Part shown: piece after piece, positions 1 to 64,000 of the stretch
How the letters are laid out: every line of letters starts with the position of its first letter
Position numbering within the stretch: position 1 is the first letter of the stretch
Origin: Acidobacteriota bacterium
GTDB taxonomy: Bacteria > Acidobacteriota > Thermoanaerobaculia > Multivoradales > Multivoraceae
Length of the DNA: 64,000 nt
Assembly: GCA_029263415.1 (NCBI GenBank)
Contig: JAJCXN010000026.1
Span: 62,001 to 126,000, forward strand
Direction: 5' to 3'
The notes under the pieces: model-generated
Told to the model about the DNA's origin: nothing
Seen by the model: only the letters and a program-made list of their open reading frames with translations
Database searches by the model: none
Program-made: the position numbers and the translations under genes

Positions 1-198
1 GAGCCAAGGGTCGCCGTCAGGGCCGAGCTCGGGGCTCACAAACTGATAGAGCTGTCGGACCGCTCGCTGGAAGATCCAGGGCACATCAGGAAGCGCGGCC
101 CCAAGCACCACCGTTTCCAGCGCCCAAGGGCGAGCCTTACGCCAAACCGGGGGCGTAGCGGCTGTCTGAAGAACCAGATGAATGGCAGTGTTGGGCAT
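1..198 (-). CDS. N-terminal fragment of a putative small membrane protein
   Basis: The minus-strand frame is open from an ATG at 198 to the left edge, giving the first 66 residues of a protein cut by the window. It begins MPNTAIHLVLQT and contains the short motif GAALPDVPWIF, which resembles the start of YdjM/DUF457-type inner-membrane 'metal-dependent hydrolase' proteins (typically a His near the N terminus, then LPD). No Shine-Dalgarno sequence is obvious. The coding call rests on an uninterrupted frame and a protein-like composition. The family assignment is weak because the membrane segments lie outside the window. Confidence 0.45.
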   Translation of the reverse strand, partial: MPNTAIHLVLQTAATPPVWRKARPWALETVVLGAALPDVPWIFQRAVRQLYQFVSPELGPDGDPWL

Positions 199-234
199 GG
201 TGCGGTCGCGGTGAGGCTGCGGACATCGTAGGTC

Positions 235-285
235 CAGATTGAGCGATGGCCCAGATTGAACGCTGGCCCACACTGTGTGATGGCC
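235..285. repeat. Three imperfect 17-bp tandem repeats
   Basis: Three head-to-tail 17-bp units begin at 235, 252 and 269, followed by the first bases of a fourth. Units one and two share CAGATTGA.CG.TGGCC; the third keeps the TGATGGCC end. They lie just upstream of the edge gene on the minus strand. Repeated TGGCCCA blocks of this kind are known from the ends of IS21-family elements, but no transposase is visible here, so this could equally be an ordinary intergenic repeat. Confidence 0.6.
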
Positions 286-429
286 CAGAAATGACCGATC
301 CGTCGACTCACCCATCCGTGACCTGTCCGATGTCGTCACCGGATCAGGTCACTTCAAGGCAAAGTTCGACTCGAGGTTTACACCGAAGCTCTGGAAGGCC
401 TACTTGGCCTTGGGACCAGTGATGGGCCG

Positions 430-2658
430 CTATTCCTCAGCCAGTGCAAAGACGTGATTCATACCACGCAGGTACAAGGTGCCATCTGAGATCGCCGGTG
501 TGGTCATGACGATCTCGCCGAGCTCGTTCTCTGCGATTTTCTCGAAGACCGGCCCAGACCTCACCACAATCGTTTTTCCTTCCTCGGTAGTGAAGTAGAG
601 CTTGCCGTCAGCAGCTACAGGAGAGCCACTGAAGCTCTCTGCTTTGCCGACGCGCGCTCGGTAGACCCGCTCGCCGGTGGCAGCGTTGTGTGCGCTCAGA
701 CGACCATCGTTGTGGGTCATGTAGAGCAGGTCGCCATACACAGTGGGCGACGGGATGTAGGTGCCGCCTCGGTTCTGGCTCCAAGCGATGTGCTCGCTCT
801 CACTCTCGCCTTGTGGTAACGAGATATCGCCTCGGCCGCCGGGCCGGATTGCGTAGATCGGTCGCACTGGGGGATAGCCGCCGGTGACGTAGGCGATGCC
901 TCCATCGACTACCGGGGTACCCACAGTGACCTCGGAGTTCGGTCCCAAGGTCCAGAGTTCCTTGCCGGTCAACGCGTCGTAGCCGCGAATCGTGGTGCCG
1001 TTGGTGACAACTTCATCGCCCTTGTCGCTGGGCAAGATCGTGGGAGTGCCCCAGGTGGGAATTTCGTCACGCTCGGTGTGCCAGGCCAACTTGCCGGTGG
1101 CAACCTCGAAGGCCGCGATGTACGAGCCTTCTTGAATGTCTGTTTGCACGATCACCAGACCCTTGTGCAAAATGGGCGAGCTTGAGAATCCCCATTCGTA
1201 ACTTGCGTCGTAGAACCAGCCACTCACCAGCTTGCCTACTTCCTTCTTCCACAGCAGGTTGCCTGCGTAGTCGTAGGTGAAGATGCCCTCGGAGCCGAAG
1301 TGGGCGACCAAGTGCTTGCCGTCGGTCACCGGTGTCGGGTTTGCGTGGCTCGATTTAGTGTGGCGCTTGACCTTGGGTACCCCAACCGAAGCAACTCGCT
1401 CCCAAACGATCTTGCCGGTCGTTCGATCCAGCGCATAGACCTTCCAGGTGTGCTCTGAGTCGTCAGTCACTGCGTCCACGTCACCGTAGAGGCCGGTACG
1501 AAAGGTGGTGTCGCCAGAACTCGAAATGGCAGTGGTGATGAACACACGGTCGCCCCAGATGATCGGGCTCGATAGGCCGATGCCGGGAATCGGAGTTTTC
1601 CATTTGACGTTTTTGCCACTCTCACCGTCCCAAGTTGTGGGTGGATCTTGACCGTCGGCGATTCCCGAGGCGCCAGTGCCGCGAAACGAGGGCCACGGTT
1701 TGGCTGGTTGCCGCTCAACGGTTGGCAGCGGTGCCGCCTTGGGTGCCTCCGCCGCCGCCTCGGCGTCAGCAGCTGAGGGCCCTTCGTCGCGAGCGAAATA
1801 GTGTTGACCATTCTGGTCGAGGACAAACCCCTCGGAGACGCCGCCGCGGCCGGTGAAGCGCACGCCGATACCGCCGACTTCGATCACACTGAAGTCGGTT
1901 TCGGTCTGTGCGCCGAGGGTTACGGCCGGTTGTCCGTCGACTTGCAGTTTGAGAGCATCGCCGGCGACGAAGACCTTGATTCCGAGGCCGAGATCCTCAT
2001 TCTTGTAGGTGCCAACATGCGGTGCGAGTTGTTCCTGGGACAACTGGATCGAGCTCGTCGGCTCATCCGGAAGCCGGGCACTAATCAGTTCAGCGAGTTC
2101 GGTGTTGTTGTTGCTACGAGCTGCGGACTCAGCGGTCTTGAGGTCTGCGACGTCGATGGATTCGACTTTGAGGGCCGCTTTCGCCAAATCGGTGTCACCG
2201 GTTGCGCTGGCGAAGCCCAGTGCCTGGCCAGCTCCTCCAGAGCCTTGAGCCAAGAGCTCTAGTACGACCTGCCGATGCTTGGGCGAGGTCGCGACTTTCG
2301 ACAAGGCGAAGGTGAGTGGCGTCGCTTGGTAGAAGGTGTCAACTACGTCGAGGTCGGGCTTCTTCTCTAGGAACAGTTTGACCAGCTCGAGATTGCCCTT
2401 GTCGGCAGCGAAGAACAGCGGAGTGGCACCGTAGCGCGACTTGGCGTTGACGTCGGCGCCCTCCTCAAGGAGTCGCTTGACCGTTGCCACGTCTTCCTGT
2501 TGTGTTGCCTTGATCAGCTCTTGGCCGATGTCGTCGGAGGGGGCGCTAGCTCCGACTAGCAGCGCGCCCATCATCAGGACTGCAGTCACGCAGAAGCCGA
2601 CACTGAGCACGCGGCCTTTGGGTTGTGGGCGTTTCGTTCCGAGCAGAATGCGCTGCAT
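430..2658 (-). CDS. Secreted ankyrin-repeat / PQQ-like beta-propeller fusion protein
   Basis: A 742-residue exported protein. Residues 1-40 form a signal peptide or signal anchor. Residues about 45-185 hold ankyrin repeats (EEGADVNAKSRYGATPLFFA, then FLEKKPDLD). Residues about 205-290 resemble the DUF3471-type small beta domain often attached to serine beta-lactamase-like proteins. From about residue 320 to the end is a PQQ-type beta-propeller, with repeated blades containing patterns such as 'YALDRTTGKIVWE' and 'GYDALTGKELWT'. No cysteine pair or catalytic dehydrogenase signature was seen, so it is more likely a binding or scaffold propeller than a quinoprotein dehydrogenase. The ATG at 2658 precedes the signal sequence directly. 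The neighbouring minus-strand lipoprotein gene ends 78 bp upstream. Confidence 0.88.
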   Translation of the reverse strand: MQRILLGTKRPQPKGRVLSVGFCVTAVLMMGALLVGASAPSDDIGQELIKATQQEDVATVKRLLEEGADVNAKSRYGATPLFFAADKGNLELVKLFLEKKPDLDVVDTFYQATPLTFALSKVATSPKHRQVVLELLAQGSGGAGQALGFASATGDTDLAKAALKVESIDVADLKTAESAARSNNNTELAELISARLPDEPTSSIQLSQEQLAPHVGTYKNEDLGLGIKVFVAGDALKLQVDGQPAVTLGAQTETDFSVIEVGGIGVRFTGRGGVSEGFVLDQNGQHYFARDEGPSAADAEAAAEAPKAAPLPTVERQPAKPWPSFRGTGASGIADGQDPPTTWDGESGKNVKWKTPIPGIGLSSPIIWGDRVFITTAISSSGDTTFRTGLYGDVDAVTDDSEHTWKVYALDRTTGKIVWERVASVGVPKVKRHTKSSHANPTPVTDGKHLVAHFGSEGIFTYDYAGNLLWKKEVGKLVSGWFYDASYEWGFSSSPILHKGLVIVQTDIQEGSYIAAFEVATGKLAWHTERDEIPTWGTPTILPSDKGDEVVTNGTTIRGYDALTGKELWTLGPNSEVTVGTPVVDGGIAYVTGGYPPVRPIYAIRPGGRGDISLPQGESESEHIAWSQNRGGTYIPSPTVYGDLLYMTHNDGRLSAHNAATGERVYRARVGKAESFSGSPVAADGKLYFTTEEGKTIVVRSGPVFEKIAENELGEIVMTTPAISDGTLYLRGMNHVFALAEE

Positions 2659-2736
2659 GGTGTGTCTCTTGGTAGTTGGGGTCTGGATGGCCTATGGGGT
2701 GAGTTGAACCCTCAAAGGGGGAATCAATTCAGCTTG

Positions 2737-3186
2737 TCAGTCTCTGACCTCAAGCCGCAACTCTCCGGAGTGTTCGAGATCGCCTCGTTTGGATTGTTCA
2801 GCATGGGTCGCAACCAGGACGCCGTTGTGAACCTCCCCAACGATCTGCCAGGTGCGAGTGTTGCGCCCGCGACCGCTACTCACGGTGCCGCTGAAAGGGC
2901 CCGCAGCGAGGTTGCCCCGCAGTTCGCCTCGCCACTTGTGGCGGCTGCCGTTGAAACGGAAGGTGAAGGTAGCGTTCCAGGTGTCATCTTCTCCGCTCGG
3001 GGTCAAAGTCGCTGCAATGGCGGTCGTATCGTTGCCGCCCAGCGTCCAGGTAAAACTGCCGTCCATGGTCACTTCCGCAACGGCAGTCGCTACGGCGGGT
3101 TCGCTGCAGCCCAGCAGCGGAACTAGGCCCAGGAGCACAGTGATTCCGAGTAACGAGAGCGAGGCGAAGATCGTCCGTCGGTTCAT
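2737..3186 (-). CDS. Lipoprotein of unknown function
   Basis: A 149-residue protein starting at the ATG at 3186. It has a classical lipoprotein signal: positive MNRR start, hydrophobic stretch, and lipobox LLGC at residues about 25-28. The mature part is beta-rich and polar (DGSFTWTLGG, FRFNGSRHKWRGEL) and ends RLEVRD, suggesting a small beta-sandwich. No family was recognised. A longer open frame exists upstream, but the start was placed at the ATG because the lipoprotein signal begins there. It is divergently arranged with the VOC gene across a 194-bp intergenic region that probably holds both promoters. Confidence 0.7.
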   Translation of the reverse strand: MNRRTIFASLSLLGITVLLGLVPLLGCSEPAVATAVAEVTMDGSFTWTLGGNDTTAIAATLTPSGEDDTWNATFTFRFNGSRHKWRGELRGNLAAGPFSGTVSSGRGRNTRTWQIVGEVHNGVLVATHAEQSKRGDLEHSGELRLEVRD

Positions 3187-3380
3187 TGCTGTGGTACGAG
3201 CGCAAGGCAAGGAATGTTCCGCCGGGCGTGCCCTGTTGGTCGGTCGGACCAAGGCAAAGGCGGATGCCGAGATACGATCGCGTGACATACCGATGGCTGA
3301 CAGTTGCTCGGAGTTCGCGAGAGAACTGCCCGAGACCCGCAGCGAGCCCGTTGCGGACTTGGTAACCAGGAGACTTGGAT

Positions 3381-4136
3381 ATGAGATTGCGCCAGTTAGT
3401 TCTTGTAGCGGAGACCATTGAGCCGCTTGCAAGCCAGCTCCAAGAGATCTTTGACCTAGGAGATGGCTACAACGACCCCAACATCATCCACTTTGGCCTT
3501 TCGAACATCGTGCTGCCCGTTGGCGACACCTTCCTCGAGATCGTTGCCCCTGTTAAGGCGGGAACGACCGCTGGCCGCTACATGGAGCGTCGTGGTGCTG
3601 GTGGCTACATGGTGATCGTGCAGGTTCCGCACACCGCTGCGGCTCGCCAACGCTTTGACGACCTGGGCATGCGAGTGGTGTGGAAAGCAGATCACGACGC
3701 GATCGATGGCACCCATCTACATCCGAAGGACACTGGCGGTGCGATTCTCTCCTTGGACGAGGCGCGACCCAAAGAATCGTGGCAGTGGGCTGGTCCAGAT
3801 TGGGAGGGTCACAGCGACCGCACAGCGCGGGTCAAGCAACTGCTTGGTGCGACGCTGCAGAGCCCGACGCCGAGAGCGCTGGCCGAACGCTGGGCCGCGA
3901 TCTGTGCTCGACCGTTGCTTGCCGGAGATGACGGTTCGACGTGGCGGATCGAGTGGGAGGGTGAGGGCTCAGGTTTCCTCGAGTTTGTCGAGGCTCAAGA
4001 CGACCGCGGCGAAGGCCTGTCCGGGTTCTGGTTCGCGCCCAATGACGGTGAAGCCGTGTTGGCGGCGGCCAAGGCTCAGGGGCTCGAGGTCGAGGATCGA
4101 AGCTTTGAGCTGGGCGGTATTCGGTTTCACGTTTGA
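3381..4136 (+). CDS. VOC family protein (glyoxalase-like domain)
   Basis: A 251-residue protein of the vicinal-oxygen-chelate superfamily, closest in pattern to the 'glyoxalase-like domain' proteins (PF13468 type). The N terminus MRLRQLVLVAETIEPLASQL, followed by HFGLSNIVLPVGDTFLEIVAP, is the typical opening beta-alpha-beta unit, with His, Glu and a later His as likely metal ligands. A second, degenerate VOC half covers residues about 165-250. The ATG at 3381 was chosen because AGGAG at 3368-3372 is 8 nt upstream; a TTG six bases earlier is too close to it. Substrate unknown. It leads a run of three plus-strand genes that includes two luciferase-like oxidoreductases. Confidence 0.85.
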   Translation: MRLRQLVLVAETIEPLASQLQEIFDLGDGYNDPNIIHFGLSNIVLPVGDTFLEIVAPVKAGTTAGRYMERRGAGGYMVIVQVPHTAAARQRFDDLGMRVVWKADHDAIDGTHLHPKDTGGAILSLDEARPKESWQWAGPDWEGHSDRTARVKQLLGATLQSPTPRALAERWAAICARPLLAGDDGSTWRIEWEGEGSGFLEFVEAQDDRGEGLSGFWFAPNDGEAVLAAAKAQGLEVEDRSFELGGIRFHV

Positions 4137-4191
4137 ACATCGAGTGCCCAGCTAGGGGCTGCGAACAGCCTTCGCAAGTGCGGGAAAGCCA

Positions 4192-5163
4192 ATGAACCTC
4201 GAGATTGGGCTCACGCCATGGCGGGAGCCTCCGGCCACCGGTCCCGACGCAAGTTTTGCCGACCAGGCCGTGCGAGCCGAAGAGTTGGGGTTCGACTCGC
4301 TGTTTGTTCCAGAGAGTCACTTCTTTGCGGGGGCCTTACCAGCGCCGCTGGTGCTATTGAGCTATGCGGCCGCTCGGACCGGGCGGTTGAAGCTGGGCAC
4401 GACCTCGTTGCTGTTGCCGGTTCGCAACCCGGTTCTCCTAGCAGAAGAGATCGCCATGCTCGATCGATTGTCTGCTGGGCGGCTGATCCTGGGAGTAGGG
4501 CGCGGGTTCCGGCGTGCCTTGTTCGATGTGCTCGAGATCGACGAAACTAAGAAGCGCACCCTACTGGAGCAGTCGCTAGAGCGCATGAAGGCGGCTTGGG
4601 CCGGCGAACCGCTTTTGTCCGGTGAGTGGTCCGACACGAGCCAAGGTCCGCGCATGTTTCCGGTGCCGGAACAAGACCCACATCCGCCGCTGTGGATGGC
4701 TGCCTTCGGACCCAAGGCGCTTCAGCAGGCCGCGCGACTAGAGATGCCCTATCTTGCCTCGCCTTTGGAGTGCACGGCGCAACTCGCCGAGAACTACTCA
4801 GCGCTCGAACGTGCCGCTGATGATCTGGGACTACCAAGCCCGCGGACCCGGCCCTTGATGCGCACCGTATTCATCAACGATGACGAGGGGGTCTGCAAAC
4901 GGGTGCGCGAGGGGCTGGCCGTGGAGCATGATGCTTGGAAGAAGACGGCTGCTCCTGCACTCCGCCGGTCGCTGGAAGCGCCGCTCGCAGAACGGGTGCT
5001 GGTCGGTAGCCGGGAATGGGTCGAGCGTGCGATCGCGACCCTTGCTCAACAACTTAAGGTGACCCACATCATCGCTCGTTGCCTGGTTCCGGAGGCGACC
5101 GCTGGTGAGGTTGAAGCTTCGGTTGAATGTCTGGCAGCTCTGCTGCCGAAGGCGCCGCCTTGA
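4192..5163 (+). CDS. LLM-class (luciferase-like) F420-dependent oxidoreductase
   Basis: A 323-residue TIM-barrel protein of the bacterial luciferase-like superfamily. Diagnostic segments are AEELGFDSLFVPESHFF near the N terminus, LKLGTTSLLLPVRNPVLLAEE and LSAGRLILGVGRGF. In this superfamily the cofactor is FMN or F420. The presence of CofC and CofGH about 6 kb away makes F420 the better guess, but that is inference. The central region has YLASPLECTAQLAENY where other members contact substrate. The spacing of 55 bp after the VOC gene suggests cotranscription. Substrate not predictable. Confidence 0.87.
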   Translation: MNLEIGLTPWREPPATGPDASFADQAVRAEELGFDSLFVPESHFFAGALPAPLVLLSYAAARTGRLKLGTTSLLLPVRNPVLLAEEIAMLDRLSAGRLILGVGRGFRRALFDVLEIDETKKRTLLEQSLERMKAAWAGEPLLSGEWSDTSQGPRMFPVPEQDPHPPLWMAAFGPKALQQAARLEMPYLASPLECTAQLAENYSALERAADDLGLPSPRTRPLMRTVFINDDEGVCKRVREGLAVEHDAWKKTAAPALRRSLEAPLAERVLVGSREWVERAIATLAQQLKVTHIIARCLVPEATAGEVEASVECLAALLPKAPP

Positions 5164-5308
5164 TCCACGTTTGCTGTGGACCCAAGCGAGTCGGGATCTG
5201 CAACGGACTGGCTGCTACAGTCCGCGCTTCAACAAAAAGCGAGATCGGCCTACTGTTGGCCTTAGGGATGCTCGGCAAAGATTCATTGTTCTTTTGGGAG
5301 ACGTTTCC

Positions 5309-6349
5309 ATGAAGCTCGGAATGCTGTTCGGATACTCAGGCAAGAACGTTGTGGTGCCAATGGACTTGATCCGGCAAGCTGAGTCGATTGGCTTCGACTC
5401 GGTGTGGACAGCAGAGGCCTACGGCTCAGACGCCGTGACGCCAGCGGCTTGGATCTTGGCGCAGACCGAAAAGATCAAAGTTGGCACCGCCATCATGCAA
5501 GCGCCGGGACGTTCACCCGCTTGCGCGGCGATGACTGCGATGACGCTCAACCAACTGTCGGGCGGTCGTTTTCTGTTTGGAGTTGGTCCGTCTGGGCCGC
5601 AGGTGGTGGAGGGATGGCACGGAGAGAGCTATGCCCGGCCGCTATCGCGCATGCGCGAGTATGTAGAGATATGTCGCAAGATTTTTGCTCGGGACGCGAA
5701 GGTGACGCACGAGGGGTTTCACTACAACCTGCCGTACCAAGGGCCTGGCGCAACCGGATTGGGCAAGCCGCTCAAGAGCATTCTGCGCGAGGACAAGTCG
5801 ATGCCGCTCTACACCGCCGCGATCACCCCAGGCGGTGTTCGGTTGGCCGGCGAGTTGGCCGACGGCTTCTTTCCTGTGTGGATGAACCCCGAGCGTTTCG
5901 ACATCTTTGAGCAGTCTCTCGAAGAGGGCTTCAAGATTGCGGGCAATGGCAAGTCGCTGGATGACTTCACGGTCGCTCCATTTGTGCAGATGGTGATGGG
6001 CGACGACCTAGAACAGTGTCGTAATGCAGTGAAGCCGGGGCTGGCTCTGTATATTGGCGGAATGGGGGCTAAGTCGAAGAACTTCTACAACGACTATGCA
6101 TGCAAGCTGGGCTACGAGGAAGATGCCGCCAAGATCCAGGACCTGTTCTTGTCGGGTCGACAGGGCGAGGCCACCATGGCGGTGCCAGATGCGCTCGTCG
6201 ATGACGTGCATCTGGTGGGCCCGAAAGAACGGATCGTTGAGCGCTTGGCAGCATGGAAAGACGCGGGCACAAAGAATCACGTTGGCGCGATGTTGATCGG
6301 CTCGGCGCAGGTCGAGGCGTTGGAGGTCGTGGCCGAGTCCATGTTGTAG
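5309..6349 (+). CDS. LLM-class F420-dependent oxidoreductase
   Basis: A 346-residue luciferase-like monooxygenase-family protein. It shows MKLGMLFGYSG, AESIGFDSVWTAEAYGSDAV, IKVGTAIMQAPGRSPACAAM and LSGGRFLFGVGPSGPQVVEG, a pattern usual for actinobacterial F420-dependent members. The start was set at the ATG at 5309, preceded by GGGAG with 8 nt spacing; the upstream open frame (to 5105) lies mostly inside the preceding gene and is not protein-like. Likely cotranscribed with the previous oxidoreductase. It ends 32 bp from the convergent glycosyltransferase gene. Confidence 0.9.
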   Translation: MKLGMLFGYSGKNVVVPMDLIRQAESIGFDSVWTAEAYGSDAVTPAAWILAQTEKIKVGTAIMQAPGRSPACAAMTAMTLNQLSGGRFLFGVGPSGPQVVEGWHGESYARPLSRMREYVEICRKIFARDAKVTHEGFHYNLPYQGPGATGLGKPLKSILREDKSMPLYTAAITPGGVRLAGELADGFFPVWMNPERFDIFEQSLEEGFKIAGNGKSLDDFTVAPFVQMVMGDDLEQCRNAVKPGLALYIGGMGAKSKNFYNDYACKLGYEEDAAKIQDLFLSGRQGEATMAVPDALVDDVHLVGPKERIVERLAAWKDAGTKNHVGAMLIGSAQVEALEVVAESML

Positions 6350-6381
6350 GGCGGCCTTGCCGAGCTAGATCGAGTGAGGCT

Positions 6382-7590
6382 TCAGAGGGCCATTTCCTGC
6401 CAGAGGGTTAGGTACTGCTGGCCGATCCGTTCGATCGAAAAGTGCTCGGTGACGTGGCGGCGAGCGGCTGCGCCCATGGCCCGGCAAGCGTCTCGATCGT
6501 TGGCTAGGCGGTTGAGCGCGTTTGCTAGACCGGTCGCGTCTTCTGGATCGACCAGGATTCCACTCTCTCCGTCGATGAACGCCTCCGGAATGCCGGCGAC
6601 CCGGGTGGCAATGATCGGCAGGCCGGCGGCCATCGCTTCGAGGATCGCTACCGGAAACCCTTCGTAGGTGGACGGGAGAACAAAGACGTCGGCGTCTTGA
6701 TAGTGGGCCGCGACCTGCTCGCGTGTGCGGCGGCCTAGAAACGTTACCTGCTCGAGATTCTGACTGCGAGCCTGCGCTAGAAGAGCATGCTCCTGCTCGC
6801 CGTCTCCAACCACGCTGAGCTCCACGTTCTTTGCTGCCGGTAGGCCGAGGGTCTGGAGTAGTACGCATACAGCTTTGCGGGTCCGCAGCCGACCGACGTA
6901 CAAGGCCTGTAGAGGAGCCTCGGCCTGAGTTCCGTGAGTCCCGTTTGGGGCCTCGCCCTGTGCCTCGTTCTGTGGCTCGGTCCGTATCTCGGTCTTAACG
7001 ATGGGCTCCGGGCCCAGCCGAATGCCGTTGGCGATGACCGTGATGGTGTGGCGCGCCACACGATAATCGGCCTCAAGCTCTTCGGCGGTGAAGTGAGAGC
7101 ATGCGACCACTCGATCCGCCAGTTGGGCGGTCAGTTTGCCTGCGCGCTCCAGCAGGGGAGCGCGGATGGTTCGAAAGATGCGTTCCGAACGGGTCGGGCT
7201 GGAGACAGGAACGCCGTCCGCCATCACCGTTCTTACTTCCGCTGCCTCCCGGCGGTAAGAGACTTGAAAGGTGGCCGCTAGCTGCGGAGTGCTCAGACCA
7301 AGCCGGCGACGGATAGCGATCATGACTGCGATCACCACGCCATCCGATTCGTTGACATGGATCACATCAGCCGCGCCCCGGCCGAGCTTCGCGCGCCAAG
7401 CCGCGAGCAGGGGAAACAAGACTTTGAGGCCGCCGGTGGCGAGCACTCGAGCATTCCCTACTGGTGCAGTTCGGGTCAGAACCTTGATGTCTGCGCTATC
7501 AGCGAGGCCCTCGAGCAGTTCCTGCGCCAGCGAACCAACACCTGAGATGTCAGCTGGGGGATAGGTGTTGCTGACGATTTGGATCTTCAC
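6382..7590 (-). CDS. Glycosyltransferase family 4 protein
   Basis: A 402-residue GT-B fold glycosyltransferase of the GT4 type. The N-terminal acceptor domain begins KIQIVSNTYPPADISGVGSL. The C-terminal nucleotide-sugar domain holds ALYVGRLRTRKA, the EQEHALLAQ region, and DVFVLPSTYEGFPVAILEAM, whose E-x7-E motif is the GT4 donor-site signature. A hydrophilic low-complexity insert (about residues 205-235, rich in E, T, Q and P) separates the lobes and is not typical. The start was placed at a GTG (7590) because homology-like sequence begins there; a TTG at 7617 is an alternative. Neither has a clear ribosome-binding site. It follows the next glycosyltransferase by 47 bp, so the two are probably an operon for an exported glycan or glycolipid. 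Confidence 0.87.
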   Translation of the reverse strand: MKIQIVSNTYPPADISGVGSLAQELLEGLADSADIKVLTRTAPVGNARVLATGGLKVLFPLLAAWRAKLGRGAADVIHVNESDGVVIAVMIAIRRRLGLSTPQLAATFQVSYRREAAEVRTVMADGVPVSSPTRSERIFRTIRAPLLERAGKLTAQLADRVVACSHFTAEELEADYRVARHTITVIANGIRLGPEPIVKTEIRTEPQNEAQGEAPNGTHGTQAEAPLQALYVGRLRTRKAVCVLLQTLGLPAAKNVELSVVGDGEQEHALLAQARSQNLEQVTFLGRRTREQVAAHYQDADVFVLPSTYEGFPVAILEAMAAGLPIIATRVAGIPEAFIDGESGILVDPEDATGLANALNRLANDRDACRAMGAAARRHVTEHFSIERIGQQYLTLWQEMAL

Positions 7591-7637
7591 GTGGTGGCTG
7601 CTGCGATCTTTGGGCAAGCGGTATCAGTGAGTGCGAG

Positions 7638-8846
7638 CTACGCCGGAGCGCCAGCATCGACGTAGGCCTGACGATAGCGGGCAGCGACGTGAGTCCAGGT
7701 GAGCTCGGCCAAAACTTTGGCTCGTGCATTGGCTCCTAGGGTTTTGCGCTCTTGGGCAGATTCGAGCAGACGCTCGAACGCTGCGGTTAGTGCGGCCGCG
7801 TCCTTTTCGGGCGCGAGCAATCCGGTCTCGCCGTCGAGCACGACCTCGGGAATGCCGCCAATGCGTGAACCAACAATCGCGGTTGCAGACGCCATCGCTT
7901 CCATGACCACGTTGGGTAGACCGTCAACGTTGCCCACGGGATCCGTGACCGAAGGCATGGTGAAAATGTCCGCAGCTGTGTAGTAGGCGTTGAGTTCGTC
8001 GTGCTGGACTCCGCCGGGGAAACGCACGCGGTCACCAATGCCGAGCTGTGCAGCTTGAGCTTTGAGGTCCTCAAGGCAGTCGCCTTCGCCTGCAAGCACC
8101 GCTGTCCAGCGCTCGCTACGTACGTTGGATAGGGCATTGAGGAGAACGTCGAAACCCTTCTTGAGCACCATCCTGCCGACCGCCAGGATCATCAGCTGGC
8201 CGTCAGCGACTTCGAGGCGCTCGCGAAGTTTTGCTGCTTCGGGCGACTGGCCGTCGAAGCGATCTGGGTCCACGCCGTAGGGGATGAAGCGCGCGTTCGC
8301 AGTCTCACGGATCTTGAGAGTGCGGTTCACGAGGTCCTGGCTTGAGCCGGTGAGAGCCCCAGTCCGGCCGAGAGCGAAACGCACTGGTAGGCGCAACCAC
8401 TGCCGTTCCGCCATGTAGACATCGGTGCCGTGCAGGCTCATCACCAGTGGCCCTTTGGTTGCGGTAGCAGCAGCCACGCCGTTGGGCACCAGCCAGTGCG
8501 CGTTGACTACATCTGGACGCGCGCTCTTGAGGTGGCGCTTGAGGGCCCTCCGGGCGGCCAACGCATAGCCGGGCGCCAACCGATAGGCCTGCCGCTTGAG
8601 ATTCACATCCGCCTCCATGGTGCGGGAGTAGCCCAGAAGATGATCCTCGTCGCGCTTGGCGTAGCGGAACGACTCGACAGTGAGACCGTCGCTGGTTGCG
8701 ATCTTGTCGAGATCTGCATCCCACGGCAGGATCACATGCACGGTGTCACCCGCGGCGACCAACGCCTGGGCGATGCTCTGGATAAACGTGCCAGCCGTAT
8801 CTCCCGGGTACCGGGGATAGGTCTGCGTGAGCATGACAATCTTCAT
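7638..8846 (-). CDS. Glycosyltransferase family 4 protein
   Basis: A 402-residue GT4-type glycosyltransferase. It starts at the ATG at 8846 (MKIVMLTQTYPRYPGDTAGT), the characteristic beginning of the acceptor domain, so a much longer upstream open frame was not used. The donor domain contains ILAVGRMVLKKGFDVLLNAL, VRFPGGVQHDELNAYYTAAD and GLPNVVMEAMASATAIVGSR, with the E-x7-E type motif. It is first in a two-gene minus-strand unit with the downstream GT4 gene. Sugar donor and acceptor cannot be deduced. Confidence 0.88.
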   Translation of the reverse strand: MKIVMLTQTYPRYPGDTAGTFIQSIAQALVAAGDTVHVILPWDADLDKIATSDGLTVESFRYAKRDEDHLLGYSRTMEADVNLKRQAYRLAPGYALAARRALKRHLKSARPDVVNAHWLVPNGVAAATATKGPLVMSLHGTDVYMAERQWLRLPVRFALGRTGALTGSSQDLVNRTLKIRETANARFIPYGVDPDRFDGQSPEAAKLRERLEVADGQLMILAVGRMVLKKGFDVLLNALSNVRSERWTAVLAGEGDCLEDLKAQAAQLGIGDRVRFPGGVQHDELNAYYTAADIFTMPSVTDPVGNVDGLPNVVMEAMASATAIVGSRIGGIPEVVLDGETGLLAPEKDAAALTAAFERLLESAQERKTLGANARAKVLAELTWTHVAARYRQAYVDAGAPA

Positions 8847-9262
8847 TGATGCATCGATTTCGTTCGGTTGAGGTCTTTGACCCAAAGCGCAAGTATGGGA
8901 ATGCGAGCCCCTGATGTGCTCGCTAGAAACGCCACTCAGGTCGGGCCCGCTAGCCCGAGCAAGCAGGCGAGTCGTGGCGAGAGACTGATTGAACTTCGAC
9001 TCGAATACCGAGGTGTTCAATGCGGGGGAGATTACCAGTCTCACGTGTCGCTTGGTCGGTTCTACGAGCCTTCTGCTCGGGCTACTCGCAGCCTTGTCGA
9101 GATCGACTCAATCGCCCGAGTGGGAGACGTAGAAATGGTTCGCCAGGAGATCCGTACTACTTCTCGTGACCAAGTGTGAAAAGGGCCGGCTGGCGCGATC
9201 CTGTGGTGCTCGTTCAGGACAATTGTGAGGAGGGGCCGCTTAGCTCGCTGGGAGTGGCTGGC
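8847..9262. other. Intergenic stretch with no supported gene
   Basis: About 416 bp between the glycosyltransferase start and the end of the glutaredoxin gene, both on the minus strand. A 103-codon plus-strand open frame covers 8868-9179, but it has no recognisable domain, low hydrophobic content and no ribosome-binding site, so it is not called. No repeat or RNA structure was recognised. The glycosyltransferase promoter probably lies here. Confidence 0.5.
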
Positions 9263-9568
9263 TCAAGCGAAGTGTTCCTGCAGATAGCGGTTGATGGCAT
9301 CCGATTCGTATAGCCAGGTCGCTGCTTCGTCCGATTCGTTCTCGATCCGTAGACAGGGGACCTGCTTCTTGCCGCCGCCTTGGACCAGTTCATTGAAGGC
9401 TTTTCGGCTTCGGTGGATGTTGCGGTGCTCCACTGAGAGGCCTAGGCGGCGGAGGTTGGCGCGGACTTTGAGGCAGAATGGGCAGGTGGTGAAGTGGTAG
9501 AGGGTTAGGCCTGGGATGGTGTCTTTGGGTAAGGGCTTGGGGCCGAAGAGGGACTTGAATAGGCTCAT
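9263..9568 (-). CDS. Glutaredoxin-like protein / GST N-terminal domain protein
   Basis: A 101-residue thioredoxin-fold protein. It shows the active-site pair C29-P-F-C32 in TLYHFTTCPFCLKVR, followed by a VEHRNIHRSRKAF segment, the KQVPCL cis-proline segment and a DAINRYL end, which are glutaredoxin/GST-N features. The short N-terminal lead MSLFKSLFGPKPLPKD is not part of the fold. It probably acts in glutathione- or thiol-dependent disulphide reduction. The ATG at 9568 was chosen because the open frame further upstream runs into a non-coding inverted repeat. Not obviously in an operon. Confidence 0.88.
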   Translation of the reverse strand: MSLFKSLFGPKPLPKDTIPGLTLYHFTTCPFCLKVRANLRRLGLSVEHRNIHRSRKAFNELVQGGGKKQVPCLRIENESDEAATWLYESDAINRYLQEHFA

Positions 9569-9734
9569 GGTGGTTGTACGGCTGGTCCTGGTGGGGTGGT
9601 TCGGTCGATGGGAGGCTTGGCGTGGGTTGCAAGGGTAGCGGAGTTGGGCGGCGGTAGTTGATCGCAGCTGGTGGCAGACGAAGGCAGGCGAGGGTGAGGT
9701 GAGGTGTGCGGTATGCGGCCGTCGCACTGGGCAA

Positions 9735-10040
9735 TCGCGGTTCGAGAAGCGCCTTCGCTCCTTCCGGCGGATCGGGATCCCCCTCGTAGGCACCGGCTTC
9801 GACCTTTAGTTGAGCGGACAAGCGTGGTCTCGCCTGCGCACTCAGTCGCCCGCAACGTGGTTGGCTTCTCGATCCGCGGTCTTGAAGGGCTCCCTCGCGA
9901 GCTGCCGACTCCGGGGGACGCCCTCACCGCCTTCGTCGCCAGTGAAGCTGGGACAAGCGGCGTTTGCGATCGTGGCATCCTGGAACGTGGTGGCAAGGGG
10001 GGAGTGGGGTTCGCCGGAGGTGGAGGATGGAGGCCTGGGC
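9735..10040 (+). repeat. Left arm of a ~300-bp imperfect inverted repeat
   Basis: This arm matches the reverse complement of 10310-10614 over its whole length with a few small gaps. Blocks that agree exactly or almost so include CACTCAGTCGCCCGCAACG, GAAGGGCTCCCTCGCGAGC, GACGCCCTCACCGCCTTCG and GGCGTTTGCGATCG. By eye the identity is about three quarters or better. The divergence shows that it is an old duplication or two members of a dispersed repeat family, rather than a recent exact palindrome. Confidence 0.85.
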
Positions 10041-10309
10041 TGCGTGAACGGCGCCATAAGGTGTGAGACCCCGTCCACGCAGCCCGGACCAAGTGTTTCG
10101 GCCGCTCGGCTCGTTGCCTGCGCCAAACTCGTGGAGTGTTGATGTTTGGCGGGTGTTCAGAGGTCTGGCGCGTCGCGTTCGATGTTGTGTGTCGATCGCA
10201 ACGTAGCTCCCATTCTGGGGATGCGAGGTACCTTGCTTGGCGAGCGATCGGCTCAAGGCCGTGAAAACTTCCTGGGTTGCGACCTCGAGGCGCGAAGCGT
10301 CGAGCGGGA

Positions 10310-10614
10310 TCGGGAGCCTCCCACTTTCCACTCTCGACGACTCCCTGTTCCTCTTTGCCACAACGTTCCAAGATGTTTCGATCGCAAACGCCGTCCGACT
10401 CAGCCTCACTAGCGACGAAGGCGGTGAGGGCGTCCCCGACGGGGGCAGCTCGCGAGGGAGCCCTTCAACAAAACTTTTCGAGAAGCACACCACGTTGCGG
10501 GCGACTGAGTGGCAGGCAAGACCCCGCTTACCCGCTCGGCACAAGGTCGCAGCCGGTGCCCCCAAAGGGGATCCCCGATCCGCCGAAAGGAGCGAAGACG
10601 CTGCCCCAACCGCG
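10310..10614 (-). repeat. Right arm of a ~300-bp imperfect inverted repeat
   Basis: Reverse-complement partner of 9735-10040. The outer edge is near 10614 (complement of GCGGTTGGGGCAGCGTCTTC) and the inner edge near 10310. The inner 40 bp on each side are less conserved. No transposase, recombinase or clear target-site duplication flanks either arm. Confidence 0.85.
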
Positions 10615-10704
10615 CCACCCCAACCATGCCGCACCAGTCCGAGCAATCCGTTCCCGACTCCGCTCAACCTGAGCCATCGCCACCGGCAACCACCACACCG
10701 CCGC

Positions 10705-11190
10705 CTAAGCGTCTGACCGCCACACCTTCGCACTGGCCCCAGTCGTCATGTCGCTGATGGCATAGAGCTCCACTCGCCACGGCCGCAATTCCAGCACACC
10801 AAAGTCGTCAGTTATGCCATCCGCCCAGATAATCGCCGGGTCGTAACCATAAGGAGCCGGCCGCGACTTGACTTCATTCCAGATGCGCTCGCGCTCGGCG
10901 TCGTCGTCCTGCCAAGACACCTTTGCATCGACGTAGACCTGTTCGTGCTGCTGGTCCCAGTAGGACAGCGAGATGAATGGGTTCTCTGCGAGGTGCTTGG
11001 CTTTGTGGGACCGCCGCCCGGTGAGGATCCAGCCGAAAGGTTCGTCGGTGGTGGGTTTCTCCCAGACCGGATGCAGAACGCGAGAACGGGGTCGGTTCTT
11101 TCGATCGATGGTGGCTGCGCTGCACCAGACGATGCGCTCCACGCGTTGGTGAAATGTGTCGGCGAGTTCCGCGAATGGTGTGCTGTTCAT
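10705..11190 (-). CDS. Pyridoxamine 5'-phosphate oxidase (PPOX/FDOR) family protein
   Basis: A 161-residue split-barrel flavin- or deazaflavin-binding protein. Segments typical of the family are TIDRKNRPRSRVLHPVW, GWILTGRRSHKAKHLAENPF and ISLSYWDQQHEQVYVDAKV. The family includes FMN-dependent enzymes and F420-dependent oxidoreductases of the FDOR class. Immediate proximity to the cofGH gene (31 bp downstream of its end, same strand) suggests an F420-linked role, which is inference. The start at ATG 11190 has a good GGAGAG ribosome-binding site. Likely last gene of a cofC-cofGH-PPOX operon. Confidence 0.86.
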   Translation of the reverse strand: MNSTPFAELADTFHQRVERIVWCSAATIDRKNRPRSRVLHPVWEKPTTDEPFGWILTGRRSHKAKHLAENPFISLSYWDQQHEQVYVDAKVSWQDDDAERERIWNEVKSRPAPYGYDPAIIWADGITDDFGVLELRPWRVELYAISDMTTGASAKVWRSDA

Positions 11191-11221
11191 AAATCTCTCC
11201 GTTGCAAGGGAAGGGAAAAGG

Positions 11222-13822
11222 CTAACCGTCGAGTCCAGGCCTAAGCAGCAGTCGGTTGCCGCTAGCTTGGCGTGACTTGGGAGGAGTGTTGACGATCTCC
11301 TCAAGATGGCCGGCCGCGAACGAGGCGGCGATGCGTTCGGCGGAAGGTTGCCCGTAGACCGTGGTGCGCTGTTTTGGAAACCTGCCTACGGAGCGGATCA
11401 AGGTCTCCATTTGGTCTGGCGGGAGTTCTTCGCCCCAGGCGGCTCCGGCGGCTCGGGTGATCGACTCGTTCATCAGCGTTCCACCGAGGTCGTTCACGCC
11501 TGCCGATAGGCACGCTGCAACACCCTTCGGTCCCAGTTTGACCCACGATGCTTGAATGTTCCTAAAGTGCGGGAACAAGACCAAGCGGGCGACCGCGTGC
11601 ATCAACACCGATTCGCGGAAGGTTGGGCCGCCGCGAGCCATGCCCTTGAGATAGATCGGAGCTTCAAGGGCAACAAACGGCAGTGGTACGAACTCGGTGA
11701 AGCCACGCGTCTTTGCTTGTAAACGACGAAGGCGGAGCAAGTGGCGAGCCCAATGAACGGGTCGTTCGATATGGCCGTACATGATGGTCGCGGTGGTGCG
11801 AAAGCCTACGCTATGTGCGGTTTCCATGACTTCGAGCCACTGGTCGGTACGGATCTTGTCGGCGCACAGCACCTCGCGCACTTCGTCGTCCAGGATCTCC
11901 GCGGCGGTGCCAGGTAGGGTGCCTAGGCCTGCGTGCTTGAGCTTCTGCAGAAACTCTTCGAGGGACAGGCCGAGGGTTGCGGCGCCCTGCCAGACTTCGA
12001 GCGGTGAGAACGCATGAATGTGCATTTGCGGCACTGCCGCCTTCACGGTCTGGCAGATCTCGAGGTAGTTGTTGCCGGTGTAGTCCGGGTGGATTCCGCC
12101 TTGCATGCAGACTTCGGTGGCGCCCCGCTGCCATCCCTCGCGGGTCCGACGTGCGATCTCGGGTAGCGCCAGGTCGTACGGTTTGCCGCGCAAGTTCTCG
12201 GACATCTTGCCCTTGGAGAAGGCGCAGAACTGGCACTTGAAGTAGCACAGGTTGGTGTAGTTGATGTTGCGGTTGACGGCGTAGGTCACGGTGTCGCCGT
12301 TGACCGCTTGGCGCAGTTGGTCGGCGGCCGAGCAGACTGCGGTGAAGGCGTCGCCACGGACGGCGAAGAGTTGCTCGATCTGAGCCTCGGTCAGTTCCTC
12401 GCCTGCAGTCGCGCGCTCAAGGACCTTGGCAAGTTTCGAACCGGCGAGATGCAGCGTCGACGACTCAAGAGCGACCCAGTTCGGACACTCCCTTGAATCG
12501 AGAGCTTGGTCGCTTTGTTCGGGCGCATCGTGGTCGTAGCTCGTGGGGATCCCGGTGACCGACTCCAACTGAAGTGCACCTGAGGGCTGCGTCTTGAGGC
12601 CCAAACGCGCAAGATCGTGTGCTGGCGGCTCGAGCACGGCTCCGGTGGTCCAGTCGTCGGTGCGCGGGTATCCGTGGCTGTCGATGCGCTGGAGTACAGG
12701 CGTACGCATCGCGGGATCAAGCCAACGCTCACCATCGAGAGCGTAGTCCGGATAGATGGTCAACCGCTCGAGCAGGTGTTTGCCAGCGTTCGACGTTTCT
12801 TGGCCTAGGGTCTCGAGATGTGGCCACGGTGCTTCTGGGTTGACGAAGTCGGGGGTCACCGGTGACACGCCACCCCAATCGTTGATGCCCGCAGCAATCA
12901 GTGCCTCAAGGGAGGCCAGATCGCTAAGGTTGGGCGGCACCTGGACACTCATCTCCGGTCCGAAAACGATGCGCGTGATCGCGATGGTCCACAACAGATC
13001 ATTGAGGTCCGGCTCTTCGGCTCCAGCCATGCGTGTTTCAGGCTTCGCGCGGAAGTTCTGGACGATGATCTCTTGGATGTGGCCAAACTCATCGTTGAGT
13101 CGTCTCAGGGCGAGCATGGCCTCGATCCGTTCGCGACGCGTTTCCCCGATGCCGATCAGGATTCCGGAGGTGAAGGGCACCTGATGAACACCGGCCAGAC
13201 GGATGGTTTCGAGACGGACCGCTGGATGCTTGTCAGGGCAGCCGTAGTGCACTTGACCCTTCTCGAGAAGCCGCTCGGAGGTGGTCTCTAACATGATCCC
13301 CATCGACGCACTCACCGGTCGGAGTGCTTCGAAGTCGGCTGCCGCCAAGATTCCGGGATTGAGGTGCGGGAGTAAGCCAGTCTCTTTGAAGACCAGTTCG
13401 GCTGCCTCTTTGAGGTAGGAGAGCGTGCTCTTGTGTCCAAGACGGGCGAGGTCGTCGCGAGCAGCCTGCCAACGCTCTTCGGGCTTGTCTCCTAAAGTGA
13501 AGAGGGCCTCTTTGCAACCTTGAGTCTCTGCGCGCTGTGCGGATGCGACCACCTGCTCTGGAGTCAGGTAGGCGGCCTCTCCTGGCTTCGGAGCCTGCGC
13601 GAAGACGCAATAGGAACAGATGTCGCGACACAAGTGAGTCAGTGGCAAGAACACCTTGCGCGAATAGGACACGAGCTGGCCAAAGCCCTCATCGCGGATA
13701 GACGCCGCCGCGTTTTGTAGCGACGCGAGGTCGTCGCAACTGGCAAGTGCCAGCGCCTCTGATTCGGTGGGCCGAGCAGTTAGGAACTGCGACGCGATGT
13801 CCGGTTGGCGTGGTGCGGGCAA
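11222..13822 (-). CDS. fbiC: Bifunctional FO synthase CofGH (FbiC-type)
   Basis: Two radical-SAM domains in one chain make 7,8-didemethyl-8-hydroxy-5-deazariboflavin (FO), the chromophore of coenzyme F420, from tyrosine and a ribityl-diaminouracil. The CofG half comes first, with cluster cysteines C65-x3-C69-x2-C72 (CRDICSYC). SYSRKVFLPLTHLCRD, CKEALFTLGDKPE and TGLLPHLNPG match known FbiC sequence closely. The CofH half carries C526-x3-C530-x2-C533 (CYFKCQFCAFSKG). With a TTG start at 13822 the protein is 866 residues, near the 856 of mycobacterial FbiC. A perfect AGGAGG lies at 13834-13839, 11 nt before this TTG. An ATG at 13885 is an alternative, but it lacks a ribosome-binding site and would overlap cofC. 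Confidence 0.95.
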   Translation of the reverse strand: MPAPRQPDIASQFLTARPTESEALALASCDDLASLQNAAASIRDEGFGQLVSYSRKVFLPLTHLCRDICSYCVFAQAPKPGEAAYLTPEQVVASAQRAETQGCKEALFTLGDKPEERWQAARDDLARLGHKSTLSYLKEAAELVFKETGLLPHLNPGILAAADFEALRPVSASMGIMLETTSERLLEKGQVHYGCPDKHPAVRLETIRLAGVHQVPFTSGILIGIGETRRERIEAMLALRRLNDEFGHIQEIIVQNFRAKPETRMAGAEEPDLNDLLWTIAITRIVFGPEMSVQVPPNLSDLASLEALIAAGINDWGGVSPVTPDFVNPEAPWPHLETLGQETSNAGKHLLERLTIYPDYALDGERWLDPAMRTPVLQRIDSHGYPRTDDWTTGAVLEPPAHDLARLGLKTQPSGALQLESVTGIPTSYDHDAPEQSDQALDSRECPNWVALESSTLHLAGSKLAKVLERATAGEELTEAQIEQLFAVRGDAFTAVCSAADQLRQAVNGDTVTYAVNRNINYTNLCYFKCQFCAFSKGKMSENLRGKPYDLALPEIARRTREGWQRGATEVCMQGGIHPDYTGNNYLEICQTVKAAVPQMHIHAFSPLEVWQGAATLGLSLEEFLQKLKHAGLGTLPGTAAEILDDEVREVLCADKIRTDQWLEVMETAHSVGFRTTATIMYGHIERPVHWARHLLRLRRLQAKTRGFTEFVPLPFVALEAPIYLKGMARGGPTFRESVLMHAVARLVLFPHFRNIQASWVKLGPKGVAACLSAGVNDLGGTLMNESITRAAGAAWGEELPPDQMETLIRSVGRFPKQRTTVYGQPSAERIAASFAAGHLEEIVNTPPKSRQASGNRLLLRPGLDG

Positions 13823-13848
13823 AGGAACAATGTCCTCCTGAGAGTGGC

Positions 13849-14595
13849 CTAGCGTTGGGCGGCTTGGCGGAGTGGTTCCGCCCATGGGGTGTCTAGTAGG
13901 AATGGTAACGCAGTGCCGATCTCGCAGGCTGTGTGGAAGTGATGTAGCAAAGTTGGCTCGCCGTCCGCGAGTGCTTTTGCGAGTTTCTCCGGATCTTCCG
14001 GGTGGTCGAGGTCGTAGCGCAAGGGCACGGCGTTGATTGCGATGACCTCGACTCCAAGTGAGTTCGCCTGGTTGCGGTGAGCGTCGTGGCTTCCTTTGCC
14101 GTAGCAAAACGGCAGGGCGCTGCAGGGTGATTGCAACAGGAAGTTAGTGCCATCACCCCGGTCATCGGTCTCGATGGCGATGCCACGGAAGTCGCGGGAG
14201 GCGACCCGATCGAGCACGGCATCGAGATCGAATGCTGGCAGCATCAAAAGATCGATCGGCAGGGTCAGCAGCGCTTCTGCACCGTGATCGATTGCGGCTG
14301 TGCGTCCTGCTTCGAGCGCAGCGTTGAGCGTTGCATGCCCTTCTCGCGGGCCGCCGGCAACGGCGCTCGGCTCATGCACGACCAGCGCACCCAGCTGCCG
14401 CGCTCGATCTGCAACCTCGCGATGGGCGGTCACCACATGAACACGCTCGATGCAGGAAGCGCCGAGTTTGCTCAGTGTGTCGTTGACGAACCGCGACGCA
14501 AGCTGCCGGCGCGCCTCAGCATCCAGGACTGATGCCAGCCGAGTCTTAGCGTGATCGAGGCCCTTGACTGGGACGACTGCGTGGGTTCTCAACAC
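13849..14595 (-). CDS. cofC: 2-phospho-L-lactate / phosphoenolpyruvate guanylyltransferase
   Basis: A 248-residue nucleotidyltransferase of the CofC/FbiD family that activates phospholactate or phosphoenolpyruvate with GTP for F420 assembly. It opens with MLRTHAVVPVKGLDHAKTRL, the family's VPVK....KTRL motif, and has ALLTLPIDLLMLP, corresponding to the metal-binding PxD segment, and an RGDGTNFLL-like stretch (DRGDGTNFLLQSP). It sits directly upstream of cofGH on the same strand, 26 nt before the preferred cofGH start. Which substrate is used (2-phospho-L-lactate, PEP or 3-phosphoglycerate) cannot be told from sequence alone. Confidence 0.92.
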   Translation of the reverse strand: MLRTHAVVPVKGLDHAKTRLASVLDAEARRQLASRFVNDTLSKLGASCIERVHVVTAHREVADRARQLGALVVHEPSAVAGGPREGHATLNAALEAGRTAAIDHGAEALLTLPIDLLMLPAFDLDAVLDRVASRDFRGIAIETDDRGDGTNFLLQSPCSALPFCYGKGSHDAHRNQANSLGVEVIAINAVPLRYDLDHPEDPEKLAKALADGEPTLLHHFHTACEIGTALPFLLDTPWAEPLRQAAQR

Positions 14596-14636
14596 TTTCT
14601 GTCAGCGAGGGTGCCGGTTCCGCGCCCGCTCGGGCG

Positions 14637-17372
14637 CTACCACCGCACTGGCGAAGCGTGCGCCGGTGCGCGAAAGATGGCGTTTGCCATCAGCACGTTG
14701 AGCCCGTCGAGATAGGCGCGAATAGTGGGGTCTGCTACGAACGCCACGACCTGCCCGCGACCGGCCCGGCTCTGCATCACTGCCGGCTTGAACGCCAACA
14801 GCGTCCGGTTCTCCGCCCAGAGATAGCCGCTCGCGAGCAGCTCGTCGGCTGCTGCAAAGCGCACAACGTTGTTGCCCTGAGTGAGGTCCAGAGGTTCATA
14901 GACGTTGCTGCCGCTGTAGAGAATGTTGAGCGTGGACGCTAAGCCCGCGGACATCCAGTGTTCGAAGTCGGGCTCTGCTCGCAGCAGGACTCCTGCCACG
15001 CTGTCGAGCCGATCGTCTTCCGGAACAACGGAGGCGAGGTATTCGGCCTCGGTTTCGATGACCGAGCCTGGCCGCTCGATGTCGTCGGGTTTCTGAGTGC
15101 TGACCGCGAGGAGGTCTAGGCCTTTCTCTCCGAGGTCGTTGGTAGCACCAGCGAAAGTAACGAGGGTGCCGCCCGCACGAACCCAGTTTTGGATGTTCTC
15201 CTGACCGCGATCACCCAGGACACGACCATAACCACCGCGCGAGTCGGGCAGGATCAGTACGTTGTAGCGGCTGAGGTCTGAGCGTGCCAAAGTTTGGGTT
15301 CGAATGATGGAAACCGGATACCCAAACTGGCGCTCGAGGATGTAGCGGGTGGCTCCGGCTGAGAGGCCGTTGGTGGGGGAGTCCCACGCGATTGCGATGC
15401 GCGGAGCTCGCAGCTTGACGGTTTGGTTGCTGCCCCAGTTGATCCCAGACTCGACCCAGCTGGAGTCGACTGCAAGCACCTCAGCGCCGCTGCTCTGAGC
15501 GAGTGCCACCATCCGCTCGTGGAGATCTTCGGGATTGTCTCGAGTCTTCAGGACTAGGGTGCCAGCCGGGAACTCGCGACCATCGCCCTCGTTCGATCCC
15601 GGTGCGCGTTGAAAGAAGGAGCGATCAGGACTCAAGATGTCTAGGCCTTGCTGTAGAGCGCCGGAGAGCAGGCGGATCGCTCCACGACTGCCCCACGGCA
15701 CTAGGTACGCAACTTTGGCGCGTGGTAGGTCGGAGGCGGCGGCGTAGACAAAGTTCTGATCGAAATCGCTGGCCTCTACCGCGACTGCCTGCGCGTCAAT
15801 CAGTTTGGAGCAAGGGCGTGCTTCGACTCCGAATTGGAGCGGCAAGGACCATGCCGTGACGTCGTAGATCTGGTCGCGCAAATTGCGCGCCCGGCGGGAT
15901 TCTTGCTCGGCCAGGAACTCGTCATCCATCGAAACCTGGTCGTCCAGCATGTTGCGCAAAAAGCGCTTTGCTGGCTGGGCCATGTCGATGAGATAGCTGC
16001 CTGCAGGGAGTGAGCCTGAACCGCAGCCTTGCGCCGCGGCTGTGGTCCTGACCAGGTCAACACCCTGGACTGCAAGCAGCCCCGCGAGGCGATCGGTCAG
16101 GGTCGGGTCGCCAGCAGAGGACAAGGCGATCTGACGTGGGCCGTCACTCTTGCCTTCGGCAATCGCCGACTTTCGATACTCATAGAAGTCAGTGAGTAGG
16201 CGTTGGCGATCGCGCGCTGAGGTTTCAGCAGTCGCGACCGAAGCGACGAAGTGATGCCTGACTGTTTCGCGAAAGTGAAGCACATTGCCGTCGCCGCGAA
16301 GATAGGACAGACCGCGCGCTGAAGCCTGCTCATAGGTCATGGCGATGGCGCCATAGTAGGCCGGCCAGCTCGCGCCATAGCCCGGATAGAAAGCGTCGAA
16401 GATCTCGCGGGTGAAGTAATCAAAGCCGAATTCGTCGAACCACTTGGCGTTGTTCTTGCCGAAGAACTCAAGGTTGGTGCGTTGGTGCTTCGCAAGGTGT
16501 GGGTTGTAGGGCACGGCCTCGGGGGCGAAGTAGTAGCTGGAATCGCCGCCCATTTCATGCAGGTCGACGAACACCAAGGGGTACCACTCGAGTAGCGCTT
16601 CGACCCGGCCGCGGGTTTCTGGCTGCGTCAGCGCGAACCAATCGCGGTTGAGATCGAACAGGTAGTGATTGGTGCGACCCCCAGGCCACGGTTCGTCGTG
16701 CTCGGCGGAAATGCGGTCGGAGTCAGCGATCAAGCCTTCAGTCGAGCGATAGTGGTTGACGAAGCGGTCGCGACCGTCGGGGTTCTGCAATGGATCGATC
16801 AGCACGATGACGTTGTCGAGGATCCCTGTGATCATGGAGCTGCCGCGTGCGGCGAGGAGGTGATAGGCGGTGAGCATGGCCGCGTCAGGAGAAGAGATCT
16901 CGTTGCCATGAACGCCGTAGCCAAGCCAAATGACGGCAGGGAGGTCGGCGATCAAGCGATCAGCCGTTGCTTGGTCGGTAGCGCGCGGATCAGCTAGAGC
17001 TTGGTAACCAGCTTGGATCTCGGGCAGGCGTGCGATGTTCTTGGCAGAGCCCACTGCCGCGTAGAAGATGTCCCTACCCTCCCAAGTTGCGCCCATCTTG
17101 GCGGTCTGGATCTGGTCGGGTGCAGCGTTGACCAAGGCTTCGAAGTAGCGAGCGATCTCCCCGTGTGACGTGACACGTTCGCCGATTGGATGCCCCAGAA
17201 CTTGGGCCGGAGTTGGGATTGAACTGTCGTAGGTGGTGCCCGGCCAGAATTCGTAGCTATCGGGACGATGAGTCTGCGCTTGCGAGAAGGCGACCGCCGG
17301 GACGACAGTGAGGATGACGAGGAGTGCGATAGCGACGATCGCTCGATTGGGCGCGCTGAGGGTGCTTTTCAT
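14637..17372 (-). CDS. Secreted M14-family zinc carboxypeptidase
   Basis: A 911-residue exported metallopeptidase. A signal peptide spans residues 1-32 (AFSQAQ cleavage region). The M14 catalytic domain (about 60-400) has the zinc motif H155-x2-E158 in GVHGNEISSPD, the NPDGRDRF substrate-binding segment and a VDLHEMG histidine. The C-terminal region (about 690-890) includes a class I amidotransferase-like fold (VLILPDSRGGYG, WVRAGGTLVTFAG), a common attachment in large M14 proteins of Acidobacteriota and Bacteroidota. The start at ATG 17372 has AGGAAG upstream. Divergent from the VWA-like gene. It probably digests peptides in the periplasm or outside the cell. Confidence 0.9.
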   Translation of the reverse strand: MKSTLSAPNRAIVAIALLVILTVVPAVAFSQAQTHRPDSYEFWPGTTYDSSIPTPAQVLGHPIGERVTSHGEIARYFEALVNAAPDQIQTAKMGATWEGRDIFYAAVGSAKNIARLPEIQAGYQALADPRATDQATADRLIADLPAVIWLGYGVHGNEISSPDAAMLTAYHLLAARGSSMITGILDNVIVLIDPLQNPDGRDRFVNHYRSTEGLIADSDRISAEHDEPWPGGRTNHYLFDLNRDWFALTQPETRGRVEALLEWYPLVFVDLHEMGGDSSYYFAPEAVPYNPHLAKHQRTNLEFFGKNNAKWFDEFGFDYFTREIFDAFYPGYGASWPAYYGAIAMTYEQASARGLSYLRGDGNVLHFRETVRHHFVASVATAETSARDRQRLLTDFYEYRKSAIAEGKSDGPRQIALSSAGDPTLTDRLAGLLAVQGVDLVRTTAAAQGCGSGSLPAGSYLIDMAQPAKRFLRNMLDDQVSMDDEFLAEQESRRARNLRDQIYDVTAWSLPLQFGVEARPCSKLIDAQAVAVEASDFDQNFVYAAASDLPRAKVAYLVPWGSRGAIRLLSGALQQGLDILSPDRSFFQRAPGSNEGDGREFPAGTLVLKTRDNPEDLHERMVALAQSSGAEVLAVDSSWVESGINWGSNQTVKLRAPRIAIAWDSPTNGLSAGATRYILERQFGYPVSIIRTQTLARSDLSRYNVLILPDSRGGYGRVLGDRGQENIQNWVRAGGTLVTFAGATNDLGEKGLDLLAVSTQKPDDIERPGSVIETEAEYLASVVPEDDRLDSVAGVLLRAEPDFEHWMSAGLASTLNILYSGSNVYEPLDLTQGNNVVRFAAADELLASGYLWAENRTLLAFKPAVMQSRAGRGQVVAFVADPTIRAYLDGLNVLMANAIFRAPAHASPVRW

Positions 17373-17569
17373 TGGGCGTTGCTCTTCCTGCGGTGTGGAG
17401 AATGGGTGGACTTGTGCTCTGGTGCAGTGGGATGGTACCCAACTGCCGCGGTAGCCGTCGTGACCAGTTGCAGCTGGAATCACAGTAGGCTGTCTGTTGT
17501 TGCAATGGACGCTTGCCCCCCAAAGCCCCATCGACGATCACTCGACTCGATTCCTCTTGGACTTATGCA

Positions 17570-19888
17570 ATGGACGAACCCTCCGTGAGATCTGTTTTAT
17601 CCGCCTTGTCCGCACTCGCGTTCACCCTGCTCATCGGCCCGCAGACGCTGCAGGCACAAAGGGTGCAGGCAGACGAGACCTTCTCCGATGAAGTAACGGT
17701 CTTTGAGGTCGAGGTCCCAGTTCAGGTGTTTCGGGATGGTGAACCGGTGCGGGGATTGACCCGCGATGACTTCACGATCACCTATCGCGGTAAGACCCAA
17801 GACATTGTCAGCTTTGAAGTTGCGGATGTTTCGGTGCAACGAGCAGACCCCGAGACCGGCGAGCCGGCGAAGCCGATCTCTGCGGCCCCGGTGGAGCCTG
17901 AGATGGCGCGCGCATTGCTGCTGCTGTTCGATTTTCAGTACCAGTCGCGTGGCTTGATTGCGCGCAGTGTCGAGAGTGCACGGACCATGGTGGCGGAGGC
18001 GTTGCATCCGTCAGATCGGGTCGCGGTCGCTGCTCTTGGCGGTCGATTGGGCGCTCGCATGTACACCGGCTTCACCGCAGACCGCGCGCGGACGGCGCTG
18101 GGGCTGGATCTGGTGGATGCTGTCGCCGACGCTAAGGCAAAGCGGCAGCGAGCCATTGTCGACCAGCTACGGGCCACGGCGCCGAGTACTGCAGATGGGC
18201 AGGCAAGCGAATATGGCCTGGCGGCGACCGTGGCATTTGGGGATGGGCTCGACTCGATCGGCGTGTTCGCTAGACCCAACGTTTCGGTTCAAGGAGAGAT
18301 CTCCGGCGCCCGCGCTTTCGACAGTGGAGCACGGGAGGATCCAGGCGCCGCCGAGATCTTTGCCATCGGGGAGAAACTCGCAGGCTTCAACGTGCTTCGC
18401 GATGCGCAGGAATACGCCGAGGCGCTTGGCAATCTCGGGACTCTGCTCAGTGGCGTTGAGGGTCAAAAGCTTGCGGCGTTGTTCTCCCAGGGGCCGCCGC
18501 TGTCGGCGATCGTCATGGGCGCAGGCCAAGGAGCGACGGAGGGCACTCAAATGGTGACTAAGGCTATGGACAACGCATTTGGGCAGCTGGTTCGCGGTGG
18601 ATGGCAGATTCACGCGCTGGGCCAGGGGCAAGGCCAAGCAGCCGGATTTGGTGACGCGTTGGCAGTCGACTACGACATCTCGACCAACTCGATCAGCGTC
18701 GATGCCGCTCCTGGTTCAACCGGTCCGTCGGGGGTGATCGCGCCCAACTACTCGGATGGCGGCAATACGCTCTGGTACCTCGCGAGCGGCACCGGTGGCA
18801 AGGCATATCTCAACTCCACGGTGCCAGCTGTAGATGAGTTCCTCGAGACCACTTCAGTGACCTACGTGTTGCGATTCTTGCTCCCTGGGGTCTCGCCAAC
18901 CGCGGGCAAGGAGTCCTTCAACGTGCGCCTGGCGGACGCCGAGGCACCGGCCCGGCTGCAGTACCGAGACTTCTTCTATTCCCCGAAAGAACGCGGCGAC
19001 ATGAACGAGGTAGAACTGCGCATTGCTGATGCGCGCGAGCAGATTCGGAAGCAGTCGGACGCGGCAATGGGCAACATCGAGTTCACCGCCCACGTATTTG
19101 CCGACCTCAACGATCCAGAGACCGCTTGGCTCTCGGTCCATCTACCAGCCTCGCAGCTTCGCCGGGTCGCTCAGGGCACCGGTGAAGATTCGAGTGGGGT
19201 GACCCGACTTGCGGTTGTGGCGGGTGTGGAGAAGGGCGGCCCAGCGGGGGAGGTTGCTCTCGATCAAACTCTGACGCTTGAAGCGGCATCGATCGCAAGT
19301 CCTCCTGCCGATGGCCTGACCTTCGCGGGCCGCTTGGATCTGTCGGTCGAAGATGTGAGCACCGCGACGGATATCCGCGTAGCGGTTGAACTGGGTACTT
19401 CGGGCGCCGCCTTGAAGGTTCCTCTTCAGCGATGGACCCGCGAACAGCGCTTCGATAGTGGCATGGTCGGGCCGTTTTTCTTGCCGCCGGGATTGGAACG
19501 GCTGATCGTTCGTGGCAACGATCGCGCTGGCGATCCCGTCAGCCTTCCCTTGAAGGCTCCGGGCGGCGCTGAACTGGTGCCGCTACCGTTTGCAGAAGTC
19601 GAACAAGGCGAGCAGCTCGGGGTCATGCTGTGGACGATGGCCAAAGCCAAGGCGGTCCCCGGTCAGAGCGGGGGAGCGGAGACGATTACCGTGCGGGCGC
19701 AGCCTTATCAAGCCGCGGCCTCAGGGAGTAGCGCGGCTCTGGAACTCGAGCGGCGGGGAGATGTAGGCGACGCTACGTTGTGGTTTGCCCCGCTTGAGAC
19801 CAAAGCGTTGGCGCCAGGTGTCTACCAGTTGGTGGGCGTCGATTTTGACAATCCTGGCGTTGGTTTCTTTCGCGTGCTTGCGCGTTAG
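17570..19888 (+). CDS. Secreted VWFA-related (Acidobacterial-type) protein
   Basis: A 772-residue exported protein. A signal peptide follows the ATG at 17570 (LSALSALAFTLLIGPQTLQAQ). Next comes the 'VWFA-related Acidobacterial domain' pattern: VFEVEVPVQVFRDGEPVRGL, TRDDFTITYRGKTQDIV, then ALLLLFDFQYQSRGL, where the VWA MIDAS would be. The usual DxSxS is replaced by DFQYQS, so metal binding is uncertain. The C-terminal third is beta-rich, with no motif recognised. Function unknown in the family; presumed cell-surface or periplasmic protein interaction. Shares a 197-bp divergent promoter region with the M14 peptidase. Confidence 0.85.
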   Translation: MDEPSVRSVLSALSALAFTLLIGPQTLQAQRVQADETFSDEVTVFEVEVPVQVFRDGEPVRGLTRDDFTITYRGKTQDIVSFEVADVSVQRADPETGEPAKPISAAPVEPEMARALLLLFDFQYQSRGLIARSVESARTMVAEALHPSDRVAVAALGGRLGARMYTGFTADRARTALGLDLVDAVADAKAKRQRAIVDQLRATAPSTADGQASEYGLAATVAFGDGLDSIGVFARPNVSVQGEISGARAFDSGAREDPGAAEIFAIGEKLAGFNVLRDAQEYAEALGNLGTLLSGVEGQKLAALFSQGPPLSAIVMGAGQGATEGTQMVTKAMDNAFGQLVRGGWQIHALGQGQGQAAGFGDALAVDYDISTNSISVDAAPGSTGPSGVIAPNYSDGGNTLWYLASGTGGKAYLNSTVPAVDEFLETTSVTYVLRFLLPGVSPTAGKESFNVRLADAEAPARLQYRDFFYSPKERGDMNEVELRIADAREQIRKQSDAAMGNIEFTAHVFADLNDPETAWLSVHLPASQLRRVAQGTGEDSSGVTRLAVVAGVEKGGPAGEVALDQTLTLEAASIASPPADGLTFAGRLDLSVEDVSTATDIRVAVELGTSGAALKVPLQRWTREQRFDSGMVGPFFLPPGLERLIVRGNDRAGDPVSLPLKAPGGAELVPLPFAEVEQGEQLGVMLWTMAKAKAVPGQSGGAETITVRAQPYQAAASGSSAALELERRGDVGDATLWFAPLETKALAPGVYQLVGVDFDNPGVGFFRVLAR

Positions 19889-19972
19889 GGATTGGGCGTC
19901 AAGCGGAGGGCGTCGTAGACTCCTCTTGCGCCGAGCGAGCGCATAAAAGACCTCACACGGAATCCGCGCCAC

Positions 19973-21817
19973 TTGAGCCAATACGCCTTCGATCCAACGG
20001 GCTATGAAGAAGATCTAAACTGCATCTTCGCAGCCATTGCTGAACACGACGACCTTGAGCCGTCGCGGTTGAAGGAGATTCTGCGCCGCTATCCCAAGGA
20101 CGGCAGCGGGTTCTTCTCCAAGAGCCAGCTCATTCAGGGCTACCGAGCTTTGAAGACCGATCAGCAATGGAGCGCGGACGACGAGACCTTCCTCGCTAAG
20201 GTGCGCATGAAACCGGTCAGGACCCAGAGTGGGGTGGCGCCGGTGACGGTGTTGACCAAACCATTTCCGTGCCCGGGCAAGTGCATCTTCTGTCCCAGTG
20301 ACGTGCGCATGCCAAAGAGCTACCTCTCAGACGAACCTGGCGCTCAGCGCGCGGCCGAGCACCAGTTCGATCCCTATCGACAGATGCTGTCGCGGTTGCT
20401 GTCGTTTGATAACACTGGGCATCGGGTCGACAAGATCGAGCTGATCATTCTTGGTGGCACCTGGTCGTTCTATCCTGAGGAGTACCAGATCTGGTTCATC
20501 AAGCGTTGCTTCGACGCCATGAACGACTATGCCAGCGGTCAGCGCGAGTTGGGCGAGCTAGCCTGCGATATCGACTATCGAACGCTCGAAGAAACGCTCC
20601 ACGGGGCCACGTTGGATCGACGCTACAACCGAGTGGTGAAGGAGTTCGTCGAACTGGAACGAAATCGCGACACAGCAGCTCCGTTGAGCGACGGAGAATC
20701 AGCGACCTGGCAAGAGCTCGAGGCAGTTCAGCTGAGGAATGAGATTGAAGCGGTGAGGTGTGTAGGTCTTGTAGTGGAGACCCGTCCCGATCGCATCGAT
20801 GCGCAAGAGGTGCTTCGCATCAGGCGCCTGGGTGCCACCAAGGTTCAGATCGGCTTCCAGAGTCTCAGCGACGATGTGCTCGCCAAGAACAATCGCGGTC
20901 ACACGGTGGCAGCCACGCGGCGCGCAGTAGATCTGTTGCGGCAGGCGGGTTTCAAGATCCACGCTCATTGGATGCCCAACTTGTATGGAGCGACACCGCA
21001 GTCGGATCTAGAGGACTTTGAACGGCTTTGGAGTGATCCTGACTTTCGACCGGACGAACTCAAGATCTACCCGTGCTCCTTGATCGAGAGCGCTGAGTTG
21101 ATGGCCTACTACCAGGATGGTCGGTGGCGTCCGTACACCGAGGAGGAGCTGGCCGAACTGTTGGTGGGCTGCTTGGAGCGAATGCCGCCTTACTGCAGGG
21201 TGACCCGCATGATCCGCGACATTCCGGGGACCGACATCGTTGTTGGCAACAAGGTCACCAACTTTCGCCAAGTGGTTGAGCAAGAAACCGTTCGCCGGGG
21301 CATCCGGGTGCGCGACATTCGCAGCCGTGAGATCGGCCAGGACGTTTTTGCTCCAGAGAGTCTCGTGCTGGATGAACAATGGTACGAGTCGGCGTCCGCG
21401 CAACAGGTCTTTCTTCAGTTCATTGGTCGGAGCACCTCGGCCGAGGATCAACGCGCGGACCGGCTCGCAGGATTCCTCCGCTTACAACTGCCGAAGGAAT
21501 CGGTGTCGGGGGCCACCGAAGCCCTCACTCAGGAACTAGAGGACTGCGCGATCATTCGCGAGGTGCACGTCTATGGCCAGGTGGTTGGGCTTGGAGGTCG
21601 CCTGGCAGGCAAATCACAGCACGCCGGCCTGGGCACACGGTTGATTGAGCGCGCGATGGAACTTGCCTCTGAGACCGGTTGCCGCTCGGTGGCTGTGATC
21701 TCTTCGGTTGGGACTCGCGAGTATTACCGGAAGCTGGGCTTCGTTGACGGCGACTTGTATCAGCATCGGACGGTTGACGTTGCGTTGATTGAAAGTCAGA
21801 GACTGATACGAATGTAG
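19973..21817 (+). CDS. elp3: Elp3-type tRNA uridine(34) 5-carboxymethylaminomethyl-modifying enzyme
   Basis: A 614-residue radical SAM/acetyltransferase fusion. The radical-SAM cysteines are C100-x3-C104-x2-C107 (CPGKCIFC), followed by the Elp3 pattern SYLSDEPGAQRA and QFDPYRQM. The KIELIILGGTWSFYP and VRCVGLVVETRPDRI segments are also typical. The C-terminal GNAT domain shows GLGTRLIERA (acetyl-CoA loop) and SSVGTREYYRKLGF. Elp3 adds a carboxymethyl group to wobble uridine of tRNA. The start is a TTG at 19973 because no ATG lies before the conserved N-terminal helices. Length is slightly above eukaryotic/archaeal Elp3 (about 550 residues). No Elongator partners are nearby, as usual in bacteria. 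Confidence 0.93.
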   Translation: MSQYAFDPTGYEEDLNCIFAAIAEHDDLEPSRLKEILRRYPKDGSGFFSKSQLIQGYRALKTDQQWSADDETFLAKVRMKPVRTQSGVAPVTVLTKPFPCPGKCIFCPSDVRMPKSYLSDEPGAQRAAEHQFDPYRQMLSRLLSFDNTGHRVDKIELIILGGTWSFYPEEYQIWFIKRCFDAMNDYASGQRELGELACDIDYRTLEETLHGATLDRRYNRVVKEFVELERNRDTAAPLSDGESATWQELEAVQLRNEIEAVRCVGLVVETRPDRIDAQEVLRIRRLGATKVQIGFQSLSDDVLAKNNRGHTVAATRRAVDLLRQAGFKIHAHWMPNLYGATPQSDLEDFERLWSDPDFRPDELKIYPCSLIESAELMAYYQDGRWRPYTEEELAELLVGCLERMPPYCRVTRMIRDIPGTDIVVGNKVTNFRQVVEQETVRRGIRVRDIRSREIGQDVFAPESLVLDEQWYESASAQQVFLQFIGRSTSAEDQRADRLAGFLRLQLPKESVSGATEALTQELEDCAIIREVHVYGQVVGLGGRLAGKSQHAGLGTRLIERAMELASETGCRSVAVISSVGTREYYRKLGFVDGDLYQHRTVDVALIESQRLIRM

Positions 21818-22042
21818 GCTTGGCTCGCAGGGCGCCAGACGAACCGCCCGGCGAACCGCTATGGGTCAACCGCCCTGGCTTGATGAAAAGACGAGAGGAT
21901 GTGCAGAGGTATTCGCGACCTTCTCGGCAAGACGGTAGTCGCCGTAACTTACTGAAAACACTGCTATTATGGTCGTGCACGGTGTTCTAACGCGGCTGCA
22001 TTCAGAGCGCCGCTTCAACCAAAGCCCGGTCACGATCGATAG

Positions 22043-23281
22043 ATGAAGATTCTGCACACCTCAGACTGGCATGTTGATCTCCACGCGGCGCAGCTCGCTG
22101 ATGCGGCTTCCACTGTTCGGGCGGCTCGATGGAATGCTGTTGAGCGGTTGGTACAGATCGCTGAGGAGAACGATGTCGACTTGGTGCTGGTCGCTGGCGA
22201 CACCTTCGACACGATTGACGCGGACGACGCGACGGTGGCTAGGGTGGTCGGTCTGCTGAACCGCTTTGCACCTGCGCGCGTGGTGGTGCTGCCCGGGAAC
22301 CACGATCCGCTCGTCACTGGGGGAGTGTGGGATCGTACGGCATGGTCTTCGCTCAACGAGCATGTGATTCTCGCCACGAGCGCTGGGCCGCTTGAGTTTT
22401 TGACCCGAGATCAAGTGGCGGTCACCATCTACCCTTGCCCGATTCAACAGAAGCAAAGCCGCCTTGATCCGACCGACGACATCCCAGTGCGCGCAGCGAA
22501 CGATCAGCGCCTACGCATTGGGCTTGCCCACGGTTCGCTCGACGCTTTGCACGTCGCCGAGAACTTTCCGATCGCTCAAGCACGTGCTGCCCTGACTGGG
22601 CTGGACTACCTTGCTCTGGGTGATTGGCATGGCCAACGGATCTTCTCGGGCTGCACCGCCTACAGCGGAACCCCCGAAGCGACGTCGTTCGGCGAGCGGA
22701 GGACCGGGCTCGCGTTGCTGGTCCATCTCGATGACTCTCGGGCTACGACGGCGCGGATCGAGCCGATCCGCGTTGGACAATGCGCCTGGCTACAGAGCGA
22801 GGTCGAGCTGCGTGACTTGACCGACCTAGCGGAACTCGAAGCCGATCTCCTGGGACTTGGGGCAGCTGAACATGCGTTGGTGCGATTACAAGTGAAGCTG
22901 GTCCAAGACGCGGTCGCAGACGCGCCAGACGGCGCTGACGGCAGCAACGGCGCGTCCGGACAAGAAATGCAAACCAGCCTTCTCGGAACTCTGGCCCCAG
23001 TCGAGGATTTCGGTGAGCACGCGACCTTCGTGGATGCGGTCGAAGCGTTTCGTACGAAGTGGCAAGAGCGCCTGCTCTATCTCGATTGGCGGCTCTCCGA
23101 ACTCTCGGTTAGTTCCAGCGATCTTCCCAGGTCCTTGAACGAGATCGATGCACCGCTCAAGGCTGCGCTGGAGGGTGGGGAGCTCGATGGCGCGTTGCTC
23201 GATCTGTCAGATCTCGATCCTGCTGTGCTGATCGAAGCACGGTGGCAGCTACGCACGTTGGCCTCGCAGACTGCATCGTGA
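22043..23281 (+). CDS. SbcD/Mre11-like metallophosphoesterase (DNA repair exonuclease)
   Basis: A 412-residue calcineurin-like phosphoesterase. It carries D8-x-H10 in ILHTSDWHVD, LVLVAGDTFDTIDADD, VVVLPGNHDPL and a late GDWHG motif, which are the phosphoesterase motifs of SbcD/Mre11 nucleases. The C-terminal half (about 255-400) is Glu/Leu-rich, as expected for the capping and Rad50-binding region. The next gene, 16 bp downstream, encodes a Rad50/SbcC-like ATPase, so the two are almost certainly a complex that processes DNA ends. The start ATG at 22043 has no strong ribosome-binding site. Confidence 0.9.
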   Translation: MKILHTSDWHVDLHAAQLADAASTVRAARWNAVERLVQIAEENDVDLVLVAGDTFDTIDADDATVARVVGLLNRFAPARVVVLPGNHDPLVTGGVWDRTAWSSLNEHVILATSAGPLEFLTRDQVAVTIYPCPIQQKQSRLDPTDDIPVRAANDQRLRIGLAHGSLDALHVAENFPIAQARAALTGLDYLALGDWHGQRIFSGCTAYSGTPEATSFGERRTGLALLVHLDDSRATTARIEPIRVGQCAWLQSEVELRDLTDLAELEADLLGLGAAEHALVRLQVKLVQDAVADAPDGADGSNGASGQEMQTSLLGTLAPVEDFGEHATFVDAVEAFRTKWQERLLYLDWRLSELSVSSSDLPRSLNEIDAPLKAALEGGELDGALLDLSDLDPAVLIEARWQLRTLASQTAS

Positions 23282-23297
23282 GCGCGAGCAAACGCCG

Positions 23298-26096
23298 ATG
23301 ATTCTTGAGCAGGTCAGCTTGCGCAACTGGCGCGCCTATCGCGGCGACGGTCATACTTTCGCGTTCGGTGATCACGCCAACTTACTGGTGGGCCCGAACG
23401 AGTCCGGCAAGTCGAGCGTGCTCGAAGCGGTGCGGCGCGGATTGTTGGATCGACACACGGCGCGGGGCAAGGACATCCTCGCCGTACGCCCTTTGGGCAG
23501 CAGTCTTGGGCCTGAAGTTCGCCTGGTATTCAGAGCCAACGACGGAGAGGGTCGTGAGCGCCGGTATACGTCGCTCAAGCGGTTCTTGGACAACGCGGCC
23601 GCCGAGGTGCGCGTCGAACGGGACGGAGAGTTTCAGCTCGATCATGAAGGCGACGCCGCCGATCGTTTCTTGCGTGCGCTGGTTGGTGCTGATGACGCCA
23701 CCCGTGGGACGCTCAAGCCCGAGCAACGTGGGCTTGCGCAGGCGCTCTGGTTCTTGCAGCGAGAGGAGGGCATTCCAAACGGGCGGTGGAACGACGCACT
23801 TGAGACCAATCTCAAGGATCGCTTCAGTGCGGAGTCGGTCGAGCCAAACAGAGCGCGGGCGTCTGGAATTCGATCCTTGCTTAGTGCAGCCTCCAGTTCC
23901 GCTCAAGCAGAGGCGGTCGAGGAACGGGTGAACATCCTGTTTGACGGGCACTTCACCCCGACCGGTCGGATCAAGACGAAGAGTGAACTCGCGATCCTGA
24001 CGTCAACCATCGAGTCGCTCAAGCAAGAACTCGAGCAGCGCAATTCTGAACGCGATCGGGCTGCCCTCCATCGCGAGGAGCTGGGCCAGATCGAGCAAGA
24101 GGATCGGTCTTTGGTGGACTTGCTCGCCGACTGCGAAGCGCAGCGCAAGCAGCTGACTGAGTCCTTGCAGATTGAGCCTGAGCTCACCGCCGGCCTGAAC
24201 GACCTGGAGCGCCGGACCGAGGCAGCTCGCCGACGTTGCGCCGAGACAAGCGCCCGGCGTCAGTCGGTCGCCGTGCTCGATCAGCGGATCCAGGAGCTGG
24301 ACGAGACACTCCGCGACGGCGAGGAAGCGCTGGCGCGCCTACGGATCGCGGTGCGCGAACATCGACGTAGCGCTGAAAGACACGCGCGGTCATGGGAAGA
24401 CGAGCTCTCGCCCAAGCTGGAAGCTGTCCGTCAGGGCATTGCCGACCTTCAAGCGAAACAACGAATCGAGCAGCTCGAGATCGACGTCCAGCGACTTGAC
24501 GAGCAGCTCGAACGACGCCGCACGTTGAGCAAGGAAGTCGCCGAAGCAAAGGCCCGATTGTCGAGCGTAGTGATCGTTGATGAGGCCTCGTGGGATCGCG
24601 TTCGTTCGCTGAGCGAGCGCGCGGCGGTGCTGCGAGATCGGGTTTGGGCAGCTGGAATGCGGGTTCAGGCCAGTGAGCTACCGGCTGGCACCCTGACCTT
24701 TGATCCAGAGCCTGAGGTTGATACGGCAAACAATGAGCTGGTGATCGCGCAGGAAACCGTTGTCGGCATCGAAGGTGTGGGTTCTTTCACCTTGCGCAGC
24801 GCAGACGAGCGGCTTGCCGCCTTCGATGTAGAAGCTAGGGCGTGTCGAGCTGAGCTCAGCCTGGTGCTCGAAAGATTCGGAGCTAGCGACGAGGCAGCAC
24901 TCTTGATACTGCGTGAACGGAGTGTGCAGATGGAACGTGAGCTCGAAAGGGCTCAAGATTTGTTGGCGGCGATCGCTGAAGGCGAGGATCAAGAGAATCT
25001 GACTGCTCGTCGAGCAGCGACGGCGACCGAGCTTCAAGAACTCCGTGAACGTTGTCCGCAGTCGGTCCTTCCGGGAATGGAGGGCTGGGCAGAGCAGCGT
25101 ACCCAGGATGAGCTGGCCGAACTTCAGGAGAAGGCACAATCGTTGGAGCGCACCATTCGCGAGGAGCGCGAGGCCGAGCAAGAGGCTCAACAGAAGAGCC
25201 TAGAAGCCCATGAGCGTTTGGCAGCGGTGTCGGCCAGCGCGGCAGCGGGCAACAGCGAGCGCAGCGCTTTGCGCGAGCGACTGGCGTCCGAACTCGAGGC
25301 CTTTGTCGATCGTGCAGCTTTCGAGCTGGCCGCAGCCACGGCGTTGCGCGAAGCCGAGGAACTCGATCAGAAGAGCTCGGCGCTTCGCCAGCGCTTCGCT
25401 GCAGAGGTGAAGACGCCTCGTAAGCAACTGCAGCGCATCGAGATCAAGATTTCCAGAACGGAAGAACGACATCAACAGCTGGCTGCTCGGCGGACTGATC
25501 GGCGGGCCCGTCTCGAGGAGGCAGGCGCCTTGTCCCTCGATCGACAGATTGCAGAACTTGAAACCCGGCTAGCGTCCGCTGAGCAACGGTTCGAGACCGT
25601 TCACCGTCGAGCGCAAGCAATCGCGGTGCTCAGGCGTTTGTTCGGCCATCGGCGGGAGGCACAGTCGCACTCATGGGTCGAACCCGTGAGCCAACTGGTC
25701 GAAAGCTGGTTGGTGCGGTTAAGCGAAGGCCGGGCAGTGGGAGTGAGTTTCGATACCGATTTGGTGCCCCAAGGCGTAGCACTCGACGGTCATGAGGAGT
25801 CGCTTCCGTTTGCGAGCCTTAGCCACGGTGCACGAGAGCAGCTGGTTGTTCTATTGCGCCTGGCTCTCGGTGTTGTGCTTAGCCAACACACCTGCCAACT
25901 GGTGGTGTTGGACGATCGGTTGGTCAACGCGGATAGCACTCGCTCGATCGTGATGAGTGAGATCATCAACGAAGCGGCGCGCAGTTGCCAGGTGTTGGTC
26001 GCGACCTGTAGGCCGGAAGCGTATGAGACGGTTGTTGGCAAGCGCATCGATGTCGCTCGACGCGGCGGCTTCCTGGCTGCGGCCGAAGCGCACTAG
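23298..26096 (+). CDS. SbcC/Rad50-like AAA ATPase without zinc hook
   Basis: A 932-residue SMC-like ATPase. The N-terminal Walker A is GPNESGKSS (residues 32-40) after ISLRNWRAYRG-like sequence. Long coiled coils cover about 200-450 and 560-790. The C-terminal lobe has the ABC signature LSHGAREQLVVLLRLAL and Walker B LVVLDDRLVNAD. There is no CxxC zinc hook. Instead, around residues 465-510, a short beta-rich segment (GTLTFDPEPEV, VVGIEGVGSFTLR) sits between the coils. The Walker B ends in DD where many Rad50 proteins have DE. Partner of the preceding phosphoesterase; presumed DNA-end processing or structure-specific nuclease complex. Confidence 0.88.
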   Translation: MILEQVSLRNWRAYRGDGHTFAFGDHANLLVGPNESGKSSVLEAVRRGLLDRHTARGKDILAVRPLGSSLGPEVRLVFRANDGEGRERRYTSLKRFLDNAAAEVRVERDGEFQLDHEGDAADRFLRALVGADDATRGTLKPEQRGLAQALWFLQREEGIPNGRWNDALETNLKDRFSAESVEPNRARASGIRSLLSAASSSAQAEAVEERVNILFDGHFTPTGRIKTKSELAILTSTIESLKQELEQRNSERDRAALHREELGQIEQEDRSLVDLLADCEAQRKQLTESLQIEPELTAGLNDLERRTEAARRRCAETSARRQSVAVLDQRIQELDETLRDGEEALARLRIAVREHRRSAERHARSWEDELSPKLEAVRQGIADLQAKQRIEQLEIDVQRLDEQLERRRTLSKEVAEAKARLSSVVIVDEASWDRVRSLSERAAVLRDRVWAAGMRVQASELPAGTLTFDPEPEVDTANNELVIAQETVVGIEGVGSFTLRSADERLAAFDVEARACRAELSLVLERFGASDEAALLILRERSVQMERELERAQDLLAAIAEGEDQENLTARRAATATELQELRERCPQSVLPGMEGWAEQRTQDELAELQEKAQSLERTIREEREAEQEAQQKSLEAHERLAAVSASAAAGNSERSALRERLASELEAFVDRAAFELAAATALREAEELDQKSSALRQRFAAEVKTPRKQLQRIEIKISRTEERHQQLAARRTDRRARLEEAGALSLDRQIAELETRLASAEQRFETVHRRAQAIAVLRRLFGHRREAQSHSWVEPVSQLVESWLVRLSEGRAVGVSFDTDLVPQGVALDGHEESLPFASLSHGAREQLVVLLRLALGVVLSQHTCQLVVLDDRLVNADSTRSIVMSEIINEAARSCQVLVATCRPEAYETVVGKRIDVARRGGFLAAAEAH

Positions 26097-26131
26097 TCCT
26101 CAGCTCAAGCAGCGCGAGTTGGTGGCCCGCT

Positions 26132-28261
26132 CTAGTCGATGGGGAGAAAGCTCTCGAGCGCCGCCAGATTGTCATCTGCCGAGAATGGCCTGAGGACCTT
26201 GAGGGCGACTAGAGTGACGTCGTCAGGGTAAGGAGGGGCGCCAAACCAGTTGTTCGCTTCATCCATTAGGCGATCGACCAGTTCCTGTGGCGACCCGGAC
26301 GCGGCAACCGCAACGACCTCTTGTACCCGGTCGTAGCCGAACGACTCGCCCGCGGCGTCGGGTAGTTCGGCGAGCCCGTCGCTCATCAACAGCACCATGT
26401 CACCGGGATCGATATCGACGATCCGCTGTTTGAAAGGGTAGTTGGCCAGGGAGCCTAGTGGCATGCCTTCGACTAACACCTCGTCGACAGTTTTGGTCGC
26501 GGCACGGTAGACCAGGGCGGGTGGGATGCCCGCGGCGCCGTAGGTCAAGCGGTCGGGGTCCAAATGCGCGATCGCCATTGCGGTGTTCGCGCCGCTCAAC
26601 TTCATCGAGCGAATCGCGTCATTAGACTGCGCGAAGAAGCGACGGATGTCGCGACCGGCGCGGAAGTTAGAAAACAGCCCCTTCATCAGCGACACCATGC
26701 TGCCAGCTCCGGCTCCATGACCGGCGGCGTCACCGATCGCGACCGATAGTGCGCCCGAGTCGCTGGTGTGGAAGTCATAGAAGTCACCACCAACTTCCGT
26801 AGCGGTGGTCATGCAGACCGCGATCTCGAGATGGGGAAGGTCCGGCAGAGACCGAGGCAAGAGCGAGAGCTGGAGCTCACGTGCGGTCTCAAGCTCTGCT
26901 GTCTTACGGCCGTTGTCCGCTTCCAACAACCGCGTCTCGAGTTCGCGTTCGAGCTTCTCTGCGGACAGCTCCTCGATCTGCACCGCCCGTTCGGCGAGCG
27001 TCTCGCCGGCCTGCGCGAACTTGCGCGCTAGATATGCCGAAACCGAAAACAGAAACAGCCCGACGCCGATGTAGGCAATCGGGAAGAGGCGAAATGGCTG
27101 CTGAAGAACTCCGGCCACCAAAAGGTATTGCCACACCAGGGTGCTAGTGAGCAGAGCGAGTCCGGTGCCGATCAACCAGGAGCCGCGCCAGCCGCTTCGG
27201 ATTGCGATTCCGTTCACCCTTAGTGCTTCGACCAGGATCAGCACATGGAACCACCAGAAGAGACCAAAGGCGTCGACATTGCGAAGGGTCGACACACCGA
27301 TGGCTAGGGCGCCGCCAAGCACAGCCAGACCCCAGAAGACCCGGCCTCGTTGCCGATCGTAGACCTCATAGATCACTTGTAGCAGTACCACCATGGTGGC
27401 CAAGAGAAGCAGATTCCAGATCTGTTGAGAGGTGCCGAGGAAGGTGGGGGACTCGCTCAAGGAGCGCTGAAAGTACAACCCAACAAGCAGCGCGGAGAGT
27501 ACCGAGTTGAGCGCGAACCAAGCGTTCGATTTGAAGCGAGGCAGATAGATGAAGAGCAGGAGGTGAAGGATTGCCTGGCTCAGGAACGCTCCAACGAACA
27601 GAGCTTGAAAGCGGCTACCTGCGCTAGCGACCGAGGCTGCCGTCTGCGCTATCAGGTCGGGCGCACCCAGATGCAACCTAAAGCCCGCTGAGGGCGCCAC
27701 CCAAGCAAAGCTAGTGTGGTCAGGGCGGTAACGCAGGATGATCTCGTGCTGTCCTGGCTCGATGCCCCGGACGAGCTGTGAGCGGCTCCCGAAGTCGGTC
27801 GCGCCACCAGCAGGTGTCGCCAATTCGAGCCGGCCCAGGTTGTTGCTCAGTCGCCCGTCGATGAAGACTTGCGCAGAGCCCTGTAGTTCCATCAGCAGCG
27901 CGAGGTCGTCGCCTGGAACCTGCGGTGTCCAATGGAACTGGTTTCGGTACCATCGCGTGCCATGGAACGGACGTTGACTATGCGTGGCTGGAAGGTCGGA
28001 CCATCCGTTCACGCCCCGCGCCAACTCCGAAAGCCCCAGCGGACCTTCTGGCGACGGCTCCGGTCCGGAGTAGACCTCCCACCCGTCGGCAAGCAACGGT
28101 AGTGCGTCGAGATCTGCAGAGGGCTGAGGAGCGGCAATGGCAGCCGAAGCTAAAAGAGCGAGGGCCGCTACCGTGAGTACTGCCAGATTCGTCAGGGACT
28201 GAGTAGGAGCTAAGAGGGGCGCCGGGGCACCGGACGCTCGAATGACAGTTTGCACTTTCAT
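26132..28261 (-). CDS. Membrane-bound SpoIIE/PP2C-type serine phosphatase with 7TM receptor-like domain
   Basis: A 709-residue signalling protein. A signal sequence (about 22-44) is followed by an extracytoplasmic beta-sandwich-like domain (about 85-200, WYRNQFHWTP, AQVFIDGRL), about seven membrane helices (215-415), a coiled coil (420-465) and a SpoIIE-type PP2C phosphatase (475-705) with GGDFYDF (491-497), IGDAAGHG (509-516) and VLLMSDGLAE metal-site motifs. The layout matches 7TMR-DISM receptors fused to phosphatases, which usually control partner-switching anti-sigma-factor antagonists. The start at ATG 28261 was chosen because the signal sequence follows it; the 89 codons upstream do not look coding. 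Divergent from an ECF sigma factor gene 123 bp away. Confidence 0.9.
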   Translation of the reverse strand: MKVQTVIRASGAPAPLLAPTQSLTNLAVLTVAALALLASAAIAAPQPSADLDALPLLADGWEVYSGPEPSPEGPLGLSELARGVNGWSDLPATHSQRPFHGTRWYRNQFHWTPQVPGDDLALLMELQGSAQVFIDGRLSNNLGRLELATPAGGATDFGSRSQLVRGIEPGQHEIILRYRPDHTSFAWVAPSAGFRLHLGAPDLIAQTAASVASAGSRFQALFVGAFLSQAILHLLLFIYLPRFKSNAWFALNSVLSALLVGLYFQRSLSESPTFLGTSQQIWNLLLLATMVVLLQVIYEVYDRQRGRVFWGLAVLGGALAIGVSTLRNVDAFGLFWWFHVLILVEALRVNGIAIRSGWRGSWLIGTGLALLTSTLVWQYLLVAGVLQQPFRLFPIAYIGVGLFLFSVSAYLARKFAQAGETLAERAVQIEELSAEKLERELETRLLEADNGRKTAELETARELQLSLLPRSLPDLPHLEIAVCMTTATEVGGDFYDFHTSDSGALSVAIGDAAGHGAGAGSMVSLMKGLFSNFRAGRDIRRFFAQSNDAIRSMKLSGANTAMAIAHLDPDRLTYGAAGIPPALVYRAATKTVDEVLVEGMPLGSLANYPFKQRIVDIDPGDMVLLMSDGLAELPDAAGESFGYDRVQEVVAVAASGSPQELVDRLMDEANNWFGAPPYPDDVTLVALKVLRPFSADDNLAALESFLPID

Positions 28262-28288
28262 AGGTGTCGTAATGGTAGGCGATCGACC

Positions 28289-28304
28289 AGCGCTTGCGAG
28301 CGCT
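28289..28304. promoter_or_regulatory. Perfect 6-bp inverted repeat in divergent promoter region
   Basis: AGCGCT, then TGCG, then AGCGCT: a self-complementary pair that can form a hairpin or bind a dimeric regulator. It lies between the phosphatase gene start (28261) and the sigma factor gene (28385). Function unknown; the short length means chance is possible. Confidence 0.35.
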
Positions 28305-28321
28305 AGCCTGTGTGGCGTGGC

Positions 28322-28340
28322 AGAAATTCGTATGATTTCT
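28322..28340. promoter_or_regulatory. Inverted repeat AGAAAT-n7-ATTTCT, putative operator
   Basis: Perfect 6-bp arms separated by TCGTATG, located 45-63 bp before the sigma factor start. An AT-rich dyad in GC-rich DNA at a promoter position suggests an operator or promoter element for the sigma/anti-sigma operon. No specific regulator family is recognised. Confidence 0.4.
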
Positions 28341-28384
28341 CGAAACTCTCTGGTGCTCGCTGGCGTTAGAGGCCGCAGAGAGCT

Positions 28385-28912
28385 TTGAGGAGCAGGGATC
28401 TGCGTAACTTCGATGAGGTGGTCGCCGACCACAAAGACATGGTCTATTCGTTTGCCTACTACTACCTTGGAAATCGCCAAGAAGCTGAGGACGTCACTCA
28501 GGATGTGCTCGTCCGCTTCTGGCGGCACTGGCAGAGTCTTGAGGCGGAGGTGATGCCACGCTGGCTCAACCGGGTCACTCGAAATCGTAGCTTCGACGTC
28601 CTGCGGAGTCGAACTCGGCGCGTCCGGGTGATGGTGGATGAGGTCGATGAGACTGCAGCTGAACGTGTCGAGGCCACCGAGCCGGGGCCTGAGTCAAGCG
28701 CTGCGGCGGCATCGCTCCAAGAGGTGATTCGAAAGGCTGTGGCGCGCCTTCCGGAACCCTATCGATCGGCGGTGATTCTGCGTGAGATTCAAGAACACAG
28801 CTATGCGGACGTCGCTCAAACGCTGGAGATCCCGGTCAATACGGTGAAGACGCACGTGCATCGCGGACGACGGATGTTGCGAGCTGCGCTCGCGGAGAGC
28901 GGACATGGCTAA
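28385..28912 (+). CDS. RNA polymerase ECF-type sigma factor
   Basis: A 175-residue sigma-70 family protein of the extracytoplasmic-function group. Region 2 has DMVYSFAYYYLGNRQEAEDV and TQDVLVRFWRHW (core binding and -10 recognition). Region 4 has LPEPYRSAVILREIQEHSYA and a helix-turn-helix IPVNTVKTHVHRGRRML. The first codon used is a TTG at 28385; no ATG precedes the conserved region 2, so the exact start is uncertain. The last 8 bp overlap the start of the anti-sigma gene, a standard sigma/anti-sigma arrangement. Confidence 0.92.
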   Translation: MRSRDLRNFDEVVADHKDMVYSFAYYYLGNRQEAEDVTQDVLVRFWRHWQSLEAEVMPRWLNRVTRNRSFDVLRSRTRRVRVMVDEVDETAAERVEATEPGPESSAAAASLQEVIRKAVARLPEPYRSAVILREIQEHSYADVAQTLEIPVNTVKTHVHRGRRMLRAALAESGHG

Positions 28913-29570
28913 CACAATCGACACCAACGACACCAACGACACCAACGGCACAGGCACGACCCGATCACAGTGTATTGACCAGAGCTACCAGAGCCTTAGC
29001 GAGCACTTCGAGGCATATGTGGACTGCGAGCTCACAGGAACCGAGTTCGTGCGTTTTGAAGCCCATCTTGAGGAGTGTCAGTACTGCGAAAGACAACTAG
29101 AGCAGGCGCGATCTGTGGCTGCGGCTCTACGCGCTCTGCCTTCAGTGGTGTGCCGTTCTGAGGTTGTGACTGCGACTCTTCGTGGCATAGGTGCCGATAG
29201 CACGGATCGGGTGCTGCCGTTCGAATCCGCTCGCGAGAGCGGGATGATCTCTCGACAGGAAGCAGCATCCGGCTCGCGACTCCTCGTGTGGGCGCGTGCC
29301 GCAGCGGTCCTTCTCGCAATTGGCGCACTCGCCTTTGCCGGGATGTCTCTACTTGAGGGACCTCAGCCGGATGACATCGCGGCCTACTCGCAAGACGAGT
29401 TGATTCGAGCGGAGCAAGATCTCCGCCTAGCGCTCGCATACTTTGGTGGGCTGACGCAGAAGGCGGGCTTGGTGCTCCGCGACGACGTGCTTGCCGAGCA
29501 CGTACTGACACCACCGCTGCGCGCCCTTTCCAAGATCTCCAATGACTCCCAGCTGGAGTATGGCCAGTGA
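28905..29570 (+). CDS. Zinc-finger anti-sigma factor (membrane-anchored)
   Basis: A 221-residue protein with an N-terminal anti-sigma zinc finger: H54-x3-C58-x2-C61 in FEAHLEECQYC, with C41 as a possible further ligand. One transmembrane helix (about 126-150, LLVWARAAAVLLAIGALAFAG) and a C-terminal part of about 65 residues follow. It overlaps the sigma factor gene by 8 bp and presumably sequesters it at the membrane. The N terminus has a Thr-Asn-Asp repeat encoded by a 9-bp tandem repeat. The signal sensed is unknown. Confidence 0.88.
   Translation: MANTIDTNDTNDTNGTGTTRSQCIDQSYQSLSEHFEAYVDCELTGTEFVRFEAHLEECQYCERQLEQARSVAAALRALPSVVCRSEVVTATLRGIGADSTDRVLPFESARESGMISRQEAASGSRLLVWARAAAVLLAIGALAFAGMSLLEGPQPDDIAAYSQDELIRAEQDLRLALAYFGGLTQKAGLVLRDDVLAEHVLTPPLRALSKISNDSQLEYGQ
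28921..28947. repeat. Three 9-bp tandem repeats in the anti-sigma coding start
   Basis: Three exact copies of ACACCAACG head to tail, encoding the repeated Thr-Asn-Asp segment near the N terminus of the anti-sigma factor. In-frame length changes by slippage would keep the gene open. Confidence 0.8.
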
Positions 29571-29596
29571 TGCATGCGCCAGTGACGCAGTCAGCA

Positions 29597-29626
29597 GTGA
29601 TGCGTCCAGAGGTGATGCGTCCAGAG
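29597..29626. repeat. Two exact 15-bp direct repeats
   Basis: GTGATGCGTCCAGAG occurs twice in immediate succession in the 156-bp gap between the anti-sigma gene and the first DUF4252 gene. Less exact copies of GATGC precede it. No function is apparent. Confidence 0.75.
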
Positions 29627-29726
29627 GTGCTCTGTCCGTCGAAGGGGCGTCCGCCAGATAGCGCGCATTCACAACGATTCGAACAAGTGACTTTTCAGCG
29701 CTCGAACACCGAGTAGAAGGATGTCG

Positions 29727-30380
29727 ATGACCAAGATGAAATCAACCGCCGACCCTAGCCGAGAGGCTCTTGCGATCGTGAACTTGCCTGTCGGCGGAGC
29801 TCGAATGCTGAGAGGGATTGCGACTGCCTGCTTGCTCCTCCTGTTCGCGGTACCTGTGCTCGCTCAAGGTGTCGAAGATCACCCAGGGTTCGTTGCATTC
29901 GAGCGATTCGGCGACCTTCATCTTGAAGACCTGACGATCGAGATCAACCTTGGCGGCGGCTTGCTCAAGATGCTCTCCGGAGCCGTTGAAGACGAAGACG
30001 GCGAGTTCGGTGAACTGCTGCGAGGGCTTAGCCTGATCAAGGTCAACGTGTTTGAAACACCTGGTTCGGAAGACGCGCTAGCTAAGCTTCGCAGCGCTGT
30101 GAAGGAACTGCGCAGCGACGGGTGGGAAGCGGTCGTTTCAATTCGCCAAGAGGAAAACCTGCACATCTTGCTGCGCACAGATGGCGATGCCATTCAGGGC
30201 GTGCTTGCCGCGTTCTCGAATGACGACAGCTTTGGCTTGGTAAACATCGTAGGCAATTTTGATCCGGTCCAGATCGGTCGCTTGGCCCGTCAACTCGACA
30301 TAGGTCCGCTTCAAGATGTCGATCTCAGCGCCGTGGCCAACCCTGACAACGAGGAAGACGATGAGGAGGACGGCCGATGA
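29727..30380 (+). CDS. Exported DUF4252 family protein
   Basis: A 217-residue protein with a signal peptide after a polar lead (LRGIATACLLLLFAVPVLAQG). The mature part begins HPGFVAFERFGDLHLEDLTIEINLGGG and continues with LSLIKVNVFET and SDGWEAVVSIRQEENLHILLR, which is the DUF4252 pattern. The C-terminal tail is very acidic (NEEDDEEDG). The ATG at 29727 has AGAAGG 6 nt upstream and was preferred to the ATG at 29721, which abuts it. DUF4252 proteins often lie in sigma/anti-sigma operons, as here. Function unknown. Confidence 0.8.
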   Translation: MTKMKSTADPSREALAIVNLPVGGARMLRGIATACLLLLFAVPVLAQGVEDHPGFVAFERFGDLHLEDLTIEINLGGGLLKMLSGAVEDEDGEFGELLRGLSLIKVNVFETPGSEDALAKLRSAVKELRSDGWEAVVSIRQEENLHILLRTDGDAIQGVLAAFSNDDSFGLVNIVGNFDPVQIGRLARQLDIGPLQDVDLSAVANPDNEEDDEEDGR

Positions 30381-31021
30381 GTCTCACACGGTACTCGGTG
30401 TCGACATCGATCGCCGTCGCTCTGGCTGTTGCCGCTCTGGCGATGGGTGGATGTATGACGACCTCTCCACGCTTGCACTCCTTTGCTAGCGCGCTCGACC
30501 GCGACCTACCCGAGGTTGAACTTGATCATCAGTTCGGCATGACCTTCGGCCGGATGTCGCTAGGAATGGTCAAGGGCATCGCTAAGTGGGGGATGGATGA
30601 GGAGGATCAAGATGCGTTTGCTGCCTTTCGCGGGGTCAGAAAGGTCGAGTTTGCGACGTACCAAGCGCATCTGAGCGGCGCTGGCGAGAGCAGCGTCCTC
30701 ACAAACAGCGATTGGGATGCCGCCACCCGTCTGCAGGCCAAGTTCCGGCGCAATGGTTGGCAGACGATGGCCCGGTTCTCCGCCGATGCAGAGCTGGGTT
30801 GGGTTGTCTACCGGCTATCAGGCGACAAGCTCAAGAATGTGATGGTGGTGTTGCTCGAGGACGAGGAACTGACCATAGTTCGCCTCGGTGGCAAGTTGAA
30901 CAAGGTGGTGCGTGCGGCGCTTGCCTACTCGCGGAGCGAAGTGTTGGATGATCACGACTTTGATGACAAGGATGAACCAGACCGTCTGAGTACTGAAGAG
31001 TTGCGGGAAGGCACGCACTGA
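30377..31021 (+). CDS. DUF4252-like lipoprotein
   Basis: A 214-residue lipoprotein with lipobox MGGC at about residues 23-26. The mature protein parallels the preceding one: MSLGMVKGIAKWG, FRGVRKVEFATYQ, RRNGWQTMARFSADAELGWVVYRL and LKNVMVVLLEDEELTIVRL. It therefore appears to be a diverged paralogue. It starts 4 bp inside the previous gene (ATGA overlap), so the two are translationally coupled. The pair may form a periplasmic/outer-membrane sensor or target of the upstream sigma system. Confidence 0.78.
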   Translation: MSLTRYSVSTSIAVALAVAALAMGGCMTTSPRLHSFASALDRDLPEVELDHQFGMTFGRMSLGMVKGIAKWGMDEEDQDAFAAFRGVRKVEFATYQAHLSGAGESSVLTNSDWDAATRLQAKFRRNGWQTMARFSADAELGWVVYRLSGDKLKNVMVVLLEDEELTIVRLGGKLNKVVRAALAYSRSEVLDDHDFDDKDEPDRLSTEELREGTH

Positions 31022-31103
31022 AACTCAAGGCCCAGTTGGGGATCTGGCATTAGGGGTCTGGTGTTAGGGATGCGGGACGCGAACGACTAGAGTTGTCGCC
31101 CTC

Positions 31104-32399
31104 ATGTTGCACGCCCCCCGGATCTGCTGCCTCGACCTAGACACCTTCTTTGTTTCGGTTGAGCGGCTGTTCGATCCCTCTTTGATTGGCAAACCGGTGG
31201 TTGTTGGAGGGAAGCCTGGGTCGCGCGGAGTTGTCACTGCTTGCAGCTACGAAGTGCGCGAGTACGGAGTGCACTCTGGCATGTCGCTCACCGAGGCTGG
31301 CAAGCGCGTGCCAGACGCCATCTTTCTGCCGGTGCGCAGCGAGACCTACGGTGAGTATTCAAAGCAGGTGCGGGCCATCGTGGATCGCTATTCGCCGGTG
31401 GTTCAGGCTGCGAGCATCGACGAGATGTTTATCGACTTCAGCGGCTGTGAGCGCATGTATCGCCGCCGCGGAGATTTCGGCGCCGACGCGACGGTTCTGC
31501 GAACCGTTCGCGAAATGCGAGCCGCGATCAGCGATGAACTCGGCTTGCCCGCCTCGGTGGGGATTGCGACCAGCAGATCGATGGCCAAGGTCGCGAGCGG
31601 ATTGGCGAAGCCCGCCGGGGTCTTGCTGGTCTCCGCTGGAACCGAGGCGAAGACGCTTGCCCCGCTGCCGGTGAGAAAGTTGCCCGGCATCGGGCCCGTA
31701 GCGGCGGAAAAGCTCAAGGGACTCGGTATTGATCGGCTTGGCCAGATCGCTGAGGCGTCGATCGACGAACTGCGGCGGGTCTTCGGCGCGTGGGCTACTC
31801 AGGTGCTTGAGGGTTCCCAAGGCCGTGGTTCTTCAGACATTAGTCGCGATCAACCCGCGTTTCGCGAGCACGACGCAACTGGTGACACGGTGCGCAGTAT
31901 TTCTAATGAACGCACCTTCCGTGAAGATGTGTCGGATCCATTGATTGTGGAGTCACAGCTGTGCCACTTGTGCGAGCGAGTTTGCTGGCGTGCTCGCAGG
32001 CGCGGCGTCTTGGCCCGCACGATTTCGTTGAAGCTTCGATACTCGAACTTCAAGACGTTGTCGCGATCGCGCACGATCCTGCCGACCGCGTCGGAGTTTG
32101 AGGTCTACCCACTGATCAAGGAACTCTACGATCTCGCGCGAGATCGACCGATGCCGATCAGGCTGCTTGGAGTCTCTTTCACAAATCTCGTGCGAGCCGA
32201 GCAGCAACTCGCATTGTTCGAGCACGATTCTGCGCTCATTCGGTCGGTGGATGCAATTCGCCAGCGCTACGGATTCGATGCGGTGCGTCGTGCGACCGGC
32301 CAGATCGCACGGCGCAAGGCGCCGTCGGTGGTCGGTGAGGCTGGTGATGCAGGTGCCGGTGGAGGTGTCCGCGAAGGTGGAGATGGCCCCCGCTCGTGA
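31104..32399 (+). CDS. dinB: DNA polymerase IV (Y-family)
   Basis: A 431-residue translesion polymerase. Catalytic acidic residues are visible in D11-x-D13 (CLDLDTFFVSVE) and D106-E107 (SIDEMFIDF). VVGGKPGSRGVVTACSYEVR is the nucleotide-binding finger region, and GIATSRSMAKVAS plus KLPGIGPVAAEKLKGLG (helix-hairpin-helix) are in the expected order. A QLALF motif near residue 372 fits the beta-clamp binding pentapeptide. Length is above the usual 350-residue Pol IV because of a disordered Gly/Ala-rich tail. Head of a run of plus-strand DNA-repair genes. Confidence 0.93.
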   Translation: MLHAPRICCLDLDTFFVSVERLFDPSLIGKPVVVGGKPGSRGVVTACSYEVREYGVHSGMSLTEAGKRVPDAIFLPVRSETYGEYSKQVRAIVDRYSPVVQAASIDEMFIDFSGCERMYRRRGDFGADATVLRTVREMRAAISDELGLPASVGIATSRSMAKVASGLAKPAGVLLVSAGTEAKTLAPLPVRKLPGIGPVAAEKLKGLGIDRLGQIAEASIDELRRVFGAWATQVLEGSQGRGSSDISRDQPAFREHDATGDTVRSISNERTFREDVSDPLIVESQLCHLCERVCWRARRRGVLARTISLKLRYSNFKTLSRSRTILPTASEFEVYPLIKELYDLARDRPMPIRLLGVSFTNLVRAEQQLALFEHDSALIRSVDAIRQRYGFDAVRRATGQIARRKAPSVVGEAGDAGAGGGVREGGDGPRS

Positions 32400-32501
32400 A
32401 GCAAGCAACTCCGATAGGCAGCTCAGATCCAGATTCTTCAGCCCAGAATGCTGACGCCGGTTAGGCTGCTCGCTTGGAACGAGACGATGAACTAATGGGC
32501 C

Positions 32502-32930
32502 ATGGAGGTGTTAGTGGCGGCCGAAAGAACGGGTGCAGGCGAGGCTGATCGGCAGGGAACACCTGACGGCACTCACGACGGCGTGGGAAGCAGCTCAGCC
32601 GACGTCAGCGGGGCTCTTCATCAGCCGGGCCTCCAACTACCGGACCATGGTGTCGGTTTCGGTCGAGCGCACGGACTCCCTCTCGATCTGGGATTTGAGG
32701 CTGACGACCTTGAATCATTGCTGCGCTACCGGATGCCGTTTGGTCGGTACAGCGGCCGTGCTTTGATCGACTTACCGGAAGAGTACCTCCTTTGGTTTGA
32801 GCGTGAGGAGTTTCCAACTGGAGAGCTGGGTCGTCTGATGAAGCTCACCCTGGGGATCAAACGCTACGGAGCGGAGGATGTTGTCAAAGGGTTGCGTGGG
32901 CCCCGCGGCAACAGGAACGTCGATGGCTAA
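32502..32930 (+). CDS. DUF3820 family protein
   Basis: The C-terminal 70 residues (MPFGRYSGRALIDLPEEYL, LWFEREEFPTGELGRLM, LGIKRYG) match the compact DUF3820 domain. The N-terminal 77 residues are low-complexity (Gly/Asp/Ser-rich) and may not be translated; the true start may be nearer 32700. The stop overlaps the start of the next gene by 8 bp. DUF3820 proteins are small, of unknown biochemical function, and often sit next to nuclease or helicase genes. Confidence 0.75.
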   Translation: MEVLVAAERTGAGEADRQGTPDGTHDGVGSSSADVSGALHQPGLQLPDHGVGFGRAHGLPLDLGFEADDLESLLRYRMPFGRYSGRALIDLPEEYLLWFEREEFPTGELGRLMKLTLGIKRYGAEDVVKGLRGPRGNRNVDG

Positions 32931-35900
32931 GCGCAGCGAGGAACCTCCAGCTCAAGGTTCGCTGTGGTCGACTGTCGCTGAACCGGTCGAAAACGCTGCC
33001 GCAGGTCAGGACACAACAACCAGTGCCGAGGAGGCCGCTGATCTAGATGAGCGGGCATCTGTTGAAAACCCGGAAGCTGCTGAAACACTCAGCGCTGAAG
33101 AATCGCCCGCTCCGATCTGGCTCGAAGGCGAGATTGGCGCAGGCACCGACGACAGCAGTTCAGAATGGGTTCCACGGCGGCATTTTCTAGGCTGGGGCGA
33201 GCCGTTGGTTCGGAGTGCTACAGAATGGCTGTTCGAGCATGCCCTGGACTCAGGTGCGGAGTTCGGGTTTGCCGATGTACTGATTGTGGTGCCCGGCCGA
33301 CGTTCGGGGCGCAAGTTACTCGAGCACCTGGTGAAGGCAGCACGGAGCCGCGGGCGACTCGCAATGTCGCTGCCGGAGATCACCACGCCAGGTTCTCTAC
33401 CAGAACGATTCTTGGATCCGGGTCAGCTGGTGTTGGCGGATGCGCCGAGCCGAGCGCTGCTCGCTGATGCGCTACGACGATCAGCTCAGCGGGCCGAGCG
33501 ACGCTTCACCGTCGAGGAAGCCTTGGGAGAGTTGCCGGACGCTGAGGATCTGGTGGCTTGGTTAGAGCTTGCCCAGCGCCTAGAGGCCGTGCGCAATGAA
33601 CTCGGTACCCTGGGTATCGGCATCGGTGCAGCGCGTACGCGTCTTCAGCAACATCTTGATCAGTTGGACGACGAGAGCGCCCGTTGGAGTGCGTTGGCTC
33701 AGGTCGATCGGTGGCTGGTGGCAGACCTGTTGAGTGCAGGTGGCACCACCCGTTCGAGCGGACGGATGGAGGCCTTGCGACGTCAGTCGAGCGTGGATTT
33801 GGCATCGCCGCGGCGGGTGGTTCTGGTCGGTCTCGCCGAGTTCTCGGTGCTGTTTCGCCGCGTTCTGCAGCTGGGGGCTGGGTGCGGGGTCGAGGTTCTG
33901 GTTAACGCGCCAAAGAGCGAGTGTGAGCGGTTCGATCGGTGGGGCACGCCGCTTGCGGCACGCTGGTCCACCCGGTCGGGGCCACTGGTGGAGGCGATGC
34001 GACAGACGTCGAACTCGAATGGCTTGCAGCAGTTGGCTCAGACAGTGGTGCAGCGACCAGCTGATCAGGTGGCCTCGGTCTTGAGCACGATCGAGCGCTG
34101 GGGGCGTACCGGAGGCGATAGTGGCGATAGCAGCGGCGTCAATGGCGGTGCCTTCCGCGACCGGACCACTCCACCGAGCGAGATCACGGTTGGCGTCGGC
34201 GAAGAGACGTCAGCGCAGCGCCTGCTCGAAGCATTCAAGACCCGAGGCATCCCGGGACATTCGCCCTTCGGCGTTCGCCTGCGTCAGTGCGAACCGGTCC
34301 TTGCTCTAAGGCGCCTGTCTCGATTCGGAAGTGACCGCAATCTGCGCAGTCTTTATGACGCCCTGATGGTTCCAGTGATCGCCAGATGGGTCGATCACCG
34401 CCTAGACAACTCGGTGGCAGAGATCGATGGGCGACATTTGCAAGATCAGTCACTCAAGGTCGCCTGGACCAACCGGGATTGGGTGAGCTTGGTAGAGCGA
34501 GCCATCGAGATGAGGCTCGGCGGCGAGCCAGCCCACATCGCCGATTCGCAGGATTCTTCTGGCGTCGCTGCGGCTCTGGATCAGAGCTTAGCTGCAATCA
34601 GCGATGCTGCTCTCGACGTGTTTGACGCGACTGATCGCCCCATGCGGTTGAACGACTGCGCATCGGGACTCCTGATCGGTTTGAGGCGGCTCTATCTGCC
34701 CCCAGACCACGCTTCGATGGGGGACACCCGTGACGGAGCGCGAGTTGGCGATGCTGGGGGGGAGGCGCTTGAGGACGCGGGTGGACTGGAGAACCCGGAG
34801 GGCCTAGACCGCACAGCGGCCCTTGACCACTCGCGGGCGCTCGACGATACCGAGGCGCATGACGACACAGGACCCCTTGAACACGTAGGAGAGGGCCCGT
34901 CGCTAACCGCTCACGAGCTGGAGCAGCGTGCTCTGGTGCGCCGAGCGCTTGAGCGCTGTGTCGAGGTTCTGCAGGAGGCTAGTTCGCTCGGTGCGACCGT
35001 GGTGGACTTGCCCGAGATGCGGTTGGATGACGCTTGTTCGGTGCTGTTCTTCGAACGTGGTGAACGATTGTCCGGAGACAAAAGCGCGCAAGGGAAGACG
35101 CTCGAGGTGATCGGCTGGCTCGAATTGGCGTTGGACGACTCTTCGGTTGTGATTGTCACGGATCTGAACGAGGGATCGATTCCTGCTCGAGGTGGCTCAG
35201 ATCCGTTGCTGCCGGAGTCCACTCGATCGGTGTTGGGCCTCAACGGTGACCAAGCCAGGCTGGCGCGCGACGCGTTCCTGTTGACCGCTTTGCTAAACAG
35301 CAGGCGTCGGGTTCTACTGTCCAGCTGCCAGCAAACCGAACTGGGTGAACCCCTCTTGCCGTCGAGACTCTTGTTGACGGGCGAGGGTGCGGAGCTAGCG
35401 GCGCGAGTAACAAACGCATTCGGTCAGGCAGCTGAGGCAGCTGAGGCAGAGGAGAGATCGAATGAGCTGGGTTCGCAACTATGGTTGACGGGTGGGCTAG
35501 TTCACATGAGCCCAGGGAGCCCGGGGAGCCCAGTGGGCCCGGAGGACTCGGGAAATTTTGCGCCAAGAGAGCCAGACCGTGAGGCACTGCTCTCGTCGTC
35601 AGAGTTTCAGTCAAGAATCCGTCGGCTTCGGGTGACCGATTTCAAGGCCTACCTTGCATGCCCGTATCGCTTCTTTCTGCGACGCATTCTGCGAGTGAGA
35701 CCTGCACCGGTATGGGGAAGTGAACTCGATCCTGGCCGGTTCGGGACCCTGGTGCACGAGGTTCTGCGTCAGTTCGGGACGCGTCCCGAGTCACGCTTGG
35801 AGGAGGCTGCTCATATAGCCGACTGCCTGTCGGTGTTGACCGACCGAGTGCTCCTGGGCGAGTTCGGCCCGGCATTGCCTACGCCAGCCCGGATTCAGAT

Positions 35901-36597
35901 CGAACACCTGCGTCGACGGTTCGAGCGATTCTCGAAATGGCACGCCTTCAACAACGCGGCCGGTTGGCGGATGGAGCAGGAGCTCGCCGAACGGGAGCTG
36001 CGCTTCGAACTCCAGGTGGATGGAGAACCGGTAGAGATCGTTGGTCGGATCGATCGAGTGGATCGCCACCCTGAGCTAGGCCTTCGGCTGCTCGACTACA
36101 AGACTAGCGATAGCCCCGCTGATCCCAAGAACAGCATCAAGACCGAGATCACTGGCGACGGAGAGGGTGGAACCACCCGGACCAAGCGTTGGGTGGACTT
36201 CCAACTGCCGCTCTATCGCGAACTTGCCAGGAGGCATCCGGAACTGTTTGATGCGCAGCTACCCATCGAGACGGGCTTCGTCCGGTTGTCGAAGAAGCTC
36301 AGAGCTCGGAGCTTAAGTGTCGGCGATTGGACTGAGCACGACTTCGGTGGCGCCCTTGAAGATGCTCGCGAAGTCGTGCGGTCGATTCGTCGAGCAGTGT
36401 TCTGGCCACCTGCGCTGCCTCCCAAGTTCGCAGACGGCCTCGAGTGGGTGGCCGGAGACACCTTGCCGCTGCTTGGAACGACCGCTGTCGAGGTTAACCC
36501 CGGCTACGACGGAGGGGGCGGAGCTGGCAGAGCTGGCAGAGCTGGCAGAGGTGGTGCAGATACCGCCGTCAACTCAGACGGTGAGGCGACGACGTGA
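32923..36597 (+). CDS. AddB-like PD-(D/E)XK nuclease family protein
   Basis: A 1224-residue protein. The N-terminal half is helicase-like but degenerate (DVLIVVPGRRSGRKLLEHL). The C-terminal nuclease domain contains VTDFKAYLACPYRFFLRR, the histidine motif FGTLVHEVL, and VGRIDRVD..LRLLDYKTS with the catalytic D...DYK residues of RecB/AddAB nucleases. The extra C-terminal cysteines that hold the [4Fe-4S] staple in Bacillus AddB are absent. A low-complexity acidic insert lies near residues 600-665 and a Gly/Ala/Arg-rich tail at the end. ATG 32923 has an AGGAAC upstream. Overlaps the addA-like gene by 4 bp. Confidence 0.85.
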   Translation: MAKRSEEPPAQGSLWSTVAEPVENAAAGQDTTTSAEEAADLDERASVENPEAAETLSAEESPAPIWLEGEIGAGTDDSSSEWVPRRHFLGWGEPLVRSATEWLFEHALDSGAEFGFADVLIVVPGRRSGRKLLEHLVKAARSRGRLAMSLPEITTPGSLPERFLDPGQLVLADAPSRALLADALRRSAQRAERRFTVEEALGELPDAEDLVAWLELAQRLEAVRNELGTLGIGIGAARTRLQQHLDQLDDESARWSALAQVDRWLVADLLSAGGTTRSSGRMEALRRQSSVDLASPRRVVLVGLAEFSVLFRRVLQLGAGCGVEVLVNAPKSECERFDRWGTPLAARWSTRSGPLVEAMRQTSNSNGLQQLAQTVVQRPADQVASVLSTIERWGRTGGDSGDSSGVNGGAFRDRTTPPSEITVGVGEETSAQRLLEAFKTRGIPGHSPFGVRLRQCEPVLALRRLSRFGSDRNLRSLYDALMVPVIARWVDHRLDNSVAEIDGRHLQDQSLKVAWTNRDWVSLVERAIEMRLGGEPAHIADSQDSSGVAAALDQSLAAISDAALDVFDATDRPMRLNDCASGLLIGLRRLYLPPDHASMGDTRDGARVGDAGGEALEDAGGLENPEGLDRTAALDHSRALDDTEAHDDTGPLEHVGEGPSLTAHELEQRALVRRALERCVEVLQEASSLGATVVDLPEMRLDDACSVLFFERGERLSGDKSAQGKTLEVIGWLELALDDSSVVIVTDLNEGSIPARGGSDPLLPESTRSVLGLNGDQARLARDAFLLTALLNSRRRVLLSSCQQTELGEPLLPSRLLLTGEGAELAARVTNAFGQAAEAAEAEERSNELGSQLWLTGGLVHMSPGSPGSPVGPEDSGNFAPREPDREALLSSSEFQSRIRRLRVTDFKAYLACPYRFFLRRILRVRPAPVWGSELDPGRFGTLVHEVLRQFGTRPESRLEEAAHIADCLSVLTDRVLLGEFGPALPTPARIQIEHLRRRFERFSKWHAFNNAAGWRMEQELAERELRFELQVDGEPVEIVGRIDRVDRHPELGLRLLDYKTSDSPADPKNSIKTEITGDGEGGTTRTKRWVDFQLPLYRELARRHPELFDAQLPIETGFVRLSKKLRARSLSVGDWTEHDFGGALEDAREVVRSIRRAVFWPPALPPKFADGLEWVAGDTLPLLGTTAVEVNPGYDGGGGAGRAGRAGRGGADTAVNSDGEATT
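36523..36549. repeat. Three 9-bp tandem repeats encoding Ala-Gly-Arg
   Basis: GCTGGCAGA is repeated exactly three times near the end of the AddB-like gene, giving the AGRAGRAGR tail. It is an in-frame microsatellite in a probably disordered C terminus. Confidence 0.8.
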
Positions 36598-39500
36598 CGC
36601 CTGGGTCCCCACAGCTTCAGCATCGACTACTCAAGGCAGATGCGGGCACCGGCAAGACCTACAATCTCACCGTCCAGTTCCTGAAGCTGCTGGCGGCTGG
36701 TACCGAGCCTAAGCGAGTTCTGGCGACGACCTTCACACGCAAGGCTGCGGGCGAGATCTTGCAGCGGATCCTGATGCGGGTTGCTGCAGCGTCGTTGAAC
36801 GCGACTGAGGCGCTAGAACTGAGTTCCGATCTGGGACGCGGTGGCCAGCGGGAGGCGGCAAGGGATCAAGAGCACTACCGCAAGTGGCTGGGCGAGTTGG
36901 TCGACGATCTTCCGCAACTGTCGGTCGGCACACTCGACGCGTTCTTCCGACGACTGGTGAGTGGTTTTCGCTACGAGCTCGGACTCGTGCGCATGCAACA
37001 GATCGTAGCGCTCAACGATCCGCTGGTTGAGAACCTGCGGGAGCGTGCGGTCCGCAGCACGCTTGATCGACTCGCTGGCGGTGAAGAGCCGTTGAGCGCA
37101 CTGACCATGCGTCTATACCGCGGACAAGCGCAGCGATCGGTGACTTGGGCTGTTGACCGGGTCTTCTTGGAACTCTATGAGGTCTATCGAGAGTCTCCCG
37201 ACCTTCGCGTCTGGTCCCAGATCGAAGTGCCACAAGGCCTGTTAGGCGAAGAACGGTTCGTCGATGCCTTGTCTGCGTTCTGGTCGGAGTGGAGGGACGA
37301 GTTTGAGACCAACCGGAGTGCTGCCGAGCTACGGTTGGGCAAGCGAGTCATCAAGGGGTTACGTCAAAGCGATGCCTTACTCGAAGAGCGCGACTGGAAA
37401 TCTTTGCTGGAGAGCGGCCTCGGTGAGAAGGTCGATCGGGCATTGCTCGCGGGAGAGGAGTCGTGCCAGTACTACAGCAAAGCCTTGCCAGCTGTCTTGT
37501 TTGCACGCTACGTTCCTTTGATCCGCCACGCGCGTGCTGCCTTGCTGAGTGATCTGCACGAACAGACGGTGGCGACCCACCGCCTACTCCAGTGCTTTCA
37601 CGAGGAGTTCAGTCGCCTTCGCAGGCGCGAGGGAGTGGTCCTATTTAGCGATCTGGCTGACCTGATTGCTCGTGAGCTGCCAGCGCTCGAGGGTGACCAC
37701 GAGCAGGCACTAGCGTACCGGCTCGATGGGCAGATCGAGCACGTGCTGCTGGACGAGTTTCAAGACACATCGACGGTGCAGTGGAGCGCCCTGCGCTTGC
37801 TGGTCGACGAGGTGCTGGCTTACGGAGATGGCAGTCGGACACTGTTCTGCGTCGGCGATCCCAAGCAGTCGATCTACGGTTGGCGGGGCGGCCGGCCGGA
37901 GCTGTTTGGTGTGGTCGAGGGGCAACTAGCAGAAATGGTCGAAAGCGGCGCGGCCTTGGTTGAACCACTCGATCTGAGTTACAGGACCAGTCCTGTGGTT
38001 CTTGACGCAGTCAATCGTGTCTTCGCGTCGGTCGAGGGTAACCAGTTCCTAAAGGAAACCACCGCAGACAATGGCACCAAGCGCAAGGCGGCGTTGGTCT
38101 GGGCTGAGGATTTCGAACCCCATCGCGCTGCTGCTCCTCGGCTCGGCGACGCTGGTTACGTTGTTCTGCGAACCTCGTTGTCTTGGGAGGGCATGTTCGA
38201 TGCCGACGATGAGGTAGAGCTTGATTCGGAAGGAACGCTGAGCGAAGAACAGCCGCTCGGCCATCTCGGCTATGCGGCCGAACGAATCCAAGAGATCGTT
38301 GAGCGTCGAGGGGGCGCCAGCATCGGTGTGCTCACTCGGAGCAACCGGGTTGTGAGCGAGACCTTGTTTGCTCTTCGTAGGTTGGGCGTCGTTGCCAGCG
38401 GTGAGGGACAGGGGAGGATTGTCGATGATCCAGCCGTCACCGCCGTGATCTCGGCGTTCAGACTAGCGGCGTCTCCTTCTGACACGGCATCCTTGGTGCA
38501 TTGCGCTGGCAGTTCGCTCGGCGAGTTGTTGGCGGTGGCGCCAAAGCTTCGACAGCTGCCGCAAGCGGAGGCCGAGCTGCAGGCTGCTGCGCGCTCGGTG
38601 TCGTTGAAGGTCAGAGATCAGATTCTTCAGGACGGCGCCTGCGCTGTCCTTGCCGGTTGGTGTCGCATGCTGGCGCCGACTTTGAGTGCCCGATCGAGAG
38701 CGCGGGTTCAGCAACTTTTGGAGGTGTTGATCGATCAGCAGGAGATGCTTGATCGTCGCCCGCGCGAGTTGGTGAGGTTCCTCACCCAGGTGACGGTCAC
38801 CGAACCTGCGCCGGCCGCGGTCAGGGTAATGACGGTTCATCAAGCGAAGGGTCTTGAGTTCGATGTGGTGGTGTTGTGCGAACTCGAGACACAGTTGGGA
38901 GCCTTGTATGGGCCGCTGGTCGAGACCCTGCGAGATACCGCTATAGCCTCGCCAACGGCGGTGTTTCGCGCGAGCAACCGACCGACTCGTCGCAGTGATT
39001 CGCAGTTGCGAGCGGCGCACGCTCAAGAGATTGAGCGTCGCATGCGCGACGACTTAGGTGCCGCATACGTGGCCCTCACGCGAGCGCGTTCGGAACTGCA
39101 CATGATCGTCCAGCCGGTGTCTGCCGCTCCGGGCAAACGTAAGCCGATCGAGAACTTCGCACTTGCTGGTTTCCTACGCGGTGCGCTGTCCGACGCAGAG
39201 TCCATGGCAAGCAAGGGTGTCGGAAACACCGTCCTCTTTGAAGTTGGGCAGCCGATCGAGGGCGAGATCGAGAGCGGTCGTCTCACGGACCAGGACGATG
39301 GTCGCCCAAAGCCAGTCCGGAGCGCGGTGGTTGCCGAGCGTAATGGCCATCGGTCTACGGAACGGTCTGCGGAGCTGTCTGCCGAATCGCCTGGGCAATC
39401 GGTTGGGGAGTCGCCTGGGGCATCGGGCGCCGCGTCTCGAGTGGCTCAATCACGGGTCAGTCCGAGCCAGTTCGGTGTGCATCGCCACGCAAATGATCCT

Positions 39501-40058
39501 CTGGATTCAGACCGCCTCGACTCGCTCTTGCAGGAGCAGTCCTTGGGGGTTCTGCGGGGCAGGATCTTACACGCCTATCTGGCCGAGATTGAGTGGCTAC
39601 CTAAGCGAGAGGCGGTACTCGAGCAGGCGGTGCTCGATCGGGTCAATCGGAAGATTGCGCCGGGCCAGGATGTCGCGTGGCTGGAGCGAATCCGAAGCGA
39701 TTTCGAACGCATGATGCGGACTGACGACATCCGAGAGGTGCTGCGAAAACCTGAGGCGGTGAAGGCGCGCTGCTGGCGCGAGCGCGCGTTTACTTTGATC
39801 GATGACGGTCGCAGTGACGATTCCACGCTGGTTCGAGGGGTGCTCGATCGGGTGTTGCTGGTGGAGAACACCGCCGGCGTAGTGACCTCAGCCCAGATCG
39901 TTGATTGGAAGACGGGAGCTGTTTCGGGACGCTTGGATGACTATCGGGCGCAACTGAACTCGTACCGCAAGGCTGTGGCCGCGATGACTGGTCTGATGGA
40001 GACGGCAGTCACCGCGGCGATTGTGTGGCTTGATCGCGGCGTGGTCGAACCGGTTTAG
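36594..40058 (+). CDS. AddA-like UvrD/RecB-family helicase-nuclease
   Basis: A 1154-residue superfamily 1A helicase with C-terminal nuclease. Walker A is ADAGTGKT (residues 15-22); motif Ia TTFTRKAAGEI, motif II region VLLDEFQDTS, motif III FCVGDPKQSIYGWRGG, and motif V-like MTVHQAKGLEFDVVVL are all present. The C-terminal domain shows RGRILHAYLAEIEW and VRGVLDRVL...QIVDWKTG, a PD-(D/E)XK nuclease site. Start is a GTG at 36594 overlapping the addB-like stop, so expression is coupled. Together they would form an AddAB-type complex for resection of double-strand breaks. Confidence 0.92.
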   Translation: MTPGSPQLQHRLLKADAGTGKTYNLTVQFLKLLAAGTEPKRVLATTFTRKAAGEILQRILMRVAAASLNATEALELSSDLGRGGQREAARDQEHYRKWLGELVDDLPQLSVGTLDAFFRRLVSGFRYELGLVRMQQIVALNDPLVENLRERAVRSTLDRLAGGEEPLSALTMRLYRGQAQRSVTWAVDRVFLELYEVYRESPDLRVWSQIEVPQGLLGEERFVDALSAFWSEWRDEFETNRSAAELRLGKRVIKGLRQSDALLEERDWKSLLESGLGEKVDRALLAGEESCQYYSKALPAVLFARYVPLIRHARAALLSDLHEQTVATHRLLQCFHEEFSRLRRREGVVLFSDLADLIARELPALEGDHEQALAYRLDGQIEHVLLDEFQDTSTVQWSALRLLVDEVLAYGDGSRTLFCVGDPKQSIYGWRGGRPELFGVVEGQLAEMVESGAALVEPLDLSYRTSPVVLDAVNRVFASVEGNQFLKETTADNGTKRKAALVWAEDFEPHRAAAPRLGDAGYVVLRTSLSWEGMFDADDEVELDSEGTLSEEQPLGHLGYAAERIQEIVERRGGASIGVLTRSNRVVSETLFALRRLGVVASGEGQGRIVDDPAVTAVISAFRLAASPSDTASLVHCAGSSLGELLAVAPKLRQLPQAEAELQAAARSVSLKVRDQILQDGACAVLAGWCRMLAPTLSARSRARVQQLLEVLIDQQEMLDRRPRELVRFLTQVTVTEPAPAAVRVMTVHQAKGLEFDVVVLCELETQLGALYGPLVETLRDTAIASPTAVFRASNRPTRRSDSQLRAAHAQEIERRMRDDLGAAYVALTRARSELHMIVQPVSAAPGKRKPIENFALAGFLRGALSDAESMASKGVGNTVLFEVGQPIEGEIESGRLTDQDDGRPKPVRSAVVAERNGHRSTERSAELSAESPGQSVGESPGASGAASRVAQSRVSPSQFGVHRHANDPLDSDRLDSLLQEQSLGVLRGRILHAYLAEIEWLPKREAVLEQAVLDRVNRKIAPGQDVAWLERIRSDFERMMRTDDIREVLRKPEAVKARCWRERAFTLIDDGRSDDSTLVRGVLDRVLLVENTAGVVTSAQIVDWKTGAVSGRLDDYRAQLNSYRKAVAAMTGLMETAVTAAIVWLDRGVVEPV

Positions 40059-40073
40059 CGATCGAGGAGGCCG

Positions 40074-41000
40074 CTAGGGCGTTCGGTTCACGCGATGAGC
40101 GAGGGGCCAAGCAAAGCCAAGCATGACCACCACAGCCACGATCGGGTAGATGATGGTGATCTCAGGATATGTCGCTTGCATGTTGGTGAAGTAGAAGGTG
40201 GCCAAGCTGCACGCAATCAAGTAGCCGGGGACCACCAAGGTCATGCGGTCGAGTGCTGAGGTCACGATCGGGCCACTCAATGAGTGCCTGCGCTGGAAGA
40301 ACCCGACGAGTACATAGACAGCGGCCGGAAGCATGTAGATCGTCACCAGGCGGGGCTCGGTGAGCCAAGCGGGGCCTTTTTCGAGCAGAGCCTCATAGGC
40401 GATCATTAGGCCAACAAAGCTCAAGAAGGTGGGGACGATTGAGATCACTGCGAGTAACACAACCTGCCATGCCGGTCGTTTCTCGGGTGGAAAGAAGTGA
40501 AACGCGCAGCGGAGTGAGGCAAAGAAGGCAGCGACGATCACAAACCAGCCGACAAAGTTGCTAAACGGGATGCCGAAGTACTGGGTCGGTTCCTTCCAGA
40601 TCCAAAAGTTGAGATAGACGAATGCAGGATCGCTGAGAAAGTCGAGGCTGACCGCCAGCAGGCCGCCAGCGAGCGAATGTCTCAGCCAGCCAAACTCAAG
40701 ACTGTCGATGGCGTGCCAGATAGCGAACAGGATCATTCCCCAGCTGATCACGATGCCAAGCGGCACGTTGCCCGGCAGGTTGACGATGGCCTGGGTGTAT
40801 TCGTAGGGGGGCGGAACCTTGACCGTCTGTGAGGACTCGATCACGTACCCCAGGCACGTGGAACCGATCATGAGGCCGAACAAGGTACGCGAACTGCGCC
40901 ACGCGCAGACCAGGCAGATCAAGGTCAGCAAATAGTTTCCGATCTCAATGGCGAGATACGGGCCGTGGGCAAAAGGCAGCGGAGTCATCGTGGTCTCCAA
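40074..41000 (-). CDS. Carotenoid biosynthesis-like membrane protein (CruF/DUF422 type)
   Basis: A 308-residue integral membrane protein with about eight hydrophobic helices. The segment LDFLSDPAFVYLNFWIWKEP, then YFGIPFSNFVGWF, is the hallmark of the CruF/DUF422 family, which includes gamma-carotenoid 1',2'-hydratases and bisanhydrobacterioruberin hydratase. No other carotenoid gene is in the window, so the assignment to carotenoid hydration is uncertain. Start could be the ATG at 41000 or the one four codons later. It is convergent with the addA-like gene, 15 bp away. Confidence 0.75.
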   Translation of the reverse strand: METTMTPLPFAHGPYLAIEIGNYLLTLICLVCAWRSSRTLFGLMIGSTCLGYVIESSQTVKVPPPYEYTQAIVNLPGNVPLGIVISWGMILFAIWHAIDSLEFGWLRHSLAGGLLAVSLDFLSDPAFVYLNFWIWKEPTQYFGIPFSNFVGWFVIVAAFFASLRCAFHFFPPEKRPAWQVVLLAVISIVPTFLSFVGLMIAYEALLEKGPAWLTEPRLVTIYMLPAAVYVLVGFFQRRHSLSGPIVTSALDRMTLVVPGYLIACSLATFYFTNMQATYPEITIIYPIVAVVVMLGFAWPLAHRVNRTP

Positions 41001-41046
41001 ATGATGTCAGGTGGGTAGACGACCATTGTAGTCGTATGCGCTGATT

Positions 41047-41158
41047 GATGCTTGTGCTTGAGGTGCTCGGGTGCCTGTGCTCAAGCTCGTTCAGGTGCCT
41101 GTGCTCGAGCTTGCTCGGGTGCTTGTGCTCGAGCTTGCTCGGGTGCATCGCTTGCGCT
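41047..41158. repeat. 24-bp tandem repeat array (about three full units plus partial ends)
   Basis: Full units begin at 41070, 41094 and 41118 with consensus GGTGC.TGTGCTCGAGCTTG, then CTCG. A partial degenerate copy precedes and another follows. It lies in the 215-bp gap between two minus-strand genes. There are no spacers between units, so it is a minisatellite, not a CRISPR. Reading the minus strand gives a repeated His-Arg/Lys-His-Pro-Ser-Lys-Leu-Glu pattern, but no start is in place. Confidence 0.85.
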
Positions 41159-41215
41159 TTGCCAGGAGCGGTAGATCCTTGCGCGAGCACCCATGGGGAT
41201 CTTTCACTGCTGCTC

Positions 41216-42139
41216 CTAGAGTCTCGATGGCGAGGATGCGCGGTCGAGAGTGCGAGCGCCGATCGCAGCAAACTCCGGATCATCTTTGAGGCCAACCGAG
41301 AGAAACAGGAGACCGAAGAGAATCGCCCAGGCGCGAGAGCGTTCCTTGAGTCGATCGCTGTCCTGCACTCCGTATGCCTGCCAGAACGCGGCATGTGCCT
41401 TGCGCGGGAAGAGCATCCAAACGCAGGCGAGGTCGCTTGCTGGGTCGCCGGCTGTAATGTCACCCCAGTCGATCAAGGCCGCTAGTTGTCGGTGCGCGAC
41501 CAGGATGTTCTTGGGGTGCAGATCCCCGTGGAGCCAGACCGGCGGCTGCTCCCAGGCCGACTGTTCTCCTCGAGAGAAGAGCGAGCGTAGGTGGTCAGGG
41601 TCGAGTCCACTCGTTTGGAATTGGTCACCGAGCTGCCGCTCGAGCCGACATAGGCGCTCCTCGAAGGCTAGTCGACGATCCTGTAGAGGAACGCCCCGAT
41701 ACGGATTCGGGGGAGCGTCGGCAGGCGCTGGACGATGGATTTCTCGTAGGACGCTTGCCAGGTGTTCCGCTTTGCTCGAAGGTAAGGGTTGCTCGGCAGC
41801 GGTCGAGGCGTCGAACCACGGCACGATGCTCCAGGGCCAAGGATAGCGATCGTTGGGTCGACCCGTTGCAACCGGTATCGGAGTGTCGATTGACAGCTGC
41901 GAGCCGACGATGGGCAGCCATCTTTGTTCGTTCTCGAGGCATTGGACTGCGGTGTGCCGGCGAGGCAAGCGGACTGCATGGTGCTCGCCAAGGCGCCAGG
42001 TGGAGTTGTCCCAGCCGTCGGCGCCGTGAACCAGCGCCTGGTTCGAGAACGACGGGTGTTGTTCTTCGAGGAGGCGCCGAATCAACGGTTCGTTGATGGG
42101 GACCTCTGCTACCGGAGTGGTGATGCTCTGTGTCGTCAT
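41216..42139 (-). CDS. Aminoglycoside phosphotransferase (APH) family protein
   Basis: A 307-residue kinase-like protein. It shows WDNSTWRLGEHHAVRLPRR (nucleotide-binding lobe), ENEQRWLP, the catalytic WLHGDLHPKNIL and the metal-binding ALIDWGDITAGDPASDLA. These are the APH (PF01636) motifs, all with intact catalytic residues. Many chromosomal members phosphorylate small hydroxylated compounds other than antibiotics, so a resistance role is not implied. The start is ATG 42139. The gene has no obvious operon partner. Confidence 0.88.
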   Translation of the reverse strand: MTTQSITTPVAEVPINEPLIRRLLEEQHPSFSNQALVHGADGWDNSTWRLGEHHAVRLPRRHTAVQCLENEQRWLPIVGSQLSIDTPIPVATGRPNDRYPWPWSIVPWFDASTAAEQPLPSSKAEHLASVLREIHRPAPADAPPNPYRGVPLQDRRLAFEERLCRLERQLGDQFQTSGLDPDHLRSLFSRGEQSAWEQPPVWLHGDLHPKNILVAHRQLAALIDWGDITAGDPASDLACVWMLFPRKAHAAFWQAYGVQDSDRLKERSRAWAILFGLLFLSVGLKDDPEFAAIGARTLDRASSPSRL

Positions 42140-42154
42140 GGCTTTCTAAGAGGA

Positions 42155-42222
42155 CATTCTCTCTTGCGTTGAGCGCATGCCAGGGATGGCTGGATTGCGA
42201 TGTTTGGACGATGAGTACGATA
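42155..42222. repeat. Intergenic repeat, copy A
   Basis: This about 65-bp stretch closely resembles 44464-44530. The shared core is ATTCTC, then TTGCG, then AGCGC.TGCCAG, then GCTGGATTGCGA, with differences scattered and a small gap. It lies immediately upstream of the APH-like gene start, in the gap between that gene and the SulP gene end. Confidence 0.7.
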
Positions 42223-42320
42223 GTTCCGAAGAGACAGAGGCTGTAGATCGCCTAGGTCGGTGGCGGTGCGACTGCTGGTGAGATGGAGCCGTCGCTCAAG
42301 CTGCAGGGCGAAGCAAGGAG

Positions 42321-43982
42321 CTAATGGCCCCCCAGAACCCCGGTGCGGACTTGGTAGTTGACCGCCAGTTCATAGTCAGGATCGTCATCGCTATCGACCA
42401 TCAGGTGTCCTGCTCTTTGCAGCAACCGATGGCAGTCGCGGCTGAGGTGGCGTAGCTCAATACGCTTTCCTGCGGCCTCGTACTTGCCCGCGATTGCCTC
42501 AATCGCCTGCAGCGCGGACTGGTCGACCACACGGCTGTCAGCGAAATCAACGATCACACGGACCGGATCACCGTGCACATCAAAGAGCTCGGCAAACCCC
42601 TCGGCTGACCCAAAAAACAGAGGACCCTGAACCTGATAAACCTTTGCGCCTTCAGGTGTCTCGTCGGTGTGAGCGTGGATCCGGCGCGCGTTGTTCCAGG
42701 CGTACGCCAGCGCCGAAACGACAACGCCAACAACCACTGCCACCGCGAGGTCTTTGTACACCGTGACAACCGTCACCAACAGGACCACGAAGGTGTCGGT
42801 CAGGGGTACTTTGCGCAGGATTGTCAGCGAGTTCCATGCGAAGGTACCGATCACGACCATGAACATCACTCCGACCAGCGCAGCGAGCGGAATCAGTTCA
42901 ATAATTGACGATCCGACGAGGATAAAGAGCAGCAAGAACACCGCCGCGGCGATCCCTGCCACCCGGGTCCGACCGCCAGATCTGACATTGATCATTGACT
43001 GGCCGATCATCGCGCAACCGCCCATGCCGCCAAAGAATCCGGTGGCCGTGTTGGCGATACCCTGCGCCACGCATTCCTGGCTGGCACCGCCGCGCTTGTT
43101 CGTCATGTCGCCAACAAGGTTAAGGGTTAGCAGCGATTCGATCAGACCGATCGCGGCGAGGACCACCGCATACGGCAGAACGATATAGAGAGTCTCAAGG
43201 GTGAAGGGCGCAAGCGCCGTGCCGTAGAGGCCCAAGCCTTCACCGAATGGCATGTGCGGCATCGGGAACCCGCCTTGAATGGAGGCCAGGTCACCCACGC
43301 GCGGTACGTCCATGCCCGTGAATATGACGACTGCTGCCACGATACCGATCCCTGCGAGAGGCGCGGGGATCTGTTTGGTGATGCGCGGCATGACCCAGAT
43401 GATGGCCATGGTCGCCGCTACGAGGGTCAGCATCAAGAACATCGGTTGCCCGCTGAGCCATTCACCGCCTGACATGCCATGGCCAGTGTCAACCATCGTA
43501 CCCGGCACTTTGAATTGGCTCATCTGCGCCAAGAAAATCACTATGGCAAGGCCGTTCACAAAACCAAGCATCACGGGATGCGGCACAAGTCGAATGAACT
43601 TGCCCCATCGCATGACGCCGGCGAAAACCTGCAGCAGCCCCATCAGCACCACGGTGACAAAGAGGTATTCCACTCCGTGCTGCGCTACCAGTGCCACCAT
43701 TGCCACCGCCAGCGCGCCAGTAGCACCCGAAATCATGCCGGGACGCCCGCCGATCAGTGCCGTGATGAGTCCGACGAGGAAAGCGGCATAGAGGCCCACC
43801 AGAGGATTGACGCCCGCGACAAATGCAAAGGCCACCGCTTCGGGCACCAGCGCAAGGGTAACGGTGAGACCTGAGAGCAGCTCGATGCGGAGACGGTCTA
43901 AGGAGAAGCCGTCTTCGGGCATCCAGCGCAGGTCGGCAACTTGTAGGTTCTTGGTAAAGCTATGGAAAATGGAGCGCACCAT
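42321..43982 (-). CDS. SulP family inorganic anion transporter with STAS domain
   Basis: A 553-residue SLC26/SulP permease. The N-terminal part has about 12 membrane segments with the family signatures GLTVTLALVPEAVAFAFVAG, NPLVGLYAAFLVGLITAL and GGRPGMISGATGALAVAMV. The C-terminal STAS domain (about 440-553) has VRVIVDFADSRVVDQSALQA. Substrate may be sulfate, bicarbonate or another anion; the sequence alone does not decide. Start ATG 43982 has AGAGGA upstream. A short hairpin lies in its leader. Confidence 0.92.
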   Translation of the reverse strand: MVRSIFHSFTKNLQVADLRWMPEDGFSLDRLRIELLSGLTVTLALVPEAVAFAFVAGVNPLVGLYAAFLVGLITALIGGRPGMISGATGALAVAMVALVAQHGVEYLFVTVVLMGLLQVFAGVMRWGKFIRLVPHPVMLGFVNGLAIVIFLAQMSQFKVPGTMVDTGHGMSGGEWLSGQPMFLMLTLVAATMAIIWVMPRITKQIPAPLAGIGIVAAVVIFTGMDVPRVGDLASIQGGFPMPHMPFGEGLGLYGTALAPFTLETLYIVLPYAVVLAAIGLIESLLTLNLVGDMTNKRGGASQECVAQGIANTATGFFGGMGGCAMIGQSMINVRSGGRTRVAGIAAAVFLLLFILVGSSIIELIPLAALVGVMFMVVIGTFAWNSLTILRKVPLTDTFVVLLVTVVTVYKDLAVAVVVGVVVSALAYAWNNARRIHAHTDETPEGAKVYQVQGPLFFGSAEGFAELFDVHGDPVRVIVDFADSRVVDQSALQAIEAIAGKYEAAGKRIELRHLSRDCHRLLQRAGHLMVDSDDDPDYELAVNYQVRTGVLGGH

Positions 43983-44016
43983 CGAATGGCAATCCTCTTG
44001 TCAATTGGCGGCGATT

Positions 44017-44034
44017 AAGGGCGGTGCGGCCCTT
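44017..44034. promoter_or_regulatory. Hairpin AAGGGC-n6-GCCCTT in SulP gene leader
   Basis: Perfect 6-bp stem around GGTGCG, located 35-52 bp before the SulP start on the minus strand. A TTTT run follows on the plus strand only, so as a terminator it would act on plus-strand transcription, which has no upstream gene here. It may be a leader structure or chance. Confidence 0.35.
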
Positions 44035-44463
44035 GGTTTTCCGCTGATTGCGGGTGAAGGTAGGTGTTTCAGCCGCGGTACGGGAGCAGCGTGCGCACAG
44101 CCCAACATCAGCTCCCTTGCCGCGCTAACGTGGATGCGCTCATGGGGCCTCGGTTGCACAGATGTGCTCCGAGGGTGGATCGTTCAGCGAGGAAATGGCG
44201 CTGGGCCGATTTCGTCATCGTCGATCAGTTCATCGGGCGGAGACTCGCGTTGCGCAGCCGCCTCTTCGTTGCCTATCCTTTTGGGGGGGCAGGGTCGAAG
44301 CTGCGCAGGGTAGCAGAGAGCGAGATGTATGGGGCGAGCTGGGGCTCGGTTTTGATTGTCAATGGTGAATATGGCTGAGGCGAGGCTAGTGGCGCGAAGC
44401 AGCAGTTGCCATTTCGGCGCTCAAGCGGCGATGCGCCGTCCGTCGTCAGACATGCCGAGCGAG

Positions 44464-44530
44464 TATTCTCTTGCGGTACAGCGCGTGCCAGCGGTAGCTG
44501 GATTGCGAGGCTTATGCTTTGAGTAGGACT
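44464..44530. repeat. Intergenic repeat, copy B
   Basis: Second copy of the element at 42155-42222. It contains a perfect small hairpin, CCAGC-GGTA-GCTGG. It ends about 18 bp before the start of the alpha/beta hydrolase lipoprotein gene. Copy A lies next to a gene on the other strand, so the element does not keep a fixed orientation to the neighbouring gene. Confidence 0.7.
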
Positions 44531-44547
44531 CACTGTGAAGAGGCCAG

Positions 44548-45450
44548 ATGCTGAAGAAAGAGACATTGTTGGCGCTGATGCTTTTGATGCTCGTTGCGTG
44601 CTCGAGCCACCCGCAACCCGAGCGTTCAGAGCACCCTCCGCAGGCCATGGTGGCGTCTACAGATGAAGCGGAGGCGGACGAGCTGCCGTCAGGCCTACGT
44701 GAGCATCTGATCGAGACTCACGCGGGTCGGACCGTGAAGATTGTTGAGTGGCTAGCGTCCGATGGCGAGCAAGTAGATTTGTCTTTGCCAGTTGTGCTGT
44801 TTGTTCACGGAACACCCGGAGGCTGGTCGGGTGCAGCAGACGTTTTCGCGGTTCCTCAACTGCAAACGCAGGCGCGCCTCCTGAGCATCGACCGTCTGGT
44901 CTGGGGTGGGTCGGCAGCAGGCGGCGTGGAGCCGTCGCTCGCAGTTCAGGCAGACGCGGTGTCTGCCTGCTTGGAGTGGGCTGGGCCCAACTCAGCTGCC
45001 GTGTTGGTAGGTCATTCGCTAGGCGCACCGATCATCGTGCGGACTGCGATGGACTTTCCCGAACTGGTCGAGGGTCTTGTGATCTTGGCCGGTTCTGTCG
45101 ATCCTGCGCTCGAGAAGACGACTTGGTACCAGGCGCTTGGCCGCTGGCGGATCATTCGGTGGATGCTGCCCGATTCGCTGCGATTGGCGGACGCTGAGAT
45201 CATCGACCTGCGCGAGGAGCTTGCGGCGATGCTGCCACGGTGGGGAGACCTCAAGATGCCATTTGTGATCGTTCACGGTCGGGGTGACAGTTTGGTTCCG
45301 ATTGCCAATGTCGACTTCATGGAACGGGTTCTCACTAATGCGCCGCTCGATGTTCACCGTCTTAGGAAGCGCGGCCACTTCATTCCATGGAAAGATCAGC
45401 ACTTGATTGCCGAGCGAATCACGGCGTTGATTGACCGGCTGACGGAATGA
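44548..45450 (+). CDS. Alpha/beta hydrolase lipoprotein
   Basis: A 300-residue lipoprotein with lipobox LVAC ending at C18. The hydrolase fold shows the oxyanion segment FVHGTPGGW, the nucleophile elbow GHSLG, an acid in HGRGDSLVP and the catalytic His in KRGHFIPW. A GAAGAGG ribosome-binding site precedes the ATG. It is a periplasmic-facing esterase, lipase or similar enzyme; the substrate is unknown. The exported M20 amidohydrolase follows 46 bp downstream and may be cotranscribed. Confidence 0.88.
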   Translation: MLKKETLLALMLLMLVACSSHPQPERSEHPPQAMVASTDEAEADELPSGLREHLIETHAGRTVKIVEWLASDGEQVDLSLPVVLFVHGTPGGWSGAADVFAVPQLQTQARLLSIDRLVWGGSAAGGVEPSLAVQADAVSACLEWAGPNSAAVLVGHSLGAPIIVRTAMDFPELVEGLVILAGSVDPALEKTTWYQALGRWRIIRWMLPDSLRLADAEIIDLREELAAMLPRWGDLKMPFVIVHGRGDSLVPIANVDFMERVLTNAPLDVHRLRKRGHFIPWKDQHLIAERITALIDRLTE

Positions 45451-45496
45451 CGACGACCCTTTCGTTGAGGGCTCTCGCAACAAGGAGACTCGATTG

Positions 45497-46855
45497 ATGA
45501 TCGATGCAAGAGGCCAGCTCCGTCTGCGATGGGTTGGAGTATTGGTGATGGGTGTCGTGGGGCTGGCGGTTGCTGGCGGTGTTGGAGCACAGTCGCTCGA
45601 GGCCGCGATCGCTGCTGACTACGAGCGCGAGCTAGGCGATTTGTTTGTGCACTTTCATGAGAATCCGGAGTTGTCGTTTCGTGAAGAGCGTACCGCCGCT
45701 CGCCTAGCCGAGGAGCTGCGCAAGTCGGGGGTCGAAGTCACCACCGGTATCGGACGCACCGGCATCGTGGGCATGATGCGCAACGGACCGGGCCCTACGG
45801 TCTTGGTTAGAGCGGATATGGACGGCCTGCCGGTCGCTGAGCAGTCGGAGTTGTCTTACTCGTCCACCGCCCGGCAGGTCGATCTGTCGGGTAAAGAAGT
45901 CCCGGTGATGCACGCCTGTGGCCACGACGTCCACATCACTTCGTTGGTTGGTACCGCCCGCCGTCTAGCTGCCATGAAGGACAGCTGGAGTGGGACGGTA
46001 ATGCTGATTGGCCAGCCCGCAGAAGAACGCATCAGTGGGGCGCGCGAGATGCTCGAAGACGGCCTCTACGATCGCTTCGGAGTGCCGGACTATGCGCTCG
46101 CCTTCCACGTCTCGGCGGGTGATCCCGCGGGAAAGATCAATGTTCCACCGGGCCTGATGGCGTCGTCATCGGACAGCATCGACATCACAGTACGTGGGGT
46201 TGGCACGCATGGCGCCGCACCTCACAAAGGCAAGGATCCCGTCTACATCGCCGCGCAAATAGTGGTGGCACTCCAGGGCATTGTCAGTCGCGAACTCAAT
46301 CCGCTCGAGCCCGGCGTGGTGACGGTGGGAGCGATTCACGGCGGCTTCAAGCACAACATCATCTCCGACAAAGTCGAGCTGCAGCTGACAGTCAGAGCCA
46401 ACAACGAAGAGACCCGTGAGAAGCTGCTGACCGCGATCGAACGGATTGCAGACGGTGTCGGCCGTGCGGCGGGCTTGCCGGACGTGCTCTTGCCGCGTGT
46501 CGTGCGTCTGAGCGAATCAACTCCAACGACGATCAACAACACCGCGCTTGCCGAGCGCGTTCGCAATGCCATCACTCGTGGCATGGGTGAGGACATTCTC
46601 TATGTCGTGAAACCGTCGGGAATGGGTGCCGAGGACTTCGCCTACTTTGTACAGACCGAGCACAGCGTGCCAGGCACGTATTTCTCTGTCGGCGGCACAT
46701 CTCAAGCTGACTTGGATGCAGCTGCCGATGGTGGTCCGCCGATACCGTCGCACCATTCACCATTCTTTAGAGTTGAGCCTGAGCCTTCGATCAAGTCTGG
46801 AGTGCAGGCGATGACTCTCGCGGTCCTAGAGCTGCTGGGCCGGCAAGACCCATGA
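45497..46855 (+). CDS. Exported M20-family amidohydrolase
   Basis: A 452-residue zinc amidohydrolase of the M20D group (IAA-amino acid/hippurate hydrolase-like). A signal peptide (WVGVLVMGVVGLAVAGGVGAQ) is followed by HFHENPELSFREERTA, VLVRADMDGLPVAEQ, VMHACGHDVHITSLVG, GQPAEERISGAREM and a GTHGAAPHKGKDPV dimerisation-domain segment. The metal ligands Cys/His/Glu/His appear intact. The start ATG 45497 has AAGGAG 8 nt upstream; a TTG three bases earlier is less likely. Presumably it cleaves N-acyl amino acids in the periplasm. Confidence 0.92.
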   Translation: MIDARGQLRLRWVGVLVMGVVGLAVAGGVGAQSLEAAIAADYERELGDLFVHFHENPELSFREERTAARLAEELRKSGVEVTTGIGRTGIVGMMRNGPGPTVLVRADMDGLPVAEQSELSYSSTARQVDLSGKEVPVMHACGHDVHITSLVGTARRLAAMKDSWSGTVMLIGQPAEERISGAREMLEDGLYDRFGVPDYALAFHVSAGDPAGKINVPPGLMASSSDSIDITVRGVGTHGAAPHKGKDPVYIAAQIVVALQGIVSRELNPLEPGVVTVGAIHGGFKHNIISDKVELQLTVRANNEETREKLLTAIERIADGVGRAAGLPDVLLPRVVRLSESTPTTINNTALAERVRNAITRGMGEDILYVVKPSGMGAEDFAYFVQTEHSVPGTYFSVGGTSQADLDAAADGGPPIPSHHSPFFRVEPEPSIKSGVQAMTLAVLELLGRQDP

Positions 46856-46913
46856 TGCGCTCGGCCAGCACGAAACACTAGACCGGCTGCTTAGGTCTAG
46901 GATAGGAATTACC

Positions 46914-49382
46914 ATGCGAGGGCTCCCGCTGATGAAAATCGCAGTTCTGATCGGCGCACTATTGTGTGCGGTGCCAGGGCAAGTGGCCGCAGCCGAGAAC
47001 GCGCCCGTATCAGGCGCAACCGACGTGGCCGATGCGCACGCTCAGTTCGTGCGTAGGACCTGCGTTCGGTGCCATCGCGATCGCACCATGACCGGCGGTT
47101 TGACTCTTGAGCAGTTCGATTTCTCGAATCCCGAAGGGGAACCTGAGATCGCCGAGAAGATGATCCGCAAGTTGCGTACTGGCATGATGCCGCCGCCGCC
47201 CATGAAGCGGCCCGAGCAGTCTGATGTCGATCAACTGGTCGCCTATCTCGAGGGACGGCTGGACGCTGTTGCGGAGGCCAACCCCGCTCCCGGAGAGCGC
47301 ACCTTCCAGCGACTCAACCGTGCCGAGTACCAACGATCGATTGGCGATCTGGTGGCCTTGCCGGTGGACGTGGAGGCTCTACTGCCGCCGGACACGATCA
47401 GCCAGGGCTTCGACAACATTGCTGATGTTCAAACGCTGTCTCCCACGGTGATGGAGAGTTACTTGCGAGCGGCGGGCAAGATCAGTCGGGCGGCTATTGG
47501 CGACCCCGAGGGCGGGGCTGGTGAGATCAGCTACAAGGTGCCGCGCACGGCTTCCCAGATGGGCCATGTCGAGGGTGCCCCGTGGGGGACGCGCGGAGGA
47601 CTTTCCACGCTACATACCTTTCCCGCGACTGGCGAGTACGTCTTTCGGATTCTTTTGCACAGCACCCCAACCGGCCAGCTCTTCGGCTCGACAGCAGCGG
47701 GAGAACAGTTGGAGCTTTCAGTCGACGGTCATCGTGTCGCCCTGCTTGATGTCGACCCCAGCATGGATGAGTCCGATCCCGAAGGCATGGAAATGAAGAG
47801 TGCGCGGGTCACCATCAAGGCGGGCACACGGCGCTTGTCCGCTGCCTTTCTGGCGCAATACGAAGGCCCGGTGAACGATGCACTGCAACAGATCGCACAC
47901 ACCTTGGCAGACACCCAGATCGGGAACGCGCAAGGTGTCACCACGGCACCACATCTGCGTAACCTAGCGGTTACCGGCCCCTTCAATGCCACTGGCCTCG
48001 CTGAGACGCCTAGCCGGCAACGTATCTTCTCGTGCCGGCCGACTAGCGCCCGAGAGGAAATGCCGTGCGCTGAACGCATCGTCGAGCGGCTTGCAACCCA
48101 GGCCTACCGTCGCCCGCTCGACAACGAGGACCTGGGATCGCTGATGGGATTCTTTGAGGTTGGCGCATCAGAAGGCGGGTTCGAGCAAGGCATCCAGACT
48201 GCTTTGCAGGCGATCCTCGCGTCGCCCCACTTTGTCTTTCGACTCGAACGCGTGCCGGATCCGGTAGACAGCAGCAGAGATGCTGGGGACCTGGAACAGG
48301 CCATCATCTATGAACTCGAGGACCTCGATCTAGCCTCCCGATTGAGCTTCTTCTTGTGGGGCAGAGGCCCAGATCAAGAGTTGTTGCGGGTCGCCAGCGC
48401 CGGCGAGCTGTCTGGTGAGATACTGAGCGAACAGGTTGATCGGATGTTGGCCCATCCAGGGGCCGAGGCACTAGCGACACGTTTCGCTTCGCAGTGGCTA
48501 CGACTCCAGGACCTGGATCGTCTCCATCCGGATGCGTTGGCCTACCCGATGTATGACCACAGGCTTGCCGAAGCGATGAAGAAGGAAACTCTGACCTTCT
48601 TTGAGCACATAGTGCGCGAAGACAAGAGCGTCCTCGATCTGCTCGATGCCGACTACACCTTCGTCAACGCGCGATTGGCTAAGCACTACGGGATTAAAGG
48701 GGTGAGCGGTTCTGAGTTTCGTCGGGTGGCACTCACCGATCCGAATCGGCGCGGGCTCTTAGGGCAAGGGGCAATCCTCGCCTCGACGTCGCATGCCAAT
48801 CGCACCTCGCCGGTGTTGCGCGGCAAGTGGGTGATGGAAGTGTTGCTTGGCAGCCCACCGCCACCGCCGCCACCAGACATCCCTGAGCTCGATGAAGGCA
48901 CCACAACCGCAGAAGGAAGGCCTTTGACCGTGCGTGAGCGGTTGGAAGAGCATCGGGCGAACCCTGCATGTGCCTCGTGTCACAACATGATTGATCCGAT
49001 TGGCCTCTCGCTCGAGAACTTCGATGTCACCGGCGCATGGCGCACGCGGGACGAAGGATCACCGATCAATGCGCTGGGCACTCTTTACGACGGCTCGGAT
49101 CTTCAGGGGCCCGGCGACCTGCGCGAAGCACTACTCCAGCGGTCGGACGTGTTCGTCACAGTGTTCACCGAAGCATTGCTCTCTTACGCAACTGGGCGTC
49201 GCGTGGATCACGCGGACATGCCTGCGGTGCGCGCGATCGTTCGCAAAGCGGAATCTGCGGGTTACCGGATTTCGGCTTTCATCGAAGCAACTGTCGACAG
49301 TCCTGCGTTCAAGCTAAGGGCGTTGAGTGCACCGGCGATGAGTGCGTCGAGAGAAGCTGTGTCAGATGAGGTTGCGAACTAG
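46914..49382 (+). CDS. Exported dihaem-motif DUF1592/DUF1588-family protein
   Basis: An 822-residue protein with a signal peptide (about 7-27). A cytochrome c-like N-terminal part has C50-x2-C53-H54 (CVRCH). The DUF1587/1592/1588/1585 modules follow: TFQRLNRAEYQRSIGDLVAL, YRRPLDNEDL, LASPHFVFRLE, LASRLSFFLWG, RRGLLGQGAILASTSHANRT, SPVLRGKWVMEVLLG and DPIGLSLENFD. A second CxxCH (C686-x2-C689-H690, CASCH) lies in the last quarter. These proteins are found in marine and soil bacteria with DUF1552 partners; the reaction is unknown. The usual adjacent DUF1552 gene is here separated by an inverted TonB receptor gene. Confidence 0.92.
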   Translation: MRGLPLMKIAVLIGALLCAVPGQVAAAENAPVSGATDVADAHAQFVRRTCVRCHRDRTMTGGLTLEQFDFSNPEGEPEIAEKMIRKLRTGMMPPPPMKRPEQSDVDQLVAYLEGRLDAVAEANPAPGERTFQRLNRAEYQRSIGDLVALPVDVEALLPPDTISQGFDNIADVQTLSPTVMESYLRAAGKISRAAIGDPEGGAGEISYKVPRTASQMGHVEGAPWGTRGGLSTLHTFPATGEYVFRILLHSTPTGQLFGSTAAGEQLELSVDGHRVALLDVDPSMDESDPEGMEMKSARVTIKAGTRRLSAAFLAQYEGPVNDALQQIAHTLADTQIGNAQGVTTAPHLRNLAVTGPFNATGLAETPSRQRIFSCRPTSAREEMPCAERIVERLATQAYRRPLDNEDLGSLMGFFEVGASEGGFEQGIQTALQAILASPHFVFRLERVPDPVDSSRDAGDLEQAIIYELEDLDLASRLSFFLWGRGPDQELLRVASAGELSGEILSEQVDRMLAHPGAEALATRFASQWLRLQDLDRLHPDALAYPMYDHRLAEAMKKETLTFFEHIVREDKSVLDLLDADYTFVNARLAKHYGIKGVSGSEFRRVALTDPNRRGLLGQGAILASTSHANRTSPVLRGKWVMEVLLGSPPPPPPPDIPELDEGTTTAEGRPLTVRERLEEHRANPACASCHNMIDPIGLSLENFDVTGAWRTRDEGSPINALGTLYDGSDLQGPGDLREALLQRSDVFVTVFTEALLSYATGRRVDHADMPAVRAIVRKAESAGYRISAFIEATVDSPAFKLRALSAPAMSASREAVSDEVAN

Positions 49383-49533
49383 GATCGGCGATGATGGAGT
49401 GAGGATTGGTTCTTGGAGGGCGCCTCTTTTGTCCGAAAGGCCTCCCAAGCTCGGGTCTTGCTCGGGTCGGTGACGCCTTGCCTGATGGGGCCGACTGCCG
49501 AGAGAGTACCGCGGACATTCTTGAAGCGAGCTT

Positions 49534-51828
49534 CTAGAAGTCGAGATCGACACCGACCGCGAGGGTTCGAGGCAAGCCCGGGCGGAGACCGTAGGGGCGC
49601 CGCGCTGCGACATAGGTCTTGTCCAACAGGTTGCGCCCTTGGGCGAAGACCGACCAACGCTTGCTAAATCGCCACCTGGCCGTGATGTCGACCAACAGAC
49701 GGGAGCCGATGCGTTGGTCGGCGGCAATCGGCCCTTGTCCTGCGTTCGAACGGGTGGTGCTAGTCCAGGATGCCGAGGTGAAGACCGAGAACACTTGGTG
49801 CTGCACCCCGATCGAAGCGTGAACTTGGTGTTCGGGGAGGTAGGGTAGTTCGTCGCCGATCTCGACCCTGGGTGCCCAATCGGCAAAGCTTGTGTTGAAG
49901 GCGCTATCGAACTCAGCGTCGCTGAGCGTATAGGCAAAGCGCAACGGGAATCGCCAGGATCCTTGCTCGGCAAGAATGGTGCGAGCCGATAGCTCAAGGC
50001 CTCGGATGTCGACCTCGCCGCCGTTGAAGAGTTCGCCGATTCCGGAGCCCCCGCCAGAGATTGTTTCTCGGCCTAGAAGGTTGGTGTAGTCAGTGGCGAA
50101 CAGCACGGCATCGCCGGTCCATTTGCCATTGGTGCGGCGATAGCCGAACTCATAGCTGGTGCTCTCTTCTTCTCGGGTCGCCTTGTTGGCCCCTGCGCCG
50201 GGAGGGGAGAATCCACGATGGACGCCCAGAAACACTTGCGATCTGTCGGTGACGGCGAGGTCGATGCCGACGCCCGGAATCAAGACGTCGACGGCATTCG
50301 CGCGCACTCGAGTCGGACCTGACACGCGTTCAGGATCTGCTTTGCTGAAGTCGAAGCGCTCATAGCTGATGCTCTCGGCGCGTAGCCCGGCCCTGATGGT
50401 GAGGCGGTTGAACCGGAAGGTGTCCTGCGCGAAAGCGGACGTGGCCTCAGCGGTCGACAGGCGGTTGGACTGGCTTCCTGGCGCTCCTAGCGTCGTCCGT
50501 TCCAGGGTGCGATCGCGGGTTCTAAAGAGCTCCTCGTGTTGCAGGCGATCCTCGAAGTCCTCGTGGTACCTCAGGCCGATCTGAAGCTGGTGGCGACCGA
50601 AGGCCTTCGGCGCCTCATCCAGCGACGGGTACCAGGTGAGCATGGACTGAATGCCGCGAGACTGATACTCGCGATCGTTGTGCCGCAAGGTAATCGCGTC
50701 ATCGACGCTGTTGATGTCTCCGCGCAAGATGGCGAGTTCGATGGGATGAGCGGTTGGGCTGGTGAGGATGTCTCCGTTGGAGACCCCGAGTACCTTCTCC
50801 GTCTTGAACCAATCGCGAGCGAAGTCGTTCTGGTAAATGGTGGTGATGAGATCGCCGTCGCCTCCGAGCTGGATGAAATGACGACCCTGGCCCTGTTGGT
50901 GCTTGGTGGAAATGAGGTCGAGCGCGGAACCGGAGTACCTTCGGAGCGGTGTTCGGTCGAAATCAGCTTGAGTCAAACCTAGATAGGTCTCGTGACCGGT
51001 CTGGTCGGTTCGGCCGAATTTGAGTTCGAACTGTTGACTGAGTCGCGCGGCGTTCGCGCTGTTCAAACGGAGTTTGCCGGTGGCATCCTCGACGGTGGTT
51101 CCTGTGCCATCTGAAGGTCCATCTAGATCCTTGAAACCAGAGGTTTCGTGGCGGAGAACGTCGATCAGCCAGCCAACGCGCTGTGCACTATCGCCAATGT
51201 GGCTCCGGACCAAGGAGGTGTCGTGCTGACCAAGCTTCAAGTTGAAGGCACCAGCCAAGGTGCTGGGTACCGATCGGGAGACCAGGTTGATGGCACCGCC
51301 AGTGGTATACGGGCCATGCTCGATGGATGCAGAGCCGGTCCGGACTTCCACGGTTTCCATGCGTCCGGCGGTTGGGAAGTAGTAGGCAGCCGGCGCCGTG
51401 TATGGGGCGGGGGCGATAAGCACGCCGTCCTCGAGCAGGGTGATCTTTGAACTGCGCTCGACACCAGTGCCGCGGAGTCCGATATTGGGCCTTAGTCCGA
51501 GGCCGTCTTCCTCTTGAACCACCACACCAGGGATCTGCATCAGAATGCGCTGAATGTCAGTGTGCGCTTGTTCTTCGAGCGTCTCCAGTTTGAGCGCTCG
51601 AGCCGAACCGGGGAGCGAGCTGACCTCATCGGTACCGACGATGGTGACTCGCTCGAAGACGGTGCGGATCGGTGCTGCGCCTTGGCTCGATGGCTCAGGC
51701 GGCTGGGCCTCGCTCTGAGCTGTTTCGGTTGAACTTGCTCCAAGCTCGATTGTGGGCGCTTGGCCTAGGGATACAGTTGTGAAGAACGCGGGTAAGCAGA
51801 TGAGTAAGGCGGTAAGCCGTGCTAGCAC
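49534..51828 (-). CDS. TonB-dependent outer-membrane receptor
   Basis: A 764-residue receptor with a signal peptide (ALLICLPAFFTTVSLGQA). The plug domain includes ERVTIVGTDEVSSLPGSARA, IPGVVVQEEDGLGLRPNIGL and ITLLEDGVLI, resembling FecA-type siderophore or citrate-iron receptors. A 22-strand barrel is expected after residue about 210, and the protein ends AVGVDLDF with the terminal Phe usual for outer-membrane barrels. The start was placed at GTG 51828, preceded by GGAG with 8 nt spacing; the open frame upstream to 52014 has no signal-like sequence. It lies inverted between the DUF1592 and DUF1552 genes. Confidence 0.9.
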   Translation of the reverse strand: MLARLTALLICLPAFFTTVSLGQAPTIELGASSTETAQSEAQPPEPSSQGAAPIRTVFERVTIVGTDEVSSLPGSARALKLETLEEQAHTDIQRILMQIPGVVVQEEDGLGLRPNIGLRGTGVERSSKITLLEDGVLIAPAPYTAPAAYYFPTAGRMETVEVRTGSASIEHGPYTTGGAINLVSRSVPSTLAGAFNLKLGQHDTSLVRSHIGDSAQRVGWLIDVLRHETSGFKDLDGPSDGTGTTVEDATGKLRLNSANAARLSQQFELKFGRTDQTGHETYLGLTQADFDRTPLRRYSGSALDLISTKHQQGQGRHFIQLGGDGDLITTIYQNDFARDWFKTEKVLGVSNGDILTSPTAHPIELAILRGDINSVDDAITLRHNDREYQSRGIQSMLTWYPSLDEAPKAFGRHQLQIGLRYHEDFEDRLQHEELFRTRDRTLERTTLGAPGSQSNRLSTAEATSAFAQDTFRFNRLTIRAGLRAESISYERFDFSKADPERVSGPTRVRANAVDVLIPGVGIDLAVTDRSQVFLGVHRGFSPPGAGANKATREEESTSYEFGYRRTNGKWTGDAVLFATDYTNLLGRETISGGGSGIGELFNGGEVDIRGLELSARTILAEQGSWRFPLRFAYTLSDAEFDSAFNTSFADWAPRVEIGDELPYLPEHQVHASIGVQHQVFSVFTSASWTSTTRSNAGQGPIAADQRIGSRLLVDITARWRFSKRWSVFAQGRNLLDKTYVAARRPYGLRPGLPRTLAVGVDLDF

Positions 51829-51918
51829 GAGATGAACTCCAAGCAGTACACCAAAAAGGGCCTGCGGTTGTCGTGTCAATAGGGAGGTCGATGCCGGGGT
51901 GGGCCGACATCTCGGACT

Positions 51919-51943
51919 ATATGGGACTAAATCAGTCCTATAT
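51919..51943. promoter_or_regulatory. 25-bp near-perfect palindrome, putative operator
   Basis: ATATG GGACT AAATC AGTCC TATAT: perfect GGACT/AGTCC arms with AT-rich flanks that also pair except for one position. It lies about 90-115 bp before the TonB receptor start and 122-146 bp before the DUF1552 gene. The GGACT-n5-AGTCC core resembles binding sites of Rrf2/IscR-like iron-sulfur regulators in some taxa, which would fit an iron-type receptor. Assignment to a regulator is inference. Confidence 0.5.
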
Positions 51944-52064
51944 ACACGCAATAGCCGCAGCGCAGTCTGATGTTTGCCGCAGCAGGAAGTCGTGATTTGG
52001 CGTAGGATCTTCAAAACTCGTATTTCGGTTCACCCATCGAGTCAGCCCGTCCAAGGAACCCCCG

Positions 52065-53453
52065 ATGTACCTCACGAACAGACACCTCTCACGCCGAACT
52101 GTCCTCCGAGGCCTCGGGGTCGGGATGACCGTTCCGCTCCTTGACGCGATGACGCCGATGCGCGCCCTGGCCAGTGTCACAGCAGACGCCAGCGCCGTCG
52201 CAGACCCGACTCGTTTGATCTGTATCGAGATGGTCCATGGCGCTGCGGGATCGAATGAATGGGGCGCTAAGCAGCATCTATGGGCTCCTGAAAATACAGG
52301 TTCAGAGTTCGACCTGAGCAAGAGCAGCTTGAGTCCGTTGGAGCCTTGGCGCCACATGCTGAATATCGTCAGCAATACCGACGTTCGCAATGCGGAAGCG
52401 TTCACCGCAAGGGAAGTTGGTGGCGACCACTTCAGGTCGAGTGCCACCTTCCTCACCCAAGCTCATCCGTATCAAACCGAGGGCTCGGACGTTCGAGTCG
52501 GCAAGTCTCTGGATCAGATGTATGCCGACAGGTTCGGCCAGGACACGCCGATCCCGTCAATGCAGCTTTGCATTGAGAATGTCGATCAAGCCGGTGGCTG
52601 TGCCTATGGGTATGCGTGTGTTTACACCGACACCATCTCTTGGGCATCCGAGAGTCAGCCACTGCCGATGATGCGCGATCCGCGGGTTGTGTTTGATCAG
52701 TTATTTGGCGCGGGCGGCAGCGCTGCTGAGCGGGCCGCTCGGCTCCGTACTGATCGCAGCATTCTCGACTGGATTACCGGGGAAGTGTCGCGGCTCAAGG
52801 CCGATCTGGGCGCTTCTGATCGACGTCGACTCGACAACTACCTCGACAACGTTCGCGAGGTCGAGCGACGCATTCAACGGATCGAGGGTCACAACACGTC
52901 CGGCGAGGGCCGAGCGATGCCGGAGGCGCCGATCGGTGTACCGGACTCCTTCGAGGAACACGTCAAGCTGATGTTCGATCTTCAGGTGTTGGCATTCCAG
53001 TCAGACACCACTCGTGTCTTCTCCTTCAAGATGGGGCGTGACGGATCCGCACGGGTCTATCCGGACAGCGGGGTCAACGCACCGTTCCATCCCGCCTCGC
53101 ACCACGGCGGCAAAGAAGACCGGGTGATGGACTTCTCCAAGATCAATCGCTATCACGTTGGCATGCTTCCGTATCTGTTCGAGAAGCTCGACCAGGCTGC
53201 CGATGGCGAAGCATCGCTGTTGGACAAGACCATGGTCATCTATGGCTCTCCCATGGGTGATTCGAACCTGCACAACCACAAGCGCTGCCCGCTGATCGTG
53301 GCAGGCGGTGCGAACGGGACCCTTCAAGGCAACCAACACATCAAGGCAGATGACGGCACCCCGATGGCCAACGCAATGCTGGACCTGATGCACAAGTTGG
53401 GGCTCGAAGAGGTGGGTTCGTTCGGCGATAGCAGCGGCGTGCTCTCGGTCTGA
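52065..53453 (+). CDS. Tat-exported DUF1552 family protein
   Basis: A 462-residue protein whose N terminus LSRRTVLRGLGVGMTVPLL is a twin-arginine signal. The body matches DUF1552: CIEMVHGAAGSNEWGAKQH, MLNIVSNTDVRNAEAF, THSTFLTQAHPY-like GDHFRSSATFL, VDQAGGCAYGYACVYTDT, WASESQPLPMMRDPRVVFDQLF and FKMGRDGSARVYP. Related to sulfatase/alkaline-phosphatase-like (DUF1501) folds. Function unknown; it usually pairs with DUF1592 proteins, suggesting one periplasmic complex or pathway. The ribosome-binding site is AAGGAA. Confidence 0.92.
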   Translation: MYLTNRHLSRRTVLRGLGVGMTVPLLDAMTPMRALASVTADASAVADPTRLICIEMVHGAAGSNEWGAKQHLWAPENTGSEFDLSKSSLSPLEPWRHMLNIVSNTDVRNAEAFTAREVGGDHFRSSATFLTQAHPYQTEGSDVRVGKSLDQMYADRFGQDTPIPSMQLCIENVDQAGGCAYGYACVYTDTISWASESQPLPMMRDPRVVFDQLFGAGGSAAERAARLRTDRSILDWITGEVSRLKADLGASDRRRLDNYLDNVREVERRIQRIEGHNTSGEGRAMPEAPIGVPDSFEEHVKLMFDLQVLAFQSDTTRVFSFKMGRDGSARVYPDSGVNAPFHPASHHGGKEDRVMDFSKINRYHVGMLPYLFEKLDQAADGEASLLDKTMVIYGSPMGDSNLHNHKRCPLIVAGGANGTLQGNQHIKADDGTPMANAMLDLMHKLGLEEVGSFGDSSGVLSV

Positions 53454-53459
53454 GGGCGA

Positions 53460-53518
53460 TAGCCAAGGTTGTCAGCAGTAGCCAAGCGTCAGCAGTAGCC
53501 AAGGTAGTCAATGGAGGG
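53460..53518. repeat. Short direct repeats between DUF1552 and ankyrin genes
   Basis: GTCAGCAGTAGCCAAG occurs at 53471-53486 and 53488-53503, with related AGCCAAGG copies on both sides. It occupies nearly the whole 71-bp gap between the two genes. No function is apparent. Confidence 0.75.
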
Positions 53519-53524
53519 CTAGGC

Positions 53525-55573
53525 ATGAGTCGGATCGTGGACGCGGTAGGTCGGGTTTGCACGGAGCGGGTGGTTGCCCGAGAGAGTACTCATCGACCCA
53601 GTGCTGATGGAACTGGTGTAGGACGGCTATGGAGCCGCCGCTTTCGCTCCTCACATGCCCTGGTTGCACTTGCCACGACACTGCTGGCAGGCGCCTCGTT
53701 CGCTGGTCGGTCCAGTGAAGGCAGCGGCCCGCTCGAGACCAACGCGCCGCCGGTTGTGGGCACGGATGCGCCGTTCTCGGCGACCATGGTCGCAGATGCG
53801 GCACGTGAGAATGATGCCGGCAGAACCCGCGAACTCTTGCGAGCTGGAGCAGACGTTAATGCTGGTCACGGCGATGGCTTCACAGCTTTGCACTGGGCTG
53901 CGCTGAAAGGTAATCGTGAGATCGCCGAGATGGTGTTGTATGCGGGGGCTCGCACCGAGTCGCGGACCAGGATCGGCGCGCACACGCCGCTAATGGTCGC
54001 GGCCAAGACCGGCAGTTCTGAGATCGTACGTTTGCTCACCGAGGCAGGCGCACAGGTCGATGCCGTCACGACCAACGGCACCACACCACTGATGCTCGCG
54101 GCCGCTGCTGGTGATCTCGAGGCGATGAACCTGCTCATCGATGCTGGTGCGAGCCCATGGTCGCGCGAGAACGCCAACGGTCAGACACCGCTTCACTTCG
54201 CGGCTGCCGGTGGCCGGACTGAGGCGGTCAACCTGTTGCTGGCTGCTGGTGCCGAGCACTGTGCGACGACCGATATCTTTGACGCAGTGGCCTCTGAGAA
54301 TGCCATTCGAGCGGAGATGATCAAGAAGTACCGGCGCGGCCGATCGGAAGAAGAATCTGAGGCGATGCCGGGCGGAAAACCGTCAGCGAAAGAGACGGCA
54401 AAGAACCCCAAGACAGGAGCCGGTGCCAAGGTCGCTGCCAAGAGCACCGGAGCAGACCCTGCACCCGGTGCGAGTGGCCTGACGGCAGATGACCCTGAAC
54501 GGAGGCCGGCTAATGCTAAGAAGCCGGCTAGAGATAAGAAGGCGTTCTCCTTGTTCCGCCGCAAGCCAAAGGAACCAGAGAAGGCACCCCAGCGTCCATT
54601 GAGTTTCGGGCAGTTGGTGGGGCACTCCGGCGGCATGACCCCTTTGCACTACGCTGCTCGTGGAGGGTATCGAGGCACTGTGGGCGTGTTGCTGGATCGC
54701 GGTGCGGATGTGAATCACTTGACCGATGGTGATCGATCAACCGCTTTGTTGATTGCGTCGATGAATGGGCATTTCGACCTGGCGATGGATCTCCTCGATC
54801 GCGGCGCGGATCCGAACTTGGCGAGTTCGGCGGGTGCCACTGCCTTGTACGCCGCGGTCAACGTCTACTGGGCACCGCACTCGTTTTATCCTCAACCGAC
54901 TGAGCAGTATCAACAGAGCACGACTCTCTACGAACTGCTTCAAGCGTTGCTGGATGCAGGTGCGGATCCCAATGCGCGTCTGACCAAGAAGGTCTGGTAC
55001 ACCGGTTACAACTTTGATCAGTCTGGTATCGACGAAACGGGGGCGACCGCGTTCTGGCGGGCAGCACAGGCTGCAGATGTCGCAGCCATGAAGATCTTGC
55101 ACGCAGGCGGTGCGGATTGGACCATCGCAACCGTTGTGGTTCCGGAGCGTCGCTCACCAAACGGACGCAACGCCGACAAGGATCTAGAGAAGTCGGCCCC
55201 ACAATTGGGCGATCCAGCGGTCTCGCCGTTCTTGGTCGCTAGTGGTGCGGGCTACGTTGGGAACTTTCACCGGGTGTCCGCCGGCGGATTCTTGAGGGCT
55301 TCGCGTTACTTCATCGAAGAGCTCGGTGCGGGGGTCAATTCGGTCGACGCCAAAGGGCAGGCGGCTGTGCACAATGCCGCAATGCGGGGCGACACCGACA
55401 TGATCATCTACTACGTTCTGCACGGAGCCGATGTCTCGGTGGTAACCCGCTCGGGAGACAACGTTGCCGATCTAGCGAACGGCCCGGTACAGAGGATTCA
55501 GCCCTTCCCAGAAACGCTAGCGCTATTAGAGGCACTCGGCGTCAAGCACAACGATCGCTGTGTCTCCTGCTAG
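53525..55573 (+). CDS. Exported ankyrin-repeat protein with C-terminal CxxC
   Basis: A 682-residue protein. A long basic N-terminal region leads to a hydrophobic signal (HALVALATTLLAGASFAG, about 42-60). Ankyrin repeats cover about 85-265 (GADVNAGHGDGFTALHWAA, TPLMVAAKTGSSEIV, TPLHFAAAGGRTEAV). A Lys/Ala/Pro-rich, probably disordered stretch spans about 280-365, then further ankyrin repeats (TPLHYAARGGYRGTV, GADPNLASSAGATALYAA). The chain ends NDRCVSC. It follows the DUF1552 gene with a GGAGGG ribosome-binding site and is likely part of the same unit. Presumed protein-protein scaffold in the periplasm. Confidence 0.9.
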   Translation: MSRIVDAVGRVCTERVVARESTHRPSADGTGVGRLWSRRFRSSHALVALATTLLAGASFAGRSSEGSGPLETNAPPVVGTDAPFSATMVADAARENDAGRTRELLRAGADVNAGHGDGFTALHWAALKGNREIAEMVLYAGARTESRTRIGAHTPLMVAAKTGSSEIVRLLTEAGAQVDAVTTNGTTPLMLAAAAGDLEAMNLLIDAGASPWSRENANGQTPLHFAAAGGRTEAVNLLLAAGAEHCATTDIFDAVASENAIRAEMIKKYRRGRSEEESEAMPGGKPSAKETAKNPKTGAGAKVAAKSTGADPAPGASGLTADDPERRPANAKKPARDKKAFSLFRRKPKEPEKAPQRPLSFGQLVGHSGGMTPLHYAARGGYRGTVGVLLDRGADVNHLTDGDRSTALLIASMNGHFDLAMDLLDRGADPNLASSAGATALYAAVNVYWAPHSFYPQPTEQYQQSTTLYELLQALLDAGADPNARLTKKVWYTGYNFDQSGIDETGATAFWRAAQAADVAAMKILHAGGADWTIATVVVPERRSPNGRNADKDLEKSAPQLGDPAVSPFLVASGAGYVGNFHRVSAGGFLRASRYFIEELGAGVNSVDAKGQAAVHNAAMRGDTDMIIYYVLHGADVSVVTRSGDNVADLANGPVQRIQPFPETLALLEALGVKHNDRCVSC

Positions 55574-55606
55574 CGGCGGTGCGGCCCGTTTTCGGTGAGG
55601 GTCTTC

Positions 55607-55648
55607 CCACACGCCACACGCCACACGCCACGCGCCACACGCCACACG
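55607..55648. repeat. Six 7-bp tandem repeats
   Basis: Head-to-tail CCACACG units (one variant CCACGCG) just after the ankyrin gene stop. The array lies in the 142-bp convergent gap before the creatininase-like gene end. A non-coding microsatellite. Confidence 0.85.
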
Positions 55649-55715
55649 ACAGATGCTGATAGCTGATCGGCTGAGAGCTGGCTCCTGAAGCGACGGTTCA
55701 TGTTTGCCAGACGAG

Positions 55716-56618
55716 CTATTGAGAAATCGCCTTGCGAATAGCGGCAACGGCTTCGTCAATCTTCTTGACCATGAGCTTCTCGCCGATCTGAAGAGTCTTC
55801 GCTACTGGGTCGATCGCTACGCCGTTGATGGTCGCTTTGCCCGCCTTCTTGCGCTCTTCATAGCGAACGCTGGAGGGATCGATGGTCATCATCATGGCCG
55901 TGATGGCGTAGTTGTCGTGTAGGCCTTCGTTGACTGGCTCTTCAACTCCGAGTCCGGTCGATAGCCAAGCAAATAAGTCTTCGTAGCGATAGTACTCGGC
56001 GATGTGGTGCACGCTGTTTGAGTTCCATTGCTTGTTCAGTTCGGTTGCAACTTGCTGCATCCCAGCCTGGTTGCCGCCGCTATCGCCGAGGAAGACGATG
56101 TGTTCGAAGCCGTGAGCACGCAGCGAGGCTGCAACGTCTGTGAGTACAGCGCGATAGGTCTCTTGACGGACACTCAGCGTCCCAGGGAACAGCATGTGGC
56201 CCGTTGGAGGCGAGATGTCACCCTCAGGTACCAACTTGATGATCGGTGCGCAGAGCGCGTCGCCTAGGGCCCGTGCGATTCGGTCACAGGTGCCGCGCAG
56301 GATGACGTTGTGCTTGCCGGTAACCAGATAGGGACCGTTCTGCTCCACGCCACCAGAGGTAACCAAGGCCGTGCGCTTGCCGTCGCTCATGGCGTCCCGG
56401 ACTTCCATCCAGGTGAGATCCTCGATCCAAACCGAGTCGACGGCGGGGATTGGCCGCTCTTGCGCGAGTTGCTGCTCGAGCATGCGAGCTCGCTGTTCGG
56501 GAGTTGGGCGTTGCTGAGCACTGGTTGTTGCTGCTACAGCAATGGACAGCAGCACTGCGAGTGCGAGCACAGAAGCAGAGTTGGGTCGAGTTGGGCGAGT
56601 GGATGGTCGATGACTCAC
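55716..56618 (-). CDS. Exported creatininase-family protein
   Basis: A 300-residue protein starting at a GTG (56618) with GGAG upstream. A signal peptide (SVLALAVLLSIAVAATTSAQ) is followed by the creatininase pattern: ALVTSGGVEQNGPYLVTGKH (metal-site Glu and His), ARALGDALCAPIIKLVPEGD, FLGDSGGNQAG and GLHDNYAITAM. Family members are metal-dependent amidohydrolases (creatinine amidohydrolase, or formamide hydrolases in flavin/F420 and mycofactocin pathways). The export signal is unusual for the enzymatically characterised members. Substrate unknown. Confidence 0.88.
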   Translation of the reverse strand: MSHRPSTRPTRPNSASVLALAVLLSIAVAATTSAQQRPTPEQRARMLEQQLAQERPIPAVDSVWIEDLTWMEVRDAMSDGKRTALVTSGGVEQNGPYLVTGKHNVILRGTCDRIARALGDALCAPIIKLVPEGDISPPTGHMLFPGTLSVRQETYRAVLTDVAASLRAHGFEHIVFLGDSGGNQAGMQQVATELNKQWNSNSVHHIAEYYRYEDLFAWLSTGLGVEEPVNEGLHDNYAITAMMMTIDPSSVRYEERKKAGKATINGVAIDPVAKTLQIGEKLMVKKIDEAVAAIRKAISQ

Positions 56619-56686
56619 GGCATTCTCCAAGAGGTGGTTGAAGCAGAACTGACCGTCCTGACGATCGACTGATCTTAGTGCAAGCG

Positions 56687-57649
56687 CTAGCGGTCGATCA
56701 CGACCGCGAGGCGCTCGCCGTTCCCAGACCATGCCAGGCGGCTGATGGAGCCAAGTCCGAGCGCCTCAAAGTCAACGACGACCTCCCACTCCTCGCCCTC
56801 GAAACGCAGTAGTTCCGTGCCTCGGCCAGTCCAAACGGAGCCGTCTGGCGCCCAGGCGTAGTCCTGACTGGCGCTGGGTAGCTCCACGATGGTTGAAAAC
56901 TGACTAGCAGCCTCCCCGGGCTGGTAGGCAACGAGCTCGAACTTGTCGGCGCCAGGTGCGGGACGTGAGAAGCTCATCGCAGTGGTGCCCCAGCGTGACC
57001 CAGGAATCTGTGCGAGTGCGCGCCCGGGGGCGTCGTGCAGAAACTGTGCACGCTCGCTGCCGAGAGTCATCAACTCTAGGGTTTGGGGCTCTCCCAGGAC
57101 GAACAGGATGAGGCGTCGTTGATCGATCCAGGCGTGGTACCCGATCGGATTGATCGCAGTTTGAAGAGGAGTCGGTGCAGTGCCATCGAGCGGCAACTTC
57201 CACAGCTGTTGGACCTGGTTGCCATAGTCCCGAATCACTGAGACTGCATTTTCACCCGGGACCGGGGTTGCCGAGTACAGGTCTTCAGCGAGCGAGAACA
57301 GCACCTTCTCCTGTGCCTGCTCGAAGTCGAAGACATGGATCTTAGTGGTGGTTTCTGAAGCGGCCGTAAAGACCAGGCGCCCATCAGGCAAGAACTGCGG
57401 TTGGTTGTCGTAGGCCTCCCGGTCGGTGACACGCTGAACTATGGGGTTGCGGTCGTGGAGCGTTTGGATGTCTAGGGTCACGATGTCGGTTGCTGGGGCC
57501 TGCGAGAAGCTTGGGCTCAGCGAAGCTAGGACAGTGGCTGCGGTAGCGAAGGTGACTGCAAAGGCAGTCGGGGTTCTTGGGCGACTGCCTTGAGCGGCGG
57601 TACCGGCAGTTGGGCTTTGCGGTGCTGAGACGCTGGTTCGTGTTTTCAT
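56687..57649 (-). CDS. Exported TolB/WD40-like beta-propeller protein
   Basis: A 320-residue protein with a polar N-terminal lead then a hydrophobic signal (TFATAATVLASLSPSFSQA). The mature part has propeller blade patterns such as DNQPQFLPDGRLVFTA, ATPVPGENAVSVI, QDYAWAPDGSVWTGRG and ISRLAWSGNGERLAVV, as in PD40/TolB-type propellers. No catalytic site was seen. Minus-strand neighbour of the creatininase-like gene (68-bp gap), so probably cotranscribed with it. Function unknown. Confidence 0.8.
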   Translation of the reverse strand: MKTRTSVSAPQSPTAGTAAQGSRPRTPTAFAVTFATAATVLASLSPSFSQAPATDIVTLDIQTLHDRNPIVQRVTDREAYDNQPQFLPDGRLVFTAASETTTKIHVFDFEQAQEKVLFSLAEDLYSATPVPGENAVSVIRDYGNQVQQLWKLPLDGTAPTPLQTAINPIGYHAWIDQRRLILFVLGEPQTLELMTLGSERAQFLHDAPGRALAQIPGSRWGTTAMSFSRPAPGADKFELVAYQPGEAASQFSTIVELPSASQDYAWAPDGSVWTGRGTELLRFEGEEWEVVVDFEALGLGSISRLAWSGNGERLAVVIDR

Positions 57650-57705
57650 GCGAAGGATCTTACCTACTCGACTGCCGCGCTGTTGCAGCCCGCGCCGAGA
57701 GCGGG

Positions 57706-58851
57706 CTAGCCTCCGATCTGGAGTGGAAGCGTAAGCACAGGATGCGTTTCTGGTGCGACCAGGGCACTGAGTACCTTCAGCTCGAGTTCTGTGCTCGGCA
57801 GGTTGGAGCCAGTCTTGAGTTCCAGGGTCCGCGCCTCGCCTGGTTCCAACGTGAACACTCTAGGTGAGTTGTGAAAACGGTGCGGGCCGACATTCTCCAG
57901 AATGAGCCGCGCACTACTGTTGTTGTTGAGTTTGACCCGCAGCACCGACGTGAGGTCGCCCCCGTAGACGGCGTACTGAGCAGACTCTCCTACAGTGAGC
58001 ATTGCGGGCAAGAGCAGATCAAGGTTGCGTGCTTCTCCGACCAAGAGATCTTCGAACCATGCGATGGTGCGTCCTGCCTTGAGCGCCTCGTGAATGCCCT
58101 CTAAGGAGCGTTCTTGAGCTAGAACCAAGGTGATGGGGCGATGCCCGCCCTGTGCGAGACGGTACTGCCAGTCGACCAGGCCGTGGATGTCAGACGTGCC
58201 AATCACAGCCAGCTCTTGCTCGATCGCGATCGACAGCGCTTCATCGGAATAGGTGAGGTCATTGACCACTTCGATTCCGTGCAATAAACCCTCGCTGATC
58301 AGCTGGCGGTGAAAATCGGTCAGAGCTGCCGTCCCGCTCGGTCGCTGCGCCAACCAGTTCGGATGGTTCCAGAATACGTAGGCGCCTTGGGCATTTGCCT
58401 CCTGGAGAATCGCCAATGGGTCGTCTAGGAGCAGTCGGTTCGCGTCCTTGATGAAGATTGCGTTGACATGGCCAGGTGGGTTCGAGCGCGTGACCTCTGA
58501 ACCGGGGATGATCATCAGGTCCGAGTTTCCTACGCTCTCGATTGCAAGCGCGTAGGCGCGGTTGCGATCCGGATGAGGAATGTCGTCCTGGTGCGGTTGG
58601 TACTCGAGGTGCTCGGTGAGGGAGATCGCGTCGAGGCCGTCCCGGATTGCTTCTTGAACTCGGATCGACGGCCACACCTCACCATCGGAGAACACCGAGT
58701 GGGTGTGTAGATCAGTCTTGAGGGTCAAGAAACCATCAACGTTCGGAAAGCGAATGCGGCGAGCGTCGTCGCTTTCTTGGGCACTCGCCGTTGCAGACAC
58801 GGCCAGTAGGAACAGGCCGAGGAAGGGTGCGAGGCGTCGGGTGGTCGTCAT
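57706..58851 (-). CDS. Exported PHP-domain phosphodiesterase (Sb-PDE-like)
   Basis: A 381-residue protein with a signal peptide (FLGLFLLAVSATASAQ). The PHP metal-binding domain shows DLHTHSVFSDGEV (H49, H51), GLDAISLTEHLEY, MIIPGSEVTRSNPPGHVNA, VFWNHPNW and VIGTSDIHG, the ordered His/Asp motifs of the PHP superfamily. The C-terminal 110 residues form a beta-rich domain. The pattern fits exported PHP proteins named after the Sphingobium Sb-PDE phosphodiesterase. It probably hydrolyses a phosphoester outside the cytoplasm. Same strand as the propeller gene and 56 bp upstream of it. Confidence 0.88.
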   Translation of the reverse strand: MTTTRRLAPFLGLFLLAVSATASAQESDDARRIRFPNVDGFLTLKTDLHTHSVFSDGEVWPSIRVQEAIRDGLDAISLTEHLEYQPHQDDIPHPDRNRAYALAIESVGNSDLMIIPGSEVTRSNPPGHVNAIFIKDANRLLLDDPLAILQEANAQGAYVFWNHPNWLAQRPSGTAALTDFHRQLISEGLLHGIEVVNDLTYSDEALSIAIEQELAVIGTSDIHGLVDWQYRLAQGGHRPITLVLAQERSLEGIHEALKAGRTIAWFEDLLVGEARNLDLLLPAMLTVGESAQYAVYGGDLTSVLRVKLNNNSSARLILENVGPHRFHNSPRVFTLEPGEARTLELKTGSNLPSTELELKVLSALVAPETHPVLTLPLQIGG

Positions 58852-58916
58852 CGGCTGAAAGCCCTTTCTGTTGGTTAAGGGGCGATGCGTTTCGCGGGCT
58901 GTGAGACGTAAAGGGG

Positions 58917-59339
58917 TTAGGCGAGTCTACTGCCAGCGTACACAGCGGCAACGCCAACCAGGATCTGAAGCGCCACATAGAGCGCCGCTTTGCCCCACTG
59001 ACTCTCTTGCAGCAATGTAAAAGTCTCGTAGCCGAACGCGGAAAATGTGGTGAAGCCGCCGAGCACACCAACGATCGCGAAGGTTCTGAGCACGGAAGTG
59101 GTGGGTTCCTGACCGAGGACGCCCACGACCATTCGCTCTGAACCCAGCAGCCAGCCGATAAGGAAGCAGCCGATCAGATTGGCCAGCGCGGTGCCTGCGT
59201 ATGGACCCATCGCTCCTAGGCGCGTTGAGTTGTGGACGATCCAGGACACGCACAAACGTAGTGATGCGCCGAGCGCACCCCCGGCTGCCGCACTCAGCAA
59301 GAGCGGCAACGGTGGCAGCGGTGGCAATGGCGCGCTCAA
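58917..59339 (-). CDS. crcB: Fluoride efflux protein CrcB/FluC
   Basis: A 140-residue four-helix membrane protein. The family signatures are GGALGASLRL, TALANLIGCFLIGWLLG and VGVLGGFTTFSAFGYETFTL, the TTFS segment holding the fluoride-path residues. It functions as a dimeric channel that expels fluoride. Its start overlaps the DUF2007 gene by 4 bp, so it is cotranscribed and probably translationally coupled. No fluoride riboswitch was seen upstream. Confidence 0.93.
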   Translation of the reverse strand: MSAPLPPLPPLPLLLSAAAGGALGASLRLCVSWIVHNSTRLGAMGPYAGTALANLIGCFLIGWLLGSERMVVGVLGQEPTTSVLRTFAIVGVLGGFTTFSAFGYETFTLLQESQWGKAALYVALQILVGVAAVYAGSRLA

Positions 59340-59665
59340 GGGCTGGTGTTGGTGTCGTCGGCAGGATCGTAGTCGAAGGGCTCGGCGTCTTCTTGGGCAA
59401 GAAGGAACTCACGCGCAGATTCAGCGTCAGCCGCGCGCACGAGGAGTTTGGCGCCATAAAGTCGGCGGCCGAAGAGCTGCATGATCGGGGCGAGACCGTG
59501 TCGCCCACCCAGTGTGTGGAGTTGCTCGCGACCATGGGTCGCGGTTACGAAGCCAGCGCTCTGTAACAGACTTTGGACCACGTCGAGTTCAGTGACGTCT
59601 TTGGTGGTGAACACCGAGACCAAGTCGTTCAGATCGTGAACGTCTGAAGCCGGAGGATCGATCAC
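59336..59665 (-). CDS. DUF2007-like putative signal-transducing protein
   Basis: A 109-residue protein. LVSVFTTKDVTELDVVQSLL, LQSAGFVTATHG and AKLLVRAADAESAREFLL follow the DUF2007 ('putative signal transducing protein') pattern. The C-terminal tail is acidic. Start is a GTG at 59665, 3 bp after the stop of the upstream membrane-protein gene. It sits between that gene and crcB in a tight minus-strand unit. Function unknown. Confidence 0.75.
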   Translation of the reverse strand: MIDPPASDVHDLNDLVSVFTTKDVTELDVVQSLLQSAGFVTATHGREQLHTLGGRHGLAPIMQLFGRRLYGAKLLVRAADAESAREFLLAQEDAEPFDYDPADDTNTSP

Positions 59666-59668
59666 AAG

Positions 59669-60529
59669 CTAGAAGGTGACGCCCATCCGGTCACGGATCA
59701 TGAAAGCGAACACGATCGAAACAAGAAGTGGGATCAACATCCAGGGCATCTCGACCCAGAGGAATGAGACACCGCGCACTGGATAGTTGACTGTGATCGA
59801 TTCGACGGGAGCGGTTCGGTCGAACGGTGGTTCGGCGGGGTAGAGCAGGAGCTTGCTCAGGCTCTTAGCGTAGCGCCCAGGCGAGATGCGCCAGAAGTCG
59901 TCGGTGACGACCAGGCTCTTGTCGACTTGGATGTTGGATGCGCCCGCGCCTTCGGTGAGACTGTCAGGCAGCGTCCACTGAAGTTGATAACGACCGGGCT
60001 TTTCGCCGACCACGCGCCAGGCGAGCTGCCGCTTCGTGGGTATCCATACTGCTGGCGATTCAACCCGAACCCCGTCTGGAGCCATGAGCGCAACTTGAGG
60101 AGCGTCGGTGGACCGGATGGCCTCTTCTTTCAAGGTCATGGTGACGGTGGTCGATTGTTCGGGGTCGAGACCATGGTACCCGTAGTGGAACTGAAGCTGT
60201 GCGAACAGAAACCACATGGGAATGAGCATCACCACAAGAGGCACCAAACTGAGTGCAATGTAGACGGCATTGTTGCGCAGCAGGCCGCCGAGCGCCTTGA
60301 GGATCTTCGGTAGATCATCGTTGAACAGACGGATCTCGTAGAACCCTGAGCTGATCCTCGCCTTGATCCGCTCGATCGCGGCTTGGTCGGAGAATTGCTT
60401 GTAAGCAAGCAACGCAACCACCGCGAGGGGTAGGCCAAGTAGGGACAGGGGAATCCAGCCAGGCAGAGTGCTGAATGGGAGTAGCAGCAGGTCAAAGAGC
60501 CCGCGCAGGATGGAGTTGAGGAAGGTCAT
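59669..60529 (-). CDS. Membrane protein of unknown function, three TM segments
   Basis: A 286-residue protein. A first membrane segment (about 12-44) is followed by a charged helical stretch (about 46-88, FSDQAAIERIKARISSGFY, NDDLPKILKALGGLLRNN), a second segment (about 90-115, SLVPLVVMLIPMWFLFAQLQ), a long extracytoplasmic domain (about 116-255) and a last segment (about 258-282). The early layout (TM, cytosolic helical hairpin, TM) recalls the EMC3/YidC superfamily, but this is only a resemblance. It is flanked by a small regulator-like gene and DUF2007 on the same strand. Confidence 0.75.
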   Translation of the reverse strand: MTFLNSILRGLFDLLLLPFSTLPGWIPLSLLGLPLAVVALLAYKQFSDQAAIERIKARISSGFYEIRLFNDDLPKILKALGGLLRNNAVYIALSLVPLVVMLIPMWFLFAQLQFHYGYHGLDPEQSTTVTMTLKEEAIRSTDAPQVALMAPDGVRVESPAVWIPTKRQLAWRVVGEKPGRYQLQWTLPDSLTEGAGASNIQVDKSLVVTDDFWRISPGRYAKSLSKLLLYPAEPPFDRTAPVESITVNYPVRGVSFLWVEMPWMLIPLLVSIVFAFMIRDRMGVTF

Positions 60530-60602
60530 AGAGGTTCAGTCGCAGTGAGCAGGTGGCTGGGTAGGAGGCCCGGTGAACAAACGCGTCAAGGGGGAAGCGG
60601 CG

Positions 60603-60797
60603 TCAGGAAATGTAGCCAAGACCTTGAAGTCGTTTCTTGATCTCTTCTTCCGAGTCGGCATCCTCGAGTTTGGCGAGCTCCTTCTCGAGAGCATGGGTGA
60701 CGAACTCCTCAGGCGAGGAATAGCCGGCGATTTCTGAATAGCGCTTGATCTTGTCGAGCAGCTCTTTCTCGAGCTTGATTCTGTTGCTACCAAACAT
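60603..60797 (-). CDS. Small ribbon-helix-helix-like protein
   Basis: A 64-residue protein. KLEKELLDKIKRYSEIAGYS, then SPEEFVTHALEKELAKLE looks like a short strand followed by two helices, as in ribbon-helix-helix proteins, then an acidic Glu-rich segment. AGGAG lies 6 nt before the ATG at 60797. It follows the phosphatase-family gene by 13 bp and precedes the membrane-protein gene, so it is in the same transcription unit. DNA binding is possible but unproven. Confidence 0.75.
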   Translation of the reverse strand: MFGSNRIKLEKELLDKIKRYSEIAGYSSPEEFVTHALEKELAKLEDADSEEEIKKRLQGLGYIS

Positions 60798-60810
60798 GGG
60801 GGTCTCCTGT

Positions 60811-62814
60811 TTACTGCTGTGCCTGCTGTTGAGTTGTTTCTGGGGCCTGCGGGAAGCCGGTGACGCCAAATTCCGCGAGTAGGGCTGGGGCGAGAGTACG
60901 CAGACTGTGCGCCGGTTGCTTGAGGGGGCGACTGGTGAACAACACCCCCGGGACGGTGCGGTGATCCATGATGTGGTCACCGGTCCAACGGGTCTCGTTG
61001 TTCGCTATGACTGGTTCGTCTCCGAGGCCGCCAACGGCGTTCTTGGACGAAGCGTGAGTCCCCTTGGCGTAGCCAACGATCAGGTCGGGTGCCATTTCGA
61101 TTCCGCCTTGGTACTCGAAGTCGGTGGTGCGAATGACCTCGGTGATCATCGCTTCACCGGTCTCGGGATGCACCGCGGCGAGAAGTTTCTCAGTGATCTC
61201 GGTGAGTAGAGCGTCCTTCTGAGCAAACGGCACGATGCCGTCACGTTCACGGCCCTTCTCGTTGATGTAGAGGCCGGAGAACCCGACTGCGTAGGCCTGA
61301 GATTGGCCCCAGTCGATGTTTGTGAAGTAGCCCTGGTCGTCCTTGCCGTAACCCCGGTCGGTGAGGTAGCCGTTCTCGCGCAGCCAGACATTGAGATTGA
61401 ACTCACGGCGCAACGAGGTGAAGCCGTGATCTGACATGACGACCAACAAGGTCTCAGGCGGCAAGGTGGCACGGGCGTGCCCGACGATCTCATCCAATTT
61501 CTCATAGAGCGATGGAACCAGATCTTCATAGGGCGCATCTTCCTCGGCGTCGTAGAACGGGTGTTCAGGATCGCGGCTGCGCCACAGAATGTGACCAGTG
61601 AGATCAGCGTTGCCGACGTAATAGAAGAGGAGGCCAGCGTCGCTCTCGACGAAGTTGTTGAGGACCCAGGGAAACTGCTCGTAGACGTCGCGACCCGCTT
61701 CTGCGGCTTGTGCTGCGAACTCTGCGGGGCCAAAGACGCCGTCGGTAATCGATTTGGTGTCTTCGGGCATGCCTTCGGTGTAGAACAGGCCGGTGGCCTC
61801 AGCGAGGTCTGCACCGAAGGAGGCGGGCGTGGTTACCGGGAAAGCCTGGTTGCGTGGGTCGACGTCAATCGGGGTGACGTAGAGCTCAAACTCAGGGTCG
61901 AGAGATCGCAGGTACATCCGCGCTATGCCACCGAGGTTGATGCCCGGCATCATGGCGAACTCGACATCTAGCCATGGTGTCCATTCGCCTACCTTGATCA
62001 CCGCCTCTTGGTCGCCCAGTTCGATTTTCACGGCATTGTTGTCCGGATCGAGGTAGACGGTGAAGTCTTGAGAGAGTTTGTCGTGCTCCTCACCCTCCAC
62101 TTCGCACTGCATCGGGTTGTCGGGGCCGTAGAGCTTCGCCTCAACGACGTTGTCATAGATGTCGAGCTCGTAGATCTCGCCACCGGTGATGTCTTCGCCA
62201 GCGAACGCGAACAGTTCCGAGGTGTAGTAAGAGTAGGTGCCCTCGGTACCGTTGAGGTCTTGTGTCCCCATCCCGGTGAGCTCGATCGAAGCCGTGCCCG
62301 AGGGCGGAAAATTGGCCGGCATACGAATGATGTGAGTTGGAACTCCGTTCTCTTCGAGGAGTTCCCAGAACGGCCTGCCGGTACGGAGCGATACATAGTC
62401 ACCGCCACCAAACGCGAAGTACTTGCCACCGATACATACTCCGAAGCCCTCTTCTCCAGTCTCAGTGGTTGAAGGGACCGGGAACATGGTCTCGGGATCG
62501 CGATGGATGAAGTCGAAGATGCCGTGGCCACCTGGATCCATGCCGGTCATGAAGCTTGACCAGGCGACCGGGCTCTGTGGAGGGATCGAGGTCTCAAGCG
62601 GCTGAAAGGTGCCTTGCTTGGCTAACTTGGAGATGTTCGGCAGTCGGCCCTCGTCCATCAGTTGGCGGGTGAGCGCCGGGTCCATTCCGTCGAAGCCGAG
62701 CACAACCACGCGCGGCCCTTCATAGGCAGCGTCACCACAGCCTGTTACGAGTGGTGCACAGGCCAATGCCGTTATTGCGATGAGCTTTGCGGCGGTTGGG
62801 GCGATACGACTCAT
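60811..62814 (-). CDS. Lipoprotein of the alkaline phosphatase / nucleotide pyrophosphatase family
   Basis: A 667-residue lipoprotein (lipobox VTGC). The type I phosphodiesterase fold shows VVVLGFDGMDPALTRQLMDE, LPNISKLAKQGTFQPL, IPPQSPVAWSSFMTGMDPGG, LTGHILWRSRDPEH, LLVVMSDHGFTSLRREFN and TGDHIMDHRTVPGVLF, giving the expected Asp/His metal ligands and a Ser/Thr nucleophile region. Substrate not predictable (nucleotide, phospholipid or phosphonate esters are all known in the family). The start ATG 62814 precedes the lipoprotein signal. A paralogue lies 38 bp upstream. Confidence 0.9.
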   Translation of the reverse strand: MSRIAPTAAKLIAITALACAPLVTGCGDAAYEGPRVVVLGFDGMDPALTRQLMDEGRLPNISKLAKQGTFQPLETSIPPQSPVAWSSFMTGMDPGGHGIFDFIHRDPETMFPVPSTTETGEEGFGVCIGGKYFAFGGGDYVSLRTGRPFWELLEENGVPTHIIRMPANFPPSGTASIELTGMGTQDLNGTEGTYSYYTSELFAFAGEDITGGEIYELDIYDNVVEAKLYGPDNPMQCEVEGEEHDKLSQDFTVYLDPDNNAVKIELGDQEAVIKVGEWTPWLDVEFAMMPGINLGGIARMYLRSLDPEFELYVTPIDVDPRNQAFPVTTPASFGADLAEATGLFYTEGMPEDTKSITDGVFGPAEFAAQAAEAGRDVYEQFPWVLNNFVESDAGLLFYYVGNADLTGHILWRSRDPEHPFYDAEEDAPYEDLVPSLYEKLDEIVGHARATLPPETLLVVMSDHGFTSLRREFNLNVWLRENGYLTDRGYGKDDQGYFTNIDWGQSQAYAVGFSGLYINEKGRERDGIVPFAQKDALLTEITEKLLAAVHPETGEAMITEVIRTTDFEYQGGIEMAPDLIVGYAKGTHASSKNAVGGLGDEPVIANNETRWTGDHIMDHRTVPGVLFTSRPLKQPAHSLRTLAPALLAEFGVTGFPQAPETTQQQAQQ

Positions 62815-62852
62815 TGAGTGGCCTTTGCTGAGCGGGCGACTGCTTGTGCGCC

Positions 62853-64000
62853 TCATGATGCGGTCAATCCAGGGAGGTTCTCTTTTGCCCAAAGCAATCG
62901 GCCTTCCATAAAGGCCGGAGCCTTAACACCAAAGAGCTCACACGCGGTTGGGGCGATGTCGAGCAACGAGGGGTCTTCGAGTTCTACTGCTCGATTGCAG
63001 AAGAAGACGCCAGGGACCAAGCGAGGGTCGATGCAGTGATCGCCGCTCCAAGCCTTGACGTTGTCTTCGAACATGGCGGTCGTCACTTGACCCGTGGCGC
63101 AATCCCACGATGTGCGGTAGCCCGAGTTAAATCCCATGAGGAGATCGGGTGCGTTGCGTTTGTAAGGGCCGGAATAGATCTTGTCGGTGTCGAACGCCTC
63201 GTTGATCGCAACTTCGTCGCAGTGATCGTCTCTGAGACCCTTGAGCTTCGCGACCATCTCATCCTTTAAGGCGGCCGCCTCTTCGCCAGGCTTGACGATG
63301 CCGTGCTCTTCGCGACCCTTGAGATTCAAGAAGACCCCGGACAAACCGAGTGCGTAGGCCTTGGTCTTGGACCAGTCGACATCTTGGAGCCAGTCCGTAG
63401 TGCCGTCAGCGCCTTCTTTCAAGGTGAGGTAACCCTCGTCGAGCAGCCACCGGTTGATGTTGACGCCGCGGCGGAAGGAGTCAAAGCCGTGATCGGAGAG
63501 CACCATCAGCAGGTCGTCGTCCTGCAACTTGTCCATGACCCGCCCAATCAGAGCGTCGTTGTGCTTGTAGAGTTCTTCGATCGCGTTGGCGTGTTCCGGG
63601 TTCTCAATGCCCTTTGCTGCAGGATGCCCTTCTTCAAGATAGCGCCAGAACATGTGCTGGATTCGGTCGGTACCGTCGAACACACAAACCAGACTGCCCT
63701 TCTTGAGCTGATCGAGTGAGGAGAAGAACATCTCCTCACGCTCTTTGTCGATGTCGTAACTCTGTTGAAGGAACACGCCGTCCGTGGTGACCTTCTCGTT
63801 GAGAGCCCAGGTGTCCTCAGCTAGACCGAGGGTGGAGTAGGGGCCTAACTTCTTCGATAGATAGGTCGAATAGTAGGACGGGTGAGAGACCGGCATTGCT
63901 GGCTTCTCGGGCGAGATGTTGATCGGAGACAAGTAGAGCGAGACCTCGCCAGTGTCGCCAGCCTCGGTGAGCAGCATGCGGGTGAGTCCGTCGACCTTGA
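62853..64000 (-). CDS. Alkaline phosphatase family protein, C-terminal part (runs off the window)
   Basis: The frame is open from the right edge to a stop at 62853, giving the last 382 or so residues of a type I phosphodiesterase/nucleotide pyrophosphatase family protein. Visible motifs are VCVFDGTDRIQHMFWRYLEE, LLMVLSDHGFDSFRRGVNIN and WSGDHCIDPRLVPGVFFCN. These match the metal-site segments of the downstream paralogue. The N-terminal nucleophile region and any signal peptide lie outside the window. An ATG at 63977 is internal, since coding sequence continues beyond it. Confidence 0.9.
   Translation of the reverse strand, partial: KVDGLTRMLLTEAGDTGEVSLYLSPINISPEKPAMPVSHPSYYSTYLSKKLGPYSTLGLAEDTWALNEKVTTDGVFLQQSYDIDKEREEMFFSSLDQLKKGSLVCVFDGTDRIQHMFWRYLEEGHPAAKGIENPEHANAIEELYKHNDALIGRVMDKLQDDDLLMVLSDHGFDSFRRGVNINRWLLDEGYLTLKEGADGTTDWLQDVDWSKTKAYALGLSGVFLNLKGREEHGIVKPGEEAAALKDEMVAKLKGLRDDHCDEVAINEAFDTDKIYSGPYKRNAPDLLMGFNSGYRTSWDCATGQVTTAMFEDNVKAWSGDHCIDPRLVPGVFFCNRAVELEDPSLLDIAPTACELFGVKAPAFMEGRLLWAKENLPGLTAS

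Follow-up and report, generated by a model that had tools for sequence, protein, structure and literature searches.

A Mre11-Rad50-like gene pair with a GDxH phosphoesterase and a predicted beta apex at the place of the zinc hook

Dimerisation through a zinc hook is taken to be the hallmark of Rad50. Pairs of the YhaN/YhaO type, which we take to be those of COG4717, with AAA_27 presumably the YhaN-type profile, provide a second point of reference. According to one study, hook dimerisation is essential in Rad50, and the hook of the yeast protein can be replaced by an unrelated dimerisation hinge, that of MukB, with function kept (PMC6969161). For the Lamassu ATPase LmuB, some homologues that lack the zinc hook are described, as is an altered Walker B glutamate (PMC10586767). 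Here we describe a hookless phosphoesterase-ATPase pair from a 64,000-nucleotide stretch of an Acidobacteriota genome (hereafter the window). Coordinates are those of the window, and all features lie on the + strand.

The upstream gene (22043..23281) is an open reading frame for an SbcD/Mre11-like metallophosphoesterase of 412 residues, of the type that we call GDxH. After a gap of 16 bp it is followed by the gene for a Rad50/SMC-like coiled-coil ABC ATPase of 932 residues (23298..26096), an assignment that draws on the reading frame, profile matches and a full-length model. The phosphoesterase exceeds the cut-off of the Metallophos profile (53.3 bits, 6.4e-14) and falls below that of the SbcD profile TIGR00619 (58.5 bits, cut-off 77.65). 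The ATPase exceeds the cut-offs for SMC_N, AAA_15, AAA_23 and AAA_29, and scores 17.4 bits against AAA_27, under its cut-off of 22.

A first scan of named genomes with the window protein as sole query returned no relative. The named loci considered here are the best 80 of 155 relatives, and an SbcD-like phosphoesterase, YhaO-like ones included, is present in 76 of them. The GDxH/beta-apex lineage (hereafter the family) is an unnamed group defined in the present analysis by a GDxH phosphoesterase, an adjoining hookless ATPase and a central beta domain, and the window pair has all of these traits. The phosphoesterase was placed in 62 of 64 family loci, and there any overlap between the genes is no longer than 14 bases and any gap no longer than 30 bp; no phosphoesterase was found in L047 and L064. 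Family counts refer to 75 ATPase rows, which omit the YhaN-like rows L073, L083, L098, L106, L110, L113, L114, L121 and L107, and to 81 phosphoesterase rows, which omit L073, L083, L106, L110, L113, L114 and L121 and retain L107; seven of the 80 loci have no ATPase row (L060, L070, L078, L095, L108, L109 and L115). Both counts contain duplicate genomes (L048 = G041 and L058 = G026, with L070 = G003 also among the phosphoesterases), and the family counts include several closely related Brevibacterium rows. Some relatives are plasmid-borne (Rhizobium, Sphingopyxis, Ideonella and others). In four plasmid records the phosphoesterase is labelled 'DNA repair exonuclease' or 'exonuclease SbcCD subunit D' and the ATPase 'AAA family ATPase' or 'ATP-binding protein'. 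Our literature searches, which covered sources in part, did not turn up a description of the family.

The phosphoesterase retains most of the expected metal site. Alignment places motif I at D8-W-H10 (22064..22072) and motif IV at H163 (22529..22531), and homology assigns D53 of motif II as a metal ligand (22199..22201) and N86-H87 of motif III as metal ligand and proton donor (22298..22303), the latter roles being taken from work on Mre11/DP1 (PMC4996933). In motif V, D194-W-H196 (GDWH; 22622..22630), an aspartate replaces the first histidine of the Mre11/SbcD GHxH, and the protein departs from the canonical motif set (D-x-H, GDxxD/E, GNHD, H, GHxH). This motif aligns with ALGHIH of T. maritima Mre11 (profile A5, positions 2-245). 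The aspartate is found in 81 of 81 family rows and a histidine in all seven YhaO-like rows, counts that describe the family and are no test of it, since the split was drawn after the motif had been seen. Residues D8, D53, N86, H87, H163 and H196 are conserved across the family, and the motif I histidine, retained in the window protein, is glutamine in 69 of the 79 family rows with letters there. As a putative nuclease, the protein probably works with this altered metal site, Asp replacing His.

The ATPase head carries a Walker A motif, GPNESGKS (residues 32-39; 23391..23414), an ABC signature, LSHGAREQ (841-848; 25818..25841), and a Walker B motif, LVVLDD (868-873; 25899..25916), in which aspartate replaces the catalytic glutamate of canonical SbcC. 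Residue C904 (26007..26009) occupies the switch position, where canonical SbcC has histidine. The canonical comparison comprised ten loci, two of which (L206 and L208) yielded no SbcC frame, and one of the eight frames, L209, is a 359-residue stub at a contig end. The canonical genes have the signature LSGGE, unlike the window protein, and all six frames that include the C-terminal end have DE in Walker B, compared with DD in 75 of 75 family rows. The switch residue in these 75 rows is Cys in 67, Ser in four and Ala in three, with one gap. An aspartate in place of the catalytic glutamate, together with the loss of the switch histidine, would be expected from sequence to give slow or clamp-like ATP turnover.

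The predicted model has a Rad50-type ABC head fold formed from both ends of a long coil. The head of the full-length model aligns with T. maritima Rad50 (3qf7; VIA Z 27.8, 302 residues, 4.9 Å) and with P. furiosus Rad50 (4ncj; Z 27.6, 301 residues, 3.3 Å). In a tree of head domains, one branch (support 100/96) unites 31 family rows with 14 YhaN-like rows, L107 among them, and canonical SbcC is separate (100/97); a clade of the family alone is weak (63/49). The tree and the DD Walker B common to both groups bear out the suggestion of the preliminary description that the head is closer to YhaN-like proteins than to canonical SbcC. One YhaN-like protein has DE in Walker B.

The window ATPase has seven cysteines (279, 314, 516, 586, 866, 897 and 904), none of which forms a CxxC, and no CxxC occurs in the central fifth of any of the 75 family ATPases. 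Seven of the eight canonical SbcC frames have one, and in the six complete frames it lies at 0.46-0.49 of the length. With CxxC wholly absent, a canonical SbcC with an overlooked hook is ruled out, and the proposed Mre11/Rad50-like pair without a zinc hook holds for both genes and their motifs. The full-length model has a first coil at residues 230-422 (23985..24563) and a second at 599-808 (25092..25721), each of about 200 residues. Between them, mid-protein and at the hook position, both this model and an apex-only model predict a beta domain at residues 454-499 (24657..24794), with the same six strands (454-457, 466-469, 473-475, 480-483, 487-491 and 495-499). Mean pLDDT for the apex is 91.4 in the apex-only model, and block values are 67-79 in the full-length one. 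Structure prediction thus supports the earlier reading of a beta-rich segment in place of the hook.

The beta apex is more than a chance feature, since distant relatives (about 15-25% identical) have a corresponding stretch at an equivalent point along the protein. The apex itself is about 10-27% identical to that of the window protein, and an alignment of 54 apex sequences has no invariant column. An apex profile matches 74 of the 75 family ATPases at fractional positions of 0.47-0.53, 54 of these rows having been used in its training. Among the 21 rows outside training, 20 match, although two are duplicates of training rows and several are close kin. Of nine carriers fetched later, four match strongly, two weakly and three not at all; no match was found in the family member G042, in L107, or in G183, G153 and G212, relatives with high scores against the GDxH profile. 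A second frame at L216, an ABC-transporter-like stub, was scored in the scan and excluded from the counts. A Foldseek search of the PDB, a weak test in that coils fill the model, gave 0 of 282 matches at E ≤0.001, with the MukB hinge 3ibp among the matches at E 0.16. None of 466 viral structures matched, and the best VIA Z for the apex is 9.4. Pfam matches are scattered (at most two of 54 members per family), and the seven matches to PDB sequences at E ≤1 are all confined to positions 149-211 of the profile, a stretch that contains none of the strands. No confident match to a known hook or hinge was seen in this weak, coil-dominated search, which agrees with the preliminary description; for the same reason we do not claim a new fold.

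Repair genes lie near the pair in several genomes. In the window, genes for an AddB-like PD-(D/E)XK protein (1239 residues; 32878..36597; AddB profile under cut-off) and an AddA/RecB-like UvrD helicase-nuclease (1154 residues; 36594..40058; AddA and RecB profiles under cut-offs) stand about 7-14 kb downstream, not directly adjacent. Such AddB/AddA-like genes adjoin the pair in G002 and G003, recB followed by recD lies immediately upstream in L103, and recD does so in L093 and L108. The pair is found beside RecBCD or AddAB-like genes in two lineages. A conserved third gene was rejected, as no flank cluster beyond the pair occurred in more than five genus-level groups (frames of at least 100 residues, BLAST E 1e-8). 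Some recurrent flank clusters are antisense frames.

Does the pair take the place of canonical SbcCD? Canonical SbcD was scored as present above the SbcD cut-off, and some will have been missed, since only 8 of 14 control genomes reach it; the carrier threshold of 254 bits was taken from a score gap in one set. In an order-level set of 60 genomes, SbcD is present in eight and in none of the 13 ATPase carriers (p 0.12), one of which, G019, has an ATPase fragment only; adding G015 and G016, which count as carriers through the motif of the partner, makes this 0 of 15 (p 0.08). In the phylum of the window, SbcD occurs in none of nine carriers and in 25 of 197 genomes overall (p 0.29). In the phylum of a Brevibacterium carrier it occurs in 2 of 16 carriers, compared with 81 of 197 overall (6.6 expected; one-sided p 0.012, uncorrected for kinship), and when six genomes at 142-213 bits are included, 4 of 22 have both (9.0 expected, p 0.016). 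None of 20 named carriers has canonical SbcD, and 18 of them lack any second SbcD-like match at E ≤1e-4. Exclusion is incomplete, both systems being present in 2 of 16 carriers of one set, but the pair tends to stand in for SbcCD, a tendency that is significant in one set out of the three. In the host itself, seven AAA_23 matches exceed the cut-off, and the only frames longer than 600 residues are the window ATPase and C19 (1405 residues); C19 carries SMC motifs and was ruled out as a second SbcC.

We conclude, with a probability of about 60%, that the pair is a two-gene DNA-end processing complex of the Mre11-Rad50 type, belonging to a third, YhaN-related lineage that is zinc-independent and has its arms joined by the apex. 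We infer that the two proteins form a complex, that it has nuclease activity and that it acts in repair. The ATPase would fold back upon itself, and its two heads would engage around ATP and, with a phosphoesterase dimer, bind DNA ends. The phosphoesterase dimer would nick or trim the DNA, and the six-strand apex would link the far ends of the two subunits' arms, replacing the zinc-bound CxxC hook. The complex could ready blocked or hairpin ends for resection of the RecBCD/AddAB type, taking the place of canonical SbcCD. A broader proposal, to which we give slightly less than even odds, is that of a third Mre11-Rad50-type class spread over several bacterial phyla, with its own zinc-free beta apex fold, a remodelled metal site (His to Asp, often His to Gln), replacement of the catalytic glutamate and switch histidine, and repeated replacement of SbcCD. 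Such a natural and widespread hookless version, altered also in catalytic residues of nuclease and ATPase, would allow comparative tests of why a hook, a catalytic glutamate and a two-metal site are needed. Annotation would be corrected, and bacteria without canonical SbcCD may still have such an activity.

The different way of bridging dimers suggested in the preliminary description is plausible, and dimerisation would then occur through the apex. The apex might instead bind DNA or a partner protein, in which case the heads and the dimeric phosphoesterase alone would hold two complexes together. Its strong divergence, with no column invariant among 54 sequences, would suit such a role, but the domain occupies the place at which Rad50 and SMC proteins dimerise and is retained in relatives with about 10-27% apex identity to the window protein, and hook dimerisation is described as essential in Rad50 (PMC6969161); we consider a non-dimerising apex unlikely. 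It is less likely again that the beta apex is merely a local insertion in a divergent YhaON pair. The two groups of ATPases share a branch (100/96), the DD Walker B and the NE of Walker A, and 52 of the 56 members have an AAA_27 match (E ≤0.01), yet the window protein falls under the AAA_27 cut-off, no YhaN-like protein of 13 matches the apex profile, and the partner has GDxH where YhaO-like proteins have GHxH.

Between these two in probability, and still improbable, is a role in defence in place of housekeeping repair, in which the nuclease-ATPase, like Lamassu, would attack the DNA ends of phages or plasmids. In its favour are a patchy distribution (13 of the 60 order-level genomes) and the plasmid-borne relatives, the latter fitting a mobile role as well, and the PADLOC LmuB profile matches all 56 ATPases scanned (best E 3.6e-18). 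LmuB is likewise described as having an altered Walker B glutamate (PMC10586767). The PADLOC matches, however, appear generic for ABC heads and coils, since profiles for GajA, PtuA and AriA likewise match the majority of members. In the flanks, five genus-level groups is the most that any third gene family reaches, the neighbours recBD and addBA-like genes belong to repair, and one family phosphoesterase (L055) had no match among phage records. A repair complex is the reading that we prefer.

How, then, does the family compare with known systems? Lamassu partners are an LmuA effector and LmuC; the ATPase of the window pair has an SbcD-like phosphoesterase as partner. LmuB resembles the ATPase as a Rad50-like coiled-coil protein, but is described as about 650 residues long with short coils and Gln, where the family has Asp (PMC10586767). 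Against the NCBIfam profile for archaea-specific SMC-related proteins (ASRP), 53 of the 56 members give a match (E ≤0.01); identity with ASRP was rejected, the match being generic and the vast majority of ASRP being described as bearing a zinc hook (PMC9389158). YhaN/YhaO-like pairs are closer, with identical gene order, no central CxxC seen, GPNExGKS-type, LSxGTxxQ-type and DD motifs, and a neighbouring position in the head tree; the window ATPase has the YhaN head motifs GPNExGKS, LSxG(T/A)xxQ and DD. The label of YhaN-type variant in the preliminary description therefore stands for the head and not for the pair, for which a plain YhaN is ruled out by the AAA_27 score, partner motif V (GHxH in 7 of 7 YhaO-like partners) and the apex (0 of 13); the YhaN-like switch residue is His in six of eight and Cys in two, whereas the family has mainly Cys. 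In the family, as in canonical SbcCD/Mre11-Rad50, a phosphoesterase gene precedes that of a coiled-coil ABC ATPase, the heads resemble Rad50, most of the metal ligands are retained, and the antiparallel coils follow a similar design. The family differs in its beta apex instead of a CxxC hook, in LSxG(A/T)xEQ compared with LSGGE, DD with DE, switch Cys with His, and GDxH with the GHxH of all ten canonical loci, and in its separate clade in the head tree.

The window carries, on the forward strand, a gene for a calcineurin-like phosphoesterase (22043-23281, 412 residues) and, after a gap of 16 bp, a gene for a coiled-coil ABC ATPase (23298-26096, 932 residues). The phosphoesterase matches the Metallophos profile at 53.3 bits and the SbcD profile TIGR00619 at 58.5, under the family cut-off of 77.65. 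For the ATPase, SMC_N, AAA_15, AAA_23 and AAA_29 score over cut-off, and archaeal Rad50 chains are its top matches among sequences of solved structures. Its predicted heads resemble those of Rad50 from T. maritima (Z 27.8, 302 residues, 4.9 Å) and P. furiosus (Z 27.6, 301 residues, 3.3 Å), confirming the Mre11/Rad50-like pair that the preliminary description placed at 22043-26096. The zinc hook is absent, as also described, the seven cysteines of the ATPase forming no CxxC.

The beta-rich segment reported at the hook's place is likewise predicted here. An AlphaFold2 model of residues 386-600, built with 53 aligned relatives as input (mean pLDDT 91.4), runs from a helix through six short strands (residues 454-499) to a second helix; the same strands recur in the full-length model at lower confidence (67-79), flanked by coils 230-422 and 599-808. 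A confident match of this apex to a known hook or hinge, which would have spoken against the original claim, was not found at E up to 0.001 in Foldseek searches dominated by the coils (0/282 for the PDB, 0/466 for viral structures), and because of that dominance the null result is no evidence for a new fold.

Used alone as query, the window ATPase found no named relative; a seven-sequence alignment found 155. The best 80 of these 155 loci, which were kept, come by their titles from actinobacteria, proteobacteria, Planctomycetota, Acidobacteria and others, and 76 include an SbcD-like phosphoesterase, YhaO-like ones counted in. Both genes could be placed in 62/64 family loci, overlapping by at most 14 bases or lying within 30 bp. 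CxxC occurs in the central fifth of none of the 75 family ATPases, and anywhere in only one. A beta-segment profile, for which 54 of these 75 rows served as training set, finds 74 of them at fractional position 0.47-0.53; of the 21 rows outside the training set it finds 20, a number of which are close relatives or duplicates of rows inside it. Nine carriers fetched later gave four strong matches, two weak and three none. At E below 1 the profile matches neither canonical SbcC frames (0/8, one frame being too short for the apex) nor YhaN-like ATPases (0/13). The carrier loci L227, L228 and L229 (genomes G183, G153 and G212) encode ATPases of 1005-1008 residues whose apex lacks a profile match and may hold a different insert; the partner in L228, the sole one read, is GDWH.

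The suggestion that the ATPase resembles YhaN-type variants rather than canonical SbcC stands in part. A tree of 52 head domains, inferred by maximum likelihood, sets six canonical SbcC rows apart (100/97) and groups 45 YhaN-like and family rows together (100/96). Against the assignment, AAA_27, which we take to be the YhaN-type profile, is matched under cut-off, the beta-segment profile fails on YhaN-like ATPases, and phosphoesterase motif V is GDxH in 81/81 family rows but GHxH in 7/7 YhaO-like rows, a count that describes the family because the motif was already known when the rows were divided. The 31 family rows fall on one side of a weakly supported branch (63/49), rising to 89/89 at the fork that adds L107; the window ATPase pairs with that of G002, from the host's family, at 100/100 on a long branch. 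L107 (4780-8103, Dojkabacteria-titled), possibly an early branch, combines a GDWH phosphoesterase with a short 701-residue ATPase lacking the beta apex.

The motif V aspartate aligns with the first histidine of ALGHIH in T. maritima Mre11, and motif I is DxQ in 69/79 rows, the window retaining DxH. In PolD DP1, two metals are reported to be bound by D, H, D, N, H, H and H, ligands described as remarkably conserved with P. furiosus Mre11 (PMC4996933); on our own reading of the motifs, these would be the positions compared here. Walker B is DD in 75/75 family ATPases, and the switch position is C in 67, S in 4, A in 3 and a gap in 1; given DD and a switch residue other than histidine, slow or clamp-like ATP turnover would be expected.

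We favour, at a probability of about 0.6, a complex that would process DNA ends, its ATPase arms joined through the predicted beta apex. Yeast Rad50 with the MukB hinge in the hook's place still repairs DNA, where a hook mutant fails (PMC6969161), which makes a dimer domain of unrelated origin acceptable there on mechanistic grounds. Alternatively, the apex may bind DNA or a partner protein. Two limits keep our confidence at this level: linkage to RecBCD/AddAB is seen in two lineages, and SbcCD exclusion is significant in one set. DNA polymerase IV-like, AddB-like and AddA-like genes lie in a row at 31104-40058, a small DNA-repair neighbourhood, and AddB/AddA-like genes adjoin the ATPase gene in G002 and G003, both from the host's family; recB and recD precede the pair in L103 (Burkholderiales), and recD in L093 and L108. 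No third conserved gene family was found in the flanks of more than five genus-level groups. Directly upstream of the window pair lies a bacterial Elp3 gene (radical SAM/GNAT; 19973-21817, 468.6 bits to TIGR01211, over cut-off). Elsewhere, a YhaN/YhaO-like pair lies directly 3' of a recB-like gene (L106:2-6456), a further RecBCD linkage; a SNF2-type helicase adjoins the GDxH pair of G010 (L037:1206-4211), and a candidate, by its start only, that of G042 (L038).

In the host genome (6.9 Mb, 99.2% complete), the window's own gene is the sole SbcD-like match at E up to 1e-4. None of 20 named carriers has canonical SbcD over cut-off, and in 18 there is no SbcD-like match beyond the first at E up to 1e-4; among 14 control genomes, 13 have an SbcD-like match at that E-value and 8 exceed the cut-off. 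With p values that ignore kinship, an order-level set of 60 genomes, host included, holds 13 carriers by ATPase, 8 genomes with canonical SbcD and none with both (p 0.12, or 0.08 when G015 and G016, which count as carriers through their partner motif, are added), and the host's phylum (197 genomes) 9, 25 and none (p 0.29). In the phylum of a Brevibacterium carrier (197 genomes; 16 carriers, 81 with canonical SbcD), both occur in 2 against 6.6 expected (p 0.012). The trend towards exclusion reaches significance in one set and is no more than suggestive in the other two. The pair might alternatively serve in defence, since a search with the window phosphoesterase gave 112 plasmid records at E up to 1e-10; however, no phage record was found with the phosphoesterase of L055, and PADLOC matches look generic. 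Four plasmid pairs inspected, three from the window phosphoesterase search and one via the L055 protein, all show the GDxH and DD motifs; the apex profile scores below E 1e-4 in three of them and reaches only 0.024 in the Rhizobium pair, a weak match. Plasmids of Rhizobium and Sphingopyxis thereby carry GDxH pairs (L235 and L236).

Family genes bear generic names in the records inspected, and no paper on them was found in the literature searched, most subscription literature lying outside the search. We regard the pair as a variant of the known Mre11-Rad50 type, without a published description in that literature. It differs from canonical SbcCD, in which motif V is GHxH in 10/10 loci rather than GDxH, and the six SbcC proteins with a C-terminal end have DE at Walker B and histidine at the switch, both unlike the family.
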